A DNA stretch of 64,000 nucleotides from Limnothrix sp. FACHB-406 (GCF_014698235.1 NZ_JACJSP010000007.1:62001-126000); one strand, 5' to 3'. Positions 1 to 64,000 are shown, numbered from the stretch's first letter. Notes: generated by a model from the letters alone, not told the origin. Numbers and translations: made by a program.

Positions 1-2175
1 CGCCAGCGTGGCTTGCTCATCAAGGGCTGTCAACACCTGCCGCCCGGCCCGTGCCAGGGCTGCCGGATCATTGCCCTGCAAAATCACATCCAACTCAGCC
101 CCCCGCACGGGCGAGTTATTCAAAATCAAGCCCCGCACTTCCCCGGGCCGCAACCGCAGGCGAATATCCACCAAATTCAGCTTTTGCAGTTGCCGATTCA
201 CCCGCTCCACATAGGCTTCCACATCAGCCCCCGGTTTCAGGGTGATGGTGCTGGTGCTGCGCAGGGGATTTTCGTTGGTGTTGCTGCCAAAGAGGGATCC
301 CCCGATCGTGGTGAAGGCGTATTCCGTTTCCGGCTGTTGGCGCAGGATTTGGTCAACCCGTTCCATCACCTGGCGATTGGTTTCCAGGGTGGTGCTGGGT
401 GGAAAGATCGCCACCAATTGCGCCTGGCCCGTGGCAATGCGCGGCAGGATTTCTTGGGGAATGTAACCAATCACGGACAGGCTGCTGACCGTGAGGGCCG
501 TGGCAATGACCAACACCACCAACAGCCGCACCCGCATTAGCCCGCCCAGTAGCCGGCCATAGTTGACCATCACCCCATCCATCCAGCGATCGAACGCCCG
601 CAGGGGCCACCAACGACCCACCCCGCTCGACCAACGCACCGCCAGCAACCGCGCCGCCATGGCTGGCACCACCGTGGCCGCCACCAAAATTGAGGCCGCC
701 ACCGCAAAGCTAATGGTCAAAATCAGTTCATTAAACAGCAGGGCAATGAACCCGCCAATGAACAAAAAGGGCAACACGGCCACCAGGTTGGTGCTTGTGG
801 AAGCCAACAGAGCCGACTCCACCGCTTGGCTGCTGGCGATCGCCCGATCGACCACTTCCGCTGGCTCCACCTCTCGGCCATTGGCGCGGGTTCCTTCCAC
901 GATCGCTTCCATCATCACGATCGAGTTATCCACCACAATCCCCACACCGAGGGCCAAACCACCCAAGCTGAAAACGTTGATCGTCAGGCCCCAAAACCGC
1001 ATCAAAATCACCGCCGCCAAGGTGGCCAGCGGAATCGAAATCGACACAATCAGGGTTTGGCGCAGGGATCCCAAAAAGACAAAGACCGCAAAGGCCGCCA
1101 ACCCTGTCCCCATTAAGCCTGAGGAAATCACGTTGGAGACAGCGTTTTGAATAAACACCGACTCATCTAGGGTAGGCAACAGGGTCACATCTGCCGGAAT
1201 CGTGCCATTGGCCGCCAGTTCCTGAAGCCGCTGTTTGACGGCGGCCACCACGGCGATCGAGTTGGCATCGGGCTGCTTTTGCACACTCAGCTTCACCGAC
1301 GGCTGACCATTCAAGCGCACTTCCACCCGCTGCTCCGCCGTGCCATCCACCACCGTGGCAAAGTCGCTGAGGGTTACGGTTTGGGTGGGGGCGCTGCCGT
1401 TGCCATTCCGCACCACAAAGGGCAATTGGGCTAACTCAGCCGCACTGCGAAACCGGCCCGTGGCCCGGGTCAGGGGTTCCCCATCGGGGGCATAGATTCG
1501 GCCACCGGAAATGTCTTGGTTGCGATCGCTCAAGCCATCCAACACCGTTTGCAGATCCAGCCCGATCGCCTGGAGCCGTTGCAGATCCAGCGTGACCCGC
1601 ACCTCTTCTTCCACCCCGCCGGACACATCCACCGAGGCCACCCCATCCACCACATTCAGCTCGCGCGAGAGTTCCTCATCGGCAAACACCCGCAACTGAG
1701 CAGGGGATTGGGCAGGGGAGGTCACCGCCAACTCATAAACCGGTAACTGGGAAGGGTCAAATTTAAACAGCCGCGCATTTTCCACCGCGTCCGGCAGTCG
1801 GCCCCGGGCCCGGTTAAAGGCCGCCGTTGCATCATTCAGGGCCTGATCTAAGTTGCCGCCCGGCTGGAAATATAAATCTAGACTGATGCTGCCCTCTCGC
1901 GTTTGGGAATACACCTGCACCACGCCTTCGGTGGCTGAAAGGGCCTCCTCCAGCGGACGGGTGATTTCATCGATCGCCACTTCCGGCGACACGCCCGGTG
2001 CATCGGCCCGTAAACCAATCCGGGGATAGGTAATGGAGGGCAGCAAGTCCACTTGCATGGTGCTGACGAAGAAGCCCCCGAGGACGATCGCCGCCACTGC
2101 CAACATCAGGGTGGCAATGTGACGACGAATCGACAGGGCGCTGAGACTAAAGCCCGTGGGCCGCGAATCAAACAT
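1..2175 (-). CDS. RND-family efflux transporter, inner membrane subunit (partial, 3' end outside window)
   Basis: This is the proton-driven pump of a tripartite efflux system. About 725 codons are visible, reading leftwards from an ATG at 2175; the family is usually about 1,040 residues, so the C-terminal third lies off the left edge. The N-terminus has the usual first membrane helix (near IATLMLAVAAIVLGG) followed by a periplasmic porter domain. A multi-helix block follows, and TM4 carries GVGIVVDNSIV with Asp416-Asn417, where many drug pumps have Asp-Asp. The start is 5 nt after the stop of the adaptor gene, so the two form an operon. The substrate cannot be told from sequence. Confidence 0.93.
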   Translation of the reverse strand, partial: MFDSRPTGFSLSALSIRRHIATLMLAVAAIVLGGFFVSTMQVDLLPSITYPRIGLRADAPGVSPEVAIDEITRPLEEALSATEGVVQVYSQTREGSISLDLYFQPGGNLDQALNDATAAFNRARGRLPDAVENARLFKFDPSQLPVYELAVTSPAQSPAQLRVFADEELSRELNVVDGVASVDVSGGVEEEVRVTLDLQRLQAIGLDLQTVLDGLSDRNQDISGGRIYAPDGEPLTRATGRFRSAAELAQLPFVVRNGNGSAPTQTVTLSDFATVVDGTAEQRVEVRLNGQPSVKLSVQKQPDANSIAVVAAVKQRLQELAANGTIPADVTLLPTLDESVFIQNAVSNVISSGLMGTGLAAFAVFVFLGSLRQTLIVSISIPLATLAAVILMRFWGLTINVFSLGGLALGVGIVVDNSIVMMEAIVEGTRANGREVEPAEVVDRAIASSQAVESALLASTSTNLVAVLPFLFIGGFIALLFNELILTISFAVAASILVAATVVPAMAARLLAVRWSSGVGRWWPLRAFDRWMDGVMVNYGRLLGGLMRVRLLVVLVIATALTVSSLSVIGYIPQEILPRIATGQAQLVAIFPPSTTLETNRQVMERVDQILRQQPETEYAFTTIGGSLFGSNTNENPLRSTSTITLKPGADVEAYVERVNRQLQKLNLVDIRLRLRPGEVRGLILNNSPVRGAELDVILQGNDPAALARAGRQVLTALDEQATLA

Positions 2176-2180
2176 TTGCC

Positions 2181-3560
2181 TTACCTCGCGGGTTCAGAAA
2201 TTGCACTCAGTCGCACCCGATCGCCTGCGGCCAGGGGGCCGCTACTGCGCAGGACATAACGATCGCCCGGTTGCAGACCCGAGAGCACCTGCACCTGGCC
2301 ATCAAACCGGGATCCCAACTGCACCACCCTTGGTGCAACGGTTACGGCTTCTCCTTCCCCTTGCACCACAAATACCGTGCCTTGGGTGGGAGCCGGCGCG
2401 TTGGCGGCGGATTGCCCAGCTCCGGCAGAACGCCCCCCTCGTCCCCCCGGCCCACCGGGAGCGCGATCGGCCAGATCGGCCACCGCCAAGGCCCGCTCGG
2501 GAATGGTGACTCGGGCGGTGGCCGCCTGGGCAAAGCTCACCCGGGCCAACAGCCCACTCCCCAAGCGCCCATCGGGGTTAGGAATGGTGATTTCTACGGG
2601 CACTTGCCGAGCCACCGCGTCGCCCAAGGGAGAGATGGCCGTGACCCGCCCGGTAAATTCTTGACCCGGCAAGGCATCCAGCCGCACTCGGGCCCCTTGC
2701 CCCAGCCGCACACCCGCCAGGGCCCGATCGGACAGGCGCACCAGAATCTTGAGCTGGCTAAAGTCACCAATGCGGATAATTTCACTGCCCGGTTGGGCCA
2801 GGCTGCCGGGTTCCAGCAGCTTGGCCAGCACAAGACCACTGAGGGGCGATCGCACCAGGGCAAAATCCTGACGTTGGCGAGCCTGATCGGCGATCGCCTG
2901 TTGGGCAGCCACCCTGCGCCGGGCTACGGCCACGGTTTGCTGGCGGGTTTTCACCTGTTGGCGGGCGGCCTGGAGGGCTTTGGCGGCAGTTCCCACGGCC
3001 GTGCGGGCATTTTCCACGCTTTGCTCCGCGATCGCCCCTTCCCGAAACAATCGCTCTAAGCGATCGAGATCAGACTTAGCCTGTTGCAGTTGCAGTTCTG
3101 CTTCGCCCACTCGGGCCTGGGCTTCGCCAATTTGGGCTTGGCTGCTGGCCACTTCCAGCTCCCGGGCAGAAACCTCCGCTTGGGCTTCCACGGCCTCGGA
3201 GGTCAACAACCGTGCATCCACCCGCGCCAACAATTGTCCTTGGCGCACCGGTTGCCCCACGTCCGATCGCATGTCTAGCACGTAGCCTTCCACCCGCGAT
3301 CGCACGGCCACTTCTCGAAAGGGCTGAGTCGTCCCGCTATAGTCCTGGGTGGTTTGCTGAGTGGCGGTTTTGGCCAAGGCCACATCCACCGAAGGCGGCC
3401 CCGCTCGATCGGCGGCTCCCGGCGGGGCCGGTTGGGCATCGCTGGGGGGAATGGCGTTTTGGCAACCGCTGGCCAACAGGGCCAAGCCACAGAGGCCACT
3501 GAGCCACCGCCGCCGGGTGGACTGTGGGCCAAATTGTCGTTGCCCCCGCGTCACGGGCAT
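2181..3560 (-). CDS. RND efflux periplasmic adaptor (membrane fusion protein), lipoprotein
   Basis: This HlyD/AcrA-type adaptor links the pump just downstream to an outer membrane channel. The open frame extends upstream to 3731, but the ATG at 3560 is preferred because it places an Arg-rich n-region, a hydrophobic stretch and a lipobox (LLASGC, Cys33) at the N-terminus. Then come a lipoyl-like half (VGQPVRQGQLLARVD), a long alpha-helical coiled-coil hairpin rich in Gln, Ala and Glu, the second lipoyl half (VRSPLSGLVLAKLLEPGSL) and a beta-barrel. The product is 459 residues, normal for the family. A Gly-rich insert (GGPGGRGGRSAGAG) lies near the C-terminus. A perfect inverted repeat touches the start codon. 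Confidence 0.92.
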   Translation of the reverse strand: MPVTRGQRQFGPQSTRRRWLSGLCGLALLASGCQNAIPPSDAQPAPPGAADRAGPPSVDVALAKTATQQTTQDYSGTTQPFREVAVRSRVEGYVLDMRSDVGQPVRQGQLLARVDARLLTSEAVEAQAEVSARELEVASSQAQIGEAQARVGEAELQLQQAKSDLDRLERLFREGAIAEQSVENARTAVGTAAKALQAARQQVKTRQQTVAVARRRVAAQQAIADQARQRQDFALVRSPLSGLVLAKLLEPGSLAQPGSEIIRIGDFSQLKILVRLSDRALAGVRLGQGARVRLDALPGQEFTGRVTAISPLGDAVARQVPVEITIPNPDGRLGSGLLARVSFAQAATARVTIPERALAVADLADRAPGGPGGRGGRSAGAGQSAANAPAPTQGTVFVVQGEGEAVTVAPRVVQLGSRFDGQVQVLSGLQPGDRYVLRSSGPLAAGDRVRLSAISEPAR

Positions 3561-3602
3561 GAAACCGAGCCTGACGCGGGAATTCGTTTCAGGCTCGGTT
3601 TC
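3561..3602 (-). promoter_or_regulatory. perfect 14-bp inverted repeat abutting the adaptor start codon
   Basis: GAAACCGAGCCTGA (3561-3574) and its exact complement TCAGGCTCGGTTTC (3589-3602) flank a 14-nt loop. The repeat ends on the base next to the ATG of the efflux adaptor, so an mRNA made through it would fold right up to the start codon and leave no visible Shine-Dalgarno sequence. It could be an operator for a dimeric repressor or an RNA switch. Which one is inference. Confidence 0.6.
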
Positions 3603-3981
3603 AAACCCAAGCTTTGCAAAAAGGCCAGGGCGGTGATTACAGCGACCCGATCGAGACCGCCTTTGGGGCGATCGATCCAAGCCGATCGGCAACCCAAAGG
3701 ACACCGTTGGAGGAACTGAAAGGTTATTCATGGGTCGATCAGTTGATGGGAGCAGTTAAAGCTGTGGAGCAGTTCTGCCGGAGCCGATCGCCCCGAAAGA
3801 CTCGATGGCTCGTGCCATTGGCTAGTCGGACTGGCGCGATCGACGGGAGGATTAATTTCGTAATGGTTCTTTACAGAAGCAGTGCTACCTTAGCGCACCT
3901 GATCCCAATCCCGCCGAAAAAAAATTTGGTCGCTTGGGTTGACGAATCCAAACTTTTAGGCGATTATTAACTTCGCTGAAC
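3603..3981. other. intergenic region, no gene seen
   Basis: It separates the leftward efflux operon from the tRNA. Open frames here lack recognisable domains and good ribosome binding sites. It holds several GATCG-rich HIP1-like words and must contain the efflux promoter, but no convincing -35/-10 pair was found. Confidence 0.5.
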
Positions 3982-4054
3982 GGGGCTATAGCTCAGTTGG
4001 TAGAGCACTTCAATGGCATTGAAGGGGTCAGCGGTTCGAATCCGCTTAGCTCCA
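3982..4054 (+). tRNA. tRNA-Ala (anticodon GGC)
   Basis: The 73-nt sequence folds as a full cloverleaf. The acceptor stem GGGGCTA/TAGCTCC includes the G3:U70 pair that is the main alanine identity element. The D arm is GCTCAGTTGGTAGAGC, the anticodon stem is CTTCA/TGAAG with loop ATGGCAT (anticodon GGC), and the T arm is AGCGG/CCGCT with TTCGAAT. The discriminator base is A, and CCA is not encoded (the next bases are TCC). Confidence 0.97.
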
Positions 4055-4159
4055 TCCCGTTCCCCCAGGAACAGCAAACTAACAATAAACTTAAAAATAA
4101 ACCCAAACGGTTGAAGGGATCCCTGAAAATTTAGGAGAGATCTGAAACCCCAACCCTGG

Positions 4160-4257
4160 ATATTCAAAGCCAAATACTCAAGGCTAAATATTCAACGCTA
4201 GATATTCAAGGCTAGATATTCCAGCTCGAATATTCAAACCTGAGCATTCAGACTCAA
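4160..4257. repeat. seven tandem 14-bp units, degenerate
   Basis: Units starting at 4160, 4174, 4188, 4202, 4216, 4230 and 4244 follow the consensus ATATTCAAGGCTAG. The best-matching neighbours (4188 and 4202) differ at one position. The array fills the gap between the tRNA and the CYTH gene and ends 24 bp before that start codon, so it probably sits in its promoter or leader. Confidence 0.85.
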
Positions 4258-4281
4258 TATCCTGATCAGCAGCTACTTCCC

Positions 4282-4749
4282 ATGGCGATCGAGATTGAGC
4301 GGAAATTTTTGGTGCGATCGAACCGTTGGCGCGATCTTGTCCAGCCGGGCAAACGCTACCAACAGGGCTATCTGTGGTCGGATCCCGTGCGCACCGTACG
4401 GGCACGCATTGCGGGCGATCGGGCATTTCTAACCATCAAAGGCCAAACCGATGGCCTGGCGCGATCGGAATACGAATACGAAATTCCCGTTATTGATGCC
4501 ACGGAAATGTTGGCAACACTCTGTGTTTCACCCCCGATCGACAAAGTTCGCTATCGGTTACCCTGTGCGGAAGGTTGCTGGGAAATCGATGAATTTTTTG
4601 GCAGCAATGCAGGACTCATCGTGGCGGAAATTGAACTCGATCGCCCCGATCAACCGGTGCAATTACCAGACTGGATTGGTGAAGAAGTGTCTCACGATCC
4701 CCGCTATCGCAATTCTGCCTTAGCCGATCGCCCCTTCAGCACTTGGTAA
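4282..4749 (+). CDS. CYTH-domain phosphohydrolase (triphosphate tunnel metalloenzyme)
   Basis: A single-domain CYTH protein of 155 residues, likely a cytoplasmic inorganic triphosphatase or related enzyme. The N-terminus has the defining ExExK motif (EIERK, residues 4-8). Basic and acidic strands that would line the tunnel follow (RARIAGDRAFLTIK, YEYEIPVIDA, WEIDEFFG, AEIELD). The length is typical of stand-alone bacterial family members. The ATG at 4282 is chosen because the motif must lie close to the N-terminus. The exact substrate (triphosphate, thiamine triphosphate or other) cannot be set from sequence. Confidence 0.9.
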   Translation: MAIEIERKFLVRSNRWRDLVQPGKRYQQGYLWSDPVRTVRARIAGDRAFLTIKGQTDGLARSEYEYEIPVIDATEMLATLCVSPPIDKVRYRLPCAEGCWEIDEFFGSNAGLIVAEIELDRPDQPVQLPDWIGEEVSHDPRYRNSALADRPFSTW

Positions 4750-4786
4750 TTTTTAAGGCAGATTGGTAGCTTTCCAGGCAGTTTTT

Positions 4787-4802
4787 TTAAGCAATTGCTT
4801 AA
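4787..4802. repeat. perfect 16-bp palindrome
   Basis: TTAAGCAATTGCTTAA is its own reverse complement. A looser copy (AAGCAATTGTTTAA) follows near 4815. It lies between the CYTH gene and the small membrane gene, and could be a regulator site or part of a weak terminator. Confidence 0.5.
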
Positions 4803-4887
4803 TTGAAAGCAATTCAAGCAATTGTTTAATCACGCGATGGCAAATACCGAATTCAGTCAAAACAATAGGTCAAAAATTAGGTAAAAA

Positions 4888-5115
4888 ATGGGCAAATTAG
4901 CCAATCTGACGATCGCTCTGATTGTGGCCACAGGAACGATCGGAATCGCTCTCATTTCCGTCCAAAACGCCACCCTTGTTTCCATGCAGTGGTTTGGATC
5001 TCGCACCGTGCAAATGCCCTTTGGTTTTCTGTTGGCAACGGGCTTTGGGGCGGGCGTGGTGGTGGCGGGTCTGTTTCCCCTGTTGCCCAGCGGTCGATCG
5101 AGTCAGCGACGTTAG
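4888..5115 (+). CDS. small membrane protein, LapA/DUF1049-like
   Basis: A 75-residue protein with two predicted membrane helices ([19 protein letters not shown] and [20 protein letters not shown]) separated by a short polar hairpin ending [12 protein letters not shown]. This NA-x-V-x-x-W/F pattern between two helices is typical of LapA-domain (DUF1049) proteins, which sit in the inner membrane; their role in cyanobacteria is unclear. An AGG lies about 8 nt before the ATG. It precedes hisG on the same strand, with about 155 bp between them. Confidence 0.75.
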
Positions 5116-5162
5116 CGCCAGCTTGGGCCGCAATGAAGCCCAAAGGACACGAGCACCCAAAT

Positions 5163-5195
5163 AAACACCCAAACAAACACAAACACCCAAACAAA
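5163..5195. repeat. 18-bp-period A/C-rich direct repeat upstream of hisG
   Basis: AAACACCCAAACAAA occurs at 5163-5177 and again at 5181-5195, with a looser copy just before. It lies in an open N-terminal extension of hisG where it would encode HPNK repeats, but it is more likely untranslated leader. Confidence 0.6.
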
Positions 5196-5270
5196 AGATG
5201 CGCCACGCGGGAAATAGATCTATACAATAGGCGGGCGAAACCTTGCCCCATCCCACCCCCCGATCGCCCT

Positions 5271-5915
5271 GTGCTGACCATCGCCATTCCCAAAGGCTCC
5301 CTTCTGGCCGATAGCGTGCAATTGCTAGCCGCTGCGGGCCTAGACTTCAGCGTTCTGCTCGACAAAAGTAACCGCCAACTGCAAGTGACCGACCCCACCG
5401 GCACGGCGCGGGCCATGCTGGTGCGCAATGGCGATGTGCCGGTTTATGTGGAATGCGGCCAAGCGCAGTTGGGCATTGTGGGCTACGACGTGCTGCGAGA
5501 AAAAGCGCCCAACGTTGCCAACGTGCTGGATTTGGGCTTTGGAGGCTGTCGCATGTCGGTGGCAGTCCAGGCGGATGGGCCCTATCAACGGGCGATCGAC
5601 CTGCCGGCCCATAGCCGCATTGCTTCCAAGTTTGTGCGCTGTGCCCGCGAATATTTCCAGTCGTTGGATCTACCGGTGGAGATTGTGCCCCTTTACGGCT
5701 CCGTGGAATTGGGGCCGATCACGGGTATGTCTGAGGCGATCGTGGACTTGGTGGCCACGGGGCGCACCCTCAAGGAAAACGGCTTGGTGGAAATTGAGGT
5801 GTTGTTTGAAAGCACAGCCCGACTCATTGCCCACCCGGTGAGCTACCGCCTCAACACTTACAACGTGGGGGGCTATTTGGATGCGCTGCGATCGGCCCTG
5901 GCTCAGGTGGCCTAG
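5271..5915 (+). CDS. hisG: ATP phosphoribosyltransferase, short form
   Basis: Catalyses the first step of histidine synthesis, joining ATP and PRPP. The GTG at 5271 gives [16 protein letters not shown], the normal HisG N-terminus, and a 214-residue protein; the frame is open further upstream but encodes low-complexity HPNK repeats. The PRPP-binding motif is in [15 protein letters not shown], and the substrate-binding [26 protein letters not shown] segment is intact. The absence of the C-terminal regulatory domain marks the short form, which works with HisZ, encoded elsewhere. The start is a family-based choice, since there is no strong Shine-Dalgarno. Confidence 0.93.
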
Positions 5916-5938
5916 GGCCTGTCGTCGGTTGAGGGATT

Positions 5939-6943
5939 CTAGTAGTTTTGATAATAAATTTGGCCGTCGGGCATGGTGGCGTTGGTCAAGTTTGCGCCGT
6001 TGAGGTTTGCACTGCTCATTTCCGCCCGATTTAACAGCACCTTGGTCATGTTGGCATCTCGCAAATTGGTGCGCGTCAAGAACGAGTCCACCAAATCCGC
6101 CTGGGACAGGTTCGATCGGGTCATATCCGCCCGGCGCAAATCAGCCCGAGTTAAGCGTGCATAGGAAAAATCCGACTGCAACATCTTGGCATGGGCAAAT
6201 TTAGCATCCGCAAACAGCGCCATCTGACAAACACTGCCGTTGAGATTACATTCATTGAAAATGGTTCGCTCGGCCCGCACACTCGTGAGATTTGCCTGAA
6301 GTAGCGTGGCCCGCTCCAAGTTGCTGTCACTGAGGGCCGCATTACACAAAATGGCTCCGCTCAGGTTGGCTTCCATCAGGTTCACCCCGCGCAGGACGGT
6401 TTCCCGCAAATTGGCCCCCGTCAAATTCGCACGGGTCAGATCCGCCCCAGACAAATCCGCCCCTTGCAGGTCTGCAAAGCTCAAATCGGCTCCCCGAAGG
6501 TTGGCCCCTTGATAGACCCGCTTTTCTTCGCGCAGATTGGCCCCCCGCAGGCAGGCTCCTCGGGCATTGATGCCGCTGAGGTTGGCGTTGCGCAAATCCG
6601 CCTCCACCAGGTTGGCATCGGTCAAAATCGACAGGGAAAGGTTCACGTTGCGCAGATCGGCCGCTTCCAGCCGGGCCCCGTGCAAGTCCGCATCCCGCAA
6701 GTTTGCCGCACTCAGGTTGGCGCGATCGAGGTTGGCCCCGCTCAGTTTGATGTGGGTTAAGTTGGCCCCTCGCAACACCGCCCGATTGAGGTAAGACAAA
6801 ATCAAATTGGCGTGGCTGAGGTCGGCTCCGGTGAAATTCACACCCACAAGATCCGCGCGAATCAGTTTGCAGCCGCTCAGGTTGAGGCCACTGAAGTTGG
6901 TCTCACCTGCTTTGTAGCGTTGCAAGATGGCTTGTGCGTCCAT
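5939..6943 (-). CDS. pentapeptide-repeat protein
   Basis: A 334-residue protein made almost wholly of pentapeptide repeats of the type A(D/N)LXX, starting at residue 17 (NFSGLNLSGCKLIRADLVG) and running to the C-terminus. Such proteins form a right-handed square beta-helix. One short break (REEKRVYQGANL, near residue 145) interrupts the pattern. There is no signal peptide or membrane helix, so it is probably cytoplasmic. Pentapeptide proteins are abundant in cyanobacteria and mostly lack known roles. It lies tail to tail with hisG, 23 bp apart. Confidence 0.92.
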   Translation of the reverse strand: MDAQAILQRYKAGETNFSGLNLSGCKLIRADLVGVNFTGADLSHANLILSYLNRAVLRGANLTHIKLSGANLDRANLSAANLRDADLHGARLEAADLRNVNLSLSILTDANLVEADLRNANLSGINARGACLRGANLREEKRVYQGANLRGADLSFADLQGADLSGADLTRANLTGANLRETVLRGVNLMEANLSGAILCNAALSDSNLERATLLQANLTSVRAERTIFNECNLNGSVCQMALFADAKFAHAKMLQSDFSYARLTRADLRRADMTRSNLSQADLVDSFLTRTNLRDANMTKVLLNRAEMSSANLNGANLTNATMPDGQIYYQNY

Positions 6944-7038
6944 GGGTCTGTTGGGCTTCCAGGAAAGAAGACAGGGAATTTTGCAGGCCGCGCACGGAGC
7001 CGGGCCAAGGGCGATCGCTCAGGCCAGCCTCAGTGTGC

Positions 7039-7998
7039 CTAGGGATGCGATCGAGTAAAGACATTTTCGATCGCAAACATCGATCGTTCTGTCTCATCAT
7101 CCTCATCCTCAGCTTCCATGGGTAAGCCAGAGCTAAGTTGCGTTTTTTCCGCCGCCTCGCCAAACATTTCAAAGCCCGGAAAACGTCCCGTCGCACCGAA
7201 GGATTCTTGGGCCAGGGGTTTCGGTTCCGGATCCGCTGAATAGATGGCTCGATCGAGCACGCGAATCATTGACTCCGCAGCCTGGGCATATTCTTCCACT
7301 TCCGGGAAACGATTCACCGTGCTTTGCAAGCGTTCTTCCAAATCATCCAGGGTTGGACAAGCTTCGCAGAGCCGATACAACAGGCGATCGAGCAATTCCG
7401 ACTTAATAGAAGCCCAAGTGTAGGCATTGAAACTGGTTTGGGGATCCAGCGTGAAAAAGCTGAGAATCTTCACCCGCAACGGGTTGGTGGCCCGCAATAA
7501 TTCAAATCGCACCGCAAACCAATCGTAGGCCGCCAAATTCACCACCGGCCGGTTGGTCATGGTGTCCTGGGATGGATCCCGAGCCACAATCGCCGGTTCT
7601 GCGCTTTGGCTGGGGCCTTGGAAAGATAGCACCGTCCGCTCGTCTCCAGACTCCACCGGCAAACGCGGTTCCGTGCTGGTGAGGGTAGCTTCCCCGTCCG
7701 GATCATGACAAAGATTTCCCAACCGCTGGCTAATGCGACTGGCAATTACCCCATACACCTGAGGCTTATTCAGGTGAGCTGCTGCCCGGTTTAACCGAGT
7801 CGTTAGATGATTCATCGTGGGCGACAAGGATTGCAGCCGTTGCAGCAACCGCCCCGTATCGAGCAGGGCAATTTTCTGGTTATCGCCTTCCCAGTGGCCC
7901 GTACAAGCCAACAGCAGCAGTTTTTTAATGCGAACAATTTCTGGGTCGCGTTCTAACTCCCGTGCGAGGTCTTGGAGGATGGAGGGAATATCGCTCAT
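7039..7998 (-). CDS. conserved cyanobacterial protein of unknown function
   Basis: A 319-residue protein with no motif I recognise. The first 110 residues are helical and charged (RELERDPEIVRIKKLLLLAC, LLQRLQSLSPTMNHLTTRLN). A low-complexity linker around 115-155 leads to a second helical domain (VNLAAYDWFAVRFELLRATNP to VEEYAQAAESMIRVLDRAIY). It ends in an acidic tail (EAEDEDDETERS). No membrane segment or signal peptide is seen. The ATG at 7998 is the natural start. A 24-codon reading frame with a strong ribosome binding site lies 96 bp upstream on the same strand. Confidence 0.75.
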   Translation of the reverse strand: MSDIPSILQDLARELERDPEIVRIKKLLLLACTGHWEGDNQKIALLDTGRLLQRLQSLSPTMNHLTTRLNRAAAHLNKPQVYGVIASRISQRLGNLCHDPDGEATLTSTEPRLPVESGDERTVLSFQGPSQSAEPAIVARDPSQDTMTNRPVVNLAAYDWFAVRFELLRATNPLRVKILSFFTLDPQTSFNAYTWASIKSELLDRLLYRLCEACPTLDDLEERLQSTVNRFPEVEEYAQAAESMIRVLDRAIYSADPEPKPLAQESFGATGRFPGFEMFGEAAEKTQLSSGLPMEAEDEDDETERSMFAIENVFTRSHP

Positions 7999-8094
7999 AG
8001 GGCCAAGGGGTCAAAACGCGAGAGTCCAGGGAGAGGAAATCGGGCTGCACCCAAATTGAGTCGATCGCAGTCGAACCAGGGCGATAACGGGAGC

Positions 8095-8169
8095 TTACCA
8101 GTCGCTTTTGGCAGCATCAGCATCATCCAGGGCAATGAGCGCAACAGTCCGTTGATTACCGCCAATCAT
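8095..8169 (-). CDS. candidate 24-residue small protein or leader peptide
   Basis: The ATG at 8169 opens a short frame encoding MIGGNQRTVALIALDDADAA plus four residues. A full Shine-Dalgarno match (GGAGGAG) lies 6 nt upstream, stronger than that of most annotated genes here, and a hairpin (8210-8217/8232-8239) lies further upstream. It precedes the unknown gene at 7998 by 96 bp. It may be a leader peptide or small protein; I recognise no homologue, so the call rests on the translation signal alone. Confidence 0.4.
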   Translation of the reverse strand: MIGGNQRTVALIALDDADAAKSDW

Positions 8170-8627
8170 GCAAATCTCCTCCATTACATCAGGAATTAGA
8201 CAACAAACGCTGTGCTCTTGCAGACTGTTCAGAGCACAGGGCGGCTGTTCGGGAGAAGTGGCATGGTCAAGGGTCACTTTGAGTATGCCTTACCCTGGCG
8301 AGATCGATCCACCAATATCGATCTCGCACGTGGTTTTCCAATCTTGTTTTTTAGTCAGTAACCGCACTCCTGTGCAGTGATTCACCATTTGTGAAGCCAC
8401 CAACCCGTCCTACACTAGATTTAGGACAATTAGGGCCGTGGGGTAATCGATCCAATTCATTACCAAAATCGAGCTCCGGGCTTTTTTGTCTTGTTTTGAA
8501 AGATGTTTTTGACTGTTTCTCAATCATTGAATGGGTTATTGATTTGTTGATTAATCAAAGATCAAGAAAATGGCGAGGTAACCCAGTTTGATTGAATCAC
8601 CTTTTCGAGAATTGGGAAATTAGGAGT
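8170..8627. other. intergenic region with hairpin and possible promoter
   Basis: It separates the leftward small ORF from the cupredoxin gene. A perfect 8-bp inverted repeat CTGTGCTC/GAGCACAG lies at 8210-8217 and 8232-8239. The rest shows no domain-bearing frame. Bases 8460-8627 are more AT-rich and probably form the cupredoxin leader. Confidence 0.5.
8388..8416 (+). promoter_or_regulatory. possible sigma-70 promoter for the cupredoxin gene
   Basis: TACACT at 8411-8416 resembles a -10 box, and TTTGTG at 8388-8393 is a weak -35 with 17-bp spacing. The leader to the cupredoxin start would be about 200 nt. The match is modest. Confidence 0.25.
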
Positions 8628-9203
8628 ATGAAAATTCAGAACTTACGGAAATTGACATTTTTTCCGATCGATTCCCATGCGTCAACAAGGACAACCTTAC
8701 TTGCTAAGACGCAACTGGGGTTCAAAACAGCCAAACGAGCGATCGGGCGATCGATCCTGATATCGATCCTGATGCCATTGCTGATTGCTGGGCTGTGGCT
8801 GACGGGAATTGGGTGCGCACCGGCTTGGGCCGCTCCGGCCGTGGCCTTAAGTCAGCAACCCCCCGTGGAAGTGGCCGTGGAACTGGGAACCACTTCTGGA
8901 GAATTGCGCTTTGTGCCCAATCAATTGACCTTCGAGGCCGGCAAGCGCTACAAACTGCGCCTGAGCAACAACAGCCCCACCAAACACTATTTCACGGCCA
9001 AAGATTTTGCCGATGCCATTTGGTCGCAGAAGGTCGATGCGGGCAACGTGGAGGTGAAGGGCGCGATCCATGAGTTGGAGTTGCGCCCTAACACGGTGGC
9101 CGATTGGGTGTTTGTGCCGGTGCGATCGGGCAAATATACCCTCCGTTGCACCGTGCCTGGCCACCAGGCGGCGGGCATGACCGGCGAAATTTTGATTCAG
9201 TAG
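8628..9203 (+). CDS. secreted cupredoxin (plastocyanin/azurin-like copper protein)
   Basis: A copper-binding beta-sandwich protein for the periplasm or thylakoid lumen. The start is set at the ATG at 8628, preceded by AGGAG (only 1 nt away, so unusually close); a TTG at 8592 is an in-frame alternative. A long N-terminus (about 60 residues) ends in a hydrophobic signal (ILMPLLIAGLWLTGIGC) and a likely cleavage site AWA-AP. The mature domain has the type 1 copper ligands: His in PTKHYF and Cys, His and Met in RCTVPGHQAAGM. It lacks the sequence hallmarks of photosynthetic plastocyanin, so an electron-transfer or copper-handling role is inferred. Confidence 0.85.
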   Translation: MKIQNLRKLTFFPIDSHASTRTTLLAKTQLGFKTAKRAIGRSILISILMPLLIAGLWLTGIGCAPAWAAPAVALSQQPPVEVAVELGTTSGELRFVPNQLTFEAGKRYKLRLSNNSPTKHYFTAKDFADAIWSQKVDAGNVEVKGAIHELELRPNTVADWVFVPVRSGKYTLRCTVPGHQAAGMTGEILIQ

Positions 9204-9380
9204 GGAGCCTTGACCTCCCCGGGGCTTTGACGGGCGATCGCCGCTTGCGGTTGGGCAAGCACCCGGCTGTTACCCAGCCCCGGCCAGAGTCCCCCAGGCT
9301 TGTAAAGTTTTTTGATAAGCTCTAGAGGGACATTGCCTTCCCCACTGTCGCTTCGATCGCTAACACCACCTGCTAACACC

Positions 9381-10223
9381 ATGAACGTTTTTGCCGACCT
9401 GCTGCCCAAGTCCAAGCCTGCCGACTCGCAAACGGGCCCGCGCATTCAAAAAAATCGCCGGGGTATTGAAATCAAATCGAAGCGCGAGATCGAGATCATG
9501 CGGCAGGCTTCGGCGATCGTGGCAACGGTGCTGAAGGAAATTCTGGAGTTGGCAGAACCGGGCATGACCACGGCTGACCTCGATCGCCACGCAGAAAAGC
9601 GAATTCGTGAAATGGGAGCTGTGCCCAGCTTCAAGGGCTATCACGGGTTCCCAGCTTCCATTTGCGCCTCCATTAATAATGAAGTGGTGCATGGAATTCC
9701 CAACTCGAAAAAGACGATCCAAAGTGGTGACCTTGTGAAGGTAGACACGGGAGCCTATTTCAACGGGTTCCATGGCGATTCCTGTGTGACGGTGCGGGTG
9801 GGGCAGGTCTCTCCGGAGGCCGATCGCCTGGCACGAGTTGCTGAAGAAGCCTTGTTTGCCGGAATTCATCAGGTGAAACCCGGTGGAACGCTGCTGGACA
9901 TTGCCGGGGCGATCGAGGACGTGGTGAAGGCCAATGGCTACTCGGTGGTGGAAGATTTCACCGGTCACGGCGTGGGGCGCAACCTGCACGAAGAACCGGC
10001 GGTGTTTAATTTCCGAACCCGTGAGCTGCCGAATGTGCGGCTGCGGGCGGGGATGACCCTGGCGATCGAGCCGATTTTGAATGCGGGTTCCAAGAAAACC
10101 AAAATTTTGAGTGACAAGTGGACGGCCGTAACGGTCGATCGCTCCTGGTCAGCCCAGTGGGAGCATACGGTGCTGGTGACGGAGGATGGCTTTGAGATTT
10201 TGACCGATCGCACCAAGGTTTAG
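9381..10223 (+). CDS. map: methionine aminopeptidase, type I
   Basis: Removes the initiator methionine from nascent proteins. The M24 fold is complete: the metal ligands are in [17 protein letters not shown] (two Asp), [10 protein letters not shown] (His) and the later Glu residues ([15 protein letters not shown]). The ATG at 9381 gives 280 residues; about 25 residues precede the conserved [15 protein letters not shown] segment, somewhat longer than the shortest bacterial forms and common in cyanobacteria. A rho-independent terminator follows. Cyanobacteria often carry several map genes, so this may be one of a set. Confidence 0.96.
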
Positions 10224-10383
10224 CTGCCACCAAGGTTTCAATCGTGGCCGGCTTGGAGCCGGCCGCTGAATCGAGGGCCGGCCTTGACGTTGCAATTTTG
10301 AAGTTTCGGGCTTGAATGCTGGGATTCAGTCTCGGCGACTGCTCAAAAACCGAGCAAAGGTTGGGAAACCCAAGCCCTTAGCC

Positions 10384-10422
10384 AGGCCGATCGATTGCTA
10401 TTCATGGGCAATTGATCGGCCT
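10384..10422 (+). terminator. rho-independent terminator downstream of map
   Basis: AGGCCGATC (10384-10392) pairs with GATCGGCCT (10414-10422), and the stem is extended inside by ATTGC/GGCAAT. It is followed by TCTTTATGTTTT. A GGCCGGC/GCCGGCC hairpin without a T-run lies closer to map at 10246-10264. Confidence 0.75.
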
Positions 10423-10484
10423 CTTTATGTTTTCTAGTGCATGAGCGGGCGATCGTGATTACTCAGGCCTTGAGGCCCATTCCG

Positions 10485-11417
10485 CTAGCCAATCAGGGCA
10501 GCCCAAGCCTGCGGCCCCACAATGCCATCCACCGTCAGGCGGTTTTGGGTTTGGAAACGGCGCACCGCATCCAGAGTTCCGGGGCCATAGATGCCATCGA
10601 TCGCCACGCCCACCCGAAATTGCAAGTAGCGCACAGCGGGGCCGGAGGTTTGGTTGGGCCGCAAAATCGGCTTGGCCAAAATTTGCCGAATGTTCACCCA
10701 GGTGCGATCGCCCGCCACCCCATCCGTCACCAAACCCAAAATCGCCTGCAATCGTTGGGTGGCCGATGTGGTGGACGGGCCAATGAACCCATCTTCGGCT
10801 AGGCGCTGGTTGTTGCGATCCAAAATTCGGAGCCGGTTCAAGGTGCGCTGCAATTCCAAAACCTGGGCACTGGACTGCACCGGGGTTGGGGTTGGCTCCG
10901 GCTTGGGTAATTGTCCCGTTAACCCCTTCACGATCGCGTTAGCCATCTTTTCGGGATCAAACAAATCCATGTCCCGACGGGAATCGCAAAAACAGCATTC
11001 CACCAAGATGGCCGGCGCAGACGTGTTGCGAATCACGTATAAATGTGCGCCATTTTTGACCCCACGGCTGTTGAACCCCAGGGCCACAATTTCGCGCAGC
11101 ACGGGAGCCGCCAACCGTTCACCTGTGGCACTGGCCGCAAAAACTTCCGTACCACTCACCACCGTGTTGAAGGAGTTGAAGTGAATCGACACAAACGCAT
11201 CAACCCGGTTGAGATTTGCCACATTACAGCGCTGCCAAAGGGAGTTGGTGACGCTGGAGGCGCTACGGGGGGTGCAATTCACCACCGTATGCCCCAAGGC
11301 CCGCAACTTGTTGATTACCCTTGTGCCAACGGCCATGGTCAGCTCGTCTTCAAACCGGATGCCGCGTGCCCCCGTGTCGGGAGGGGCGTTGTGGCCAATG
11401 TCGATTCCGTACTTCAT
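10485..11417 (-). CDS. N-acetylmuramoyl-L-alanine amidase with two peptidoglycan-binding domains
   Basis: Cleaves the amide bond between muramic acid and the stem peptide. The ATG at 11417 is chosen because Amidase_3 begins at once (YGIDIGHN, zinc His9). Further ligands are the Glu in RFEDELTM, the His in FVSIHFNSFN and the catalytic Glu in AILVECCFCDS. Residues 180-310 hold two PG-binding repeats (AEDGFIGPSTTSATQRLQ and AIDGIYGPGTLDAVRRFQ, then VDGIVGPQAWAAL). No signal peptide is visible in this 310-residue form, which is odd for a wall enzyme; the frame is open to 11624, but the upstream residues do not look like a signal either. Confidence 0.9.
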   Translation of the reverse strand: MKYGIDIGHNAPPDTGARGIRFEDELTMAVGTRVINKLRALGHTVVNCTPRSASSVTNSLWQRCNVANLNRVDAFVSIHFNSFNTVVSGTEVFAASATGERLAAPVLREIVALGFNSRGVKNGAHLYVIRNTSAPAILVECCFCDSRRDMDLFDPEKMANAIVKGLTGQLPKPEPTPTPVQSSAQVLELQRTLNRLRILDRNNQRLAEDGFIGPSTTSATQRLQAILGLVTDGVAGDRTWVNIRQILAKPILRPNQTSGPAVRYLQFRVGVAIDGIYGPGTLDAVRRFQTQNRLTVDGIVGPQAWAALIG

Positions 11418-11729
11418 GGTTGGGTCAATGCCTCGCTGAGTCCCGGGGAAGCTGATTGGGAAATGGTCGCAACGGCTCGATCGACTCGATCCGAGTCCAG
11501 ATCCAAACCCAGAATCCATCCAGTCCCGATTGATCCTGACCGATCCCGATCCATTCCGATCGATCCAAGGCCGAGCGCCGCAAGTCCCGCCCCCATTTAA
11601 GCGCAGGGCCGGAAGATTGCCCAAGCGCCTGAGACCACTGGTGCAAGTTGATGAACCGTTGATGAGTGGTAAGGGCTGAGGGATTGGCTCGATCGCGCAT
11701 TGGAGCCGCCGCCCGATCGCCCCCTATGC
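11418..11729. other. intergenic region rich in GATCC/GATCG words
   Basis: Bases 11475-11570 contain about a dozen irregularly spaced GATC and ATCC words (for example GATCCGAGTCCAGATCC). No gene, terminator or promoter could be supported. Confidence 0.45.
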
Positions 11730-12668
11730 TTAATCGCCCGTCAATGTCTTCAGGCTTTCGAGGGTGGACAAAATATTGCGCGGATCCATGAACATCACCT
11801 TGCTGCTGTTGCTGCTGCCGATCGCTTGGCCCGTCGCCAAATAGCTTTGGGCGATCAGAAATTGCAGGGCCTCCGCTGCCTTGGGATCTTGCTGAAGTGA
11901 CTGGGCCACAATTTTCAGGGCCTGCGCCGTGGCCTGGGCTTGCAGCACCTGCCGCTCTTGGTCAGCCCGGGCCTTCAGCACGATCGCCTGACGTTCCCCC
12001 TCCGCCGCCAAAATCGCCGCCTTTTGCCGAGCTTCCGCCTCCAGCACTTGGGCCTCCGCTTGGCCGCGGGCGGAGTTCACCGCCGATTCTCGCTCCCCTT
12101 CCGAGGTGAGAATGGCCGCCCGTTTGCGCCGCTCGGCGGACATTTGCAACTCCATCGATTCCTGCACGGCCTTGGAGGGAATGATGTCGCGTAGTTCCAC
12201 CCGGGTTACCTTCACACCCCAAGGATCCGTGGCGATGTCCAGATCCTGAAGCAGAACTTCGTTAACCCGTTCCCGGGCGGTGAAGGTTTCATCCAGTTCC
12301 AACTTGCCCATTTCCGATCGAATTTGGGTCAACACCAAATTCGTCATGGCCATTTGCAGATTTTCAACCTTATAAAAGGATTTCTCGAGATCCACCACTC
12401 GCCAATAGACCACGGCATCGGCCGTAATGCTCACGTTGTCCCTGGTGATGCATTGCTGGGGCGGAATATCAATCACCCGTTCCCGCAAGGTTTGCCGATA
12501 GGCCACACGCTCCAGCACGGGAATCACGTAGTTAATGCCCGGTTCCAGGCGTTTTCCCTTGTATTTTCCCAACTGCTCCACCAAGGCTTCATCACCCTGG
12601 TTGATGATTTTGATGCCCGAGAGGGCTGTGCCGCCCAGGGCGAGGGCAAGGATCAGGAAAGTGCTCAT
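11730..12668 (-). CDS. SPFH/band 7 membrane protein (stomatin/QmcA-like)
   Basis: A 312-residue membrane-scaffold protein. It has one N-terminal membrane helix ([20 protein letters not shown]), a band 7 domain (residues 20-190, including [20 protein letters not shown]) and a long Ala/Glu/Arg/Gln coiled coil (200-275). The start codon at 12668 shares one base with the stop of the NfeD gene (TAATG), which means translational coupling. SPFH-NfeD pairs are a classic arrangement; they organise ordered membrane patches and have been linked to membrane protein quality control. Confidence 0.93.
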
Positions 12669-13111
12669 TATGCCTCTGGTTCTAGGTTGTCTGGCCAATG
12701 CTCGATCGGTAGCACCCACAGGGTTGTCCCCTGGCGGCCAACGATATACACAGGGGTTTGCGGGGCGATCGCCTGGCTGGTGTCTTGGCAACGGGCGGCC
12801 CAGGATTGTCCTTCATAGAGGACGCGGCCGGGTTGGCCGGGGGCGATCGCGGTGAGGGTTTGCCCCTCGATCGCGTCCCAATGTTGCTTCGGGGCGGGGC
12901 GATCGAGCCATTGCCGGGCCGCCCGAATCATCACCACCGACAACCCCAACCACAGCCCCACTTGCAGGGGCGCACTGGGCAACACTACCGACACCAGAGC
13001 CACCACCAGCGCACTGACTCCCATCACCGCCGCCACAAAGGCCGTGGGCACAAACAGTTCTGCTAAACACAACCCTGCACCGAGCAGGATCCAAAGGGTG
13101 GTTAAGGACAT
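12668..13111 (-). CDS. NfeD-family membrane protein
   Basis: A short NfeD of 147 residues without the serine-protease domain of long forms. Helices ([53 protein letters not shown]) are followed by a C-terminal OB-fold domain ([18 protein letters not shown] to [17 protein letters not shown]). The ATG at 13111 is preferred over the upstream end of the open frame (13207) because it places the first helix at the N-terminus. It is translationally coupled to the SPFH gene downstream, its usual partner. Confidence 0.9.
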
Positions 13112-13301
13112 AGGAACCGGCTGTTCAGAAGGGAGGGGTGGCAAGAGCCGACCGGTCTGAGGCCATTCTAGCTTTCGGGTTTTGGGCTGTCCTGTTAATG
13201 AAGTCATCCAGGTGATTCATCAATTGGGATCCGTGGATCGGCGGGATCCGGAAGATTCCAGGGATACAATCGAGCGGTATCCGCTACTGTGCTTGCCAGC
13301 A

Positions 13302-15296
13302 ATGAACGGACTTGAGCCGCCCATCTACTGCGTAAATCCAAGTTGTGCCCAACCTCGCAATGCGATCGGGCGGGAGCGCTGTAGCGAGTGCCAAACACCG
13401 CTGCTCTATCGCTACCTGTGGGCCGTGGGAGAAGTGGCGGCAGCGATTCCGGTGGGCAACATGGTGGCCGGGCGCTATTACGTGCAAGCACCGTCCGTGT
13501 GGCTGGAGACGGAACCGGCCCGATCGCCCGATGTGCCGCCCCAACTGCCCGATCGATCCCTGCCCTATCTGCGGCTCCATCGCTGGGCCCGCCACTTGCC
13601 TCAGTTTTATGGTCTTTGCTTAATGGGTGATCAGTCACCCGATACGATCCTGCTGGAAAACGCTCCCCTGAACGACCAGGGGCAACCTTACCCGAGCATT
13701 AATGAGGCTTGGGGTGGGGCCCGGAATCTGCGGCGGCTCCACTGGTTGCGGCAACTGTTAGACCTATGGCCCGCCCTGGCAGCGGAAGGGGTGACAGCCA
13801 GCCTGCTTTCGTTGCAAAACGTGCGGATTCAGGGGGGGCGTTTGTGGCTACGGGAGTTGATGGCCGATGAGGCCGATCGGGAAGGGAATTTTCGGCGGCT
13901 GGGGGATTTGTGGTTTGCTTGGCTTACCGGTTGGTTGCCGCAGGTCTCGACGGAAAATGATGCCCTGCTGGGGGTTCGGCTTCAGGACTGGTGTACCCAA
14001 ATTCGCCAAGGCGCGTTGAATCCGGCCGGAGCGGCCACCCTGCTCGATCGCCTGATCCAAGAAACCCAAGCCCAATACGATTTGACGGTGATCGCAGCGG
14101 GCCTCACGGATCCGGGTCGCCAGCGATCGAACAACGAGGACACCTGCTATCCCGACACCTTTTCGCCCTTGCCGCCCGTGGGGGCGATCGATCCCGGCGT
14201 GGCGATTGTTTGCGATGGGTTGGGTGGGCGCGAACGGGGCGAAGTGGCCAGCCAAATGGCCATGCAGTCGTTGCAATTGCAGGCCCAAGCTTTGATTTCC
14301 GAGGCGATTACAAGTGGCGAATCGATCGAAGCCCCGATCGCCACGGAACAGATTCGGGCCATGCTGCGGGTGGCCAACAATCTGATTGCCACCCAAAACG
14401 ACAGCCAAGGCCGGGAAGCCCGCCAGCGGATGGCCACCACCGCCGCCCTGGCGATCGCCCTGCCCCAACCCCTGCGGCCCCCCTTCGTGGAGCAAACCAC
14501 CATTGCCCGCGATCTCTACATTGCTCACGTGGGCGACTGCCGAGCCTATTGGATTTCCATGGGCGGCTGCATTCCCTTGACGGTGGATGACGACCTGGCG
14601 GGCCGCGAAGCAGAAACCGGTTTCCGTTCCTATCGCGAAGCCCTAAACCAACCCAATGGCAGCGCGATCGCCCAGGCCTTGGGAGCGAAGGAAGCGGACA
14701 ATCTGCAACCCCATGTTCAGCGCTGGATTGTGGATGAGGATGGGCTGCTGTTGCTTTGTTCCGATGGGTTCAGCGATCAGGGTTGGGTGGAACAAAGCTG
14801 GCGGGAATATGGATTGGGAATTGTGACCGGCACGCGATCGCTCAACGAAACCCTCAAGGCCTGGGTGGCCGCCGCCGTCGCCACCAATGGCAGCGACAAC
14901 ACCACCGCTGTGGCCCTGCTTTGTCGTCTCAGTCCCCTGAACGTGGGCATTCCCGATCCCTGGACGGCGGCCCCCGAAGCCGTGGCCTTGGCTCCGGCCA
15001 CCTGGGAATCGGAAATGTCCGAAGCGTCCCAAGCCCTGTTGCAAACCACCAGCCGTCCGCCCCGTTCCCAGCGTCGCCGCCGATCGCACCCGGGCCTGAG
15101 CAAACCCCAGTGGATAGGGCTGGGCGCGATCGCCTTGGTCATTTTGGGGGCGATCGCCCTGGCCCTCACCCTGCGTCCCTCCGGGGGCGATCGACCCGAT
15201 CCCGACCGTACGCCCTCCGCACCCACCCGCTCCACACAGCCGGGCACGCCTGCGCCCAACACCACCACCGAAGAACTCCCCGTTCCCGGCCCTTAG
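13302..15296 (+). CDS. PP2C-family Ser/Thr phosphatase with zinc-ribbon N-terminus and C-terminal membrane anchor
   Basis: A 664-residue multidomain regulator. Residues 8-32 form a zinc ribbon (CVNPSC, then CSEC). Residues 35-240 resemble a degenerate kinase-like module without catalytic motifs. Residues 260-560 are a PP2C domain with its metal Asp residues (DPGRQRSNNEDT, IVCDGLGGRERGE, VGDCRAYW, LLCSDGFSDQG, NGSDNTTAVAL). One membrane helix (IGLGAIALVILGAIALALTL) and a Pro/Thr-rich tail follow. The ATG at 13302 puts the ribbon at the start. It diverges from the NfeD-SPFH pair. The substrate kinase is unknown. Confidence 0.88.
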   Translation: MNGLEPPIYCVNPSCAQPRNAIGRERCSECQTPLLYRYLWAVGEVAAAIPVGNMVAGRYYVQAPSVWLETEPARSPDVPPQLPDRSLPYLRLHRWARHLPQFYGLCLMGDQSPDTILLENAPLNDQGQPYPSINEAWGGARNLRRLHWLRQLLDLWPALAAEGVTASLLSLQNVRIQGGRLWLRELMADEADREGNFRRLGDLWFAWLTGWLPQVSTENDALLGVRLQDWCTQIRQGALNPAGAATLLDRLIQETQAQYDLTVIAAGLTDPGRQRSNNEDTCYPDTFSPLPPVGAIDPGVAIVCDGLGGRERGEVASQMAMQSLQLQAQALISEAITSGESIEAPIATEQIRAMLRVANNLIATQNDSQGREARQRMATTAALAIALPQPLRPPFVEQTTIARDLYIAHVGDCRAYWISMGGCIPLTVDDDLAGREAETGFRSYREALNQPNGSAIAQALGAKEADNLQPHVQRWIVDEDGLLLLCSDGFSDQGWVEQSWREYGLGIVTGTRSLNETLKAWVAAAVATNGSDNTTAVALLCRLSPLNVGIPDPWTAAPEAVALAPATWESEMSEASQALLQTTSRPPRSQRRRRSHPGLSKPQWIGLGAIALVILGAIALALTLRPSGGDRPDPDRTPSAPTRSTQPGTPAPNTTTEELPVPGP

Positions 15297-15304
15297 CCCG
15301 TGAA

Positions 15305-15350
15305 TTTTTTGATGGCTAGTTTTTTGATGGCCATTTTTTTTGATGGCCAG
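15305..15350. repeat. three T-rich tandem units (15, 15 and 16 bp)
   Basis: TTTTTTGATGGCTAG, TTTTTTGATGGCCAT and a 16-bp variant follow directly after the phosphatase stop codon. The inner GGCCAT/ATGGCC pair could fold, so the array may also act as a terminator. Confidence 0.7.
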
Positions 15351-15514
15351 TTATTGATCTCTTAATCACCCGTTTCCGCTGCGGTTTGTGTGGGAAAATC
15401 CAGAATCACGACCAAAATCGCGACTGGAACCGAACGCCACGTAGGTAATCCTGCGTTCTGGGCATTCCAGATCGTGCTCAACCACCCAAGTTTATTAGCG
15501 AGCTGTCAGAGGTT

Positions 15515-15742
15515 ATGAAAGTCGGCGATCGCGTGCGTGTCAGCACCACCGTAGAGGTCTACCACTACCCGGAGCATCGGGGCAAACCCTACAACTTGGA
15601 AGGCAAGGAAGGGGAAATCATTGCGATCGTCACCGAGCACCAGGGCCGCCCCGTCAGCGCCAACTTTCCTTTTCTGGTGCAATTTGAAGGGAAGTTTCGC
15701 GGCCATTTTCGGGATGGTGAATTAACGATCGTGGAATCGTAA
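15515..15742 (+). CDS. ftrV: ferredoxin-thioredoxin reductase, variable (alpha) chain
   Basis: A 75-residue SH3-like beta-barrel subunit that stabilises the catalytic chain FtrC, which uses reduced ferredoxin to reduce thioredoxin in the light. The family core is clear: MKVGDRVRVSTTVEVYHYPE, then GKEGEIIAI, PFLVQFEGKFRGHFRDGEL. The length matches the short cyanobacterial form without an N-terminal extension. AGAGG lies just upstream of the ATG. FtrC is not in this window. Confidence 0.93.
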   Translation: MKVGDRVRVSTTVEVYHYPEHRGKPYNLEGKEGEIIAIVTEHQGRPVSANFPFLVQFEGKFRGHFRDGELTIVES

Positions 15743-16200
15743 TTGCGCAACCAGCAACCTGAGCCGATCGTCACCTCGAAATTGCCGATCATTTCGCGAT
15801 CAGGGGCAAGGAGCTTAGGGGATATCGCCTTTTCCATATTTCCATCGCCGTAGGGGTTGGGTCTCCCAACCCTAACCCGGGCGATCGCTACAACCCCATC
15901 CACCCCTGGGAACACCCAAGGATCGCGGGGGCTGGGCGGGGGCTGGGCGGGGACTGGGCGGGGACTGGGCGGGGAGACCCCGCCCCTACGACTGATCGGT
16001 TGGGAGGATGAGATCGTCAGGGTTTTGGGCGATTTGACGACAGGCCCTAAGCCCCTTGTCTCTGGTAGCTTGGACAAATGGTTTGGATCCAATAGTTGGG
16101 ATCAGTAATTAGATTTGATTTTTTTGGGAAAGGTCGCCACACTGAAGGCAATATTTCTTGATTTCTTGCCCCCAGCTTCAATTGGGCGATCGAGCAACCC
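15743..16200. other. intergenic region with GC-rich repeats
   Basis: It contains the tandem repeat and hairpin at 15928-15985 and a half-copy of the dispersed CAAGGGGCTTAAGCCCCTTG palindrome at 16041-16058. No protein-coding frame could be supported. Confidence 0.55.
15928..15985. repeat. 11-bp GC-rich tandem repeat ending in a perfect hairpin
   Basis: Four copies of a GGGG(A/C)CTGGGC-like unit run into GGGCGGGG-AGA-CCCCGCCC (15967-15985), an 8-bp perfect stem followed by TACG. Hairpins of the form GGGGCGGGG...CCCCGCCCCTAC are, from general knowledge, common dispersed elements in cyanobacteria. Confidence 0.7.
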
Positions 16201-16497
16201 ATGAAACCTTCCCTTTTTGCCCACCAGCCGATTACCAACCCCCTGGAAGCCAAGTCCTGTCAAGAGCTGACCGATTTAGAACTGGCGCAGGTGCTCGCAT
16301 CGCGTTTGGCGCTGGGCAACGGGGATTGGCATCGACAAAAGGGCAATCGATCGATCCGGGCCCGGGAACAGGCGGCGGCGGCCTTGGTGGCCCTGTTGCG
16401 CGACCAACCCCAAATGGCCCTAGAGCATTTGCAGCAGGCGGCGGGATGGCTCGATCGCACCGTGAGCGCCCCGCCCTGCCCGGATCATGGCCGCTAA
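16201..16497 (+). CDS. small conserved cyanobacterial protein, unknown function (possibly DUF6439)
   Basis: A 98-residue acidic-basic helical protein. The segment ELTDLELAQVLASRLALGNG then DWHRQKGN, REQAAAALVALLRDQPQMAL and GWLDRTVSAPPCPDHGR looks like a small family I recall from cyanobacteria, possibly DUF6439; that name is from memory. There is no signal peptide or membrane helix. Its stop codon overlaps by 4 bp the stop of the convergent anti-sigma-like gene (CTAA, 16494-16497). The function is unknown. Confidence 0.75.
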   Translation: MKPSLFAHQPITNPLEAKSCQELTDLELAQVLASRLALGNGDWHRQKGNRSIRAREQAAAALVALLRDQPQMALEHLQQAAGWLDRTVSAPPCPDHGR

Positions 16498-17063
16498 CGC
16501 ACTAGCGCCACATAGCGTTCTCGCAAACTGGCCCGCAAACCTTGGGCCGCTTGGGCCAAGCGCTGCCGTTTCGAGACCCGGATCGGATCCGTTTCCTTGT
16601 ACAGATGCAACACGCGGCCGCCTTCTTGCCACTCCACCCGATCGAACACTTGATGCAGGATGAACAAACCGCGGCCGCATTCCCCCTCGTTACCCGGCAG
16701 CAGGTCTTCCACCGCATCCAAATCCATGGTCACATCATCCAGATCCGCATCCATGGCCACAGGTGGCAACGGCGGCGCATGGCAACAACAAGGGGGCTTA
16801 AATCCTCCCCCCCGATCGGCAATCATCCACCAGTAGCGGTGGCTGCGAGCAGAAAAGTGAACACACACTCGTTTTCCCGGATCAAGGCCATTACCATGCT
16901 TCACCGCATTGACCAAAGCCTCCTGTAACCCAAGGCGCACTTCAAAGCGCCAAGGCTCCGGGACATCTTCCACTAACAAATCCAGAACAGGGCACAAATG
17001 CAGCGTTGAAGGGAAACTCAGCTTGCGCCACTGATGTTTTTCTTGGCGAACTGTGGGGGCCAT
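16494..17063 (-). CDS. RsbW-like ATP-binding protein (anti-sigma factor/serine kinase type)
   Basis: A single GHKL ATPase domain of the HATPase_c_2 type, 189 residues from the ATG at 17063. The N box is LGLQEALVNAVKHGNG, the G1 box is MIADRGGGFKPP and the G2 region is EGECGRGLFILHQVFDRVEW. Between G1 and G2 lies an unusual insert with a Cys/His/Pro cluster (CCCHAPPLPP) and an acidic patch (DADLDDVTMDLDAVEDL). Family members phosphorylate anti-anti-sigma factors and hold sigma factors; the partner here is unknown. Confidence 0.85.
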   Translation of the reverse strand: MAPTVRQEKHQWRKLSFPSTLHLCPVLDLLVEDVPEPWRFEVRLGLQEALVNAVKHGNGLDPGKRVCVHFSARSHRYWWMIADRGGGFKPPCCCHAPPLPPVAMDADLDDVTMDLDAVEDLLPGNEGECGRGLFILHQVFDRVEWQEGGRVLHLYKETDPIRVSKRQRLAQAAQGLRASLRERYVALVR

Positions 17064-17346
17064 CACAACTGGAGACAGAGCATTTGGACGACCAGAAATA
17101 CCGAGCGGAACTGAGGCAGGGACAGCCAATTAGCCCAAGAAAGTTAAGGGATTGGGCAATGCTGACCGGAGGGCCAAAGCACCGAACGATCGCACCCTCG
17201 ATGGACGAATCGAGCGATGGAAGTTAGGAATTTTTACTGAACCGTTCAATTTCCATTGTATCCAAAGGGGTTGAAAAGTCTAGGCGACCCCATGTCCCGG
17301 AACGGGCGATCGCCCTCTGCCTAAGGATCTCAGGAAACTGAGCCAT

Positions 17347-17390
17347 GCAAAAGCGGCGGCCCTCTTCATGAAGATTAACCGCCGCTTTGC
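17347..17390 (-). terminator. rho-independent terminator downstream of moeB
   Basis: Reading leftwards, GCAAAGCGGCGG pairs with CCGCCGCTTTTGC (one bulged T) around a 19-nt loop, and the second arm contains TTTT. It lies about 95 bp past the moeB stop. Confidence 0.65.
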
Positions 17391-17434
17391 ACCAACCAGA
17401 TTTTCACCAACCAGATCTGCGCCAACCAGATTCG
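17390..17434 (-). repeat. three 15-bp tandem units encoding pentapeptide-like repeats
   Basis: On the plus strand the units begin at 17390, 17405 and 17420, with consensus C(A/G)CCAACCAGAT plus three bases. Read leftwards in one frame they give ANLVG-ADLVG-ENLVG-A, which is exactly the pentapeptide-repeat pattern. The surrounding frame (17280-17522) has no proper start or further repeats and overlaps moeB, so this may be a scrap of a decayed pentapeptide-repeat gene. Confidence 0.45.
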
Positions 17435-17482
17435 CGCAAATCAGTGGGATTACAAGCTGGGATTTTGAGCTGGGATCAAGAA

Positions 17483-18646
17483 CTAGTATTGGGGAACCGA
17501 AGGATCCACTTCTTGGCTCCAAGCATTGATCCCGCCCTTGACGTTGATGCCGTCAATGCCAGACTTTTGCAGGATCCCGAGGGCCTTGGCCGATCGCCCG
17601 CCCATCTTGCAGTGAACCACCAACTTGCGGCCCTTGAGCAGGTCTTTCACCTTCCCAACCCCGCTGCCGCTTTCGATATCTGGCAACGGCACCAACACCG
17701 ATCCCGGAATGCGGCCGATTTCAAACTCGTTGGGGTTGCGCACATCCAACAGCAGGAAGTCTTCGCCGCTGTCGATCAAAGATTTCAAGTCCGTGACGCT
17801 CATTTCGGCCACGTCGGGTTTTTCTTCGGCTTGGCCCACGGGCGGTAACCCACAGAATTGTTGATAGTCAATCAACTTTTCAATGACGGGACGTTCGGGG
17901 TTGGGCCGCAACTTCAGTTCCCGGAACTTCATATCCAAGGCGTTGTACAGCAACAGGCGACCATTCAGGGTCGTGCCCTTGCCCAAGATGATTTTGACGG
18001 TTTCCGTGGCTTGGATTACGCCAATGATCCCCGGCAAAATTCCCAACACGCCACCTTCGGCGCAGGAAGGAACCATGCCCGGCGGCGGGGGTTCGGGATA
18101 GAGGTCGCGGTAGTTGGGGCCGCCTTCGTAATTAAAGACGGTGGCTTGGCCCTCAAACCGGAAAATGGAACCGTAAACGTTGGGCTTGTCGAGCAGAACG
18201 CAAGCGTCGTTCACCAGGTAGCGGGTGGGGAAGTTGTCCGTTCCGTCTACCACGATGTCGTAGGGGCGGAAGATATCAAGGGCGTTTTCAGAACTGAGCC
18301 GCGCCTCGTACAAATCCACTTGGCAGTAGGGGTTAATTTCGAGGATCCGATTTTTGGCGGATTCGATTTTGGGTTTGCCAACCCAGGATGTGCCGTGGAT
18401 AACTTGGCGTTGCAGGTTGGAGTAGTCCACCACGTCAAAGTCCACCAAGCCAATCCGGCCAATGCCGGCGGCGGCGAGGTAGAGCAGCAGGGGCGAACCC
18501 AAACCGCCGCTGCCAATGCAGAGCACGCTGGCGGCTTTCAGACGCTTTTGGCCTTCCAGTCCCACTTCGGGCAGGATGAGGTGTCGAGAGTAGCGTTCGT
18601 ACTCTTCTTTTAGGAGTTGTGTGTTGCTGGTATCGATATTCAGCAT
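17483..18646 (-). CDS. moeB: MoeB/ThiF-type adenylyltransferase fused to a rhodanese domain
   Basis: An E1-like enzyme (387 residues) that adenylates the C-terminal glycine of a small sulfur carrier, with a rhodanese domain that supplies sulfur. The nucleotide site is CIGSGGLGSPLLLYL, with VDFDVVDYSNLQRQ and the catalytic-region SCAEGGVLGILPGIIG. The zinc-binding Cys pairs of E. coli MoeB are missing (YRDLYPEPPPPG takes their place), as I recall for cyanobacterial MoeB-rhodanese forms. The rhodanese active site is VVHCKMGGRSAKA. The ATG at 18646 is the natural start. A JAMM protease lies upstream on the same strand. Confidence 0.92.
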   Translation of the reverse strand: MLNIDTSNTQLLKEEYERYSRHLILPEVGLEGQKRLKAASVLCIGSGGLGSPLLLYLAAAGIGRIGLVDFDVVDYSNLQRQVIHGTSWVGKPKIESAKNRILEINPYCQVDLYEARLSSENALDIFRPYDIVVDGTDNFPTRYLVNDACVLLDKPNVYGSIFRFEGQATVFNYEGGPNYRDLYPEPPPPGMVPSCAEGGVLGILPGIIGVIQATETVKIILGKGTTLNGRLLLYNALDMKFRELKLRPNPERPVIEKLIDYQQFCGLPPVGQAEEKPDVAEMSVTDLKSLIDSGEDFLLLDVRNPNEFEIGRIPGSVLVPLPDIESGSGVGKVKDLLKGRKLVVHCKMGGRSAKALGILQKSGIDGINVKGGINAWSQEVDPSVPQY

Positions 18647-18821
18647 AGGTTGCGAGGTGGTTTGGGTTCGATGCCCGATCGCGGGGGGGCGATCGCGCCT
18701 TCGATCGCTGTGAGGGGTTTCCCGTCCAGGCATCACCTTGGGGGGCGATCGGCCTTGGGGGGAATCAACGAATCGCAGTGGCTAAGCAACCGGGCGCGCC
18801 AGGGGCAGTTGAGATCAACAA

Positions 18822-19403
18822 TCAGGATCCACAAAGAACGATCGACTCGGGCTGAAACTGGCGATCGAGATTGAGTCGCCAGCTTTGCCAGTCCACGGTT
18901 TGATCGCCTTTTACCGACAGGATCAGGTACGAGTAGTCAGGCCAAGCACAGGCGCGATCGAACTCGGATGGAACGGCCGGATGTTGCGGGTGTGAATGAT
19001 AAACCCCAATGATATCAAGGTTACGGGCACGACCGGCCCGCATGGCCGCCAACATCGTGGCCGGGGCGATCGCATAGCGACGCTCAGGACTGGTTTCGCC
19101 AGCGGGGATCGGATCCAAGGTGCGAAAGGGTTCATCGGTGAGTTGCTCCCAATCGTTATTGGCGGGCCACAGCTCATAGACAATCGCCGCGATCGCCTCG
19201 ATCGCCCCCATGGAACCTGCGGGGGCTGGATTCCTTGGGCCGACTGGTGACTCAATCGGTAATTCAACCGGTGATTCAACCGGTAATTCAACTGGGGTGC
19301 GCACTTGCCGGCCCAGCAACAGGCCGCAACATTCATAGGGCAAAGCCGCTTCCGCTGCTCGACACAGTTGCTCCAGGAGCGATCGGGAGAGTTGGAGAGT
19401 CAT
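18822..19403 (-). CDS. JAMM/MPN (M67) metallopeptidase
   Basis: A zinc isopeptidase-like enzyme of 193 residues. The JAMM motif is complete: Glu24 in PYECCGLL, then YHSHPQHPAVPSEFD (HxH, Ser, Asp). Family members trim or release ubiquitin-like sulfur carriers and often sit beside E1-like enzymes, as here (moeB 175 bp downstream, same strand). An insert near residues 35-53 consists of four-residue repeats (PVEL-PVES-PVEL-PIES) encoded by 12-bp tandem repeats, probably a flexible loop. The substrate is not known. Confidence 0.88.
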   Translation of the reverse strand: MTLQLSRSLLEQLCRAAEAALPYECCGLLLGRQVRTPVELPVESPVELPIESPVGPRNPAPAGSMGAIEAIAAIVYELWPANNDWEQLTDEPFRTLDPIPAGETSPERRYAIAPATMLAAMRAGRARNLDIIGVYHSHPQHPAVPSEFDRACAWPDYSYLILSVKGDQTVDWQSWRLNLDRQFQPESIVLCGS

Positions 19404-19516
19404 CTTTCAAGGGCCATCGCCGTTACCGGTGCTTTGGGAGGCGCGAGGAATGCAGCAGGTATTTTGAGATTTTGCAAATTCTTTACAGAATCTTTGCCAG
19501 ATTTTGCAAAAAAATG

Positions 19517-19547
19517 TTACAAAATTTTTCGTATCTTCAGCTACAAT
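19517..19547 (+). promoter_or_regulatory. candidate promoter for the 19599-19679 unit
   Basis: TACAAT at 19542-19547 matches the -10 consensus at five of six positions. TTACAA at 19517-19522 is a plausible -35, but with a long 19-bp spacer. Confidence 0.4.
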
Positions 19548-19598
19548 CAGGTCGAAGCAAATCCGACCGGATACCACACTGCGAAGATTGAATTCCTG

Positions 19599-19679
19599 AT
19601 GCAATCGCGTTTTGGGAGACGCGGCTTGCCTCACGACAGATTTTCCGTTTCCTCGGATGCACTAAAACGACGCAACTAG
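19599..19679 (+). CDS. candidate 26-residue basic small protein or sRNA region
   Basis: The ATG at 19599 encodes MQSRFGRRGLPHDRFSVSSD plus six residues, strongly basic. The frame sits neatly between a good -10 box (19542) and a T-tailed terminator (19686-19718), which would give a transcript of about 165 nt. The ribosome binding site is weak (GAAG about 17 nt upstream), so the unit could instead be a noncoding RNA. I recognise no homologue. Confidence 0.35.
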   Translation: MQSRFGRRGLPHDRFSVSSDALKRRN

Positions 19680-19685
19680 AACTGG

Positions 19686-19718
19686 AAAGCGGCGACCCGA
19701 TCGGGAACGCCGCTTTTT
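19686..19718 (+). terminator. rho-independent terminator (rightward)
   Basis: AAAGCGGC (19686-19693) pairs with GCCGCTTT (19709-19716), with an inner CCCG/CGGG stem and a run of five T. On the other strand only three T follow, so it works best rightwards, though it may also catch leftward transcripts from the sigma factor gene. Confidence 0.75.
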
Positions 19719-19784
19719 GTTGCAATTCGTTTGTTGAAATTAGTCGGTCGCAATCGGTTTGTTGCAGGCGGATTAAGGCGGCCG

Positions 19785-20777
19785 TTAGCTCGCCAAATAT
19801 TCCCGCACATCGGTGCGACGGCGCAGTTGCTTCAGGGCTTGGTGTTCCAACTGACGCACCCGCTCACGGCTGATGTTGAGTCGATCGCCCACCTTGGCCA
19901 AAGACAGTTCCCGACCATCTTCGAGACCAAAACGCAGGGTAATCACATCCCGTTGTTGAGGAGTCAGCTCCGCCAACAGGGCTTGCAAATCCAAGCGCAG
20001 GGCCTCGCGGCTGGCGTAATCTTCCGGCAGATCGCCTTCATCTTCCAGCAAGTCCTGAAGTTCCGTGTCTTGGTTGTCGCCCACTCGCAACTCCAGGGAA
20101 ACCGGTTGCCGCGAAATCAGCATGAATTCCCGCACTTGGGCCGGTTCCAATTCCAGCTCGGCCGCCACTTCCGAGAGCTTGGGCGATCGACCCAGTTTTT
20201 GGGTTAATTCCCGCTGCACCCGCTTCACCTTATTCAGCTTTTCGGTGATGTGAATCGGCAGGCGAATGGCGCGTGATTGCTGGGCGATCGCCCGCGTGAT
20301 CGCTTGGCGAATCCACCAGTAGGCATAGGTTGAAAATTTGTAGCCCATCATGGGGTCAAACTTCTCCACCCCACGCTCCAAACCCAAGCTGCCTTCTTGG
20401 ATCAGGTCTAAGAGTTCTAGGTTGCGTTTTTGGTATTTCTTGGCGATCGAAACCACAAGACGCAGGTTGGCTTCAATCATTTTTTTCTTTGCCCGATCGC
20501 CCACCCGCAACTGCTGGCGCAGATCTTCCACCGAAAGCTGGGCGGCGGCGGCCCATTCTTGCTCCGTGGGCGATCGATCCAACTCGCCCATCAGCTTCTC
20601 CTGGATGTCCAAGAGCCGCATCATTTGCTGCACTTGTTTGCCCAGAATAATTTCCTGTTCATCAGTCAGCAACGGAACTCGGCCAATTTCGTGCAAATAG
20701 GCGCGAACCAAATCGGCACTGTCACCTTCTCGCGACTTGGATCGCTGCGTTTGGGGGCGAATCATAGCGGTCGGCAT
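19785..20777 (-). CDS. RNA polymerase sigma-70 family factor, group 2
   Basis: A 330-residue sigma factor with regions 1.2 (DLVRAYLHEIGRVPLLT), 2 (EANLRLVVSIAKKYQKRNLE, FDPMMGYKFSTYAYWWIRQA), 3 and 4 (LSLAKVGDRLNISRERVRQL). The missing long region 1.1 and short N-terminus mark a group 2 (stress or nutrient) factor rather than the housekeeping SigA. I cannot say which of SigB to SigE it is. The ATG at 20777 is chosen because AGGA lies 8 nt upstream; in-frame starts at 20786 and 20801 are alternatives. Confidence 0.92.
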   Translation of the reverse strand: MPTAMIRPQTQRSKSREGDSADLVRAYLHEIGRVPLLTDEQEIILGKQVQQMMRLLDIQEKLMGELDRSPTEQEWAAAAQLSVEDLRQQLRVGDRAKKKMIEANLRLVVSIAKKYQKRNLELLDLIQEGSLGLERGVEKFDPMMGYKFSTYAYWWIRQAITRAIAQQSRAIRLPIHITEKLNKVKRVQRELTQKLGRSPKLSEVAAELELEPAQVREFMLISRQPVSLELRVGDNQDTELQDLLEDEGDLPEDYASREALRLDLQALLAELTPQQRDVITLRFGLEDGRELSLAKVGDRLNISRERVRQLEHQALKQLRRRTDVREYLAS

Positions 20778-21802
20778 GGTCAGCATCCTATTTTCAATCA
20801 CAAAGACGCGAGCACAAGAGCTTGCGGGTCGGCGTTATTCGTCAGCGTTATCGGCGTTCATTGATGAGCAAGTCTGTTTCAAAAAACGCCCTGGGAAACG
20901 AGTCCCACAAATTCCAAATTCGGATCTACACTGAAGATCCAAAGGTCAAGAGTCCACAAACCAAGAGCGGCCAAAACCCACCTGGCAACACTCAAAGGGA
21001 CAAAGAATTAGACGGTCTTGGATTGCAAAAAGTTCATTAAATTAACCTTGGGCAACAGTTCCCAGCAGAGTTACGGCGAGCCATTAGGCGACAATTTCGC
21101 AAAACCACGAAAAACGCAACCAAAGTCAGCCAAAACTCAGTTAGTCAAATTCGGTCACAACTGAAAATTCAGCAACCAACCAGAAGTCAACCAGAAATCT
21201 ATCAAAAATCAACCGAAAATCAGCCAGAATCGATCAAAACCAGTTCAGAATCAGCCAGAAATGCACTGGAAATCAACCATTCAAGAAGGATTGGAGTGTG
21301 ATCACGAAGGGAGTTATGGGCATTCAGTTTCCTTGAAGTTCATTGGTGAATCTCCCGGAAGCAAGATTTCAGCTCGATCGGTAACGTTAAGAGTCGAAAC
21401 AAATACCGAAGCACTGAAATTGGGCTGTTATTCACTCCACAAACTTGAATGAAGAATCAGGCTTTTTCAGGTTTCTGAGCGCGACTCTTTTTCCATAGTG
21501 ATCGCAAAAGTTGGAATTGGGTACGACAGACTGGGGAGCAATAACCGAACCTGAAAGATTGGTATCCCGCCCTGCGCTTGGTTGGTGCGCTGGGTTGGGG
21601 TTTTGGAAACCCCTTCAGCCGCTTCCGAGGATCAGCATCATGGTCTAGGTATAGCCAGCGGGTGCGACATTGCCATGGCAGTCATACGAAGTTTTTGTCA
21701 CACCACTGTTAAGCCTTGCGGGCCCGCGCGATCGCCCCTGATCGCCGTAGTCGCAACCATGGACGCGGCCATAACTGGTCGCTTGGGGGTTGAGGAAAAA
21801 TC
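20778..21802. other. long intergenic region with degenerate CAACCAGAAAT repeats
   Basis: About 1 kb lies between the sigma factor and HerA-like genes. Bases 21117-21285 are built from imperfect copies of (T)CAACCAGAAA and TCAGCCAGAA, mostly A and C. Open frames here (for example 21261-21452) lack ribosome binding sites and recognisable features. The sigma factor promoter must lie in the left part but was not resolved. Confidence 0.5.
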
Positions 21803-21922
21803 ATGACTGTTGTAGAGAGTTCGGGCAATCAAGTTTCAGGTGCTCAAGATCCTGCGGGCGATCGCCCGATCAATCGCCTGCCCCATAACCCAACCCATCA
21901 ACGTTCTATGAGCACGTTTTAA
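21803..21922 (+). CDS. candidate 39-residue small protein
   Basis: The ATG at 21803 has GAGG 7-8 nt upstream and opens a frame beginning MTVVESSGNQVSGAQD and ending RSMSTF. Its stop (TAA) overlaps by 4 bp (TTAA) the stop of the convergent HerA-like gene. The same arrangement is seen at two other convergent pairs in this window. The composition (Ser, Asn, Gln, Pro) suggests a disordered peptide. I recognise no family. Confidence 0.4.
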   Translation: MTVVESSGNQVSGAQDPAGDRPINRLPHNPTHQRSMSTF

Positions 21923-23697
21923 AATCCCAAATCAGCCTTGGCTTTGTCCCCTTCCGCGATCGCGATTTCATCGGGCAGTTCTTCCCAAAAAGTGTCGCCA
22001 ATTTCCGCATAGAACTTCTCATCATAGGGACGAGTTCTAACCACTACAGGCATGGGCACAGCATGGCCCAAAACTAGGGCCTGTTGCTTGGAATCCAACT
22101 TGGCCAAAACCGATCGCAGGCTTTGTCCTCCTGCCACACCGGTAAAGATAGCTTCAATATCTTTTTCGTCATTCAACAGGGCTGTAATTCTGGTTCCAAT
22201 TTGCGACATGACCTCGTTATCAATCCCCGAGGGACGCTGATCAACCACCAGCAAGGTGACAAAATATTTCCGCATTTCACGGGCGATCGTGCCGAAAATA
22301 GTTTGCTTGGCGGTGGCGGGATCCAGGAAGCGGTGTGCTTCCTCAATCGTGATCATCAATTGGCGGGGCTTGTCGTTGGGATCCTTGGTTTGCAAAAAGC
22401 GCTCAGCTTTGCGCACGTAAATGCCATGAATCCGACGAGAAATAATATTAGTAGCTAGCATATAAGCCAACATGTTTGATTGGGAACCGAATTCGATAAT
22501 GACGTGTTTTCCAGCTTCCAAGGAGTCCAAAATTTGCTTGATATAATCCGAGCCAGCATTTCTCATATATTTGATTTGATCAAGACGATTCAACTTTCGT
22601 TGCAGCGCCATGATCGAAGATTTACTGCCCATTTTGGTTTCGCAAAAATCCTGAATTTCCTCATTGGTCATGCTGAGGAGCCGTGAAATCCAAGATTTAC
22701 CAAATTCATTTTGCAAAATAATTGCATTTTCAACGCTGGCTTCGGAAAGATTCAGCTCCGCACTCACCAGCATCAAATCTTCCACATCAATTTGGTCATA
22801 GCTGATGTAGAGTTCTCGGGCATCGCGCACGCCTCGGCGCTTAGTGGATTCCGCGTCCAGGGTGTAAATTTCCACTTGCCCCGGGAAAAGTTGTCGCAAC
22901 CCTTTGACGGTGTTGATTCCTTTGCCTTCGCGCATGGCTTCCCAGCCATATTCCGAATGCATATCAAAGATTAAGTTCACCGCCACTTGCTTGCGAATTG
23001 TGCCCGCCAACAGCAGACGGGTGAGGAATGATTTCCCGGTTCCCGATTTCCCAAAAACGCCGTTACTGCGCTCCACGAATCGATCGAGGTCAATGCAAAC
23101 GGGCACATCGGTATCGATCGGCATTCCAATCGCAAAATTGCGTCGCTGGGGATCGTCTTCCCAACCAAACACGATCCGAAAGTCCCGATCGCTCGCTTCA
23201 TAGACCTGCGAAAAGTGACTAGGAATGGTTTTCACGGGTAACAATTCCAAATTGGCATCGCGGTTAGCAGCAAAGGAGGCTAAATTACTGGATGCTTGGT
23301 TGCCGTTTTTGTCCTTGGCTTTGCCGTTTTTGCGGGCCGATTGGGCAGGTTCTGGAGCCAAGCGATCGGGTAAAGGCAGGTTTTCCCAGTCCATCTCTGC
23401 CTGGGGCACAAACATCAGCATGGGAGCGAGTTCGATCGTCCCAAACGTGCCACTACCGGCCAGCACATCGCGCAAAAAATCATCATCGGGATGGGGCGGA
23501 TCGATCGTAATTCGTTGGCTGGAGGTTCCCAAAGCCACATCGGTTAACATGCAAAAAAAGTGCGATCGCCGCCCCCGCACCACCAAAAATTTGCCCACTC
23601 GCATCTCTTCCACGGAAACATCGGCATGGAGCCGCACCTCCAGCCCTTCGCTAAGGGAACCTTGAATGACTGAGCCGAGTGGAACGTCTTGGGGCAT
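21919..23697 (-). CDS. HerA/DUF87-type ATPase (FtsK-HerA superfamily)
   Basis: A hexameric DNA-translocase-like ATPase, 592 residues. The N-terminal beta-rich HAS-barrel (residues 1-110) is followed by a linker and the RecA-like core with Walker A GVFGKSGTGKSFLTRL, Walker B LMITIEEAHRFLDP and a downstream LLVVDQRPSGID sensor segment. The ATG at 23697 is chosen over 23775 because the barrel starts there. HerA enzymes usually pair with the nuclease NurA in end resection, or with other nucleases in defence; neither neighbour encodes one, so its partner is unknown. Confidence 0.88.
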   Translation of the reverse strand: MPQDVPLGSVIQGSLSEGLEVRLHADVSVEEMRVGKFLVVRGRRSHFFCMLTDVALGTSSQRITIDPPHPDDDFLRDVLAGSGTFGTIELAPMLMFVPQAEMDWENLPLPDRLAPEPAQSARKNGKAKDKNGNQASSNLASFAANRDANLELLPVKTIPSHFSQVYEASDRDFRIVFGWEDDPQRRNFAIGMPIDTDVPVCIDLDRFVERSNGVFGKSGTGKSFLTRLLLAGTIRKQVAVNLIFDMHSEYGWEAMREGKGINTVKGLRQLFPGQVEIYTLDAESTKRRGVRDARELYISYDQIDVEDLMLVSAELNLSEASVENAIILQNEFGKSWISRLLSMTNEEIQDFCETKMGSKSSIMALQRKLNRLDQIKYMRNAGSDYIKQILDSLEAGKHVIIEFGSQSNMLAYMLATNIISRRIHGIYVRKAERFLQTKDPNDKPRQLMITIEEAHRFLDPATAKQTIFGTIAREMRKYFVTLLVVDQRPSGIDNEVMSQIGTRITALLNDEKDIEAIFTGVAGGQSLRSVLAKLDSKQQALVLGHAVPMPVVVRTRPYDEKFYAEIGDTFWEELPDEIAIAEGDKAKADLGF

Positions 23698-23925
23698 AGG
23701 ATGAGAAAATTTAGGAAACGATTTAGCCAGTATGAAAGCGGGAGGTTGTGATTGGGAATTGCGAACAAACCGCAATTTAAGGACTGATTAAGATCTGGTT
23801 CAAGCCGGAATCGATCAATATCAGATCAGCATCAGATCAGCGCTCAGATTGACGAAGATCAAACGATCATCTCGTTATTTTAACGGCATTATCTACCCTT
23901 CAGATTTACACTCGGTGTTTCGGCC

Positions 23926-25122
23926 ATGAGTATCTGTTTATCGCTCATTGTCAAAAATGAAGCCCATCAGATCGATCGCTGCCTCAACAGTGTGCGCGAC
24001 TGTGTGGATGAAATTTTAGTGTTAGATACGGGTTCCACCGATGACACCGTTGAGCGGGCCCGATCACACGGGGCGCGGGTGGCTTTTTTCGATTGGTGCA
24101 ATGATTTTGCGGCCGCCCGAAACGCAGCTTTGGCCCAAATCGAGAGCGATTGGGTGTTGGTGTTGGATGCGGATGAGTGGTTGCTGCCGGAAGCGATCGA
24201 ACCGATTCGCGAAGCGGTTAGCTATCCAGAGCATTTGGTGGTGAATTTGGTGCGTCGAGAATTGGGCGCAGTGCAATCTCCCTATTCTTTGGTCTCGCGC
24301 TTGTTTCGGCGGCATCCTGAAATTCAGTTCGATCGCCCCTACCACGCCATTATTGATGACAGTGTGGTGCGGCTTTTGCAACAGGAATCCCACTGGAAAA
24401 TTGTGTCCCTTTCGATGCCGGCCATCGATCATGATGGCTATCGGCTCGATCGGATTGCCAGTGCTTCCAAAGCCGATCGGGCCAAGGCTGCCATGGAAGT
24501 TTTTTGGAAAGCAAATCCAGAGGATCCCTACGTCTGTAGCAAGTTGGGGGCCCTGCTCATCGACTTAGGAGAACCTGAACAAGGGATCGCACTCTTGAAA
24601 ACCGGTCTCAAGCGGGCAGAACAAGAGAAAATGACCGAAGTTTTATATGAGCTACACTATCACTTGGCAATTTTTTATAATCAACAACAGAACCTCGATT
24701 TAGCCCAAGCCCATTATCGTGCGGCTTTGCGCCAACCAGTTCTGCCAATTTTGAAATTAGGTTCTTTGATCAATTTAGGTAATCTTTACCGCCAAAAAGG
24801 AAACCTACAGGCGGCCTATGAGAGCTATCGTCAAGCAGTGATCATTGATCCCAACTTTGCGATCGCCCATTACAATTTAGGTTCAAACCTGCGAGCAATG
24901 AACCGTACTTTGGAGGCGATCGAACATTATCAAAAAGCTATTGAACTCGATCCGGCAAAGCCCGAATTTCACCAAAATTTAGGCGCAGCTTTCTTGAAAG
25001 GTGGCAATGTGCCCGAAAGTCTGAAAGCCTTTAAGACAGCCGTTGAATTATATGATCAACAGCAGTCACCGGAAGCGGAGCGAATTCGCCAAACTTTACG
25101 AGAACTGAAATTCGAGATTTAG
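23926..25122 (+). CDS. family 2 glycosyltransferase with TPR repeats
   Basis: A 398-residue two-part protein. Residues 1-200 are a GT-A fold: SLIVKNEAHQIDRCLNSV, the nucleotide-binding DTGSTDDTVERA and the DxD-like LVLDADEW. Residues 215-390 are TPR repeats (NLGNLYRQKGNLQAAYESYR, YNLGSNLRAMNRTLEAIEHY, NLGAAFLKGGNVPESLKAFK). The combination is common in cyanobacteria and probably glycosylates proteins or cell-surface glycans, with the TPRs holding the acceptor. A 12-bp tandem repeat (25118-25141) covers the stop codon. Confidence 0.9.
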   Translation: MSICLSLIVKNEAHQIDRCLNSVRDCVDEILVLDTGSTDDTVERARSHGARVAFFDWCNDFAAARNAALAQIESDWVLVLDADEWLLPEAIEPIREAVSYPEHLVVNLVRRELGAVQSPYSLVSRLFRRHPEIQFDRPYHAIIDDSVVRLLQQESHWKIVSLSMPAIDHDGYRLDRIASASKADRAKAAMEVFWKANPEDPYVCSKLGALLIDLGEPEQGIALLKTGLKRAEQEKMTEVLYELHYHLAIFYNQQQNLDLAQAHYRAALRQPVLPILKLGSLINLGNLYRQKGNLQAAYESYRQAVIIDPNFAIAHYNLGSNLRAMNRTLEAIEHYQKAIELDPAKPEFHQNLGAAFLKGGNVPESLKAFKTAVELYDQQQSPEAERIRQTLRELKFEI

Positions 25123-25141
25123 TTTGAGGTTTAGTTTGAAG
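25118..25141. repeat. 12-bp tandem repeat over the glycosyltransferase stop codon
   Basis: TTTAGTTTGAGG and TTTAGTTTGAAG are adjacent, followed by a partial third unit (TTTAGACTC). The first contains the TAG stop. Confidence 0.65.
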
Positions 25142-25299
25142 TTTAGACTCAGAAATTCAAAAAGCGCTAAGCAAGCCCCTTGCGTTCATCGCCAGTCCAT
25201 CACTGCAAAAAGCGCCTAAAACAACACCTAAGCAACAGATTGGCATCGCAGCAATATCTTGAGTCAGGATCGAATCAGGGTTGATTGGCCATTGCTGAG

Positions 25300-25995
25300 C
25301 TATGGGTTGACCTTACCAGGCTCAGTGTTCTTGAAAGCCCCCCGTTGAGAGGCGATCGCGTCGGCCCAGCGGGTAGTTTCTGGCAGTCTGTAGCGCGGGG
25401 TGCAATTCAAAACCAACTCGATCGCCGTGGGCAAACTCACTCGATGCCCCGAGGAAACATAAAGCGGCCGACAATTGTGGCGCGATCGGACAATTGCGCC
25501 AATAGTTTCTTCGCGATCGATCAAAGGTTGCCAACTTCCCTTCGCCAAATCTAGCGGCTCGTGGGTTCCAATCAAGTGGGATTTTGCCACACCAATGGTT
25601 GGCAGGTTCAACAACAATCCCAAGTGGCAAGCTAACCCAAACCGACGCGGGTGAGCATAGCCTTGACCATCACATAAAACCAGATCTGGTTTTTGTTGAA
25701 GCTGATCAAAAGCTTGCAAAATCACTGGCACTTCTCGAAAGGATAAAAATCCCGGCACATAGGGAAAAGGAGTGGGAATTCGAGCGATCGCAAATTCGAG
25801 TCGCTCCAAGCCAGGAAAGCTCAAAACCACAACGGCTGCACGGGCGATCGCGCCATTTTCTTCAAACCCCACATCAGCTCCCCCAATCAATTTTGGGGCA
25901 GAGAATTGATCCTGCAAGATCACTCGATCGCGCAGTTGATTTTGAATTTCTTTGGCGGCTTCTGTCGTTTTTGGCCAATCATCAATTAAGTTCAT
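25300..25995 (-). CDS. nfi: endonuclease V (deoxyinosine 3' endonuclease)
   Basis: A repair enzyme that nicks DNA next to deaminated adenine (inosine). The 231-residue protein has the metal-binding Asp in LIGGADVGFE, the signature PYVPGFLSFREVP with its Glu, and LVLCDGQGYAHPRRFGLACH with the second Asp and the substrate-binding loop; VAKSHLIG follows. It reads leftwards, convergent with the glycosyltransferase. Nothing is missing, and an active enzyme is expected. Confidence 0.95.
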   Translation of the reverse strand: MNLIDDWPKTTEAAKEIQNQLRDRVILQDQFSAPKLIGGADVGFEENGAIARAAVVVLSFPGLERLEFAIARIPTPFPYVPGFLSFREVPVILQAFDQLQQKPDLVLCDGQGYAHPRRFGLACHLGLLLNLPTIGVAKSHLIGTHEPLDLAKGSWQPLIDREETIGAIVRSRHNCRPLYVSSGHRVSLPTAIELVLNCTPRYRLPETTRWADAIASQRGAFKNTEPGKVNP

Positions 25996-26079
25996 TTCAT
26001 CAATCTCATCTGATACATTTTTCTTTTAAAGATTTGATATCAATAACATTTTTATTAAATTTCCTGCAATGCGTATCAT

Positions 26080-26673
26080 CTAAGACGTTGGGAATCGTAA
26101 ATAGTGCATTAATTCTCCGAGCAGTTCACCAGATAAATTCAAGCGGCGTTTTAAATCAATTAAACTGCGGAAAGCACCCCGCTCTTGGCGATCGCGAATC
26201 ATTCTTTCTGCTAAGGCGCGATCGACCCCCGGCAGCCGCTCCAGTTCATCAACTGTGGCGTGATTAGCATCCAAGGTTCGTTGAAAAGAAGCCGCCTCCG
26301 GATCGTAAAAATAAAACCGTAAAACCGGTGTCCAAGGCTCCAACTGTGCCACCGTTACCCCTAAAGCAGCAGCCAAATCTTCTAATCCATAAAACACCAC
26401 TCCACTCGCACTCAATTGAGTCAGCAAGGTGGCTTGCCGAATCGATAGCCCTGGCAATCGTAACCAATCGTCAATGCTGGCGCGATTAGCATCAATTGCA
26501 ATGCCCATTTCGGCCGCCACCGCCACTTCCAACGCAGAATTAAGCCGACAAAATGGATCACGCGCAATTTTGCTGCGAGCTGCTTTCAAAGCCGGGTTTG
26601 CAGGCTGAAAGGGAGCTTGAAGCCAACTGAATAACGGATTTTGAGAAGAGAACTGAGGCACAGAAGTCAACAA
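26080..26673 (-). CDS. helix-hairpin-helix protein, ComEA-related
   Basis: A 197-residue protein with two HhH regions: residues 60-110 (IDANRASIDDWLRLPGLSIR) and 140-190 (DANHATVDELERLPGVDRAL, then ERGAFRSLIDLKRRLNLSGE). The DANxAxxxELxxLPG pattern is that of ComEA-type DNA-binding modules. There is no signal peptide or membrane helix, so unlike competence ComEA this protein is probably cytoplasmic. It may act in DNA uptake or repair; the neighbouring nfi, 84 bp downstream on the same strand, fits the latter weakly. Confidence 0.85.
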   Translation of the reverse strand: MLTSVPQFSSQNPLFSWLQAPFQPANPALKAARSKIARDPFCRLNSALEVAVAAEMGIAIDANRASIDDWLRLPGLSIRQATLLTQLSASGVVFYGLEDLAAALGVTVAQLEPWTPVLRFYFYDPEAASFQRTLDANHATVDELERLPGVDRALAERMIRDRQERGAFRSLIDLKRRLNLSGELLGELMHYLRFPTS

Positions 26674-26870
26674 AATTATGGTGATTTAACTAACTGGAAG
26701 CTTCTAGCTAACTGAATTTCGGTTAAGCTAAACCTGAGTGGCTACTAGATTTTGATCCAACTTAGATCAAGATCTGAATCAGTGCTAAAAAGTTGAGATC
26801 AGGTCATGGTTCGCTCAGCAACCAAGGTCAAATCTTTTAATCTTTCAAACTTAGATTGATGACAGCCAAT

Positions 26871-27275
26871 CTAAATTTGGTCGAGTAGCAGACGGCGCTT
26901 TTGTTCAAACTCTGCCTCAGAAATTAATCCCTCTTGGCGAAGTCGATCCAATTCTCGCAGGGCATCTCCCACCGCATTTACCCGCTCCGGTTGCACAGTA
27001 ACCGTGACCGTTCGTTGGGCGGACGGTAGCTCTTTATTAAAGTTGCGATCGAACTCTTCTTGGTCTTGGGAAAGATACCAAATTGCCTCGATCGCACTGG
27101 CAATTTGCGGAATCATTGTCCAAAAAAACAGAAAATAAGCCACGCCCCACCATCGTTGCCGCAAATAAAACTTGTGCAACCCCGATGCAAAGGGAACCAC
27201 AAAACAGGTGAGGGCCAGGGCCACGGCCATCGTTCGCTTGCGTGGTCGGGTTAAGGTTCCTGCCACTTCCGTCAT
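26871..27275 (-). CDS. TM2-domain membrane protein with C-terminal SHOCT motif
   Basis: A 134-residue protein. Two hydrophobic segments (VALALTCFVVPFASGLHKFY and GVAYFLFFWTMIPQIASAIE) contain the TM2 pattern of a small residue-rich turn followed by the HKFYLR loop. The C-terminal 30 residues (ALRELDRLRQEGLISEAEFE) are a SHOCT motif, a short oligomerisation helix pair. TM2-SHOCT proteins are widespread in bacteria without a settled role. A Cys-rich small frame lies 42 bp upstream on the same strand and may be co-transcribed. Confidence 0.85.
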   Translation of the reverse strand: MTEVAGTLTRPRKRTMAVALALTCFVVPFASGLHKFYLRQRWWGVAYFLFFWTMIPQIASAIEAIWYLSQDQEEFDRNFNKELPSAQRTVTVTVQPERVNAVGDALRELDRLRQEGLISEAEFEQKRRLLLDQI

Positions 27276-27317
27276 GGTTCTCTCCTCAGTTAACTGGCTG
27301 GCAATGGAAGTTACTCG

Positions 27318-27548
27318 TTAGACAACGGATTCAGCAACGAAACATAGAAAAAGCAAGGCAAAACAGGCGAACAATAGAGCATTGACCGTTGCCAAGCCTC
27401 GGCTACTCTGGGGACTCAGCACCGGTCTGGAACTCCCTTGGCTGAGTTGGTGGCAGCGATGTTGCGCCCATTGTTCATGATAGTTGGCAAATTGGCGGGT
27501 CGAGGGGCGGCGCGCGCCAAAGCAACATCGGTTACACCCATTGAACAC
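27318..27548 (-). CDS. possible small Cys-rich single-pass membrane protein
   Basis: A 76-residue frame from a GTG at 27548. The N-terminus has a Cys cluster (FNGCNRCCFGARR) and a polar middle. The C-terminus is a clean membrane helix (NALLFACFALLFLCFVAESV). No Shine-Dalgarno is visible, and the frame has a stop just upstream, so the GTG is the only sensible start. The position ahead of the TM2 gene supports a real gene, but no family was recognised. Confidence 0.4.
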   Translation of the reverse strand: MFNGCNRCCFGARRPSTRQFANYHEQWAQHRCHQLSQGSSRPVLSPQSSRGLATVNALLFACFALLFLCFVAESVV

Positions 27549-27728
27549 CCATTGAACCGCAGACCGAGCAAACCAGCCCTCGATCGCCCCTGTTCATTGC
27601 CCTAATTTCTCTGCGCAAAGTCCGATCGTTCAAGTTCGGATCTCCCGACTGGGTGGGCGTTTTGCCTCAGAGGAGAATCGGCTAAGATCAAAGACAAATG
27701 GGTGTTAACAATGACCCAGGCATAAAAC

Positions 27729-28055
27729 ATGAGCATTTTTGATTCTGAAATTGTCCAACAGGAAGCCAAGGAAATTTTTGGCACTTATCAATCCCTAGTG
27801 CAGCTTGGGGGCGACTACGGCAAGTTCGATCGCGAAGGGAAGCGACTTTACATCGAACAGATGGAAACCGTGCTCGATCGCTATCGAATTTTCATGAAGC
27901 GATTTGAATTGTCAGATGATTTCATGGCCAAAATGCAGGTGGAACAACTGAAAACCCACCTCTCGCAATTTGGGATGACTCCTCAAATGATGTTTGATCA
28001 GATGCACATCACCTTGGAGCGCATGAAAGCAGAATTAGAAGCATCCAAAAATTAG
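27729..28055 (+). CDS. DUF1825 family protein
   Basis: A 108-residue all-helical protein conserved in cyanobacteria. The characteristic stretches are FDSEIVQQEAKEIFGTYQSL, EGKRLYIEQMETVLDRYRIF and LKTHLSQFGMTPQMMFDQM. There are no membrane segments and no catalytic motif. The function is not known to me. It diverges from the Cys-rich/TM2 pair, so a two-way promoter lies in 27549-27728. Confidence 0.9.
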   Translation: MSIFDSEIVQQEAKEIFGTYQSLVQLGGDYGKFDREGKRLYIEQMETVLDRYRIFMKRFELSDDFMAKMQVEQLKTHLSQFGMTPQMMFDQMHITLERMKAELEASKN

Positions 28056-28284
28056 GTCGTTTTCCTATTAATTTTCAATGGATTGCCTGAGCCATTTCAA
28101 TTCAAAGTGGCATTGGCTTCTGATGAACCTGGCCGTTGATGTATTCGCTGGCCGGTTGAGTTTCGGGCAATGCGAGAAACTCAGCCAGCGACAGGGCCCG
28201 ATCGCGGGAGACAGCAAGCACCATAACCAGCCTTGCAGGGGAGACAAACTGATTCAATTCTAGCGATCGCCCGCGATCGGCTCC

Positions 28285-28977
28285 CTAAACCCGCAACTGC
28301 GTAACAGCGATCGCGCCACCAAAGCAAATGGCCACATCGGTTCCGGGTTTGTAGGGACGACCCCCATAGATGCCGTTGTACTGATAGCCCTCCTCTGTAC
28401 GCCGATAGATCGGTGGAACTGGGTCACGAGACAGCTCACAAAACACGATTTCGGGATCGGGAGCGCCGGGGTCAAGGTGCGGGAAATTCACATTCCAAAA
28501 ACTGCCCGGTTCCCAGGGGCGATCGAGCAACAGGGGCAACACCCGCGCTGCCTGCTGAGCTGCCCAGTCCCAATCGATTTCCAAGGGCCGTCGGATCCAG
28601 TGCGACAGGGCGATCGCCCGTCGGCCTTGCAGCGTTGCTTCCCGAGCGGCCGCCACCGTACCCGAGTTATAGACATCCGTGCCCAGGTTACCGCCCGCGT
28701 TAATTCCCGACAGCACCAGGCTCACCTCGGGAACCAGCTCGCTCACCGCCAACCGCACACAGTCAGCCGGTGTGCCCGCCACCGAAAACCCGCGATCGCG
28801 CTCCTGCACCGCCAGCGCACGATGGTTAGTAATCTGGTGGCCACAGCCCGACTGTTCCGTTGCGGGCGCAACCCACCGCACTGAACCCAACTGCAATTCC
28901 GTAACGGCGCGATCGAGCGCGGCAATCCCCGGCGCATCGTACCCGTCATCATTCGTCAGCACCAAAACCTGCGCCAT
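28285..28977 (-). CDS. surE: 5'/3'-nucleotidase SurE
   Basis: A metal-dependent nucleoside monophosphatase, 230 residues. The N-terminal LVLTNDDGYDAPGI carries the two metal Asp residues, AGTPADCVRLAV is the family signature, and LVLSGINAGGNLGTDVYNSG completes the active site. GTVAAAREATLQGRRAIALS follows as usual. Length and motifs are normal. It stands alone on the minus strand, with the XisI genes diverging upstream. Confidence 0.95.
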   Translation of the reverse strand: MAQVLVLTNDDGYDAPGIAALDRAVTELQLGSVRWVAPATEQSGCGHQITNHRALAVQERDRGFSVAGTPADCVRLAVSELVPEVSLVLSGINAGGNLGTDVYNSGTVAAAREATLQGRRAIALSHWIRRPLEIDWDWAAQQAARVLPLLLDRPWEPGSFWNVNFPHLDPGAPDPEIVFCELSRDPVPPIYRRTEEGYQYNGIYGGRPYKPGTDVAICFGGAIAVTQLRV

Positions 28978-29066
28978 AAGTCCTCAGCGATCGCGAACAG
29001 GTTTCTATTGTTCCACTGACCAGCCAGCCACAGCATCCACCCACGCCCCGCGACATCATCAACAGA

Positions 29067-29086
29067 CAAGGGGTTTAAACCCCCTG
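29067..29086. repeat. variant copy of the dispersed 20-bp palindrome
   Basis: CAAGGGGTTTAAACCCCCTG differs from the exact palindrome at 40720 and 52324 by swapping GGGGCTTAAGCCCC for GGGGTTTAAACCCC, with one further change. It lies between surE and the first xisI-like gene. Confidence 0.7.
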
Positions 29087-29158
29087 CCCCCACCACCGGA
29101 AGATCATTAACGACAGTGTTGGAGGATCTAAAATGTTAAAGATGAGAGAGTGGCTGTC

Positions 29159-29494
29159 ATGGAAAAACTAAATCAATATCGCCAAGTCATTCAAGAAATT
29201 TTGCTTGAGCACAGCCAAATTCAGCCAGCCTATGGCGAGATTGAAATGGCAGCCATATTTGACCATGAACGCGATCACTATCAAGTCATGCGGTCGGGTT
29301 GGCTTCAAAAACAACGAGTCTATGGCGTTCTAATTCATATCGATCTCAAGGGGGAAAAGGTTTGGATTCAATATGATGGAACAGAAGTAGGCGTGGCCAA
29401 TGAACTCCTAGAAAAAGGCATTCCCAAAACAGATATCGTATTAGCTTATCACTCGCCATTTATGCGTCAATATAACGGATTTGCCGTTGGTTAA
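29159..29494 (+). CDS. XisI-family protein (first of a tandem pair)
   Basis: A 111-residue protein of the XisI family, first described as controlling excision of the fdxN element in heterocystous cyanobacteria. The typical pattern is present: EKLNQYRQVIQEILLEHSQI, FDHERDHYQVMRSGWLQKQR, VLIHIDLKGEKVWIQYDGTE and GIPKTDIVLAYHSP. The ATG at 29159 is preferred over a GTG 9 bp upstream. The usual partner XisH is not next to it. A second XisI paralogue follows 61 bp downstream, roughly half identical. The biochemical role is unclear. Confidence 0.9.
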   Translation: MEKLNQYRQVIQEILLEHSQIQPAYGEIEMAAIFDHERDHYQVMRSGWLQKQRVYGVLIHIDLKGEKVWIQYDGTEVGVANELLEKGIPKTDIVLAYHSPFMRQYNGFAVG

Positions 29495-29555
29495 TTCTGG
29501 TTTTCAAGTGATTTATCATGGAATTTCAATTATTTTGAGTGAGGTTAATTACCCG

Positions 29556-29912
29556 ATGACAGCCTTAAATTCGGAAACAGAAAAACTGCAAGCCTATCGA
29601 GCTGTCATTAAGCAGCTTCTAACAGACTATGCAGCTTACAAGCCATCCTATGGTGATATTGAAGTTCAAACCTTGTTTGACAGCAAGCATGACCACTACC
29701 AGGTTTTGGCGATCGGCTGGTACAACAAACAAAGAATTTATGGTTGCTCAATGCACCTTGACCTAAAGCAAGGAAAAATCTGGATTCAGGTCAACAATAC
29801 CGAACTGGATATTGCTCAAAATTTGGTTGAACGAGGTATTCCCAAAGAAGATATTGTGATTGGGTTTCATCCACCTCATTTCCGCCGTTTTTCAGGCTAT
29901 GCGATCGCCTAA
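29556..29912 (+). CDS. XisI-family protein (second of a tandem pair)
   Basis: A 118-residue paralogue of the preceding gene, with the same order of motifs (LQAYRAVIKQLLTDYAAYKP, FDSKHDHYQVLAIGWYNKQR, HLDLKQGKIWIQVNNTE, GIPKEDIVIGFHPP). The ATG at 29556 is chosen by alignment to the first copy; GAGTGAGG lies 14-20 nt upstream. The frame is open to 29481 and overlaps the first gene. No XisH lies on either side. The pair is followed 12 bp later by the convergent rph gene. Confidence 0.9.
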   Translation: MTALNSETEKLQAYRAVIKQLLTDYAAYKPSYGDIEVQTLFDSKHDHYQVLAIGWYNKQRIYGCSMHLDLKQGKIWIQVNNTELDIAQNLVERGIPKEDIVIGFHPPHFRRFSGYAIA

Positions 29913-29924
29913 AAACTGCGATTT

Positions 29925-30653
29925 CTAACCATTTGAGTCGGTCAGAGCAGCCGCTTGGGCCGCCATCAATTCACCGATACCTTTTTCGGCTAAATCCAGC
30001 AGCGCATTCAGTTGCGATCGGCTATAGCTGCCCGATTCCGCCGTCCCCTGCACTTCAATTAAATTACCCTCGCCGTTCATCACCACGTTGAAGTCCACAT
30101 CGGCGGCCACGTCTTCCGGGTAGTTCAAATCCAGATAAGCGGCTCCCTCGATCAACCCCACGGAAACAGCAGCGACCGGCGAGGCGATCGGCAACGTTGC
30201 CAACTCCCCAGCGGCCACCAGCGATTGCAACGCATCCACCAACGCCACATAGCAACCCGTGATCGCCGTGGTGCGTGTGCCCGCATCGGCCTGCAACACA
30301 TCCGCATCGATCGTCAGGGTGCGTTCCCCCAAGCCCCGTAAATCCACCGCCGCCCGCAAACTCCGGCCAATTAACCGTTGAATTTCCTGGGTGCGCCCGG
30401 ACAGCTTGAAGGTTTCCCGCGACTGCCGATCGGGCGTGGCTCCCGGCATCATCCGATATTCCGCCGTCAGCCAGCCTTGGCCCGAATCGGCCAGCCAGCG
30501 CGGCACACCGGACTGCACGTACACGGTGCAAATCACCTGCGTGTCACCACAACAGGCCAACACAGACCCGGCGGAATATTTGGTGAAATTTCGCTGAAAC
30601 TGAACGGGGCGGAGCTGGTCGGGCGATCGACCGTCGGGACGTTGCCAGGACAT
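29925..30653 (-). CDS. rph: ribonuclease PH
   Basis: A phosphorolytic 3' exoribonuclease that trims tRNA ends, 242 residues from the ATG at 30653 ([16 protein letters not shown]). The core is intact: [20 protein letters not shown], the phosphate-binding Arg segment [20 protein letters not shown] and [20 protein letters not shown] with its catalytic Asp residues. It lies 27 bp downstream of prfA on the same strand and is probably co-transcribed with it. Confidence 0.96.
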
Positions 30654-30680
30654 GGTTAGGGGTGCAAACAACGGATAACG

Positions 30681-31775
30681 TTAACCAACCTGGGCTGCCA
30701 GTTCTTCCAATTGGGCCTGTTGATCTTGGGTGATGCAAGACTGAATCATCTCGTCAATGTCACCTTCGAGGGCCGCCGTGAGGGTGAAGTTTTGGCCCAA
30801 ACGGTGATCGGTCACGCGATTGTCTTTGTAGTTATAGGTGCGAATTTTTTCCGATCGGGAACCGCTCCCCACCTGCGATCGCCGGGCAGAAGTCACCGCC
30901 TCCTGTTGCTCTCGCATCTTCATTTCGTAGAGCTTGGCCCGCAAAATTTGCATCGCCCGCTCCTTGTTCTTGAGCTGCGATCGCTCCTCCGTACAAAACA
31001 CCCGAATGCCCGTCGGTTTGTGGTACAGGTCGGCGGCGGTTTCCACCTTGTTCACGTTTTGGCCACCAGCCCCGCCCGATCGCGCCGTGGTTAGCTCAAT
31101 GTCCTTCGGGTCAATGTGAACTTCCACTTCATCCACCTCCGGCATAATCGCCACCGTGGCGGTGGAAGTATGTACCCGACCACCCGCTTCCGTGGCCGGC
31201 ACGCGCTGCACCCGGTGAACACCCGCTTCATATTTCAGCTTGCTATAAACCCGATCGCCCTGCACTTCCAGGATCACTTCCTTAAAGCCGCCCGCCTCCG
31301 ACAGCGACTCGCTCGCCAACGCCACCTTCCAACCCTGAGTGGTGGCATAGCGGGAATACATCCGCAGCAAATCGCCCGCCCAAATACAGGCCTCATCGCC
31401 ACCCGTGCCGGCCCGAATTTCCAACATGATGTTTTTGTCGTCGTTGGGGTCGCGGGGCAGCAACAAAATTTTCAGTTGATATTCCAACTGGGCGACCCGA
31501 TCGTTCAGCTCTTCAACTTCCAGTTGCGCCATTTCCCGCAACTCCGGGTCATCGCCCGACTCCTTCAGGATTTCGCGGGCCCCTTCCAGGTCGCTGACGG
31601 CCGTTTTCCATGCATCATAGGTCGCCACCGTTTCTTCCAAGGACGATCGCGCCTTGGCCACGCGCTGAAATTCCGTCGGATCCGTGGCCACATCAGGATC
31701 CGCAAGGCGGCGGGTTAACTCATTAAAGGTTTGCTCAACGGATTGCAGCTTATCGAGCAAATATTGTTCAGCCAT
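30681..31775 (-). CDS. prfA: peptide chain release factor 1
   Basis: Terminates translation at UAA and UAG. The 364-residue protein has the codon-reading tripeptide (PAT in [18 protein letters not shown]) and the peptidyl-tRNA hydrolysis motif GGQ ([16 protein letters not shown]). The ATG at 31775 gives the standard N-terminus [20 protein letters not shown]. It is followed by rph on the same strand. In many cyanobacteria prfA sits at the end of the ribosomal protein cluster; here no ribosomal genes are nearby. Confidence 0.97.
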
Positions 31776-32112
31776 CGGGTCGCAGGGCGATCGTGAAATC
31801 GAATGAAGGGAGCAAAATACTACCACCATGCTATCAACGATCGTCCCCCGACCACCGATTTAGCCCATACCGCAAAAATACGGAGCTAGGACAGATCAGA
31901 GGCTTGAAACCTCTCGATCAGACCAGATCGACCAGACCAGATCGACTGGCAAACCCCTCCACGGAATGGCACCGCCACATGGCGAACCCCAAATGACTGC
32001 ATACCCAATGGCCGCATACCCAAAATGGCCGCCTATCCAATGGCCACCCATTGACTGCCCATGCATCCCAACATCCTGATTGCGTCCATGCAACAAGACA
32101 CTAATAAGTCCA
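31776..32112. other. intergenic region with short tandem repeats
   Basis: Bases 31917-31950 repeat GACCAGATCGACCAGACCAGATCGAC. At 31999-32045 three units of 15, 17 and 15 bp follow (GCATACCCAATGGCC, GCATACCCAAAATGGCC, GCCTATCCAATGGCC). No gene was found on either strand. It lies between the MbtH-like gene and prfA, both leftward. Confidence 0.6.
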
Positions 32113-32280
32113 TTAAGTCCATACTTCTTGAATATATTTCAGGCATTCACTCTTCAGCCCTTCTTTGCCTGCATCCCGCCATCCCCAGGGATTTCCTCGC
32201 TCCACAGGCCAGATGGAATACTGCTGCGCATGGTTAACCACCACCTTGTAAACTCTTTGGTTCTCATTCGTCATTGCCAT
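32113..32280 (-). CDS. MbtH-like protein, orphan and C-terminally short
   Basis: A 55-residue frame (ATG at 32280, or the ATG at 32274, which is better spaced from GGAG) encoding [20 protein letters not shown] then [20 protein letters not shown] and IQEVWT. This is the MbtH core: VVVN, QYSIWP, P-x-GW, ECL-x-YI and VWT. MbtH proteins activate adenylation domains of non-ribosomal peptide synthetases. The usual ending after VWT (D-M-R-P-L) is replaced by TAA, next to a small duplication of ATGGACTTA. No synthetase gene is in this window. Confidence 0.75.
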
Positions 32281-32533
32281 TTCTCCGAATGAAATAAAGG
32301 AACTATATAATTCGTCAGTACTATTTCAGTTATAAGTTTGCTCGTCAGTTCATGGAGCAATCAAAACATCAGCTTTATATTTTTGATAGAGGCTGATTTT
32401 TTGTCAAAGTTCTTCATCAAAGAACTAATTGATTCATTTTTAAATTCAAGAAAATCAATTAAAAACCTGAAATCCTGAAAAAAAGACGCAAAATTCTTTA
32501 AATCAAAAGAAATTATCCATTATCAAAATTCAT
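32281..32533. other. AT-rich intergenic island
   Basis: This stretch is far richer in A and T than its surroundings, with runs such as TTTTTAAATTC and GAAAAAAAG. A 7-bp hairpin AGTTCTT/AAGAACT lies near 32410-32428. It must hold the MbtH-like promoter (TATATA near 32305 on the minus strand), but nothing else was recognised. Confidence 0.55.
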
Positions 32534-32559
32534 AAAACCAAACTTCGATGATTGGTTTT
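32534..32559 (-). terminator. terminator downstream of the TolB-like gene
   Basis: AAAACCAA (32534-32541) pairs with TTGGTTTT (32552-32559) around a 10-nt loop, with T-runs on both strands. It lies 41 bp past the stop of the leftward lipoprotein gene. Confidence 0.55.
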
Positions 32560-32599
32560 AGTCAGGGGTAAAATTACACGATTAGGCAGAGAAAATTAG

Positions 32600-33139
32600 T
32601 TAGGGAATATTAATGGGCTGGCCGTCGCGGGTGTAAATTGCGATATCCCACTGGCCACTCCGTTCAATTTCAAAGGCGATGCGGCTGCCGTCGGCGCTCA
32701 GTTGCGGGTTGCGGGTTTCCAGTTGCAGGGTTTGGGTCAGGTTGCGGAGCTGGTTAGTGGTGCGATCGTACAGGTAAATGTCGGTGCGGCCTTGGCGACT
32801 GGCAGAAAAGGCAATCCAACGGCCATCACTGGAAATGCTGGGGCTGGCGGCGATCGTGTCAAAGGCGTTTAGCTCTGGCAGCTCGATCGCCCGTCGTTCC
32901 TGAAGGTCATAGAGCAACACATCCTGGCTGCCCCGACGATCGGACACAAACACCAAAAAGCGCCCCGCCACGGCCGGGCTGGTTTCCGAAAAGGCGCTGT
33001 TGAGGCTGTTGGGGTTGGCTCCGGCCGCATCGAAAGGGAAACTGAGGGTGCGACCACTGGCGCAACCCACCAACCCGATCGCCCAACTGGCGATCCAAAG
33101 CTGTTGCAGGGGCGATCGCCCTCGGCGGCATTGGCTCAT
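32600..33139 (-). CDS. small TolB-like beta-propeller lipoprotein
   Basis: A 179-residue envelope protein from the ATG at 33139. A basic start and hydrophobic stretch lead to a lipobox (LVGC, in WAIGLVGCASG). The rest consists of PD40/TolB-type blades: FLVFVSDRRGSQDVLLYD, SISSDGRWIAFSASRQGRTD and QLSADGSRIAFEIERSGQWD. Only three to four blades are present, fewer than a closed six- or seven-blade propeller, so it may oligomerise. It is followed by a terminator, and the unknown gene at 33703 lies 39 bp upstream on the same strand. Confidence 0.85.
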   Translation of the reverse strand: MSQCRRGRSPLQQLWIASWAIGLVGCASGRTLSFPFDAAGANPNSLNSAFSETSPAVAGRFLVFVSDRRGSQDVLLYDLQERRAIELPELNAFDTIAASPSISSDGRWIAFSASRQGRTDIYLYDRTTNQLRNLTQTLQLETRNPQLSADGSRIAFEIERSGQWDIAIYTRDGQPINIP

Positions 33140-33178
33140 GGCACGGGCCCCTCGCTGATCAAGATCTCGGCACAAGAT

Positions 33179-33703
33179 CTAGGGCAACAGCTTTTTGAGG
33201 GCCAGCAGGGATTCTGCATTCAGCGTCACTTCCACAGCTTGGCCCGCTGGGCGATCGATCAACGTGAGAATGCATTGGCCACCACCGGTTTTGACCGTGG
33301 CGGTGGGATTGTTGAGGGCGATCGTTTCCAAGCGAGCTTCCGGCTGCCCCACCCGAATCACCACATCATTTTGAGATTGGGGGTAGATGTAGAGATATTG
33401 CCCATTGGCTGACAGCTTCAAGGATTGGGGCGTGCTGTTGCGTTCCAAGTCGCTGCCCAGCTTTTTGTAATAGAACGTGATGCCCCGCACTTCTGGCCTT
33501 TGGATGGTGAATTCATCGTCGAAGCGCTCCGCGTCCCAATCGAGGGTCTGGGGATCCGTGGCGCGATCGAGCAAGCGCTGTCGCCAGGTCACGGACTTGC
33601 CTGCCAAGCTCACCCACCATTGGCGGATCGTTTCAAAATAAGCAGCATTCTCCGGATCGTTGCTGCCGTAAAGCCAAGTTGCGCTGAAAGGTTGCACGGA
33701 CAA
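33179..33703 (-). CDS. conserved protein of unknown function
   Basis: A 174-residue soluble protein, probably mixed alpha and beta. Residues 20-60 are helical and Trp/Arg-rich (ETIRQWWVSLAGKSVTWRQR); residues 65-170 look like alternating strands (EVRGITFYYKKLGSDLERN, KLSANGQYLYIYPQSQNDVV, TVKTGGGQCILTLIDRP). No catalytic motif or signal peptide is seen. It ends 39 bp before the TolB-like lipoprotein and may be in the same transcript. Confidence 0.65.
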   Translation of the reverse strand: MSVQPFSATWLYGSNDPENAAYFETIRQWWVSLAGKSVTWRQRLLDRATDPQTLDWDAERFDDEFTIQRPEVRGITFYYKKLGSDLERNSTPQSLKLSANGQYLYIYPQSQNDVVIRVGQPEARLETIALNNPTATVKTGGGQCILTLIDRPAGQAVEVTLNAESLLALKKLLP

Positions 33704-34068
33704 AATCCCGTTTCAAAATCCCATGAACTAATTGAACAATTAATCTTTCAATTATTTTCAATTCATTAGTTTCAGTTCATTAAACCGTTGGGGGGCGATC
33801 GCCCAGATTACCCAAATCGCTAAATCATCCGAATCGCCCAAATCGCACAACGAAGGCGAGAGCGTTACCCTAGGAAGACGTTTGGGGACAATCATGGGGG
33901 AATCATCAACCGGAGCAATCAACCGTTGATTAGCCCCATAGCCCCAAGCTGGGAACCGGGTCGATCGCCCCGCCATCCCAGGCTTGTTAACCCAACTTTA
34001 ACCAGCGATGAACCGGCGACCCACCGCAGGTCGGCCCCAGGAGCCAAAATTGCGGAGCCAAGATTGCG
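33704..34068. other. intergenic region between divergent genes
   Basis: The left part is AT-rich with repeated TTCAATTA and TTCAGTTCATTA words (33725-33785). Bases 33803-33850 repeat CCCAAATCGC loosely. No gene was recognised; promoters for both flanking genes must lie here. Confidence 0.45.
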
Positions 34069-34986
34069 ATGAATGTGCCGCTAGTTTATCACCCCGATTA
34101 TGTCGCGCCGTTGCCACCCGGCCACCGGTTCCCGATGCAAAAGTTTGCAAGGCTCTATGACCGGTTACGCAGCGATGGCACGGCAACCCCAGAACAGTTT
34201 CACCAACCCGATCGGCCGCCCCAGGACTGGATTGAGCTGGTGCACGATCGCGCCTATGTGGAAGCCTATTGCCAAGGCACTTTGGATCCAAAAGCCCAGC
34301 ACCGAATCGGGTTGCCCTGGTCACCAGCCTTGGCCAATCGCACCTGCGTGGCGGCTGGTGGCACGGTGCTGACGGCTCGGCTGGCCCTGCGCCATGGGCT
34401 GGCTTGCAATTTGGCGGGCGGCACGCACCATGCCTTCCCCGATTTTGGCTCCGGGTTTTGCATCTTCAACGATTTGGCGATCGCTACCAGGGTTTTGCAG
34501 GCCGAAGGCTTGGTCGATCGGGTTTTGATTGTGGACTTGGATGTGCATCAAGGGGATGGAACCGCCTGGATTTTCCGCAACGAACCGCAGGTCTTCACCT
34601 TTTCCATGCATTGCGAGGCAAATTTTCCCGCCCGCAAACAGGCCAGCGATTTGGATGTGGCATTGCCAGAGGGCATGGAAGATGATGACTATTTACAAAC
34701 GCTCGATCGCTTCCTGCCAGATTTGCTCGCCCAAGTGCGGCCCGATCTGGTGATTTACGATGCGGGGGTGGATCCCCACGGAGGCGATCGGTTGGGCAAG
34801 CTCGCCCTCACCGATTCTGGCTTGTTTCGGCGGGATATGCAGGTGCTGACTACCTGTGTGGCGGCGGGCTATCCCGTGGCCTGCACGATCGGCGGCGGCT
34901 ACTGCGATGATTTGGCGGCCCTGGTCGATCGCCATGCCCTCATCCACCGAGCAGCGGCTCAGGTCGCCCAGTGCTACGGTCTCTGA
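34069..34986 (+). CDS. histone deacetylase-like (class IV/acetoin utilization) hydrolase
   Basis: A zinc amidohydrolase of the HDAC superfamily, 305 residues. The tandem active-site His pair is in AGGTHHAFPDFGSGFCIFND, the zinc ligands in LIVDLDVHQGDGTAW (Asp and His), and the third Asp in LVIYDAGVDPHGGDRLG; IGGGYCDD replaces the usual GGY loop. The family removes acetyl groups from lysines or polyamines. The N-terminus PLVYHPDYVAPLPPGHRFPM resembles bacterial class IV-like members. The substrate is unknown. Confidence 0.92.
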   Translation: MNVPLVYHPDYVAPLPPGHRFPMQKFARLYDRLRSDGTATPEQFHQPDRPPQDWIELVHDRAYVEAYCQGTLDPKAQHRIGLPWSPALANRTCVAAGGTVLTARLALRHGLACNLAGGTHHAFPDFGSGFCIFNDLAIATRVLQAEGLVDRVLIVDLDVHQGDGTAWIFRNEPQVFTFSMHCEANFPARKQASDLDVALPEGMEDDDYLQTLDRFLPDLLAQVRPDLVIYDAGVDPHGGDRLGKLALTDSGLFRRDMQVLTTCVAAGYPVACTIGGGYCDDLAALVDRHALIHRAAAQVAQCYGL

Positions 34987-35059
34987 GCTGCTACGGTTTC
35001 TGGGCCACTGATGCTCAGCAAGGGCGATCGCGCAACATATCGCCCACCGGCCAGACAAA

Positions 35060-35091
35060 ACCAGATCCAACAAAAACTAGATCCAACAAAA
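35060..35091. repeat. 16-bp tandem repeat, two units
   Basis: ACCAGATCCAACAAAA and ACTAGATCCAACAAAA are adjacent, one base apart in sequence. They lie in the gap before gshA. Confidence 0.6.
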
Positions 35092-35253
35092 CCAGGCCAG
35101 AACCCGACAGAACGGCCGCCGGGCGATCGCCCCTTTCAAGACCCAAAAAATCCCAGCAACGGCAGAACAGCCCTCGGGCGATCGCGCCGCAGGCGACAAT
35201 AGAAATCGGGCTGGCAGAGCAGACCGACGCGCACAATTGCTTCACAACTCCCT

Positions 35254-36408
35254 ATGATGCTGTCCAAAGGCTTTGAAATTGAAATCTATACCGGAACCCA
35301 CGATGGGCAAATTGTGGGCCTGTCCGATCGAATTACCGCCAACCTCGATGGCTTTGTGCGCGAACCCGACAGCCGCAACGTGGAATACACCACCGCTCCC
35401 CTGTGCAGCTATGAGCGGTTGCTGTGCGATTTGCTCGTTCCTCGGTTGCGCCTGCGCCAATACCTGAAAACCCTGGGCCCCTACACCCTAGTGCCCGGCG
35501 GCACATTAGCCCTCGGCGGGAGCGATCGCTTTTACCGATCTGACCCGGCCAACCCTTACCACGCCTACATTGAACGCACCTACGGAACCAAAGTCGTCAC
35601 CGCCAGCGTTCACATCAACATTGGCATTGCCGATCCAGAACTGCTGATGCGGGCCTGTCGGCTGGTGCGGGTGGAAGCGCCGCTTTACCTGGCCCTGAGT
35701 GCTTCCTCTCCTTTCTTGGATGGCGAACCAACCGGATTCCATTCCACCCGCTGGCATCTGTTTCCCCAAACGCCCGATCGAGTGCCCCTGTTTGAAAGCC
35801 ACGCGCACTTCATTCGCTGGACGGAGGAGCAATTAGAACTGGGAACTATGCAAAATGTCCGCCACCTCTGGAGTTCTGTGCGGCCCAACGGCGATTGCCG
35901 ACCCTATAACCTAAATCGATTGGAAATGCGGATTTGTGACCCGGTGATTGACCCATTGGCCCTGCTGGCGATCACGGCCCTACTGGAGGCTCGGCTGTGC
36001 CAATTGATGGACGATCCCAGCTTAGATCCACTCACTGCGAGCCTGTTGCCGGCCACCACCCGCAATGACGATTTATTGTCGTTGACCCTGGCCAACGAAA
36101 TGGCCGTCGCTCGCCACAGCTTGGATGCATCCCTACGCCATTGGCAGGATGGCCGCACCATCAAGGCCAGGGATTGGATCGCTCAACTTTATGCAGAATT
36201 ACGCCCGATCGCCAAAGAGCGCGGGTTTAGCTGCTTCTTGTCACCCTTGCAACGCATTTTGCGGGAAGGCAATGCCGCCCAGCAGTGGCTCCAGCAGGTG
36301 GAAACGGGCCACAGTTGCCAAGCGGTGGTAGCCCAGGCGATTCAAGAGGCCCAGCAGTGGGAACGGGAATTGGCAGACCAAACCTGTCAAGGTTCATTGG
36401 TGGCCTAG
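35254..36408 (+). CDS. gshA: glutamate-cysteine ligase, cyanobacterial type
   Basis: Makes gamma-glutamylcysteine, the first step of glutathione synthesis. The 384-residue sequence matches the cyanobacterial GCS2-like family: KGFEIEIYTGTHDGQIVGLS at the N-terminus (metal Glu residues), PDSRNVEYTTAPLC, VTASVHINIGIADPELL and RPYNLNRLEMRICD. The next codon after the ATG is also ATG, so the start could be 35257. Glutathione synthetase (gshB) is not nearby. No operon partner is apparent. Confidence 0.93.
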   Translation: MMLSKGFEIEIYTGTHDGQIVGLSDRITANLDGFVREPDSRNVEYTTAPLCSYERLLCDLLVPRLRLRQYLKTLGPYTLVPGGTLALGGSDRFYRSDPANPYHAYIERTYGTKVVTASVHINIGIADPELLMRACRLVRVEAPLYLALSASSPFLDGEPTGFHSTRWHLFPQTPDRVPLFESHAHFIRWTEEQLELGTMQNVRHLWSSVRPNGDCRPYNLNRLEMRICDPVIDPLALLAITALLEARLCQLMDDPSLDPLTASLLPATTRNDDLLSLTLANEMAVARHSLDASLRHWQDGRTIKARDWIAQLYAELRPIAKERGFSCFLSPLQRILREGNAAQQWLQQVETGHSCQAVVAQAIQEAQQWERELADQTCQGSLVA

Positions 36409-36533
36409 GTCGCGGGTGGGGCCAGCCTGGTTAATCGCTCCTATGCATCGCGCTTCAGCCGATCGCGCCGATTCGATCCGCATGATTCAGATCAACTTAG
36501 ATCAAGTTAAATCGAGATGATCAGTCGGGACAA

Positions 36534-37091
36534 TCAGCGGTTCGATCGCCAATCTTGCCAGCGCAACTTCAACGACACATAGAGCGGCCACTGGTAATGT
36601 TCCAGCACCAACCAGGCGGCCAAAATGAAATGCCCGATCGCCGCTGAAATTAACCACCCTTGGCCAAATCCCACCGATCGGGAGCTGGGCAAAGGGGGAA
36701 AGAGGTATTGCGACAAACCAATCAACCCCACCGGCCCGATCGCCAAAATCACCGCCAGCAGCCAAATGGTCGGTGTGAGCGCTTCATTGCTGTAGCGCAC
36801 CGGTTGCCACGATCGCCCCAACCAACGCCACTGCAAGGGCTGGGTGCTGTCTTCCACCCGCAAAATCCGAGATTGCAAATCCAGCGTGAACAGATGCCGA
36901 CAAAAATCGCAGGCCCAGGCATCCTCCATCATCGGCATCGGCTGAATTTGTCCGTGGCGACAAATGGGACAGGGGTGCTGATCGCGATCGTCCAAGGGAG
37001 ACAAAACCGACCACCCCAACTCCCGAGGCTTGGGCGCTTTGCTGAATTTGGGGGGGCGATCGCCCGATCGCTGAAAATCAAACGCACTCAT
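36534..37091 (-). CDS. zinc-ribbon membrane protein of unknown function
   Basis: A 185-residue protein. Residues 40-65 hold two Cys pairs (CPICRHGQI and CDFCRHLF) that form a zinc ribbon. Residues 105-165 form two or three membrane helices (ALTPTIWLLAVILAIGPVGL, GWLISAAIGHFILAAWLVLE). It ends with a basic tail (LKLRWQDWRSN). The zinc ribbon would face the cytoplasm. It looks like a conserved cyanobacterial protein, but I know of no function. Confidence 0.7.
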   Translation of the reverse strand: MSAFDFQRSGDRPPKFSKAPKPRELGWSVLSPLDDRDQHPCPICRHGQIQPMPMMEDAWACDFCRHLFTLDLQSRILRVEDSTQPLQWRWLGRSWQPVRYSNEALTPTIWLLAVILAIGPVGLIGLSQYLFPPLPSSRSVGFGQGWLISAAIGHFILAAWLVLEHYQWPLYVSLKLRWQDWRSNR

Positions 37092-37410
37092 GGAGTTCCC
37101 TCGTCCAAACCAGCCAAATCCTCACCGCTCAGTCTAGCCACGCGATCGCGCTGATCAGCCATCCCTTAAGAAAATTCAAGCCCTCGGGTCTTACCCGATC
37201 GCCTCGTGGCGATCGCCCCCGGTTGCGGCCCTCAATTTACAGGTGATCACAGCAGAGAAATGAGGCAGCCATCAGCAGGGCGATCAATCAGCTCGATCGG
37301 ATTGTAGCCAAGCCCTGGCGGCCGTCGGGGGCGATCGGTGCTTCATTGACACTAGGGGCTAAATTAGAGGCGGCTGACCACCATTTTCCCAGCGCTGCTC
37401 ACTGCCCCTC
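37092..37410. other. intergenic region between divergent genes
   Basis: TTGACA at 37346-37351 is a perfect -35 hexamer for the kinase gene, but no matching -10 is seen at normal spacing. No coding frame or repeat was found. Confidence 0.4.
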
Positions 37411-39177
37411 ATGATTGGCCGCACCCTCCAAAATCGCTATCTGATTAACCGACTCCTGAGCAAGCAAGGTGGTTTTAGTGACACCTACATTGCCCAGGAT
37501 TTGCAATTGCCCGGCCATCCCGATTGTGTGGTGAAGCATTTCAAACCCAAGTTCGATCGCGACGGTTCCCGAATTCTGCCCGATGATTTATTGATTGCCA
37601 AACAATACTTTGATCGCGAAGCGGACAAGCTGATGATCCTGGGTCGCTATGATCGAATTCCCTCCTTGTTTGCCAAGTTTGAGGAAGGGGGCGAATTTTT
37701 TATTGTGATGGAACACATCAATGGGCGACCCCTCAGCTTGGAGATTGGCCAGGGAGAACGCTGGGATGAAATGGCGGTGGTGCAACTTTTGGTTGATCTG
37801 CTGTCGGTATTAGCCGTAGTCCATCAGCATCCTTTGATTCACCGAGATATCAAGCCCGATAACATCCTTCGACGGCGATCGGATGACCAGTTGGTGTTGA
37901 TTGATTTTGGGGGTGTGAAAGAGGTCGCAACGGGGGAATATAGCCAAGCACAACTGATTCAAGATCCCCGCAGTTTGTTTTTGGGTTCAAAGGGTTATAT
38001 TGCCCCGGAGCAGTCCATTGGAGAGGCCCGATTGCAAAGCGATCTCTACGCGGTAGGGATTATTGCGCTGCAAGCCTTGACGGGACTACCGGCTCTCAAG
38101 CTGCCGCGCGACGGACAGGGCAGGTTTGTCTATCAACCGTTGGTGCAGGTGAGCGATCGGCTGCAATCGGTGTTGGGCAAGCTGACGGCTCCCGATTGGC
38201 GAGAACGTTACAGCGATGCAGCGGCTGCTTGGGAGACGATTCAGCAAATGTTCCTGAGTTCCCAAGCGCCCACCGTGCGGGTGGGATCGGTTCCACCACC
38301 CCCGCCCAGTCCCCAAGAACCGGTCAAACAGCCTTGGCGAGAAGCCCCAACCGAGTTGGTAAGTCCACCCCCGCACCCCCGCACCGGATTGCGAAAGCGG
38401 CTTGGTCGTTGGTTTTCTAATTTTGTAGATGACCTCACGGCTGAGTTGGATAACTCGGAACAATCGCAGTTTGTTCAGACTGACCACGTAACCTGGAACG
38501 ACCGAGGCAATGAACTGTTTCATCTCGGGCGGTATGAAGAGGCGATCGCTAGCTGCGACAAAGCCATCCAATTCAAACCCGACTACCACATTGCCTGGCA
38601 CAACCGAGGCCTTGCGCTAAACGAGCTTGGGCGGTATGAAGAGGCGATCGCCAGCTGCGACAAAGCCATCCAATTCAAACCCGACGACCACGTTGCCTGG
38701 CACAACCGAGGCATTGCGCTGAACTGGCTTGGGCGGTATGAAGAGGCGATCGCCAGCTGCGACAAAGCAATCCAATTCAAACCCGACTACCACATTGCCT
38801 GGCACAACCGAGGCCTTGCGCTAAACGAGCTTGGGCGGTATGAAGAGGCGATCGCCAGCTGCGACAAAGCCATCCAATTCAAACCCGACGACCACGTTGC
38901 CTGGCACAGCCGAGGCGTTGCGCTCAACGAGCTTGGGCGGTATGAAGAGGCGATCGCCAGCTACGACAAAGCCATCCAATTCAAACCCGACTCCCACTAC
39001 CCTTGGTATGGCAAAGCTGTCTGTTATGTCAAACAAGGTCAAGTGGATAAAGCGATCGACCACCTACGACAAGCAATCAAGCTAAACTCCCAAGCTCGGG
39101 ATTGGGCCAAAACCAACAGCGCCTTCGCCCCCATCCGCCAAGATCCCCGCTTCCAAGCCCTAATCCAAGAACCGTAG
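37411..39177 (+). CDS. Ser/Thr protein kinase with C-terminal TPR array
   Basis: A 588-residue eukaryotic-type kinase. The kinase domain (1-285) keeps the ATP-binding Lys (CVVKHFKP), catalytic loop HRDIKPDNIL, IDFGGVK (DFG) and APEQSIGEA. A Pro-rich linker (PPPPPSPQEP) leads to six TPR units (355-560), several of them nearly identical at DNA level. There is no membrane helix. The TPRs probably bind the substrate. The final codons and TAG stop lie inside the left inverted repeat of a small element (39171-39355), so the present C-terminus may have been set by its insertion. Confidence 0.93.
   Translation: MIGRTLQNRYLINRLLSKQGGFSDTYIAQDLQLPGHPDCVVKHFKPKFDRDGSRILPDDLLIAKQYFDREADKLMILGRYDRIPSLFAKFEEGGEFFIVMEHINGRPLSLEIGQGERWDEMAVVQLLVDLLSVLAVVHQHPLIHRDIKPDNILRRRSDDQLVLIDFGGVKEVATGEYSQAQLIQDPRSLFLGSKGYIAPEQSIGEARLQSDLYAVGIIALQALTGLPALKLPRDGQGRFVYQPLVQVSDRLQSVLGKLTAPDWRERYSDAAAAWETIQQMFLSSQAPTVRVGSVPPPPPSPQEPVKQPWREAPTELVSPPPHPRTGLRKRLGRWFSNFVDDLTAELDNSEQSQFVQTDHVTWNDRGNELFHLGRYEEAIASCDKAIQFKPDYHIAWHNRGLALNELGRYEEAIASCDKAIQFKPDDHVAWHNRGIALNWLGRYEEAIASCDKAIQFKPDYHIAWHNRGLALNELGRYEEAIASCDKAIQFKPDDHVAWHSRGVALNELGRYEEAIASYDKAIQFKPDSHYPWYGKAVCYVKQGQVDKAIDHLRQAIKLNSQARDWAKTNSAFAPIRQDPRFQALIQEP
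38503..39012 (+). repeat. five tandem 102-bp TPR units, with a 204-bp superrepeat
   Basis: Units start at 38503, 38605, 38707, 38809 and 38911, each 34 codons. Units two and four are identical over about 100 of 102 bases, and their order (ELG...DDHV, then WLG or ELG) shows that a two-unit 204-bp block was duplicated. All units carry GGGCGGTATGAAGAGGCGAT. Confidence 0.92.
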
Positions 39178-39355
39178 GGTGCATGGGAGAACGTTTGGCG
39201 TGAAACGATCATTTCCCCCACCCCTCCCATGCACCGCAAATAACCGCAACAAACCGAGAATCTTCGATCGATTGTGTTGCCACAATCCACGGTGCATGGG
39301 AGATCAAGCCGCACATTTCATGACAATTTGAGATTGCTCCCATGCACCCTACGGT
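39171..39355. mobile_element. 185-bp MITE-like element with 19-bp perfect terminal inverted repeats
   Basis: ACCGTAGGGTGCATGGGAG (39171-39189) is matched exactly by its complement at 39337-39355. Internal copies of the core lie at 39224-39235 (CTCCCATGCACC) and 39291-39302 (GGTGCATGGGAG), so it may be two hairpin units side by side. Another core copy lies at 39430-39441. It carries no gene. The left repeat contains the kinase stop codon. Confidence 0.65.
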
Positions 39356-39510
39356 TTTTCGTGAAATTGCCGTACCGATCGCGTTTCAATCAAACGATAA
39401 CCATCGGTTGGGTGGCGATCAATCCACACGGTGCATGGGAGAACAAATCAACCGTTTCGCAACCATCTCATCATTGCGCCCATCAGCCCCCCTTTGAGAC
39501 CATTGGGGGC

Positions 39511-39765
39511 ATGGCGCGAGCAGGAAAAGCACTCAAACAAACCTTGCAAGACTACGGCATCAGCCAAAACCGGCTCGCCGTCACCATGGGCATTGCCCGA
39601 TCGACCGTGCATTATTGGTTCAACGAAACCCAAGACCCCCAAGCCGACGCAATTCCAGCCATCGTGGCCGCCCTAGAAGCGATCGAACCCGCCGCCGCCC
39701 GCGCCTTTTTGGAAGCCTACCTGGGGCGATCGCTCACGGATTGGATCACCCCAGACCCGCCATAA
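39511..39765 (+). CDS. XRE-family helix-turn-helix protein
   Basis: An 84-residue DNA-binding protein. The HTH spans residues 8-40 (ALKQTLQDYGISQNRLAVTM then GIARSTVHYWFNE), in the Cro/C1 style, and a short acidic/Ala-rich helix follows (AIVAALEAIEPAAARAFLEA). The ATG at 39511 is chosen because the HTH begins at once; the frame upstream runs through repeat DNA. Five bp separate its stop from the convergent Uma2 gene. It may be a chromosomal repressor or antitoxin-like protein. Confidence 0.85.
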   Translation: MARAGKALKQTLQDYGISQNRLAVTMGIARSTVHYWFNETQDPQADAIPAIVAALEAIEPAAARAFLEAYLGRSLTDWITPDPP

Positions 39766-39770
39766 CCCCA

Positions 39771-40526
39771 TCAATCCGACTCGATCGCATCCGGATCAAT
39801 GCCCAACTCCCGCAGCCGCTCCGCCAGGCGATCGGCTCGTTGCTGGGCCTGTTCCGCTCGCTGGGCCTCGGTTGCGGCCCGTTGGCGTTCGGCGGCCGCC
39901 CGATCGCGCTCCACCTCCGCCTCGCTGCGATAGCGTCGGCCCTGAGCGTCGCACCAAGTCAGGACTTCCCGATCGAACGGGTCATCCACCAACCGATCGC
40001 GCCCAATTCCCAAGCCAATTTCCGGCATCCAGCAGGGTTCACCCACCTGAAGTTGATAGGTTCCCTCCACCAGCTTGTAAACCTCTAAGGGCAAGTGACC
40101 ATCCCGCCGCCAAAATTCGGGATTGTAGATCACGTAATACAACACCCCCAGTCGGGCGTAAATTGCCATTTTTTCGTCATACTCTTCACCCGGTGTGTAG
40201 GAAACCACCTCCAAAGTCAAAATCGGTGGGATGTTGTTTTCCGTCCAGGTGATGTAGCTACGGCGCGGTTTACCATTCTTGCGGCGATCGACCCCCAGGC
40301 TCAAAAAGCCATCGGGAATCACCGGCACTTTCGGATGAGGCCCCGTGGCGTGGTAAACCCCCATATCAACCGCAAAAAACCAGTCTTCCCGATGCTTCCA
40401 AATGTATTCCAGCAGGAACAAGAGGACGTTGGGAATAAAATTCTGGTCTTCGTTATCCACGGGAATATCGCAAGAATCGGGGAGTTCGTCAGCGTTGGGC
40501 AATGATTCTAGGAAGGATGGCAGCAT
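39771..40526 (-). CDS. Uma2 family (DUF820) endonuclease-like protein
   Basis: A PD-(D/E)XK-type protein of a family greatly expanded in cyanobacteria, 251 residues from the ATG at 40526 (an ATG at 40565 is possible). Motifs include FFAVDMGVYHATGPHPKVPV IPD with its Asp, ILTLEVVSYTPGEEYDEKMA (E-V-x-S, then K) and YARLGVLYYVIYNPE. A C-terminal coiled coil (residues 190-250) of Arg/Ala/Glu repeats (EVERDRAAAERQRAATEAQR) is typical of the subfamily. Its biological role is not established. Confidence 0.88.
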   Translation of the reverse strand: MLPSFLESLPNADELPDSCDIPVDNEDQNFIPNVLLFLLEYIWKHREDWFFAVDMGVYHATGPHPKVPVIPDGFLSLGVDRRKNGKPRRSYITWTENNIPPILTLEVVSYTPGEEYDEKMAIYARLGVLYYVIYNPEFWRRDGHLPLEVYKLVEGTYQLQVGEPCWMPEIGLGIGRDRLVDDPFDREVLTWCDAQGRRYRSEAEVERDRAAAERQRAATEAQRAEQAQQRADRLAERLRELGIDPDAIESD

Positions 40527-40719
40527 GGGGCGACGCTCCTGGCATTGCGGCCTAACAGTCTCCATTTTGGCAAAGGATTTTGGCCAAGGTTGATCCCGGT
40601 TTCGATCGCGCCTCGGTTCGGTGGATGGGAAGCCACAGGATAGAATGAAGCCGACAAGATTCTTAACGCGCGATCGGGCGCTGAATCTGTCCCCCGCAAA
40701 TTCCTTGAGATCCGGGGGG

Positions 40720-40739
40720 CAAGGGGCTTAAGCCCCTTG
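40720..40739. repeat. dispersed 20-bp perfect palindrome (copy A)
   Basis: CAAGGGGCTTAAGCCCCTTG, identical to the copy inside the restriction-modification gene at 52324-52343. It lies between the Uma2 and dnaK genes. Confidence 0.85.
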
Positions 40740-40862
40740 TCTGGGCCCCTCAACCTCAAGCGCCAGTCATTGGGCTGGTTCATTCATCCAACTCGGCTGA
40801 ACGGCCCTCCCGATCGCCCCCTCAGCCACTCGCAGCCGCAACAAGAGACAAGCAACCAAGCA

Positions 40863-43142
40863 ATGGGAAAAGTCGTTGGCATCGATCTCGGTACGACCAA
40901 CTCCGTCGTGGCCGTCATGGAAGGCGGGAAACCCGTCGTCATTGCCAATGCCGAAGGGATGAGAACCACCCCATCCGTCGTTGGGTTCAACAAAGATGGC
41001 GAAAAGGTGGTGGGGCAACTGGCTCGCCGCCAAACGGTGTTGAATCCGCAAAACACTTTTTATGGTCTGAAGCGGTTCATTGGCCGCAAATACGATGAGC
41101 TATCGCCTTCTTCAAAGCGCGTGCCCTACACGATTCGGCGCAATGAGGAGGGGAATGTGCGGGTGGTGTGCCCCAAGTTGCAGCGCGACTTTCCGGCGGA
41201 AGAACTGTCAGCGATGATTTTGCGGAAGCTGGCCGACGAAGCCGAGCGCTATTTGGGCCAGCCCGTGACCGGCGCGGTGATTACGGTTCCGGCCTATTTC
41301 AACGATTCCCAGCGGCAGGCCACGCGCGATGCGGGACGGATTGCCGGGCTGGATGTGAAGCGGATTATTAATGAACCGACGGCGGCGGCGCTGGCCTACG
41401 GTCTCGATCGCGCCAGTAGCCAAACGGTGTTGGTGTTTGACCTGGGGGGCGGCACGTTTGATGTGTCCCTGCTGGAAGTGGGCGATGGGGTCTTTGAGGT
41501 GAAGGCCACCAGCGGCGATACACAGTTGGGCGGGAATGATTTCGATCGCAAAATTGTCGATTGGCTGGCGGAGCAGTTCCTAGAAACCGAGGGGCTGGAT
41601 CTGCGGCGCGATCGCCAATCCTTGCAGCGACTAACGGAAGCGGCGGAAAAGGCCAAAATCGAGCTATCCGGCGTGGGCGCGACGGAAATTAATTTGCCCT
41701 TCATCACCGCCACGGAGGATGGGCCGAAGCATTTGGAAACGCGCCTGACCCGATCGCAGTTTGAAGGCCTTTGCACGGACTTGATCGAACGAATCCGCGC
41801 GCCCCTGAAGCGGGCCTTTGTGGATGCGGGCTTGCGGCCGTCCCAAATCGATGAAGTGGTGTTGGTAGGCGGCTCCACGCGGATTCCCTTTGTGCAGGAC
41901 GTGGTGCGATCGCTCGTGGGCAAGGAACCGAGCCAAAACGTCAACCCCGATGAGGTGGTGGCCGTGGGCGCGGCGATCCAGGCGGGGATCCTGGGCGGCG
42001 AGGTCAAAGATATTTTGCTGCTGGACGTGACTCCCCTGTCCTTGGGTCTGGAAACCTCCGGCGGCGTGATGAAAAAGCTGATTCCCCGTAACACGACGAT
42101 TCCCGTGCGGCGATCGGACATGTTTTCCACCAGCGAAAACAACCAAACCCAGGTTGAAATCCATATCCTGCAAGGGGAGCGGGAAATGGCGGCCAACAAC
42201 AAATCCCTGGGGAAATTTATCCTCAAGGGCTTGCCGCCCGCGCCGCGCGGTGTGCCCCAAGTGCGGGTGGCCTTTGACATCGATGCGAACGGCATTTTGC
42301 AGGTGACGGCGCTGGATATGACCACGGGCCGCGAGCAAAGTGTGATTATCCAGGATGCTTCGACCCTGAACGAGACGGAGGTGCAAAAGGCGATCGAGGA
42401 GGCCCAGCAGTTCGCCGACCAGGATCGATCGCAGCGCGATCGGGTGGAAAAACGCAACCGGGCCGAAGCCCTCACCTTCCAAGCGGAGCGGCAACTGCGG
42501 GAGGCGACCCTCGATTTTGGGATGCAGTTTGTGGAGGTGCATCGGCGGGCGATCGAGAAAACCGTCAAGGCCCTGCGCGAGGCGATCGCCGCCAGCGACG
42601 ACATCGAGATCGATCGCACCCAGGCTGACTTGCAAGACGCGATCTACAACCTGAATCGGGACGTGCGCGATCGCTATGCCGAGGAAGATGACGACAACTT
42701 CTTTGGTTCCATTCGGCGCACCTTCCAGGATGGACGCGACGCGGTGTTGGGTGGCGGCGATCGCTATGATCGGGACTACAACTACGGTCGGAATGATTAC
42801 GGTCGCAACGACTATGGCCGCAGCAATTACGGCCGGGGCGGCGACCTGGGCCGAGGCGGCGACCCGGGCCGAGGCGATCGCGGGTGGAATGAACCCAACG
42901 GCCAGGGCGATCGCCGCCGGGAACCCAGCCGCCCGGCATCGCGCGATCCCTACGATTTGGGCTATGGCGGCGGCTATGGCGGCCCCAGCGATCGCCCCAG
43001 CCGGCCCACCCCCCGAGATGGGTCAGGGCGATCGGGCGATCGACGGGAAGCCCGCAACAACAACCTTGGCGGTAGCAACCAACCGCGAGATCGGAGATCG
43101 ACCTACAACGACAATTGGGACGATGAGGACGACTGGTTCTAA
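40863..43142 (+). CDS. dnaK: Hsp70 chaperone DnaK paralogue with long Gly/Arg-rich tail
   Basis: A 759-residue Hsp70, starting [20 protein letters not shown] at the ATG at 40863. The ATPase domain has [17 protein letters not shown] and [14 protein letters not shown]; the substrate-binding domain follows ([20 protein letters not shown]) with its helical lid. The last 120 residues are a low-complexity tail rich in Arg, Gly, Asp, Asn and Tyr ([20 protein letters not shown]) ending in DDEDDWF, instead of the usual EEVD-like end. Cyanobacteria carry several dnaK genes; the tail suggests a specialised copy rather than the essential one. No dnaJ or grpE is adjacent. Confidence 0.93.
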
Positions 43143-43258
43143 TGCAAGGGTCGATCGCGAGACTGATGGCCCCACGATCAACCTCCAGAAAACCGCGCTT
43201 TGTGGGTTGTCTCAGCGGGAATTAGCGGTGATCAGCAGTAATCAGCGGTGAACGGATC

Positions 43259-43729
43259 TCACGGCGCTGGGGGACTCGGCTGGGTCGGATTGCTGGCGGC
43301 AGATTCAGCCACCTGACAGGTTTGATTAATGGTTTGGATCAGGTTGCGCTCATTGTTGGCGGACTGTTCCAGCGATTGCACCGCAATTTCAGCCAGGTTG
43401 CGATCCTTTTGCTGAATGGCGTTCAAAAATTCACGGGTGCTGCGACTGGTGTCGGTGTAAATATCCGCCAAGCGCGATCGATGGTCTTTTAATTGCGTGT
43501 CACTGAGCGGTAACTTGCCCAAATCCTGGGCAGCTCGATCAAACGATTCAGCAGCACGGCGCATGGCCTCCGGTTTGCCTGTGGCGGCTTCCCGGGCCGT
43601 TTCGTTGGCCAAGTTGGCAATGGTCACCAATTGTTTGCATTGGGCCACTTTGCTTTGGGCGCAACCGGTCAAAACGCAGACAAGGGCGATCGCAGCGGGC
43701 AATTTAAGGGCAGGGTTTGACAAAACCAT
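43259..43729 (-). CDS. small helical lipoprotein of unknown function
   Basis: A 156-residue protein with a signal peptide and lipobox (LVCVLTGCAQS) from the ATG at 43729. The mature part is alpha-helical and Gln/Ala/Arg-rich (ANLANETAREAATGKPEAMR, SRSTREFLNAIQQKDRNLAE, LEQSANNERNLIQTINQTC). It ends in a Pro/Ser tail (NPTQPSPPAP). Two Cys in the mature part could form a disulfide. It is likely anchored in the outer or plasma membrane. Confidence 0.75.
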   Translation of the reverse strand: MVLSNPALKLPAAIALVCVLTGCAQSKVAQCKQLVTIANLANETAREAATGKPEAMRRAAESFDRAAQDLGKLPLSDTQLKDHRSRLADIYTDTSRSTREFLNAIQQKDRNLAEIAVQSLEQSANNERNLIQTINQTCQVAESAASNPTQPSPPAP

Positions 43730-43834
43730 AAACAGCTCAGACCAGGTTTCCCGGCTTGCGAATCGAAGAAACAGTTTCCCAAACAAAACTTTCAAGGCTG
43801 ATGCCCGAGGCAGTTCCAAGAATGAGTTCAGCCT

Positions 43835-43962
43835 GTAGGGTGGGCACTGCCCACCTACGACGCATCACCCAATGAATCCGGTCACTACTGGGGAGAGGGG
43901 AGTTGTGACTTTGGGGCTGGATACTACTTGGGCTAGAGGGTGGTGGGCGATGCCCACCCTAC
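43835..43962. mobile_element. 128-bp MITE-like element with 12-bp terminal inverted repeats
   Basis: GTAGGGTGGGCA (43835-43846) is matched exactly by TGCCCACCCTAC (43951-43962). Each end also forms its own small palindrome (GGTGGGCA..TGCCCACC type). The ends share GTAGGGTG with the element at 39171, and a solitary end lies at 49973. No gene is inside. Confidence 0.6.
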
Positions 43963-44092
43963 TAGCTACTGGGCGAATCCTAAAAACAAACTTTAAAAAC
44001 ATTACTGCCAAAAGCTGTTGCCACATCTCCAAGGGGAAAACTCACCCCGCGATCGCCCGGAGGAGCAACCTTCAGCACCTGTGTGATCATTC

Positions 44093-44515
44093 CTACGATC
44101 GAACGGCAATATCGTTCATGACTCGGCGTTCATCATCCAACGAAGCCACCCCGCCCGCAATCTTGCCGTAGTGAATTCGGCCCGCCTCTAGCACCGTTTT
44201 GCGCAGGGTTTTATCACCGGAGTTCGCCTCAAAAAGCGCCAACAGGGAGCCATAACCCAGGCCGGTTCCTTTGGCATCCTCCTGCACTCGCATCGAGGCT
44301 AAAACCTGTTGTTGCAAGCCCATGTCGCCAGGGTTCGCCGCCAATTTTTTCAACAAATCTGCCAAGGATTTACGCAACATCAACATATTGAGGAGATCCG
44401 CTTCAGCCTTTTGGCGCACTTCAATTGCCTTGCGTCGATCGCGATCGAGTCCATCAAGCCACTGCAACAGAAAAATCAGCGCCAGGATCAGGATCAACAA
44501 CACCTCAAAAGACAT
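44093..44515 (-). CDS. single-pass membrane protein of unknown function
   Basis: A 140-residue protein with one N-terminal helix (FEVLLILILALIFLLQWLDG), followed by a basic coiled-coil region (RDRRKAIEVRQKAEADLLNM, RKSLADLLKKLAANPG) and a conserved-looking C-terminal part (GYGSLLALFEANSGDKTLRK, EAGRIHYGKIAGG). The soluble part would face the cytoplasm. I recognise no family. It stands alone, with no same-strand neighbour within 300 bp. Confidence 0.65.
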   Translation of the reverse strand: MSFEVLLILILALIFLLQWLDGLDRDRRKAIEVRQKAEADLLNMLMLRKSLADLLKKLAANPGDMGLQQQVLASMRVQEDAKGTGLGYGSLLALFEANSGDKTLRKTVLEAGRIHYGKIAGGVASLDDERRVMNDIAVRS

Positions 44516-44961
44516 AACGGGCAACCCTCGGCAACAACAGGACTCGGAGAGATTTCAAAAACAGCAGGCGTTTTGGGCCGTTGCACCATTGGGCAACACC
44601 AGATGGCGTAACACAACTGGCTCGATGCTGCCACCAATTTGCCACAAACCACTCGCCAGCGGCCGATCGATTCTGGCTTCCTTGACGAGTGGGCGCAACT
44701 CCCGATCGGGGATCGCTGCTAAGGGTGAGCTGATCGATCGATCCCGTCGCCTGGTTTTCTGCCAACCCTCCCCGCTTTGATTGAATTCTTAACAAACAGC
44801 GCCAAATTTCCCGATCGCCCGACTGTTTTGGGGTGCGATCGCCCTCGGATCCGCCTTTGGGAAAGCCCAAACTGATGAGGGAGTCGAGCAAGTTTTGAGT
44901 TAAGGGCCGGGCTGGTCTAGGAAGTTATGTTTTGGTTTTGTTTTTATTTTTATATAAATTA

Positions 44962-45044
44962 GACCCTAAATTTGATTAATTTGGCTTAAAAACGCATTTA
45001 TTTAATTTTGATAGGCTTTAAAATCCTTTTTTGAGTTTAGGGTC
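44962..45044. promoter_or_regulatory. 9-bp inverted repeat flanking an AT-rich stretch
   Basis: GACCCTAAA (44962-44970) and TTTAGGGTC (45036-45044) are exact complements, separated by 65 bp of very AT-rich DNA. This could be a looping operator pair or the ends of a small element. Confidence 0.4.
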
Positions 45045-45378
45045 AGCTCTTAGGCTGCTGGCGCGGCCGGACAAAATTAGCCTTGCTTTCCTTTCGGGAA
45101 AAATCTGCTGATAATGCCATCGGTGGGGCAACCAACCGCGATCGCTCCAGGGCTGCCCACCCCCAACTCAGTTTTTTGGCTGCATTCCCGATTTTCGTTA
45201 CCGCTGAGCTTCATTCGCGATTAATCCCATTCCCGATCGGCCCCTCTGCTCAGGCTTCAATGCTCCGGTTTTGATTTTTGCCATCTCGCTCATTTCGATC
45301 GCGCTCGGTCTGCCGGTTCAGGACTCGGGCAGCTCACCGAGATTGGCGAAGACTAAGCGAGATTGACCCCGCCTGACT

Positions 45379-45428
45379 GAGCTTGATCGAGCTTGACCGA
45401 GATTGATTGAGCTTGACCGAGACTAAAT
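45379..45428. repeat. five 10-bp direct repeats just upstream of chlL
   Basis: Units at 45379, 45389, 45399, 45409 and 45419 follow GAGCTTGACC (two exact copies), GAGCTTGATC, GAGATTGATT and GAGACTAAAT. Looser units extend back to about 45345. The array ends 59 bp before the chlL GTG, so it lies in the leader or promoter. Confidence 0.8.
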
Positions 45429-45487
45429 TCCCGTTGCATTCCTGCTCTAGTCCTGTTCCAACCAGATTTCCCCAGAGGACTCCCCCC

Positions 45488-46348
45488 GTGAAACTCGCTG
45501 TCTATGGCAAAGGTGGCATCGGCAAATCCACCACCAGTTGCAACATCTCCGTTGCCCTCGCCCGTCGTGGCAAAAAAGTGCTGCAAATTGGCTGCGATCC
45601 GAAGCACGACAGCACCTTCACGCTCACGGGCTATCTGATCCCCACGATCATCGACACCCTGCAAGCCAAGAGCTATCACTACGAAGACGTTTGGCCCGAT
45701 GACGTGATCCACAAGGGTTATGGCGGTGTGCATTGCGTGGAAGCGGGTGGGCCGCCAGCCGGTGCAGGCTGCGGGGGCTACGTGGTGGGCGAAACGGTGA
45801 AGCTGCTGCGGGAGCTGAACGCCTTTGATGAGTACGACGTGATTTTGTTTGACGTGCTGGGCGATGTGGTTTGCGGTGGCTTTGCGGCTCCCTTGAACTA
45901 TGCGGACTACTGCGTGATCGTCACGGACAACGGCTTTGATGCGCTGTTTGCGGCCAATCGGATTGCGGCTTCGGTGCGCGAAAAGGCGCGGACGCACAAG
46001 CTGCGGCTGGCGGGCTTGATTGGCAACCGGACTTCCAAGCGGGATCTGATTGATAAATATGTCAGCGCCGTGCCGATGCCGGTGCTGGAAATTTTGCCGC
46101 TGATTGAAGATATTCGCGTGTCGCGGGTGAAGGGCAAAACGCTGTTTGAGATGGCGGAGTCTGACCCGTCGTTGCTGCCGGTTTGTGACTATTACCTGAA
46201 CATTGCCGATCAACTGTTGGCGATGCCGGAAGGCGTGGTTCCCGATGGATCGCCCGATCGGGAGTTGTTCTCGATGCTGTCGGACTTCTATCTGAATCCG
46301 CAAGAACCGAAGACAACGGAACCCGAACCCGAATTGATGATGGTGTAA
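45488..46348 (+). CDS. chlL: light-independent protochlorophyllide reductase, iron-sulfur ATP-binding protein
   Basis: The NifH-like electron donor of dark-operative protochlorophyllide reductase, which makes chlorophyllide without light. The GTG at 45488 (AGAGGA 8 nt upstream) gives [20 protein letters not shown], the P-loop. The 4Fe-4S Cys ligands lie in [14 protein letters not shown] and [19 protein letters not shown]. At 286 residues the length is normal. A short acidic tail ([10 protein letters not shown]) is present. DUF5331-like and chlN genes follow on the same strand; chlB is not in this window. Confidence 0.97.
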
Positions 46349-46368
46349 GGGCGGAACCCCAGTCCAGA

Positions 46369-46388
46369 CAAGGGGCTTCAGCCCTTTG
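46369..46388. repeat. variant copy of the dispersed 20-bp palindrome
   Basis: CAAGGGGCTTCAGCCCTTTG differs from the exact palindrome by two bases. It lies 21 bp past the chlL stop. Confidence 0.75.
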
Positions 46389-46443
46389 CCCCCCAACGAC
46401 GGGCGATCGGTTGGGCGATCGGCCAAAACAGGGCAAAACGTAG

Positions 46444-46463
46444 GGGCGCACCACTGTGCGCCC
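46444..46463. repeat. 8-bp perfect hairpin between chlL and the DUF5331-like gene
   Basis: GGGCGCAC (46444-46451) and GTGCGCCC (46456-46463) are exact complements with a 4-nt loop, preceded by GTAG. No T-run follows. It looks like another dispersed hairpin element; it could also slow transcription between chlL and chlN. Confidence 0.55.
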
Positions 46464-46572
46464 TCCGCCCAAGGCCCCACAATTCCCCCGCAACCGCTGC
46501 GCCCGGATAGGGATTAATCAGGTAGGCTCGATCGAGGTTTGATATCTCCAAAGTCCACCGATCTTCCGCCCT

Positions 46573-47019
46573 ATGAACGTTGAACAGTTGCGCCGATCGC
46601 TCCGTCAAAAGTGGCTGGACTATTACCGCGATAACCGTTCCTGGTTAGCCCGCATGGCCATTTGGACAGAAAGCGAGTTGGGCCACCGCCGCCCCCTGTC
46701 GAGTTTTTTGTTGGCGACGGCGACGGTGCTGGAACCACGAGTGACGGAGTTGATGCCGCTGTTGGTGGATCTCAGCAGCGATCCCGATCGGGTGATCGAA
46801 GCGCTGGGGCTGGACTTTGACCCCGATCGGGAATTGGAGCTAGCCGCCAAGGCCGCCGCCCGCGAACGCCGCAACCGTCCCGCCATCCTGTTACCCGCCA
46901 GCGATCCTGCGCCGATCGAGTTTGCCCAACCCCCGATCGAACAGCTTGAGGAAACCGACTGCAATGGCCGCACCCGCGATGCTGAGCTGATTCCCATTTG
47001 GGAGCGATCGACCTTTTAA
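46573..47019 (+). CDS. DUF5331-like protein between chlL and chlN
   Basis: A 148-residue protein. The N-terminal half has a Trp/Arg-rich helical pattern (LRRSLRQKWLDYYRDNRSWL then ARMAIWTESELGHRRPLSSF), and the C-terminal half is disordered, ending ELIPIWERSTF. From general knowledge a DUF5331 gene is often found between chlL and chlN in cyanobacteria, and the position here fits. Its function is not established; a role in reductase assembly or regulation is a guess from position. Confidence 0.75.
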   Translation: MNVEQLRRSLRQKWLDYYRDNRSWLARMAIWTESELGHRRPLSSFLLATATVLEPRVTELMPLLVDLSSDPDRVIEALGLDFDPDRELELAAKAAARERRNRPAILLPASDPAPIEFAQPPIEQLEETDCNGRTRDAELIPIWERSTF

Positions 47020-47057
47020 GTTCAGCGAAATTCAGGGTTCGATCGCGGTCAGGGTAG

Positions 47058-48563
<1,506 letters not shown>

Positions 48564-48693
48564 ATCCAAATAGCTCCTCACTTCATTTGCAACAGTTCGC
48601 TGCACGATCGCCCTTGGCCAGAGGCTCCCGGGTTAGGATCTTGATCCGACTCGATCCGAGCGATCGACCCGCGCCCGCAGGAGGACAACCCCC

Positions 48694-49941
48694 ATGAGTG
48701 ACCAAATGAAATGGGTCAGCGCCGTTTCCAAGCAACCATCCCTAGAAGCGGCCATTGATGAGGTCAGCCAGCGTGTTTTGGCCACCTTGGGGCAACCGCC
48801 AGATTTGTTGCTGGTCTTCATTTCATCGGCCTTTAGCAGCGAATATGCGCGGCTGATGCCCCTGCTGCGCGATCGCCTGCCTGCTCGGGCCATGGCGGGC
48901 TGTGGGGGCAGCGGCGTTGTGGGCAACCTGGATCCGCAACAGGTGGAAGAGGTGGAAGATGATCCGGCCCTCTGCGTGATGGCCGCTTGGTTACCCAACG
49001 TCACCATCCAAACCTTTCACATCGATCGCGAGGCCCTGCCCGATTTGGATGGGCCGCCCCAACCCTGGATTGAGGCGATCGGGGCAGACCCCGCCACGAA
49101 CCCTAACTTTTTGGTCTTTGCGGATCCGGGGTTGGTGCAAATGAACGACCTGCTGCAAGGGCTGGACTATGCCTATCCTGGCTCCGTGACCGTGGGCGGC
49201 TTGGCCAGCGGGGACTCCTTTCGGGAAACCAAGCAACTCTTTGCGGACTATCGGGCCTATCGATCGGGCGCGGTGGGGGTGGCCCTCAGCGGCGATGTGG
49301 TGATTGAGCCGATTGTGGCTCAAGGCTGCCGCCCGATCGGTCAGCCCCTGTGGGTCACGGAATGCGAGCGCAACATCGTGATGCAAGTGTCGATTCAGAT
49401 GGACAAAGACACGATCGCCGACAAACCCCAAGCCCCCCTCAAGGCCCTGCGGCAACTAATTGAGGAACTCAGCGACAAGGATCGCGAACTGGCGCAATAT
49501 TCCCTCTTTGTGGGTTTGGCCCGCGATGCCTTTCGCCAAACCCTAGAACCCGGCGATTTCCTGATTCGCAACCTGTTGGGGGTGGATCCCAGCGGCGGCG
49601 CGATCGCGATCGGCGATCGAATCCGCCGGGGCCAACGGATTCAGTTTCATTTGCGAGACGCGGACACCTCCGCCGAAGACCTACGCGCCCTGTTGGAACG
49701 GTATTTGCGCGATCGCCCATCGGAACAGCCCGACCCGATCGGGGCCTTGATGTTTGCCTGTGTGGGCCGTGGCCAAGGGCTTTATAACAAAGCCAATTTT
49801 GATTCCTGCCTGTTGCAAAAATATTTGGGTCTGATGCCCGTGGCGGGCTTTTTCTGCAACGGTGAAATTGGCCCCGTGGGTGGCACAACCTTTATTCACG
49901 GTTACACCTCCGTTTTTGCCCTGTTTCGCCCCAAGGCCTAG
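48694..49941 (+). CDS. FIST N/FIST C domain sensory protein
   Basis: A 415-residue stand-alone FIST protein. The N-terminal FIST domain (25-215) has the strand pattern LLLVFISSAFSSEYARLMPL, MAGCGGSGVVG and VGGLASGDSFRET; the FIST_C domain (225-400) includes FLIRNLLGVDPSGGAIAIGD, QFHLRDADTSAEDLRALLER and GFFCNGEIGPVGGTTFIHGY. FIST domains are thought to bind small ligands such as amino acids in signal transduction. AGGAGG lies 9 nt before the ATG. No output domain is fused, so it would act through a partner. Confidence 0.9.
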   Translation: MSDQMKWVSAVSKQPSLEAAIDEVSQRVLATLGQPPDLLLVFISSAFSSEYARLMPLLRDRLPARAMAGCGGSGVVGNLDPQQVEEVEDDPALCVMAAWLPNVTIQTFHIDREALPDLDGPPQPWIEAIGADPATNPNFLVFADPGLVQMNDLLQGLDYAYPGSVTVGGLASGDSFRETKQLFADYRAYRSGAVGVALSGDVVIEPIVAQGCRPIGQPLWVTECERNIVMQVSIQMDKDTIADKPQAPLKALRQLIEELSDKDRELAQYSLFVGLARDAFRQTLEPGDFLIRNLLGVDPSGGAIAIGDRIRRGQRIQFHLRDADTSAEDLRALLERYLRDRPSEQPDPIGALMFACVGRGQGLYNKANFDSCLLQKYLGLMPVAGFFCNGEIGPVGGTTFIHGYTSVFALFRPKA

Positions 49942-49972
49942 CCATTCAACTTCGGGCAACTCAACTTAGCCT

Positions 49973-49993
49973 GTAGGGTGGGCAGTGCCCACC
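49973..49993. repeat. solitary GTAGGGTGGGCA-type palindrome
   Basis: GTAGG then GGTGGGCA-G-TGCCCACC, the same as the end of the element at 43835. It lies 32 bp after the FIST stop, with no matching inverted end nearby. Confidence 0.65.
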
Positions 49994-50165
49994 GAATCAT
50001 TGCTCCATGGCATCTGCGATATGGCGTGCCAATTATTTCCAGTAAAGGCTGTGGTGCAACTCAGCTCAGGTTTTTCGCTTCAGTTCTTTCGTTCAAGTGA
50101 GCTAAAGTTAGTCATAGGTTAGAACAAAGGGTTGTTCTGGCCCGTTGGAGTTAGGAGTTTGAGTT

Positions 50166-53100
50166 GTGCGCGTCACCTTTCCCGCTTTGTTTCATGGCAA
50201 AACCCTACAAACTGCCCTCAAAGCGTTTGAATTTCCAGCAGATTTGGAGGCGCGCCATGCTCCCGTTAAAAATTGGGCAACAGTGCTCAAAAGCAACTCT
50301 TTAAAAGCCGTCAAAGAAACCTCGTTGCATGGCGATTTCCTGGGCGATATTTTCCGGGATGCCTTGGGCTATCGCAGCATTGTGGGTGGCCAAGGACAAC
50401 ATTGGGAATTGCACGCCGAAAAGCATATCGATGGCGGTGGCGGCTTTGCGGATGGGGCGATCGGGCTGTTTTCTGCGGTTACGGGTTCCGGCGGCAAACA
50501 AAAGCTCACCGGCCGTGTGGTGGCCCCCATTGAACTGAAAGGAACCAAAACCGATCTCGACACACGCCACAAAGGACAAGAATCCCCGGTGGAACAGGGC
50601 TGGCGCTATGCCAACTACACCATGGGTTGTCGCTGGGTAATTGTTTCCAACTATCGCGAATTGCGGCTTTATCACACCAACAAAACACCTGCTTGCTGTG
50701 AGCAATTTTTCTTAGAAGATTTAGCAGATTTGGAAGCATTCAAACGCTTTTATTTTCTGCTTTGTCGGGAAAACTTTTTGCCCGCCAGCGCCCATGAGGG
50801 CGATCGCTCGCGGCTGGATGAGTTGTTGGCAGAGTCCAACGAAGCCGAAGAAGCGATCACCGAAAAGCTCTACCAAGACTACAAAGATGTGCGCCAACAG
50901 TTGGTGCAGTTTTTTAAGGGTCGGTATAGCAAAGATTGGAGCGATCGACAGGCGGAGTTTATTGAAGCGGCCCAAAAAGTGCTCGATCGAATCCTGTTCA
51001 TTGCCTTTTGCGAAGATCGAAAGCTATTGCCAGCCAAATGCCTCAAAGAGGCCCATGATTTTCATGACCCTTACAACCGATCGAGCATTTGGCAGCGATT
51101 CAAAGCCATTTTTCGGTGGGTTGACCAAGGCAACGATCAACCCCCCATTTCGGGCTACAACGGCGGTCTTTTTAAGCTTGATCCGATCGTTGATCAAGAG
51201 ATTGAGGTTCCCGATTGGCTTTGCACCAGGCTCAAAAACCTGACGGCCTATGACTTTGACACAGAAGTTTCAGTTGATGTTCTGGGGCGAATTTTTGAGC
51301 AATCGGTCACAGATCTAGAGGAATTGCGATCGCTGGCGGCCGGTGAAACCTACAACGTCAAGCAAGGAAAACGCAAAACCCAAGGTGTTTTTTACACCCC
51401 AACTTGGGTGACGCAATACATGGTGGAAACAGCCTTAGGTGGCTATTTATCCAAGCGATCGGCATTGCTGCGCGATCGGCTTCAGTTAGATGCCATTCCT
51501 GAACGCAACACCAAGCAACGACAAGCAGCCGAACTGGCTTATTTGAAAGCTTGGCGCGAAGAACTCAAAACCATTCGCGTTTTGGATCCGGCCTGTGGAT
51601 CGGGCGCTTTTCTCATTGCGGCCTTTAACTTTTTGGCGCGGCAATACGAAAAAATCAACACGGAAATTGCTAACTTACAAGGCGGAATTCGGGAAATTTT
51701 TGACCTGAACAAAGCAATTCTCAATCAAAACCTTTATGGGGTTGATTTGTCTTCCGAATCGGTCGAAATCACAAAGCTTTCCCTATGGTTACAAACGGCT
51801 GAAAAGGGGCAAGCGCTCACCAATTTGGATGACAACATCAAAGCAGGCAATTCAATTGTTGCCGATCGGGCAGTTGATCCCAGAGCGTTTGATTGGGAAA
51901 GGGCATTTCCAGAAGTGATGGCCGATGGGGGCTTTGATGTGGTGTTGGGCAATCCGCCCTATGTGCGCCAGGAGTTGCTATCGCCCTTTAAGCCCTATTT
52001 GCAAACCCATTATGCCTGTTATGACGGGGTAGCGGATCTCTATGTTTATTTCTATGAACGCGGGGTAAAGCTGCTGAAACCGGGTGGGATGTTGTCTTAC
52101 ATTGTCACTAACAAATGGTTGCGATCGGGCTATGGCGAACCGTTACGCAAGTTCTTTGCAGAACAAACCATTTTTGAACAAATTATCGATTTTGGCCATG
52201 CACCAATTTTTCGCGATGCGGACACGTTTCCTTGCATTATCGTGTTGCAAAAAGCTGCTCTAAATTTGCCAGATGCCGATGCGTCGGGATCGTTAACTAC
52301 TCAATCACCGGACTCGTTGGCAGCAAGGGGCTTAAGCCCCTTGTTAGGATCTGGGGTACAGAATGAGTCTCAAATGGTGCTGGTTTGTGCGGTTCCTCGG
52401 GAGCAGCTAGAGGGCCTCAATTTGGCGCAATTTGTGGAGCGGGAGGGCTATGAAATCCCCCGATCGCGCCTGTCTGAAGCGGCCTGGAGTCTGGAAAATC
52501 CGCAGGTCGATGCGCTAATGCAAAAAATCCGCAGCGTTGGTGTTCCCCTCGTCGATTTCGCAGGAACCAAGCCCTATTACGGAATTAAGACGGGCTTTAA
52601 CGAAGCCTTTTTAATTGACGATCAAACGCGCCAAAAACTGATTGCTGAAGATCCCAAATGCTCAGAAATCATCAAGCCCTACTTACGAGGTCAAGATATT
52701 GAACGTTGGTATCCGAGTTGGGAAAACTTATGGCTAATATTGACTAGACGTGGAATCAATATTGAAGAATATCCTGGAATTTCTCATTATCTCGCTAAGT
52801 ACAAGCATAAATTAGAGCCTTGTCCGAAAGGTTGGAATACACAAACTCAGGGAAAATGGCAAGGTCGTAAGACTGGATCATACAAGTGGTATGAGATACA
52901 AGATCCCATTTCCTATATTTCTATTTTTGACGAACCTAAGATAATTTATCAAGAAATACAATATCATCCTTCTTTTTGTTGGGATAATTCCGGCAATTTG
53001 ACAAATAATAAATGTTTTATTATCCCAACAGACTCCAAGTTCTTATTGGCAACTCTGTGTTCTCCTGTAATTTGGTGGCACAACTGGCAATATTTACCAC

Positions 53101-53576
53101 ATATGAAAGATGAGGCTTTAACACCGGCTGGGTTCTTGATGGAGAAATTACCGATCGCCCCGCCTACCGAACCAATCCGCCACGAAGCCGAAGATCTCGT
53201 TAGCGAATTGATCGAACTCACCCAAGCCAACCAAGAAGCAACCCGCGACGTAATGGGCTGGCTTGCCTTTGAATTCAACATCGAAAAACCCGGCCAGAAA
53301 TTAGCCGACTTTGCCCAACTCAGCCTCGACGAATTTCGCGCTGAACTGAAAAAACGCTGCCCCAAAGGAACCGCGATCGGCCCCAAGCAAGTTAAATCAA
53401 TTGACCTTGCCTATAGCGATTATGCAACCCCAATTCAACAGCGCAATGCAGAAATTTTGCGACGAGAACAGCGGCTTTCGGACTTGGTGAACCAAGCCTA
53501 TCAACTCACTCCCGAAGAAATCGAATTGATGTGGAAAACAGCACCGCCCCGAATGCCCATCGCCCCGCCTAATTAA
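50166..53576 (+). CDS. type IIG-like restriction-modification enzyme (fused nuclease, methyltransferase and specificity domains)
   Basis: A single-chain enzyme of 1,136 residues that would both cut and methylate DNA. Residues 1-180 hold a nuclease-like domain with a candidate E-x-K site (VVAPIELKGTKTDLD). The helical middle leads to an adenine methyltransferase with motif I (LDPACGSGAFLIAA, near 474) and motif IV (GNPPYVRQ, near 595). The C-terminus (about 800-1,050) is a TaqI/Eco57I-like target recognition region. The DNA at 52680-53110 is AT-rich, as often seen in recombined recognition domains. A dispersed palindrome is inserted in frame near residue 720. It starts with GTG. Confidence 0.9.
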   Translation: MRVTFPALFHGKTLQTALKAFEFPADLEARHAPVKNWATVLKSNSLKAVKETSLHGDFLGDIFRDALGYRSIVGGQGQHWELHAEKHIDGGGGFADGAIGLFSAVTGSGGKQKLTGRVVAPIELKGTKTDLDTRHKGQESPVEQGWRYANYTMGCRWVIVSNYRELRLYHTNKTPACCEQFFLEDLADLEAFKRFYFLLCRENFLPASAHEGDRSRLDELLAESNEAEEAITEKLYQDYKDVRQQLVQFFKGRYSKDWSDRQAEFIEAAQKVLDRILFIAFCEDRKLLPAKCLKEAHDFHDPYNRSSIWQRFKAIFRWVDQGNDQPPISGYNGGLFKLDPIVDQEIEVPDWLCTRLKNLTAYDFDTEVSVDVLGRIFEQSVTDLEELRSLAAGETYNVKQGKRKTQGVFYTPTWVTQYMVETALGGYLSKRSALLRDRLQLDAIPERNTKQRQAAELAYLKAWREELKTIRVLDPACGSGAFLIAAFNFLARQYEKINTEIANLQGGIREIFDLNKAILNQNLYGVDLSSESVEITKLSLWLQTAEKGQALTNLDDNIKAGNSIVADRAVDPRAFDWERAFPEVMADGGFDVVLGNPPYVRQELLSPFKPYLQTHYACYDGVADLYVYFYERGVKLLKPGGMLSYIVTNKWLRSGYGEPLRKFFAEQTIFEQIIDFGHAPIFRDADTFPCIIVLQKAALNLPDADASGSLTTQSPDSLAARGLSPLLGSGVQNESQMVLVCAVPREQLEGLNLAQFVEREGYEIPRSRLSEAAWSLENPQVDALMQKIRSVGVPLVDFAGTKPYYGIKTGFNEAFLIDDQTRQKLIAEDPKCSEIIKPYLRGQDIERWYPSWENLWLILTRRGINIEEYPGISHYLAKYKHKLEPCPKGWNTQTQGKWQGRKTGSYKWYEIQDPISYISIFDEPKIIYQEIQYHPSFCWDNSGNLTNNKCFIIPTDSKFLLATLCSPVIWWHNWQYLPHMKDEALTPAGFLMEKLPIAPPTEPIRHEAEDLVSELIELTQANQEATRDVMGWLAFEFNIEKPGQKLADFAQLSLDEFRAELKKRCPKGTAIGPKQVKSIDLAYSDYATPIQQRNAEILRREQRLSDLVNQAYQLTPEEIELMWKTAPPRMPIAPPN
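52324..52343. repeat. dispersed 20-bp palindrome (copy B) inside a coding sequence
   Basis: CAAGGGGCTTAAGCCCCTTG, an exact match to the intergenic copy at 40720-40739. It is read in frame as part of AARGLSPLLGS, in a low-complexity linker (DASGSLTTQSPDSLAARG) of the restriction-modification enzyme. Confidence 0.9.
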
Positions 53577-54847
53577 CCCTCAAAATCAGCCAAGCGGCCC
53601 TGCCAGTGCCACAACGCCACAGGAACACGCTTGCCCTTCGCCTGAATCGACGGCAATGCTTGGCAGTGAATCTGTAGCTCGATCGGGAGTTGTTGATAGG
53701 CCGCATCCGATAGATAAAGTTGATGGGCAGGCGTGGCTCCCTCAATCCGCTTGGCCGTGTTCACCGTGTCCCCGATCGCCGTGTAAGTGCGCACCCCGTC
53801 GCTACCAAACAACCCTTCCACCACCGGGCCGTAGTGCAATCCACAGCCCGCCCCCAACCCTTCCGCCGACAGTACCGATCGCGCCGCCCGCTGCATCGCC
53901 ACCGCCGCTCGCATCGCCTGGGGCAAATCTGCATAAATCACCATCACCTCATCCGCCGTGAACGTGACCCGCAGCGGCCGATGCACCGTCGCCACCGGTT
54001 CCACCACTTGGTAGTAACAATTCAGCACCTGCGCCACCCGCTCCGGCCGCGCCGCCTCACACCAAGTCGTGAACCCCCGAATATCCATAAACACGATCGC
54101 CCGTTCCACCCGCTGAAAGGTCAGGGCCGACGGATTGGCGATCGCTGAAGTCACCACATGATTGCCCATGCCCCATTGGGCCAAATTGCGCAAAATGGCC
54201 GCAGTTTCCTGAGTTTGTTGCTGTTGCTGAGCCAGTTGCAGCGATTGCAACCCCAACAACACCCCCAAAAACACCAGCGCTGAAAATAGAAATTCGTGGC
54301 TTGCGCCCGTAAAAAAGATTTGAATATAAGTCAACGTCACCGGCTCTTGGTGCAACGCCGCCGTCGTAATCAAATAGGCAACCCACACCATCACCGTGCG
54401 GGCAATGCTTTCCAGGGGCAATAGATATCGAGTGATAGCAGGCTTCCAGGCCAACCTGAGTCCCTGGGCAATGGCCACCAACGAGCAAAACCCCCAAAGC
54501 ATCCAATGACTGGGATTTTCAAAAAATTCCCAACCATCCAACGGTAAATCAACCAGCGTGTAGCAACTAGGGCCAATTAAGTTGCCCCAAAATGGATGAA
54601 TCTTGCGTTGGCTGAGAAACCAAGATTGCACAGTAAAAGCCCCAATCAAGGACCAATCTGCAATGTCATTGATGGAGGCATGCCAGCCATCTTTGGCGAT
54701 ATCAGACAAAATTTTCAGAATCAGGAAGTGGCCACTGTTGCCCAAAAATTCCTGCCAGAAAGCTTGCCAGGGTGTGCCGTGAAATCGACGATTCAGCAGG
54801 TGATCTAGATTGAGGCTAGGAAGCTGTTGAGGAGAGCGATCGGTCAT
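53573..54847 (-). CDS. membrane-bound class III nucleotide cyclase
   Basis: A 424-residue protein with several N-terminal membrane helices (PAITRYLLPLESIARTVMVW, FLFSALVFLGVLLGLQSLQL and others, residues 80-220) and a C-terminal class III cyclase domain. The metal Asp residues are in AIVFMDIRGFTTW and FTADEVMVIY; transition-state residues are in TAIGDTVNTAKRIEG. The Lys that normally recognises the base (K-x-x-GDE) is Thr here (VTFTADE), so substrate choice or activity is uncertain. The stop overlaps the convergent restriction-modification stop by 4 bp. The ATG at 54847 is the likely start. Confidence 0.85.
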   Translation of the reverse strand: MTDRSPQQLPSLNLDHLLNRRFHGTPWQAFWQEFLGNSGHFLILKILSDIAKDGWHASINDIADWSLIGAFTVQSWFLSQRKIHPFWGNLIGPSCYTLVDLPLDGWEFFENPSHWMLWGFCSLVAIAQGLRLAWKPAITRYLLPLESIARTVMVWVAYLITTAALHQEPVTLTYIQIFFTGASHEFLFSALVFLGVLLGLQSLQLAQQQQQTQETAAILRNLAQWGMGNHVVTSAIANPSALTFQRVERAIVFMDIRGFTTWCEAARPERVAQVLNCYYQVVEPVATVHRPLRVTFTADEVMVIYADLPQAMRAAVAMQRAARSVLSAEGLGAGCGLHYGPVVEGLFGSDGVRTYTAIGDTVNTAKRIEGATPAHQLYLSDAAYQQLPIELQIHCQALPSIQAKGKRVPVALWHWQGRLADFEG

Positions 54848-54900
54848 AAATTTCGGGTGATGGGTGCTGACATCAAGAAGCAACCCGACGATCCCTTAGC

Positions 54901-55203
54901 CTATTCCAGCGGCTTTGGGCTGCGCTTTGGTTTAAACCATCCCAACATCGAGATACCCGTCAGGATTAAAGCCAACAAACCCAACCCATCCAAGAGAGGA
55001 TAAATCGCTTCCAGATGGAAAATTTCACCCGTATGAATATCCATCAAGAGGCTGCGTTTAATTCCGGGCAGATGCCATTCTTCCACCAAGGTGGCCAACA
55101 TGCCCGTAATCACCGTCAAGATCAGGGGCAACAGCAAAATGGGAGCCAGAAATCGATGATATTTGCGTTGGTATTTCTGGAATGTTTGGAAATTTTTGAA
55201 CAT
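54901..55203 (-). CDS. PepSY-associated membrane protein
   Basis: A 100-residue protein with two membrane helices (APILLLPLILTVITGMLATL and LDGLGLLALILTGISMLGWF), a conserved-type His-rich start (YQRKYHRFLAPI) and the MDIHTGEIFHLEAIYP segment between helices. This is the half-PepSY_TM layout seen next to iron or haem uptake and redox genes in other bacteria. The ATG at 55203 is chosen because the YHRF segment must be near the N-terminus. It precedes the cyclase gene by 53 bp on the same strand. Confidence 0.8.
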   Translation of the reverse strand: MFKNFQTFQKYQRKYHRFLAPILLLPLILTVITGMLATLVEEWHLPGIKRSLLMDIHTGEIFHLEAIYPLLDGLGLLALILTGISMLGWFKPKRSPKPLE

Positions 55204-55322
55204 GGGCGATCGAGCCTCTAGAAACAAGTTGCCTGAACCTGGCAAATCACGCGATCGGTTCAGGCCTGATCTGCAAGCAACAACACCAGCAATCAAAATC
55301 AAGGAAATTGGCTGATTTTGCC

Positions 55323-55820
55323 CTATTTCGCCTGCCCGATCGCCCCTTCCAAACTGCTCAGAGCCGTCAGGGCTTTGGCTTTATCCAAATTGCCGCCCAG
55401 TTGCCCGCTCACACCGTCCATCGCTTCCTCGATCGCCTCATAGGCCTTGGGATTTTTTTCCTTAATCCCATCTTCAACGGGCTTCCAAGCGGTTTCAAAT
55501 TGCTCAAATTCCGTTTTGGCCTTGGCTGCGTCTCCTGCTTCCACCGCCGCCCGGGTTTTGGTTACCACGGCGGTCAATGCGCTGAGGTCACCGCCGGCCG
55601 CCGGACTAGGGGCAGGGCTGGCGGCCGGTTCAACGGGACTGGCAACGGGGCTAGCGGCGGCCGACTCGGCGGGGCTGGCCGCAGGGTTGGCAGCGGTTTG
55701 GGAACTGCAACCGGCGCTGGTCACAATGCTGAGGGCGGCAACCAAGGCCAGGGTCAAACGCCCCCGGGTCAGGACTCTTGCCGGTGCAGAAGATGAGCGA
55801 GCCAAGGGAAGCAAGGACAT
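55323..55820 (-). CDS. Ala/Pro-rich lipoprotein with helical domain
   Basis: A 165-residue lipoprotein from the ATG at 55820 (GGAGA 6-7 nt upstream; the ATG at 55826 is an alternative). The signal ends in a lipobox (IVTSAGCSS). A long Ala/Ser/Pro linker (PAASPAESAAASPVASPVEP) leads to a four-helix-like domain (VVTKTRAAVEAGDAAKAKTE then FEQFETAWKPVEDGIKEKNP). The W-x-P-V-E-D pattern resembles the helical domain found in cyanobacterial FTR1/imelysin-type iron proteins; that resemblance is from memory. It is 119 bp upstream of the PepSY gene. Confidence 0.75.
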   Translation of the reverse strand: MSLLPLARSSSAPARVLTRGRLTLALVAALSIVTSAGCSSQTAANPAASPAESAAASPVASPVEPAASPAPSPAAGGDLSALTAVVTKTRAAVEAGDAAKAKTEFEQFETAWKPVEDGIKEKNPKAYEAIEEAMDGVSGQLGGNLDKAKALTALSSLEGAIGQAK

Positions 55821-55965
55821 GAACATTCTCCAAGAGAGGTAGCGGCTGGGCGATCGGGATTGCAAAACTCGCGTTTTCAGCGATTACCTAAACCGTAACC
55901 AACAAAAACGACAAACTCATGACAGCCACAGAGTTGGGATTGTGGGTCTCTCTTGAAGAAGGTTA

Positions 55966-56460
55966 TTAGCGCGATCGACGGCGACCACCCGCCCAAGGCG
56001 GCGGCCCCGATCGCCCTCGCAATTGCACCGTTTCTCCGTTGGCTAATTGCACCCAAAATGCATCCAATTCACCATCATCCAACTCGCCTTCAACGGTGAG
56101 CTGATCGCCCACGGAAACAGGTAAATCGCGCCACCAACGCGGCCCCGCATCCACGCGATATCGCCGGCCATTGGCCTCCACAATCCACTCATTTTCGTCC
56201 CGCTCGCCAAAGCGAATCACCCGGCCCGAAATGCGAATGATGGGGTCATCATCCCAGTCATTATCATCATCCTTGGAGCGATTCCATGCCTCAATCCTTT
56301 GATTTTGCCGTCCTTGATCCGGTATAGATTGCCCCCCAATCAGCGTGATTTGAATCAAAGGCTCTGAGCGAGATTCGGCCAAGGCAGAACCTGTCATGAT
56401 GATCAAAGGTGCAACGCTACCTAGGGCGAGGAAAAGCAAAGGCTGCTTAAGGTTAAACAT
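55966..56460 (-). CDS. secreted OB-fold-like protein
   Basis: A 164-residue exported protein: a signal peptide (LLFLALGSVAPLIIMTGSALA) and then an acidic stretch (RSKDDDNDWDDDP). A small beta-barrel domain follows, IIRISGRVIRFGERDENEWI with RYRVDAGPRWWRDLPVSVGD and LTVEGELDDGELDAFWVQLA. It ends Pro/Gly/Arg-rich. The order resembles bacterial OB-fold proteins of the periplasm. Ligand and role are unknown. It lies in a leftward run of secreted and membrane genes downstream of the two-component system. Confidence 0.7.
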   Translation of the reverse strand: MFNLKQPLLFLALGSVAPLIIMTGSALAESRSEPLIQITLIGGQSIPDQGRQNQRIEAWNRSKDDDNDWDDDPIIRISGRVIRFGERDENEWIVEANGRRYRVDAGPRWWRDLPVSVGDQLTVEGELDDGELDAFWVQLANGETVQLRGRSGPPPWAGGRRRSR

Positions 56461-56591
56461 GGAATTTCTCCAGTGATGTGAAGTTCAGGCAACAGATTTG
56501 AGAATCAAACTCAAGAACCATCTATGGCAAGCCTGAGATAGTTCAATTGAGTCCATGGTGCTCGAATGACTGAACAAGGGATCTGGTTGAC

Positions 56592-57278
56592 CTAAAAACC
56601 CACTTGAAGCCGTTGAAAGGTGTTAGCCATACTCTTTACTAAATCTGGGGTTGCATTGGGAGCTGGCAACCGTCCTTCAGCAGCTCCATTGAAGACAAAA
56701 TGTTCCCAGCCCGATCGCACGGTTCCTGCTTGTCGTGCCAGACGAACATCGGGATTTTGGTCTAGATAGAATTGCTCGTTGAACAGATTTTGAGCACGCC
56801 CTTCAACGGCTCCATTGTTCACGAAATGCTTGAGGGCGGGAATGTTGCTGCGGGCTACATCGGGAAACTGAGTGAGGTAGCCTTGGGGGCTAAACCACTG
56901 ACCGGTGAGTTGATCCCATTGCAAACCCGGCCGACTGGTGAAGCTCTGCAGCCGATCGGTTTGAGAAATCGTGGTGGCGGTGGCGGAAAGTTGACCTAAA
57001 ACAGGAGTTCCGTTGGTTCGGGCGATCGCGCGGGTGTCAATTTCTTGGGGATTATCCGATTCCCAGTCCCACACCTGAACTTGAACGGTTTCGCCAGGAT
57101 TCAAACCAAGGCGATCGGCTCGCACATCTTCAGGATCAATGCGCCATTGACCATTAGGAGTATTCAGCAGAAAGTCATCCCCTTGATCTACAAATCCAGC
57201 CACGGTTCCTGTAATAACTTGACCGATCGTAAAAGGGCTACTGAAGGATGCGTTGGACTGATTCAGGTTGGTGCTCAT
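56592..57278 (-). CDS. protein with OB-like domain and two YLxxNPDV-type repeats
   Basis: A 228-residue protein. Residues 15-100 look like a beta-barrel (TIGQVITGTVAGFVDQGDDF, RLGLNPGETVQVQVWDWESD). Residues 130-215 hold two repeats: FSPQGYLTQFPDVARSNIPA/HFVNNGAVEGR and FNEQFYLDQNPDVRLARQAG/HFVFNGAAEGR. This repeat is, from general knowledge, found in cyanobacterial exported proteins, often with calcium-binding (RTX) segments. No classical signal peptide is seen, so secretion, if any, would be by another route. Confidence 0.7.
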   Translation of the reverse strand: MSTNLNQSNASFSSPFTIGQVITGTVAGFVDQGDDFLLNTPNGQWRIDPEDVRADRLGLNPGETVQVQVWDWESDNPQEIDTRAIARTNGTPVLGQLSATATTISQTDRLQSFTSRPGLQWDQLTGQWFSPQGYLTQFPDVARSNIPALKHFVNNGAVEGRAQNLFNEQFYLDQNPDVRLARQAGTVRSGWEHFVFNGAAEGRLPAPNATPDLVKSMANTFQRLQVGF

Positions 57279-57415
57279 GATGTGTGGTGGGAGCTACTTT
57301 AAAGTCATCACGGTTTCAGCCTAGGGAGAGAAGATGACAAAAAAGTGACAACCAGCCATGACCCAGCCAGTCTGATTTCCGTCCACTAACTAATCGTGAA
57401 AATGACTCATCAGGG

Positions 57416-59101
57416 CTAGGGCAATTGAGTTTGGCTGCTCGATACAACAACCGGCAAGGTGACGGTGAAGCAACTGCCTTGGTTCAGTTGGCTGCGGACG
57501 GTGATTTGGCCCTGGTGCGATCGGGCGATCGCCTGGGCGATCGACAGGCCCAGCCCCGAACCGCCTTCCCGGTGCGATCGCACCCGATCGGCCCGCCAGA
57601 GCCGATCGAACACTTGGGGCAAATCCGCCGGGGCGATGCCGATGCCCGTGTCGTGAATTTCGACCCGCACTTGCCGATCGCGCCCGATCGGGAGAATCAC
57701 CACCCGCACCCGGCCGCCCGCTGGCGTGTATTTGAGGGCGTTATCCAAAAGGTTGCCAAACAGCCGCCACAGCAACAGCGGCTCGCCCAACACAACGGCG
57801 GGGGCCAGCTCACCGGTCAGCTCCAGTTGCTGCACGGCGGCCCGATCGGCGTAGGTTTCGATCAAAGACTCCAGCAATTCGGGCAGGTCGATCGATTGGC
57901 GTGGGTGGGCAGCAGCTCCGGGGGTGTCCTGACGCGCCAACAGCAATAGGTCTTCCACCAGTTGAGTCATTTGGCCGGTGGCGTTGTGAATCGCCGCCAG
58001 CTTGGCCACATCCGCCGGGTCAATCCGTTCGGGATGGGATTGCATCACTTCCACCGAGGTGCGAATGGCCGTCAGCGGCCCGCGCAACTCATGGGAGGCA
58101 TCGGCGGTGAATTGCCGCAGTTTCCGAAAGCTGGCTTCGATCGGCCGCAAGGATTGCCTGGTCAGCCACAGACCCCCGATCGTACTCAGCCCGATCGCCA
58201 GGCCCGAGCCGATCGCCAGGCCCGTTCCCAATTGCTGGATGGCGCTGTTGATCGGGTCGATCGATTCCGTCACCCGCACATAGCCCCGGAGTTTGGGGGG
58301 CTGCTTTTCCCCGTCATAGAACGGCGTGGTCAGAGTGCGGAGTTGTTGATCTTGGGCGATCGCCCCTTGGGGATGAGCGATCGGGGCCAGGGGCCAGGTG
58401 GGAAATATCCGACCTTGGCGAGCCAACAATTTGCCCCGCGCATCAAACCACTCCACCCCCTGATCCAGTTGCTGCAAACTTTGCCAGGGAATATCCAAAT
58501 CCCCATCGTTATCCAGGCGCGGCCGCAGTTCTTCCCGTTCTTCAAAAAAGCGATCGTCTAAAAAGTTGGCAGCATTGGGGCGATCGGTATTAAGGGTTCT
58601 TGCCTGATTTTGATTCGCTTGATTTTTGTCCTGATCTTCATCCTCATACTCATCTTGATCGTCGTCTTCATCATCTGATTCTTGCTCTCTTGCTCGCTCT
58701 TTTTGCACTTGCTTTGCTTGCTCTTTTTTGGCTTTTCTTTCCTGCTTTGCTCGCTCTTTTGCTTGCTGCCGATCGTCCTCGTCGCTGTCGTCGCTGTCGT
58801 CGTCAAATTGCTCTTCGTGGGCTTCCTCGATCGCCTTCAAACTGTGGCCGGCCGCTTGAGCCAACACCAAAAGCTGTCGATCGACCTGCTGATAGAGGCT
58901 ATAGATCAAAAACTCGATCGCCACGATCGACCCCAGCCCCACCACCGTCGTCATCACCGCCAAAAACGACAGCAACAACCGCCGTCGCAGGGCCCGAAAC
59001 TGGGTGGCTTCCGTGGCCGCCAGGGCAGTTCCAGGGCGCGATCGCTTAAGAACCCGCGTCCAGTTCCGGCAGTTGTGGATGAAGTCGGTAGCCCATGCCA
59101 T
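57416..59101 (-). CDS. sensor histidine kinase with highly charged periplasmic domain
   Basis: A 561-residue membrane kinase that pairs with the OmpR-type regulator just upstream. TM1 (LLLSFLAVMTTVVGLGSIVA) and TM2 (AIGSGLAIGLSTIGGLWLTR) flank a periplasmic domain of about 200 residues with acidic and Lys/Arg-rich blocks (FDDDSDDSDEDDRQQAKERA; ESDDEDDDQDEYEDEDQDKN). The phospho-acceptor His is in ADASHELRGPLTAIR; N, G1 and G2 boxes are FGNLLDNALKY, DTGIGIAP and GGSGLGLSIA. The only in-frame ATG before TM1 is at 59101, overlapping the regulator gene by 56 bp. Confidence 0.92.
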   Translation of the reverse strand: MAWATDFIHNCRNWTRVLKRSRPGTALAATEATQFRALRRRLLLSFLAVMTTVVGLGSIVAIEFLIYSLYQQVDRQLLVLAQAAGHSLKAIEEAHEEQFDDDSDDSDEDDRQQAKERAKQERKAKKEQAKQVQKERAREQESDDEDDDQDEYEDEDQDKNQANQNQARTLNTDRPNAANFLDDRFFEEREELRPRLDNDGDLDIPWQSLQQLDQGVEWFDARGKLLARQGRIFPTWPLAPIAHPQGAIAQDQQLRTLTTPFYDGEKQPPKLRGYVRVTESIDPINSAIQQLGTGLAIGSGLAIGLSTIGGLWLTRQSLRPIEASFRKLRQFTADASHELRGPLTAIRTSVEVMQSHPERIDPADVAKLAAIHNATGQMTQLVEDLLLLARQDTPGAAAHPRQSIDLPELLESLIETYADRAAVQQLELTGELAPAVVLGEPLLLWRLFGNLLDNALKYTPAGGRVRVVILPIGRDRQVRVEIHDTGIGIAPADLPQVFDRLWRADRVRSHREGGSGLGLSIAQAIARSHQGQITVRSQLNQGSCFTVTLPVVVSSSQTQLP

Positions 59102-59744
59102 AGCGCGTTTCGATTGCTGTTTTGGGTGCGCCTGCTTCGGTTAGTTTTTGGCGCAGGCGGCGGATGTGGGCGGTGATCGCTTCTTCGGTGGGTGGCTCGT
59201 CAAAGTTCCACAGGTTATCGAGAATGCTGGCGCGATCGAACGTGCGGCCCGGATGGCGCAAGAACAATTCCAACAGGGCATATTCCTTCGGTGACAGGGC
59301 GATCGGCTGGTGGCGGTAGGTGACTTCGCACGATCGCGGATCCAGCGCCAACGCCCCCCAACTCAGCACCGGATTGGTGGCCACGGTTCCCCGCCGCAAC
59401 AGGGCCCGCACCCGCGCCAAAAATTCCGACAAGTCAAAGGGCTTCACCACATAATCATCGGCCCCCGCATCGAGACCATCCACCTTGTCGCGGCTGGTGT
59501 CTCGCCCGGTCAGCAGCACGATCGGCACGGTTTGCCCAGCGGCTCGCAGTTGCCGACAGAGTTCCACCCCGCTGAGTTGGGGCAGCATCCAATCCAAAAT
59601 CAGCAAGTCATAGTCCAGGGATTGGGCCAACTCCAGCCCCGATCGCCCATCGCTGGCCAGGTCTACGGTGTAGTGGCGATCGCGCAGGGCCTCGGCCAGG
59701 GGCTGCAAGATCCGATCGTCATCCTCCACAAGCAAAATCCGCAT
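59046..59744 (-). CDS. OmpR/PhoB-family response regulator
   Basis: A 232-residue regulator. The receiver domain has the acidic pair (LLVEDDDRIL), the phosphorylation Asp in LLILDWMLPQLSG, Thr in IVLLTGRDT and Lys in DDYVVKPFD. The C-terminal winged helix (residues 130-225) ends RRLRQKLTEAGAPKTAIETR then YGMGYRLHP. It overlaps the kinase gene by 56 bp, so the two are a co-expressed two-component system. The stimulus is not known; the nearby secreted proteins may be its targets. Confidence 0.96.
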   Translation of the reverse strand: MRILLVEDDDRILQPLAEALRDRHYTVDLASDGRSGLELAQSLDYDLLILDWMLPQLSGVELCRQLRAAGQTVPIVLLTGRDTSRDKVDGLDAGADDYVVKPFDLSEFLARVRALLRRGTVATNPVLSWGALALDPRSCEVTYRHQPIALSPKEYALLELFLRHPGRTFDRASILDNLWNFDEPPTEEAITAHIRRLRQKLTEAGAPKTAIETRYGMGYRLHPQLPELDAGS

Positions 59745-59797
59745 GACCTGTGATCAATCCTCTGGGCCCGATCGCCGTGATTGGAGTATGGCAATTA

Positions 59798-60034
59798 TTA
59801 CCAATTAAACCGGCGATCGAACCGCGAATCAAAGCGATCGCGCTTGCGGGCATTGCAACTGCGACAAAGGGTTTGCAAGTTACTAATGTCGTTGGAGCCA
59901 CCAGCGGCAAGAGATTTGATGTGGTCAATTTCTAGGCGATCGCGGCAGCCGCAACTTTGGCATTGGTGATTGTCGCGATCGAGTACAAATTGTCGAACGG
60001 CTGGATCGATTTTGATGCGGGGAGTTTTGGCCAT
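59798..60034 (-). CDS. small HNH endonuclease
   Basis: A 78-residue HNH protein: RDNHQCQSCGCRDRLEIDHI with the first Cys pair and the Asp-His of the motif, then GGSNDISNLQTLCRSCNARK with the Asn and second Cys pair. The short basic N-terminus (MAKTPRIKIDPAVRQFVLDR) and Arg/Asp/Phe tail (RKRDRFDSRFDRRFNW) are typical of stand-alone HNH nucleases. AGAGG lies 8 nt upstream. The start is only 3 nt after the stop of the upstream KGK-like gene, so the two are translated together. A decayed copy of its start lies at 60532-60567. Confidence 0.9.
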   Translation of the reverse strand: MAKTPRIKIDPAVRQFVLDRDNHQCQSCGCRDRLEIDHIKSLAAGGSNDISNLQTLCRSCNARKRDRFDSRFDRRFNW

Positions 60035-60161
60035 TTGCTATTCCTCTGCCAATCGCCGAATTTCATCTAACGGAGAGTCAGCCGGTTCAATGCTGGCTTC
60101 TAATAAGGGCAATTCTGGCGTTTCTAGTTCTGGCTCTGGTTCATCGGGACAAAACTCGATC
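60010..60161. repeat. duplicated segment, copy 1 (HNH start plus KGK C-terminus)
   Basis: About 150 bp, matching 60543-60699. The block 60040-60125 differs from its partner at about one base. It spans the first codons of the HNH gene, the junction and the 3' third of the first KGK-like gene. Confidence 0.9.
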
Positions 60162-60418
60162 CTTAATCGCAAAGTTCCTGACTCCCACTCATTTTGCCCA
60201 AACCTCAACACTTGTCCTTCAACGCCTTCTTCAGTGAACCACTGCCCCCGCCCTTCAGTCCAACGATAGTTGCCATAACCCCTTACATAATTCTCAACCA
60301 CACTAGAGAGTCCTCTCATGAACTCTTTAACTGTGCAGGTTTCATTGGTTATACTGATGTGTTGAGCAGTAGAGATGGAGATCACCTCACCTAGCTTCAT
60401 TAATTGATGATTCTCCAC
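60038..60418 (-). CDS. KGK-family-like protein 1
   Basis: A 126-residue protein. The GTG at 60418 is chosen because GGAGG lies exactly 8 nt upstream and because it aligns the N-terminus with the next paralogue (both have EVIS after about 12 residues); the ATG at 60400 is an alternative. The C-terminal half has the family pattern EEGVEGQVLRFGQNEWESGT, LRLRIEFCPDEPEPE and SPLDEIRRLAEE. This matches my recollection of the cyanobacterial KGK family (EG-x-x-C-x-VL-x-G-x-x-W-x-KGK-x-R), although the KGK triplet itself is SGT here. The function is unknown. Confidence 0.75.
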   Translation of the reverse strand: MENHQLMKLGEVISISTAQHISITNETCTVKEFMRGLSSVVENYVRGYGNYRWTEGRGQWFTEEGVEGQVLRFGQNEWESGTLRLRIEFCPDEPEPELETPELPLLEASIEPADSPLDEIRRLAEE

Positions 60419-60531
60419 TCTGACTACCTCCAAATATAGTGCCAAGAGAATTAGATTCTTACGAATCTTTTTGGCGCTGAATTTTGCACCACAACTCAAC
60501 TTACAGATTAATCAAATTCGTAACTGTCACG

Positions 60532-60567
60532 CTACGAGTCAATTTTAGTGCGAGGTGTTTTGGCCAT
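60532..60567 (-). pseudogene. vestige of a second HNH gene
   Basis: ATG at 60567, then MAKTPRTKIDS and a TAG stop: the first nine codons match the intact HNH gene (MAKTPRIKI) with one change. The ribosome binding site (AGAGG, 7 nt upstream) and the tight spacing to the upstream KGK-like stop (2 nt) are kept. The rest of the nuclease is missing. It shows that a KGK-HNH pair was duplicated and that one nuclease was later lost. Confidence 0.85.
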
Positions 60568-60699
60568 TGCTATTCCTCTGCCAATCGCCGAATTTCATCT
60601 AACGGAGAATCAGCCGGTTCAATGCTGGCTTCTAATAAGGGCAATTCTGGCGTTTCTGGTTCTGGTTCTGGCTCCGGTTCATCAGGACAAAACTCGATC
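60543..60699. repeat. duplicated segment, copy 2 (HNH vestige plus KGK C-terminus)
   Basis: Partner of 60010-60161. It differs mainly by a short in-frame insertion in the Pro-Glu run of the KGK-like gene (PEPEPEPE in place of PEPELE). Confidence 0.9.
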
Positions 60700-60962
60700 G
60701 ACAACCTCAACCGCCCCGACTGCCACCCTTTTTTTCCATATCGCAGAGCTTCTCCCCTGATGCCTTCTGTAGAAAACCATAAACGGCGGTTGGAGTTCCA
60801 CTCAATAGTGGATATGTTATAGCCGGAATAGTGTTGCAGTGCATTGGCAATAACCTGTAGGAATTCTTGAACTGTAGAGGTTGGGTTTTTTAAGCCAATT
60901 TGATATCTCATTTCGCATGAGATCACTTCATGTGGTTTGAGAGATGTAAATTCCTGGGGCAT
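60570..60962 (-). CDS. KGK-family-like protein 2
   Basis: A 130-residue paralogue of protein 1. The last 45 residues (IEFCPDEPEPEPEPE, then LPLLEASIEPADSPLDEIRR) are almost identical to it, while the N-terminal halves have diverged strongly. The family core is TEGIRGEALRYGKKGWQSGR followed by LRLSIEFCPDEPE. The identical ends and different starts point to a partial duplication or gene conversion of the 3' end. No clear Shine-Dalgarno is seen. The HNH vestige follows at once. Confidence 0.75.
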   Translation of the reverse strand: MPQEFTSLKPHEVISCEMRYQIGLKNPTSTVQEFLQVIANALQHYSGYNISTIEWNSNRRLWFSTEGIRGEALRYGKKGWQSGRLRLSIEFCPDEPEPEPEPETPELPLLEASIEPADSPLDEIRRLAEE

Positions 60963-61005
60963 AGTTTTAACAAGTCCTGACTAAGGATAAGACTCCGGAT
61001 CAACT

Positions 61006-61326
61006 TTATCCATCAGCCAATCTACGAATTTCATCTAGAGGCTGATCAGGGTTGCCAGTCAAGGACTCTACTTCGTCTGGTTCATCTGGCTCAAAAAGCA
61101 ATGTTAGCCGCAGTCGTCCAGATTTCCATTTTGGTGCGCCTAGTCTTAAAACTTGGCATTTCATTCCTTCTTCTGAGAACAAAATTCTAAGATCCCCACC
61201 AAGGCGATCATTGATAATTTTTTGAATTTCTGAGATCTGGCTAGTGGGACGATTATTGATATAGTAGCCATACTCCATCGTGACCACTTCGTTGGACAAA
61301 AGTTCTTGCATTTTAGAAAAATCCAT
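61006..61326 (-). CDS. KGK-family-like protein 3
   Basis: A 106-residue, more distant paralogue. The core is SEEGMKCQVLRLGAPKWKSG then RLRLTLLFEPDEPDEVE, and the end is QPLDEIRRLADG, as in the other copies. AGAGG lies 9 nt before the ATG. The N-terminus contains EVVTMEYGYYINNRPTSQIS, matching EVIS in copies 1 and 2. It is 43 bp upstream of copy 2 on the same strand. Confidence 0.72.
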   Translation of the reverse strand: MDFSKMQELLSNEVVTMEYGYYINNRPTSQISEIQKIINDRLGGDLRILFSEEGMKCQVLRLGAPKWKSGRLRLTLLFEPDEPDEVESLTGNPDQPLDEIRRLADG

Positions 61327-61365
61327 GATGAATAACCTCTTGAAGATTACAGTTCTACTTCTACC

Positions 61366-61692
61366 CTATTCCCCAGCCAGCTTACGTAGCTCATCCAACG
61401 TCGAGTTGGATCCTTCGGGGTTAGTAATCTCTTCTTCTTGATCTGGATCAAGCTCAATTTCCAGAAAGAAACGCACCTTCCCTGACAGCCATTGTTTTTG
61501 ACCAGGACGCAAAACCCTACAGGGAAAACCATCCGAAAAAGCAGCCTTTTCTAAGTCCTCATCGTAGGTTTCTTCCAAGTTGGCAGTCATATCCGTAGCC
61601 AAGCAAGTCGAAATTTCCACAAAGGGCAAGTTGCCATCATCCGATCGAATGACATCCTCGGCATCAAGACGATAAACAATTGGCTCAGTCAT
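61366..61692 (-). CDS. KGK-family-like protein 4
   Basis: A 108-residue, most divergent member, strongly acidic. The core is DGFPCRVLRPGQKQWLSGKV then RFFLEIELDPDQEEE; this copy is closest to the recalled family pattern (C-x-VL-x-PG, then SGK). It ends STLDELRKLAGE. GAGG lies 9 nt before the ATG. It is the first of the four after the dynamin-like gene, 77 bp downstream of it, with a degenerate copy of the dispersed palindrome between them. Confidence 0.72.
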   Translation of the reverse strand: MTEPIVYRLDAEDVIRSDDGNLPFVEISTCLATDMTANLEETYDEDLEKAAFSDGFPCRVLRPGQKQWLSGKVRFFLEIELDPDQEEEITNPEGSNSTLDELRKLAGE

Positions 61693-61730
61693 TCAAAAAT
61701 GCCTCAAAAATCTTGATTTCTGTCACTAGA

Positions 61731-61750
61731 CAAGATGCTCAAGCCCCTTG
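61731..61750. repeat. degenerate copy of the dispersed 20-bp palindrome
   Basis: CAAGATGCTCAAGCCCCTTG keeps one full arm (CAAGCCCCTTG) and a changed left arm. It lies between KGK-like gene 4 and the dynamin-like gene. Confidence 0.6.
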
Positions 61751-61769
61751 CTGCCAAACACGGTTGGGG

Positions 61770-64000
61770 CTAGTTTACCAACTCAACGATCGGGAGTTGG
61801 TAGCGATCGCACCCCATGGATTGCAAACAGGAATCGATCGCCTCCACCGCTTGGTTATAAGTCGCAATTTGCTCCTGCAAAGCAGCTTTTTGTTCAGCCA
61901 GTTGCTCCAGTTGCTCTTGGGCTTCCTTCTCGATCGTTTTTTCCAAATGGTTACGGGCGATCGTGTATTGCTGCAAAATCACCTCTTCGTATTCCACCGC
62001 CACAGGCAACAGTTGCGACTTCAGAGTTTGGCTCACCGCTTGGCGAAAGGTGCTTGTCACGGTGCGCTTGACCTTGGGGGCAAAGTCGAGTTCTAACAAT
62101 TGGCGAATGGCGGGTTCTGCTTCCACCATTGGCAAAAAGTCATAGCCCACAGAAGTTTGGCGCAACACTTCCCGAAACTGATAGAGCGAAACCGAGCCTT
62201 CCTGATAGAAATCGGGACTTTCGCGCACATAGCGATCGCACTCAGTGCTCGCCTCGCTGCGAAGGGCTAATTGCACGGATTGTTCGATCGCCTTCAATCG
62301 ATCTTCTAGCCCCGCATCATCCCCCACCAATCGGCATAGCTCCCGATAATAATCCTGATGGCGGATTCGATCCATCAACAATGAAAAGAGCCGACGAATC
62401 ACCCGATCAATTTCCGCAGTTAGCACTTCTTCTAGTTCATTGGCTAAGTAATAGAACGCCTCAACCAAAATTGCTAACAAAGGAGCGGTGGAATTGCGTG
62501 GATGAGCCAACGTAGCTCGCTGATAAGCTTGCTTGACGGAAAATCCATTCAGCAGCTCTCCCATCCGTCCTTGCATCCGCACCTGCAAATTGCGGAAATC
62601 GTCTTCAAAGCTGACACATTGATTGGTGACAATCTCGTTAACTTCACGCTTTAAATGATCTGCAAAATTTTCGGCTAGGCGCTTCAGATCGGTGTTGAGT
62701 CGATCGAGCCGATTGCTTTTAATGCCTTCGAGTTCCGTGGGCTGGCTATCGAGTTCTCGGTAGCGATCGCTATACAACCGACGCAGGGCCACGCAAAGGG
62801 GCTGTAAATCATTGGCCAAAGTCGAGAAAAGTTGCGGCCGCTTTTCTTCCGTTAAATAGCGCGTGATGCCCTCTCGAAATACTTCAATGCCACTGTCATG
62901 AATCAGTTGATCCACCAGGGGTGAACCATATTCACCCAAAATCCGAACATAGTTTTCGTTTTGGCTTTCATAGTTATTAACCGAGATCCGAAAACGATTG
63001 GCCGGTAATTTGCCAGAACTGGAGCAATAGCGATTGAATTCATAGACAAACTGCGGTGTTTCTTCGGCAATTTCTGCACTTTTGATGCTGCTGGCAAAAA
63101 TGCTGTCGAGGCCGAAGCGATCGCCCGCACTGGTTTCTCGGAGTTGGCTGCCATAGAACCCCAGCAGCCCACTGGTTTTATAGAGCCGCTGTCCATCTCG
63201 AAACTGACTGGAAATCAGAGACTCTAGGCGTTGCCGCAGTTGAACGTTGTACCAAGTTTCATCAATGCGATTGAAAACAAAAAAGACCCGATCGCGAATT
63301 CCCGAATTGCTGCGCATCGCTTCCAGGAGTTCGGTTTCCTCTTTCGTCATGTCACCCGCTGCGGCTGGCTTCAGCACTGCAACCACAGCGGATGTATCTT
63401 CATTGCTAATTTTGCTGTAGGTGAGGGCGGCATCCTTTTTAACTGGTGCATCAATCCCTGGCAAATCAACCAGGACGTTACCATCTTCCAACAAAGGATG
63501 ATAGCAGTAATATTCCACCCGTTTGAGCACAGCGCTGTTGCTACCCCGGCGAGCATAGGCCGCAGCATCTTTGAGGTTAGTGAAATTGAACTGCTCCATT
63601 GAGTAGGTGGTGTTGCTGGTGGGATGAATGCGATCGCGATTAGCCCACCAGCCTTCAATCAGTAACTTGAGCGCTTTTGCCTGTTTAGCCCGTTCAGACT
63701 TAGATTCACCGCCTTCTTTTTCAACCATCTTTTCACAAGCAGTGAGAATGGTTGAAACCGTCTCTTCTCGGTTCAAATCAATTGTAGAAGAAACCCCCAG
63801 ACGCTCTAACAAAACCTGCACTTCTTCGTGGATTTCAGCCGCACTGGCAAAGGTCAATACAACCCGTTCGCGATCGCTCGGTGCATAGGCGATATAACAT
63901 TCAATGCCGGTGGCGTGACCTTCGGCACTGTAGAGCAATTCTCGACCGAGCAAGGCGTTAATCAGCATTGATTTGCCAGCGCTGAAAGCCCCCACAAAGG
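61770..64000 (-). CDS. dynamin-like GTPase (partial, N-terminus outside window)
   Basis: A large GTPase of the dynamin family; 742 complete codons are visible, and the 5' end is cut by the right edge just before the P-loop. G1 is GAFSAGKSMLINALLG, G2 Thr is in GHATGIECY, G3 is VLVDLPGIDAPV and G4 is FVFNRIDETW. A long helical stalk follows (RLNTDLKRLAENFADHLKRE and others), and the protein ends in a coiled coil (LEKTIEKEAQEQLEQLAEQK). No clear membrane helix is seen. Bacterial dynamins remodel or guard membranes, some during phage infection. It is the first visible gene of the KGK-HNH cluster. Confidence 0.9.
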   Translation of the reverse strand, partial: FVGAFSAGKSMLINALLGRELLYSAEGHATGIECYIAYAPSDRERVVLTFASAAEIHEEVQVLLERLGVSSTIDLNREETVSTILTACEKMVEKEGGESKSERAKQAKALKLLIEGWWANRDRIHPTSNTTYSMEQFNFTNLKDAAAYARRGSNSAVLKRVEYYCYHPLLEDGNVLVDLPGIDAPVKKDAALTYSKISNEDTSAVVAVLKPAAAGDMTKEETELLEAMRSNSGIRDRVFFVFNRIDETWYNVQLRQRLESLISSQFRDGQRLYKTSGLLGFYGSQLRETSAGDRFGLDSIFASSIKSAEIAEETPQFVYEFNRYCSSSGKLPANRFRISVNNYESQNENYVRILGEYGSPLVDQLIHDSGIEVFREGITRYLTEEKRPQLFSTLANDLQPLCVALRRLYSDRYRELDSQPTELEGIKSNRLDRLNTDLKRLAENFADHLKREVNEIVTNQCVSFEDDFRNLQVRMQGRMGELLNGFSVKQAYQRATLAHPRNSTAPLLAILVEAFYYLANELEEVLTAEIDRVIRRLFSLLMDRIRHQDYYRELCRLVGDDAGLEDRLKAIEQSVQLALRSEASTECDRYVRESPDFYQEGSVSLYQFREVLRQTSVGYDFLPMVEAEPAIRQLLELDFAPKVKRTVTSTFRQAVSQTLKSQLLPVAVEYEEVILQQYTIARNHLEKTIEKEAQEQLEQLAEQKAALQEQIATYNQAVEAIDSCLQSMGCDRYQLPIVELVN

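Follow-up and report, generated by a model that had tools for sequence, protein, structure and literature searches.

SynDLP, the best-studied cyanobacterial dynamin with a eukaryote-like structure, is one of a group of dynamin-like GTPases whose genes lie next to genes for KGK proteins (PF08872), a family for which, to our knowledge, no function has been established. The adjacency was described by Jilly in 2018 under the name "KGK clade" (PMC5827413) and was noted again together with the structure of SynDLP (PMC10104851), and it was in the literature already when the original prediction for the DNA analysed here presented it as new. SynDLP binds membranes and promotes their fusion in vitro (PMC10104851, PMC9950537), is reported to be non-essential under standard growth and is thought to act on thylakoid membranes (PMC9950537). 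In a lexA mutant of Synechocystis the genes slr0868-0871 are derepressed ~6-16-fold, along with genes for motility and salt response (PMC4759255).

Two other known types of dynamin superfamily GTPases have to be considered in a comparison with the protein described below, namely LeoA/LeoBC (PADLOC) and DynA of B. subtilis, which delays lysis after phage infection (PMC8844932). The LeoA/LeoBC models produce only short N-terminal matches to our protein (40 and 33 bits) and no full-length match of the Eleos type (NCBIfam LeoA, 24.4 versus 325), and its score against the DynA equivalog model is 37, against a cut-off of 1600. Unlike the known phage-defence-linked bacterial dynamins, it is encoded by a gene that has no tandem partner dynamin beside it.

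The closest described relatives are the KGK-clade dynamins, with which our locus shares full-length orthology to SynDLP, the extended P-loop, both cysteines of the BSE domain and the presence of KGK genes downstream; it differs from the clade, as described in the literature that we found, by an HNH gene, an array of four KGK genes and the exchange of KGK bodies. A search for literature that combines dynamin-like proteins, HNH nucleases and cyanobacteria, which covered few subscription papers and was made outside of the supplements, found none, and the HNH link and the changeable KGK array appear to be previously undescribed.

The cluster in Limnothrix sp. FACHB-406

The stretch of Limnothrix DNA that we analysed (64,000 nucleotides, here called the window) carries near its right end the six same-strand genes that had been claimed for it. 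All are on the minus strand, in the order dynamin, KGK4, KGK3, KGK2, KGK1 and HNH. The 3' part of the dynamin gene (61770..64000; Pfam Dynamin_N, 5e-18, above the gathering score) runs to the window's edge, and an extension of the contig to the right, as had been proposed, contains the rest of it, with the best start an ATG at window-equivalent position 64163 and a product of 797 aa. In a phmmer comparison with Slr0869 (PDB 7zw6), residues 50-833 of the 837-aa ORF align with residues 6-790 of the chain (E 7e-295). The translation includes the extended P-loop GAFSAGKSMLINALL, which fits the motif GxxxxGKS/TxL/INALL/I as defined in PMC5827413, and both BSE-domain cysteines (C8 and C777 of SynDLP), which are conserved across KGK-clade dynamins and form a disulfide (PMC10104851), are aligned in it. 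As judged from these sequence comparisons, the window GTPase is a full-length orthologue of SynDLP/Slr0869 of Synechocystis.

Downstream of the dynamin gene are the genes for KGK4 (61366..61692, 108 aa; Pfam KGK, 1.5e-11, 45.2 bits), KGK3 (61006..61326, 106 aa; 2.4e-12), KGK2 (60570..60962, 130 aa; 7.2e-15) and KGK1 (60038..60418, 126 aa; 1.2e-13), the first three of which end in the tails STLDELRKLAGE, QPLDEIRRLADG and SPLDEIRRLAEE. For KGK1 we prefer a GTG start at 60418, which has an upstream GGAGG, over the TTG at 60499 of the mechanical ORF. The original prediction that these small proteins are related KGK members holds for all four, which score 45-56 bits against a Pfam gathering cut-off of 25.6. 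The intergenic gaps are 77 bp (dynamin-KGK4), 39 bp (KGK4-KGK3), 43 bp (KGK3-KGK2), 151 bp (KGK2-KGK1; 70 bp with the TTG start) and 3 bp (KGK1-HNH).

KGK proteins have a D-D-V region at the N-terminus, followed by a helical middle that varies, a core around W-x-K-G-K and an acidic linker, and they end in a helix; an S-P-L-D-D-(L/I)-R terminal helix is present in 98 of 120 dynamin-adjacent KGKs and is found in KGKs elsewhere as well. AlphaFold models of KGK2 (AlphaFold2, mean pLDDT 79.5) and a second KGK (73.4) contain two short strand pairs and helices, with the C-terminal helix isolated. For these two models no fold relative was detected in the PDB (best E 0.44) or among viral models, and weak matches to an MDM2-like fold (TM <0.3) were disregarded.

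The last gene of the cluster (59798..60034) encodes a predicted HNH zinc-ribbon nuclease of 78 aa (Pfam HNH, 2.2e-14; 53.8 bits versus a PF01844 cut-off of 21.4) with intact catalytic and zinc residues. The protein has the Cys4 zinc ribbon and the H/N/N motif of the PF01844 nucleases in common with them, and H38, N52, N61 and the four cysteines are kept in at least 60 of 61 distinct relatives; it differs from other HNH nucleases by its tail, DxRFRRxF, and by a gap in score. In a sample of 116 cyanobacterial genomes, members of the subfamily score at least 70 bits, apart from one partial match beside a KGK at 54.5, whereas other cyanobacterial HNH genes score at most 57. By this measure of sequence, the cluster-linked HNH proteins are a distinct small subfamily, clearly separated by score.

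The 3' ends of the window's KGK genes are repetitive. A 43-nt repeat at the end that encodes the C-terminus is common to all four, and a longer direct repeat of 117 nt, also tail-encoding, joins the 3' ends of KGK1 (60026..60142, minus strand) and KGK2 (60558..60674, minus strand) at 93% identity. Behind KGK2, on the same strand, there is a relic of 30 nt (60539..60568) that is 83% identical to the start of the HNH gene (60006-60035) and whose alignment score beats 100 of 100 shuffles; on its sequence, it is to be read as the footprint of a KGK/HNH duplication.

A response regulator and a histidine kinase are encoded at 57416-59744, 53 bp past the HNH gene, and the kinase has a long low-complexity stretch rich in Asp, Glu and Lys after its first transmembrane segment. 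We do not count this pair as part of the cluster, since congener G116 has a different ORF, on the opposite strand, after HNH.

Distribution of the cluster and turnover of its KGK genes

Our main survey was based on 116 genomes drawn evenly from the phylum, with KGK detection extended beyond the Pfam search by an HMM built for the analysis. The dynamin was found in 37 of these genomes, KGK in 35 and the specific HNH subfamily in 33; dynamin and KGK occur together in 32, dynamin and HNH in 31 (Fisher 7e-20) and all three in 28. The HNH gene is directly downstream of dynamin in 25 of 33 cases, across 12 families, and 49 of 86 KGK genes are downstream of dynamin, so the adjacency for which a cyanobacterial survey had been suggested is not confined to the window strain. 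In a larger set of 114 loci, which includes some near-duplicates and is biased to Nostocales, the HNH gene follows the dynamin gene on the same strand at 67 and is at none of them upstream or on the other strand; about 40% of the dynamin loci have no HNH. When neighbours were clustered at 112 dynamin loci, KGK recurred at 71 and HNH at 64, always on the same strand, and the next most frequent family at 22. The fixed link of dynamin, KGK and HNH that had been supposed for the window is thus widespread.

In a wider draw of 386 genomes the dynamin was present in 89, representing 50 genera. It is near-universal in the members of a Nostocaceae-like family (f7) in the main sample. The closest genome found is that of Limnothrix sp. 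CACIAM 69d, of the same genus (98%). The genome of Synechocystis PCC 6803 lies outside the sample, in which the best match to SynDLP is 75%. The dynamin genes of three genomes (G005, G062 and G095) are broken by stops or split, which indicates that the locus decays in some genomes. A scan upstream of the dynamin genes with the cyanobacterial form of an SOS-box-like consensus detected the relaxed motif at 1 of 114 loci, the same as in shuffles, and control by LexA through that box is therefore not supported.

The three components are not equally constant. In one genus (g28) and in genome G070 a KGK-HNH pair is retained apart from the dynamin of the same genome, and in family f2, where the survey search detected no KGK, dynamin adjoins HNH; these arrangements make dynamin and HNH look like a constant core and KGK like a variable insert. 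There are nine loci with HNH and no adjoining KGK, and five genomes (G002, G058, G056, G042 and G048) have the HNH subfamily and no detected KGK. The cluster is a conserved chromosomal operon of cyanobacteria in which a SynDLP-type membrane-remodelling GTPase and a small HNH are constant, and what lies between them, 0-6 KGK genes, varies.

The contents of this middle slot change between close relatives, in which the KGK bodies are just 27-48% identical and the dynamin and HNH genes on either side of them near-identical. Between the window's genome and congener G116, dynamin is 93% and HNH 95% identical and the KGKs only 46-74%, and for pairs of loci with 90-95% dynamin identity the median best KGK match is 56%, that of HNH 91%. 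In blastn comparisons of the pairs L161/L165, L148/L161 and L194/L200, identity is ~91-95% in the flanks and in dynamin, and homology ends just past dynamin, returns over the final 70-100 nt of KGK, which encode the tail, and runs on through HNH; it is this loss of body homology that accounts for the low KGK identity between close loci. Among close single-KGK pairs, mainly from one Anabaena/Dolichospermum group with the addition of Scytonema/Rhizonema and L087/L088, the bodies are <50% identical in amino acids in 21 of 40, and the tails are mostly 84-94% identical in nucleotides versus a baseline of 73% computed from aligned columns only. The contrast between kept C-terminal ends and diverging N-terminal bodies, which had been noticed in the four window proteins, is confirmed by these pairs and is sharper than the window alone could reveal.

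Clues to the origin of this pattern come from locus L199, the array of which has three KGK types that reappear in L082, L161 and L148, in the last two as single KGKs. An ancestral array with differential loss and recombination at the tails explains this without recent transfer, and since a search for recent horizontal donors of the swapped bodies found none, we prefer differential loss from an older array. The comparison of KGK sequences in this three-gene array suggests differential loss together with tail-to-tail recombination. Relics of the HNH start occur in three lineages (the window, L149 and L088), and the array might owe its diversity to recombination at the tail and HNH-start sequences that duplicated some genes and removed others. 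Pairwise Nei-Gojobori estimates of dN/dS, which are saturated in the wider pair, are 0.03 for dynamin, 0.06 for HNH and 0.08-0.17 for KGK; positive selection on whole KGK genes is not seen in the last of these values, which are below 1.

What the cluster might do

The anatomy of the cluster suggests constant executors with changing adaptors, a combination typical of conflict systems. The module probably has a role in conflict or in a stress response. Our preferred reading, to which we would assign a probability of about 0.4, is that a membrane GTPase and a predicted nuclease are served by swappable KGK adaptors. The KGK proteins would be acidic adaptors that attach by their constant C-terminal helix to a partner that does not change, either the GTPase or the nuclease, and that read a changing cue with their variable body; when the cue is present, the GTPase would act at the membrane and the HNH nuclease would cut nucleic acid. 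A changing cue would be more in keeping with a conflict, against phages or incoming DNA, than with housekeeping, and DynA is an example of a dynamin that can limit phage damage (PMC8844932). We advance only tentatively the more specific proposal of a new kind of cyanobacterial conflict system, whose eukaryote-like dynamin and HNH nuclease are aimed by an exchangeable KGK array with constant docking tails. Points against the adaptor reading are the KGK dN/dS values below 1, the dynamin loci without HNH, the KGK genes with unrelated neighbours described below, and the reported dispensability and presumed thylakoid site of action of SynDLP.

The defence role that was first proposed for the cluster is plausible and unproven. 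Few of 97 neighbouring genes have defence-like matches, the neighbours are housekeeping genes, and searches for dynamin on plasmids and for KGK in phages found neither; the locus has neither a defence-gene neighbourhood nor mobile elements to mark it as a defence system. The housekeeping neighbours, the near-universal dynamin of f7 and the lack of plasmid hits count against a typical, patchy defence system.

The same stable chromosomal setting, together with strong purifying selection on the dynamin, would be expected of a membrane-maintenance operon, in which the dynamin would mend or reshape thylakoid or plasma membranes in stress under regulation by KGKs, and HNH would be a linked nuclease of the stress response or a helper in DNA repair that has no role in defence. 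Such an operon, taken with this part for HNH, is a possibility that we regard as somewhat less likely than the adaptor reading. The activities of SynDLP on membranes in vitro (PMC10104851, PMC9950537) agree with it, as does the LexA-dependent co-expression of slr0868-0871, which, shared as it is with genes for motility and salt response, is compatible with a stress function too (PMC4759255); but the rapid replacement of KGK bodies while their flanks stay constant and the tight tie to one HNH subfamily are left unexplained. The HNH partner and the recombining KGK slot speak against a view of SynDLP as purely a thylakoid housekeeper and provide a concrete, testable lead on its role in vivo, and the nuclease partner and the changing array are a first handle on the role of KGK proteins.

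It is also conceivable, although improbable, that HNH acts as a selfish nuclease, or as one that promotes recombination, and drives KGK duplication and exchange by cutting at KGK tails, its tie to dynamin being positional only. The start of HNH lies against the KGK stop or overlaps it (a gap of at most 20 bp at 29 of 59 KGK-HNH junctions, a 4-bp overlap at 12), and HNH-start relics behind internal KGKs, KGK-HNH pairs away from dynamin and swapped bodies with kept tails all agree with such an activity; yet HNH is as conserved as dynamin (dN/dS 0.03-0.06 for the two) and persists beside it without any KGK, as in f2. Least probable is a toxin-antidote pair, a basic HNH (median pI 9.5, versus 4.85 for KGK) restrained by acidic KGKs as inhibitors or DNA mimics, which would suit the adjoining, often overlapping genes and the multiple diverging KGK copies but not the loci and genomes with HNH and no KGK listed above, the KGKs that exist without HNH, or a nearly invariant HNH, against which antidotes need not diversify.

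KGK genes outside of the cluster

The Limnothrix genome has six KGK genes, four in the cluster and two on another contig (C6), and all six products are above the curated PF08872 cut-off. The latter two are a tandem overlapping pair directly behind a DICT/CHASE6_C/GAF histidine kinase gene (L008:7003-9962), an arrangement also seen in congener G040 (L126); with this kinase in front, they do not represent a second dynamin locus. In several lineages (L104, L105, L106, L107, L098, L101-L103 and L135) KGK genes are flanked by a ccsA-like gene, for cytochrome c assembly, and by a tilS-like gene, as named from a domain scan of the neighbours in L104, and at four such loci the KGK domain is fused to an acidic repetitive tail of 300-500 aa. 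Other KGK genes adjoin an amidase gene. With such unrelated neighbours, KGK proteins are evidently not dedicated to the dynamin-HNH module. Proteins of 480-770 aa with 2-4 KGK-like repeats are encoded at L077:6042-7538, L121:6360-8039, L108 and L133, in the first two cases directly behind a cluster HNH gene. On two Nostoc plasmids (L251 and L252), KGK genes are located beside tyrosine integrase genes and might be mobile KGK cassettes.
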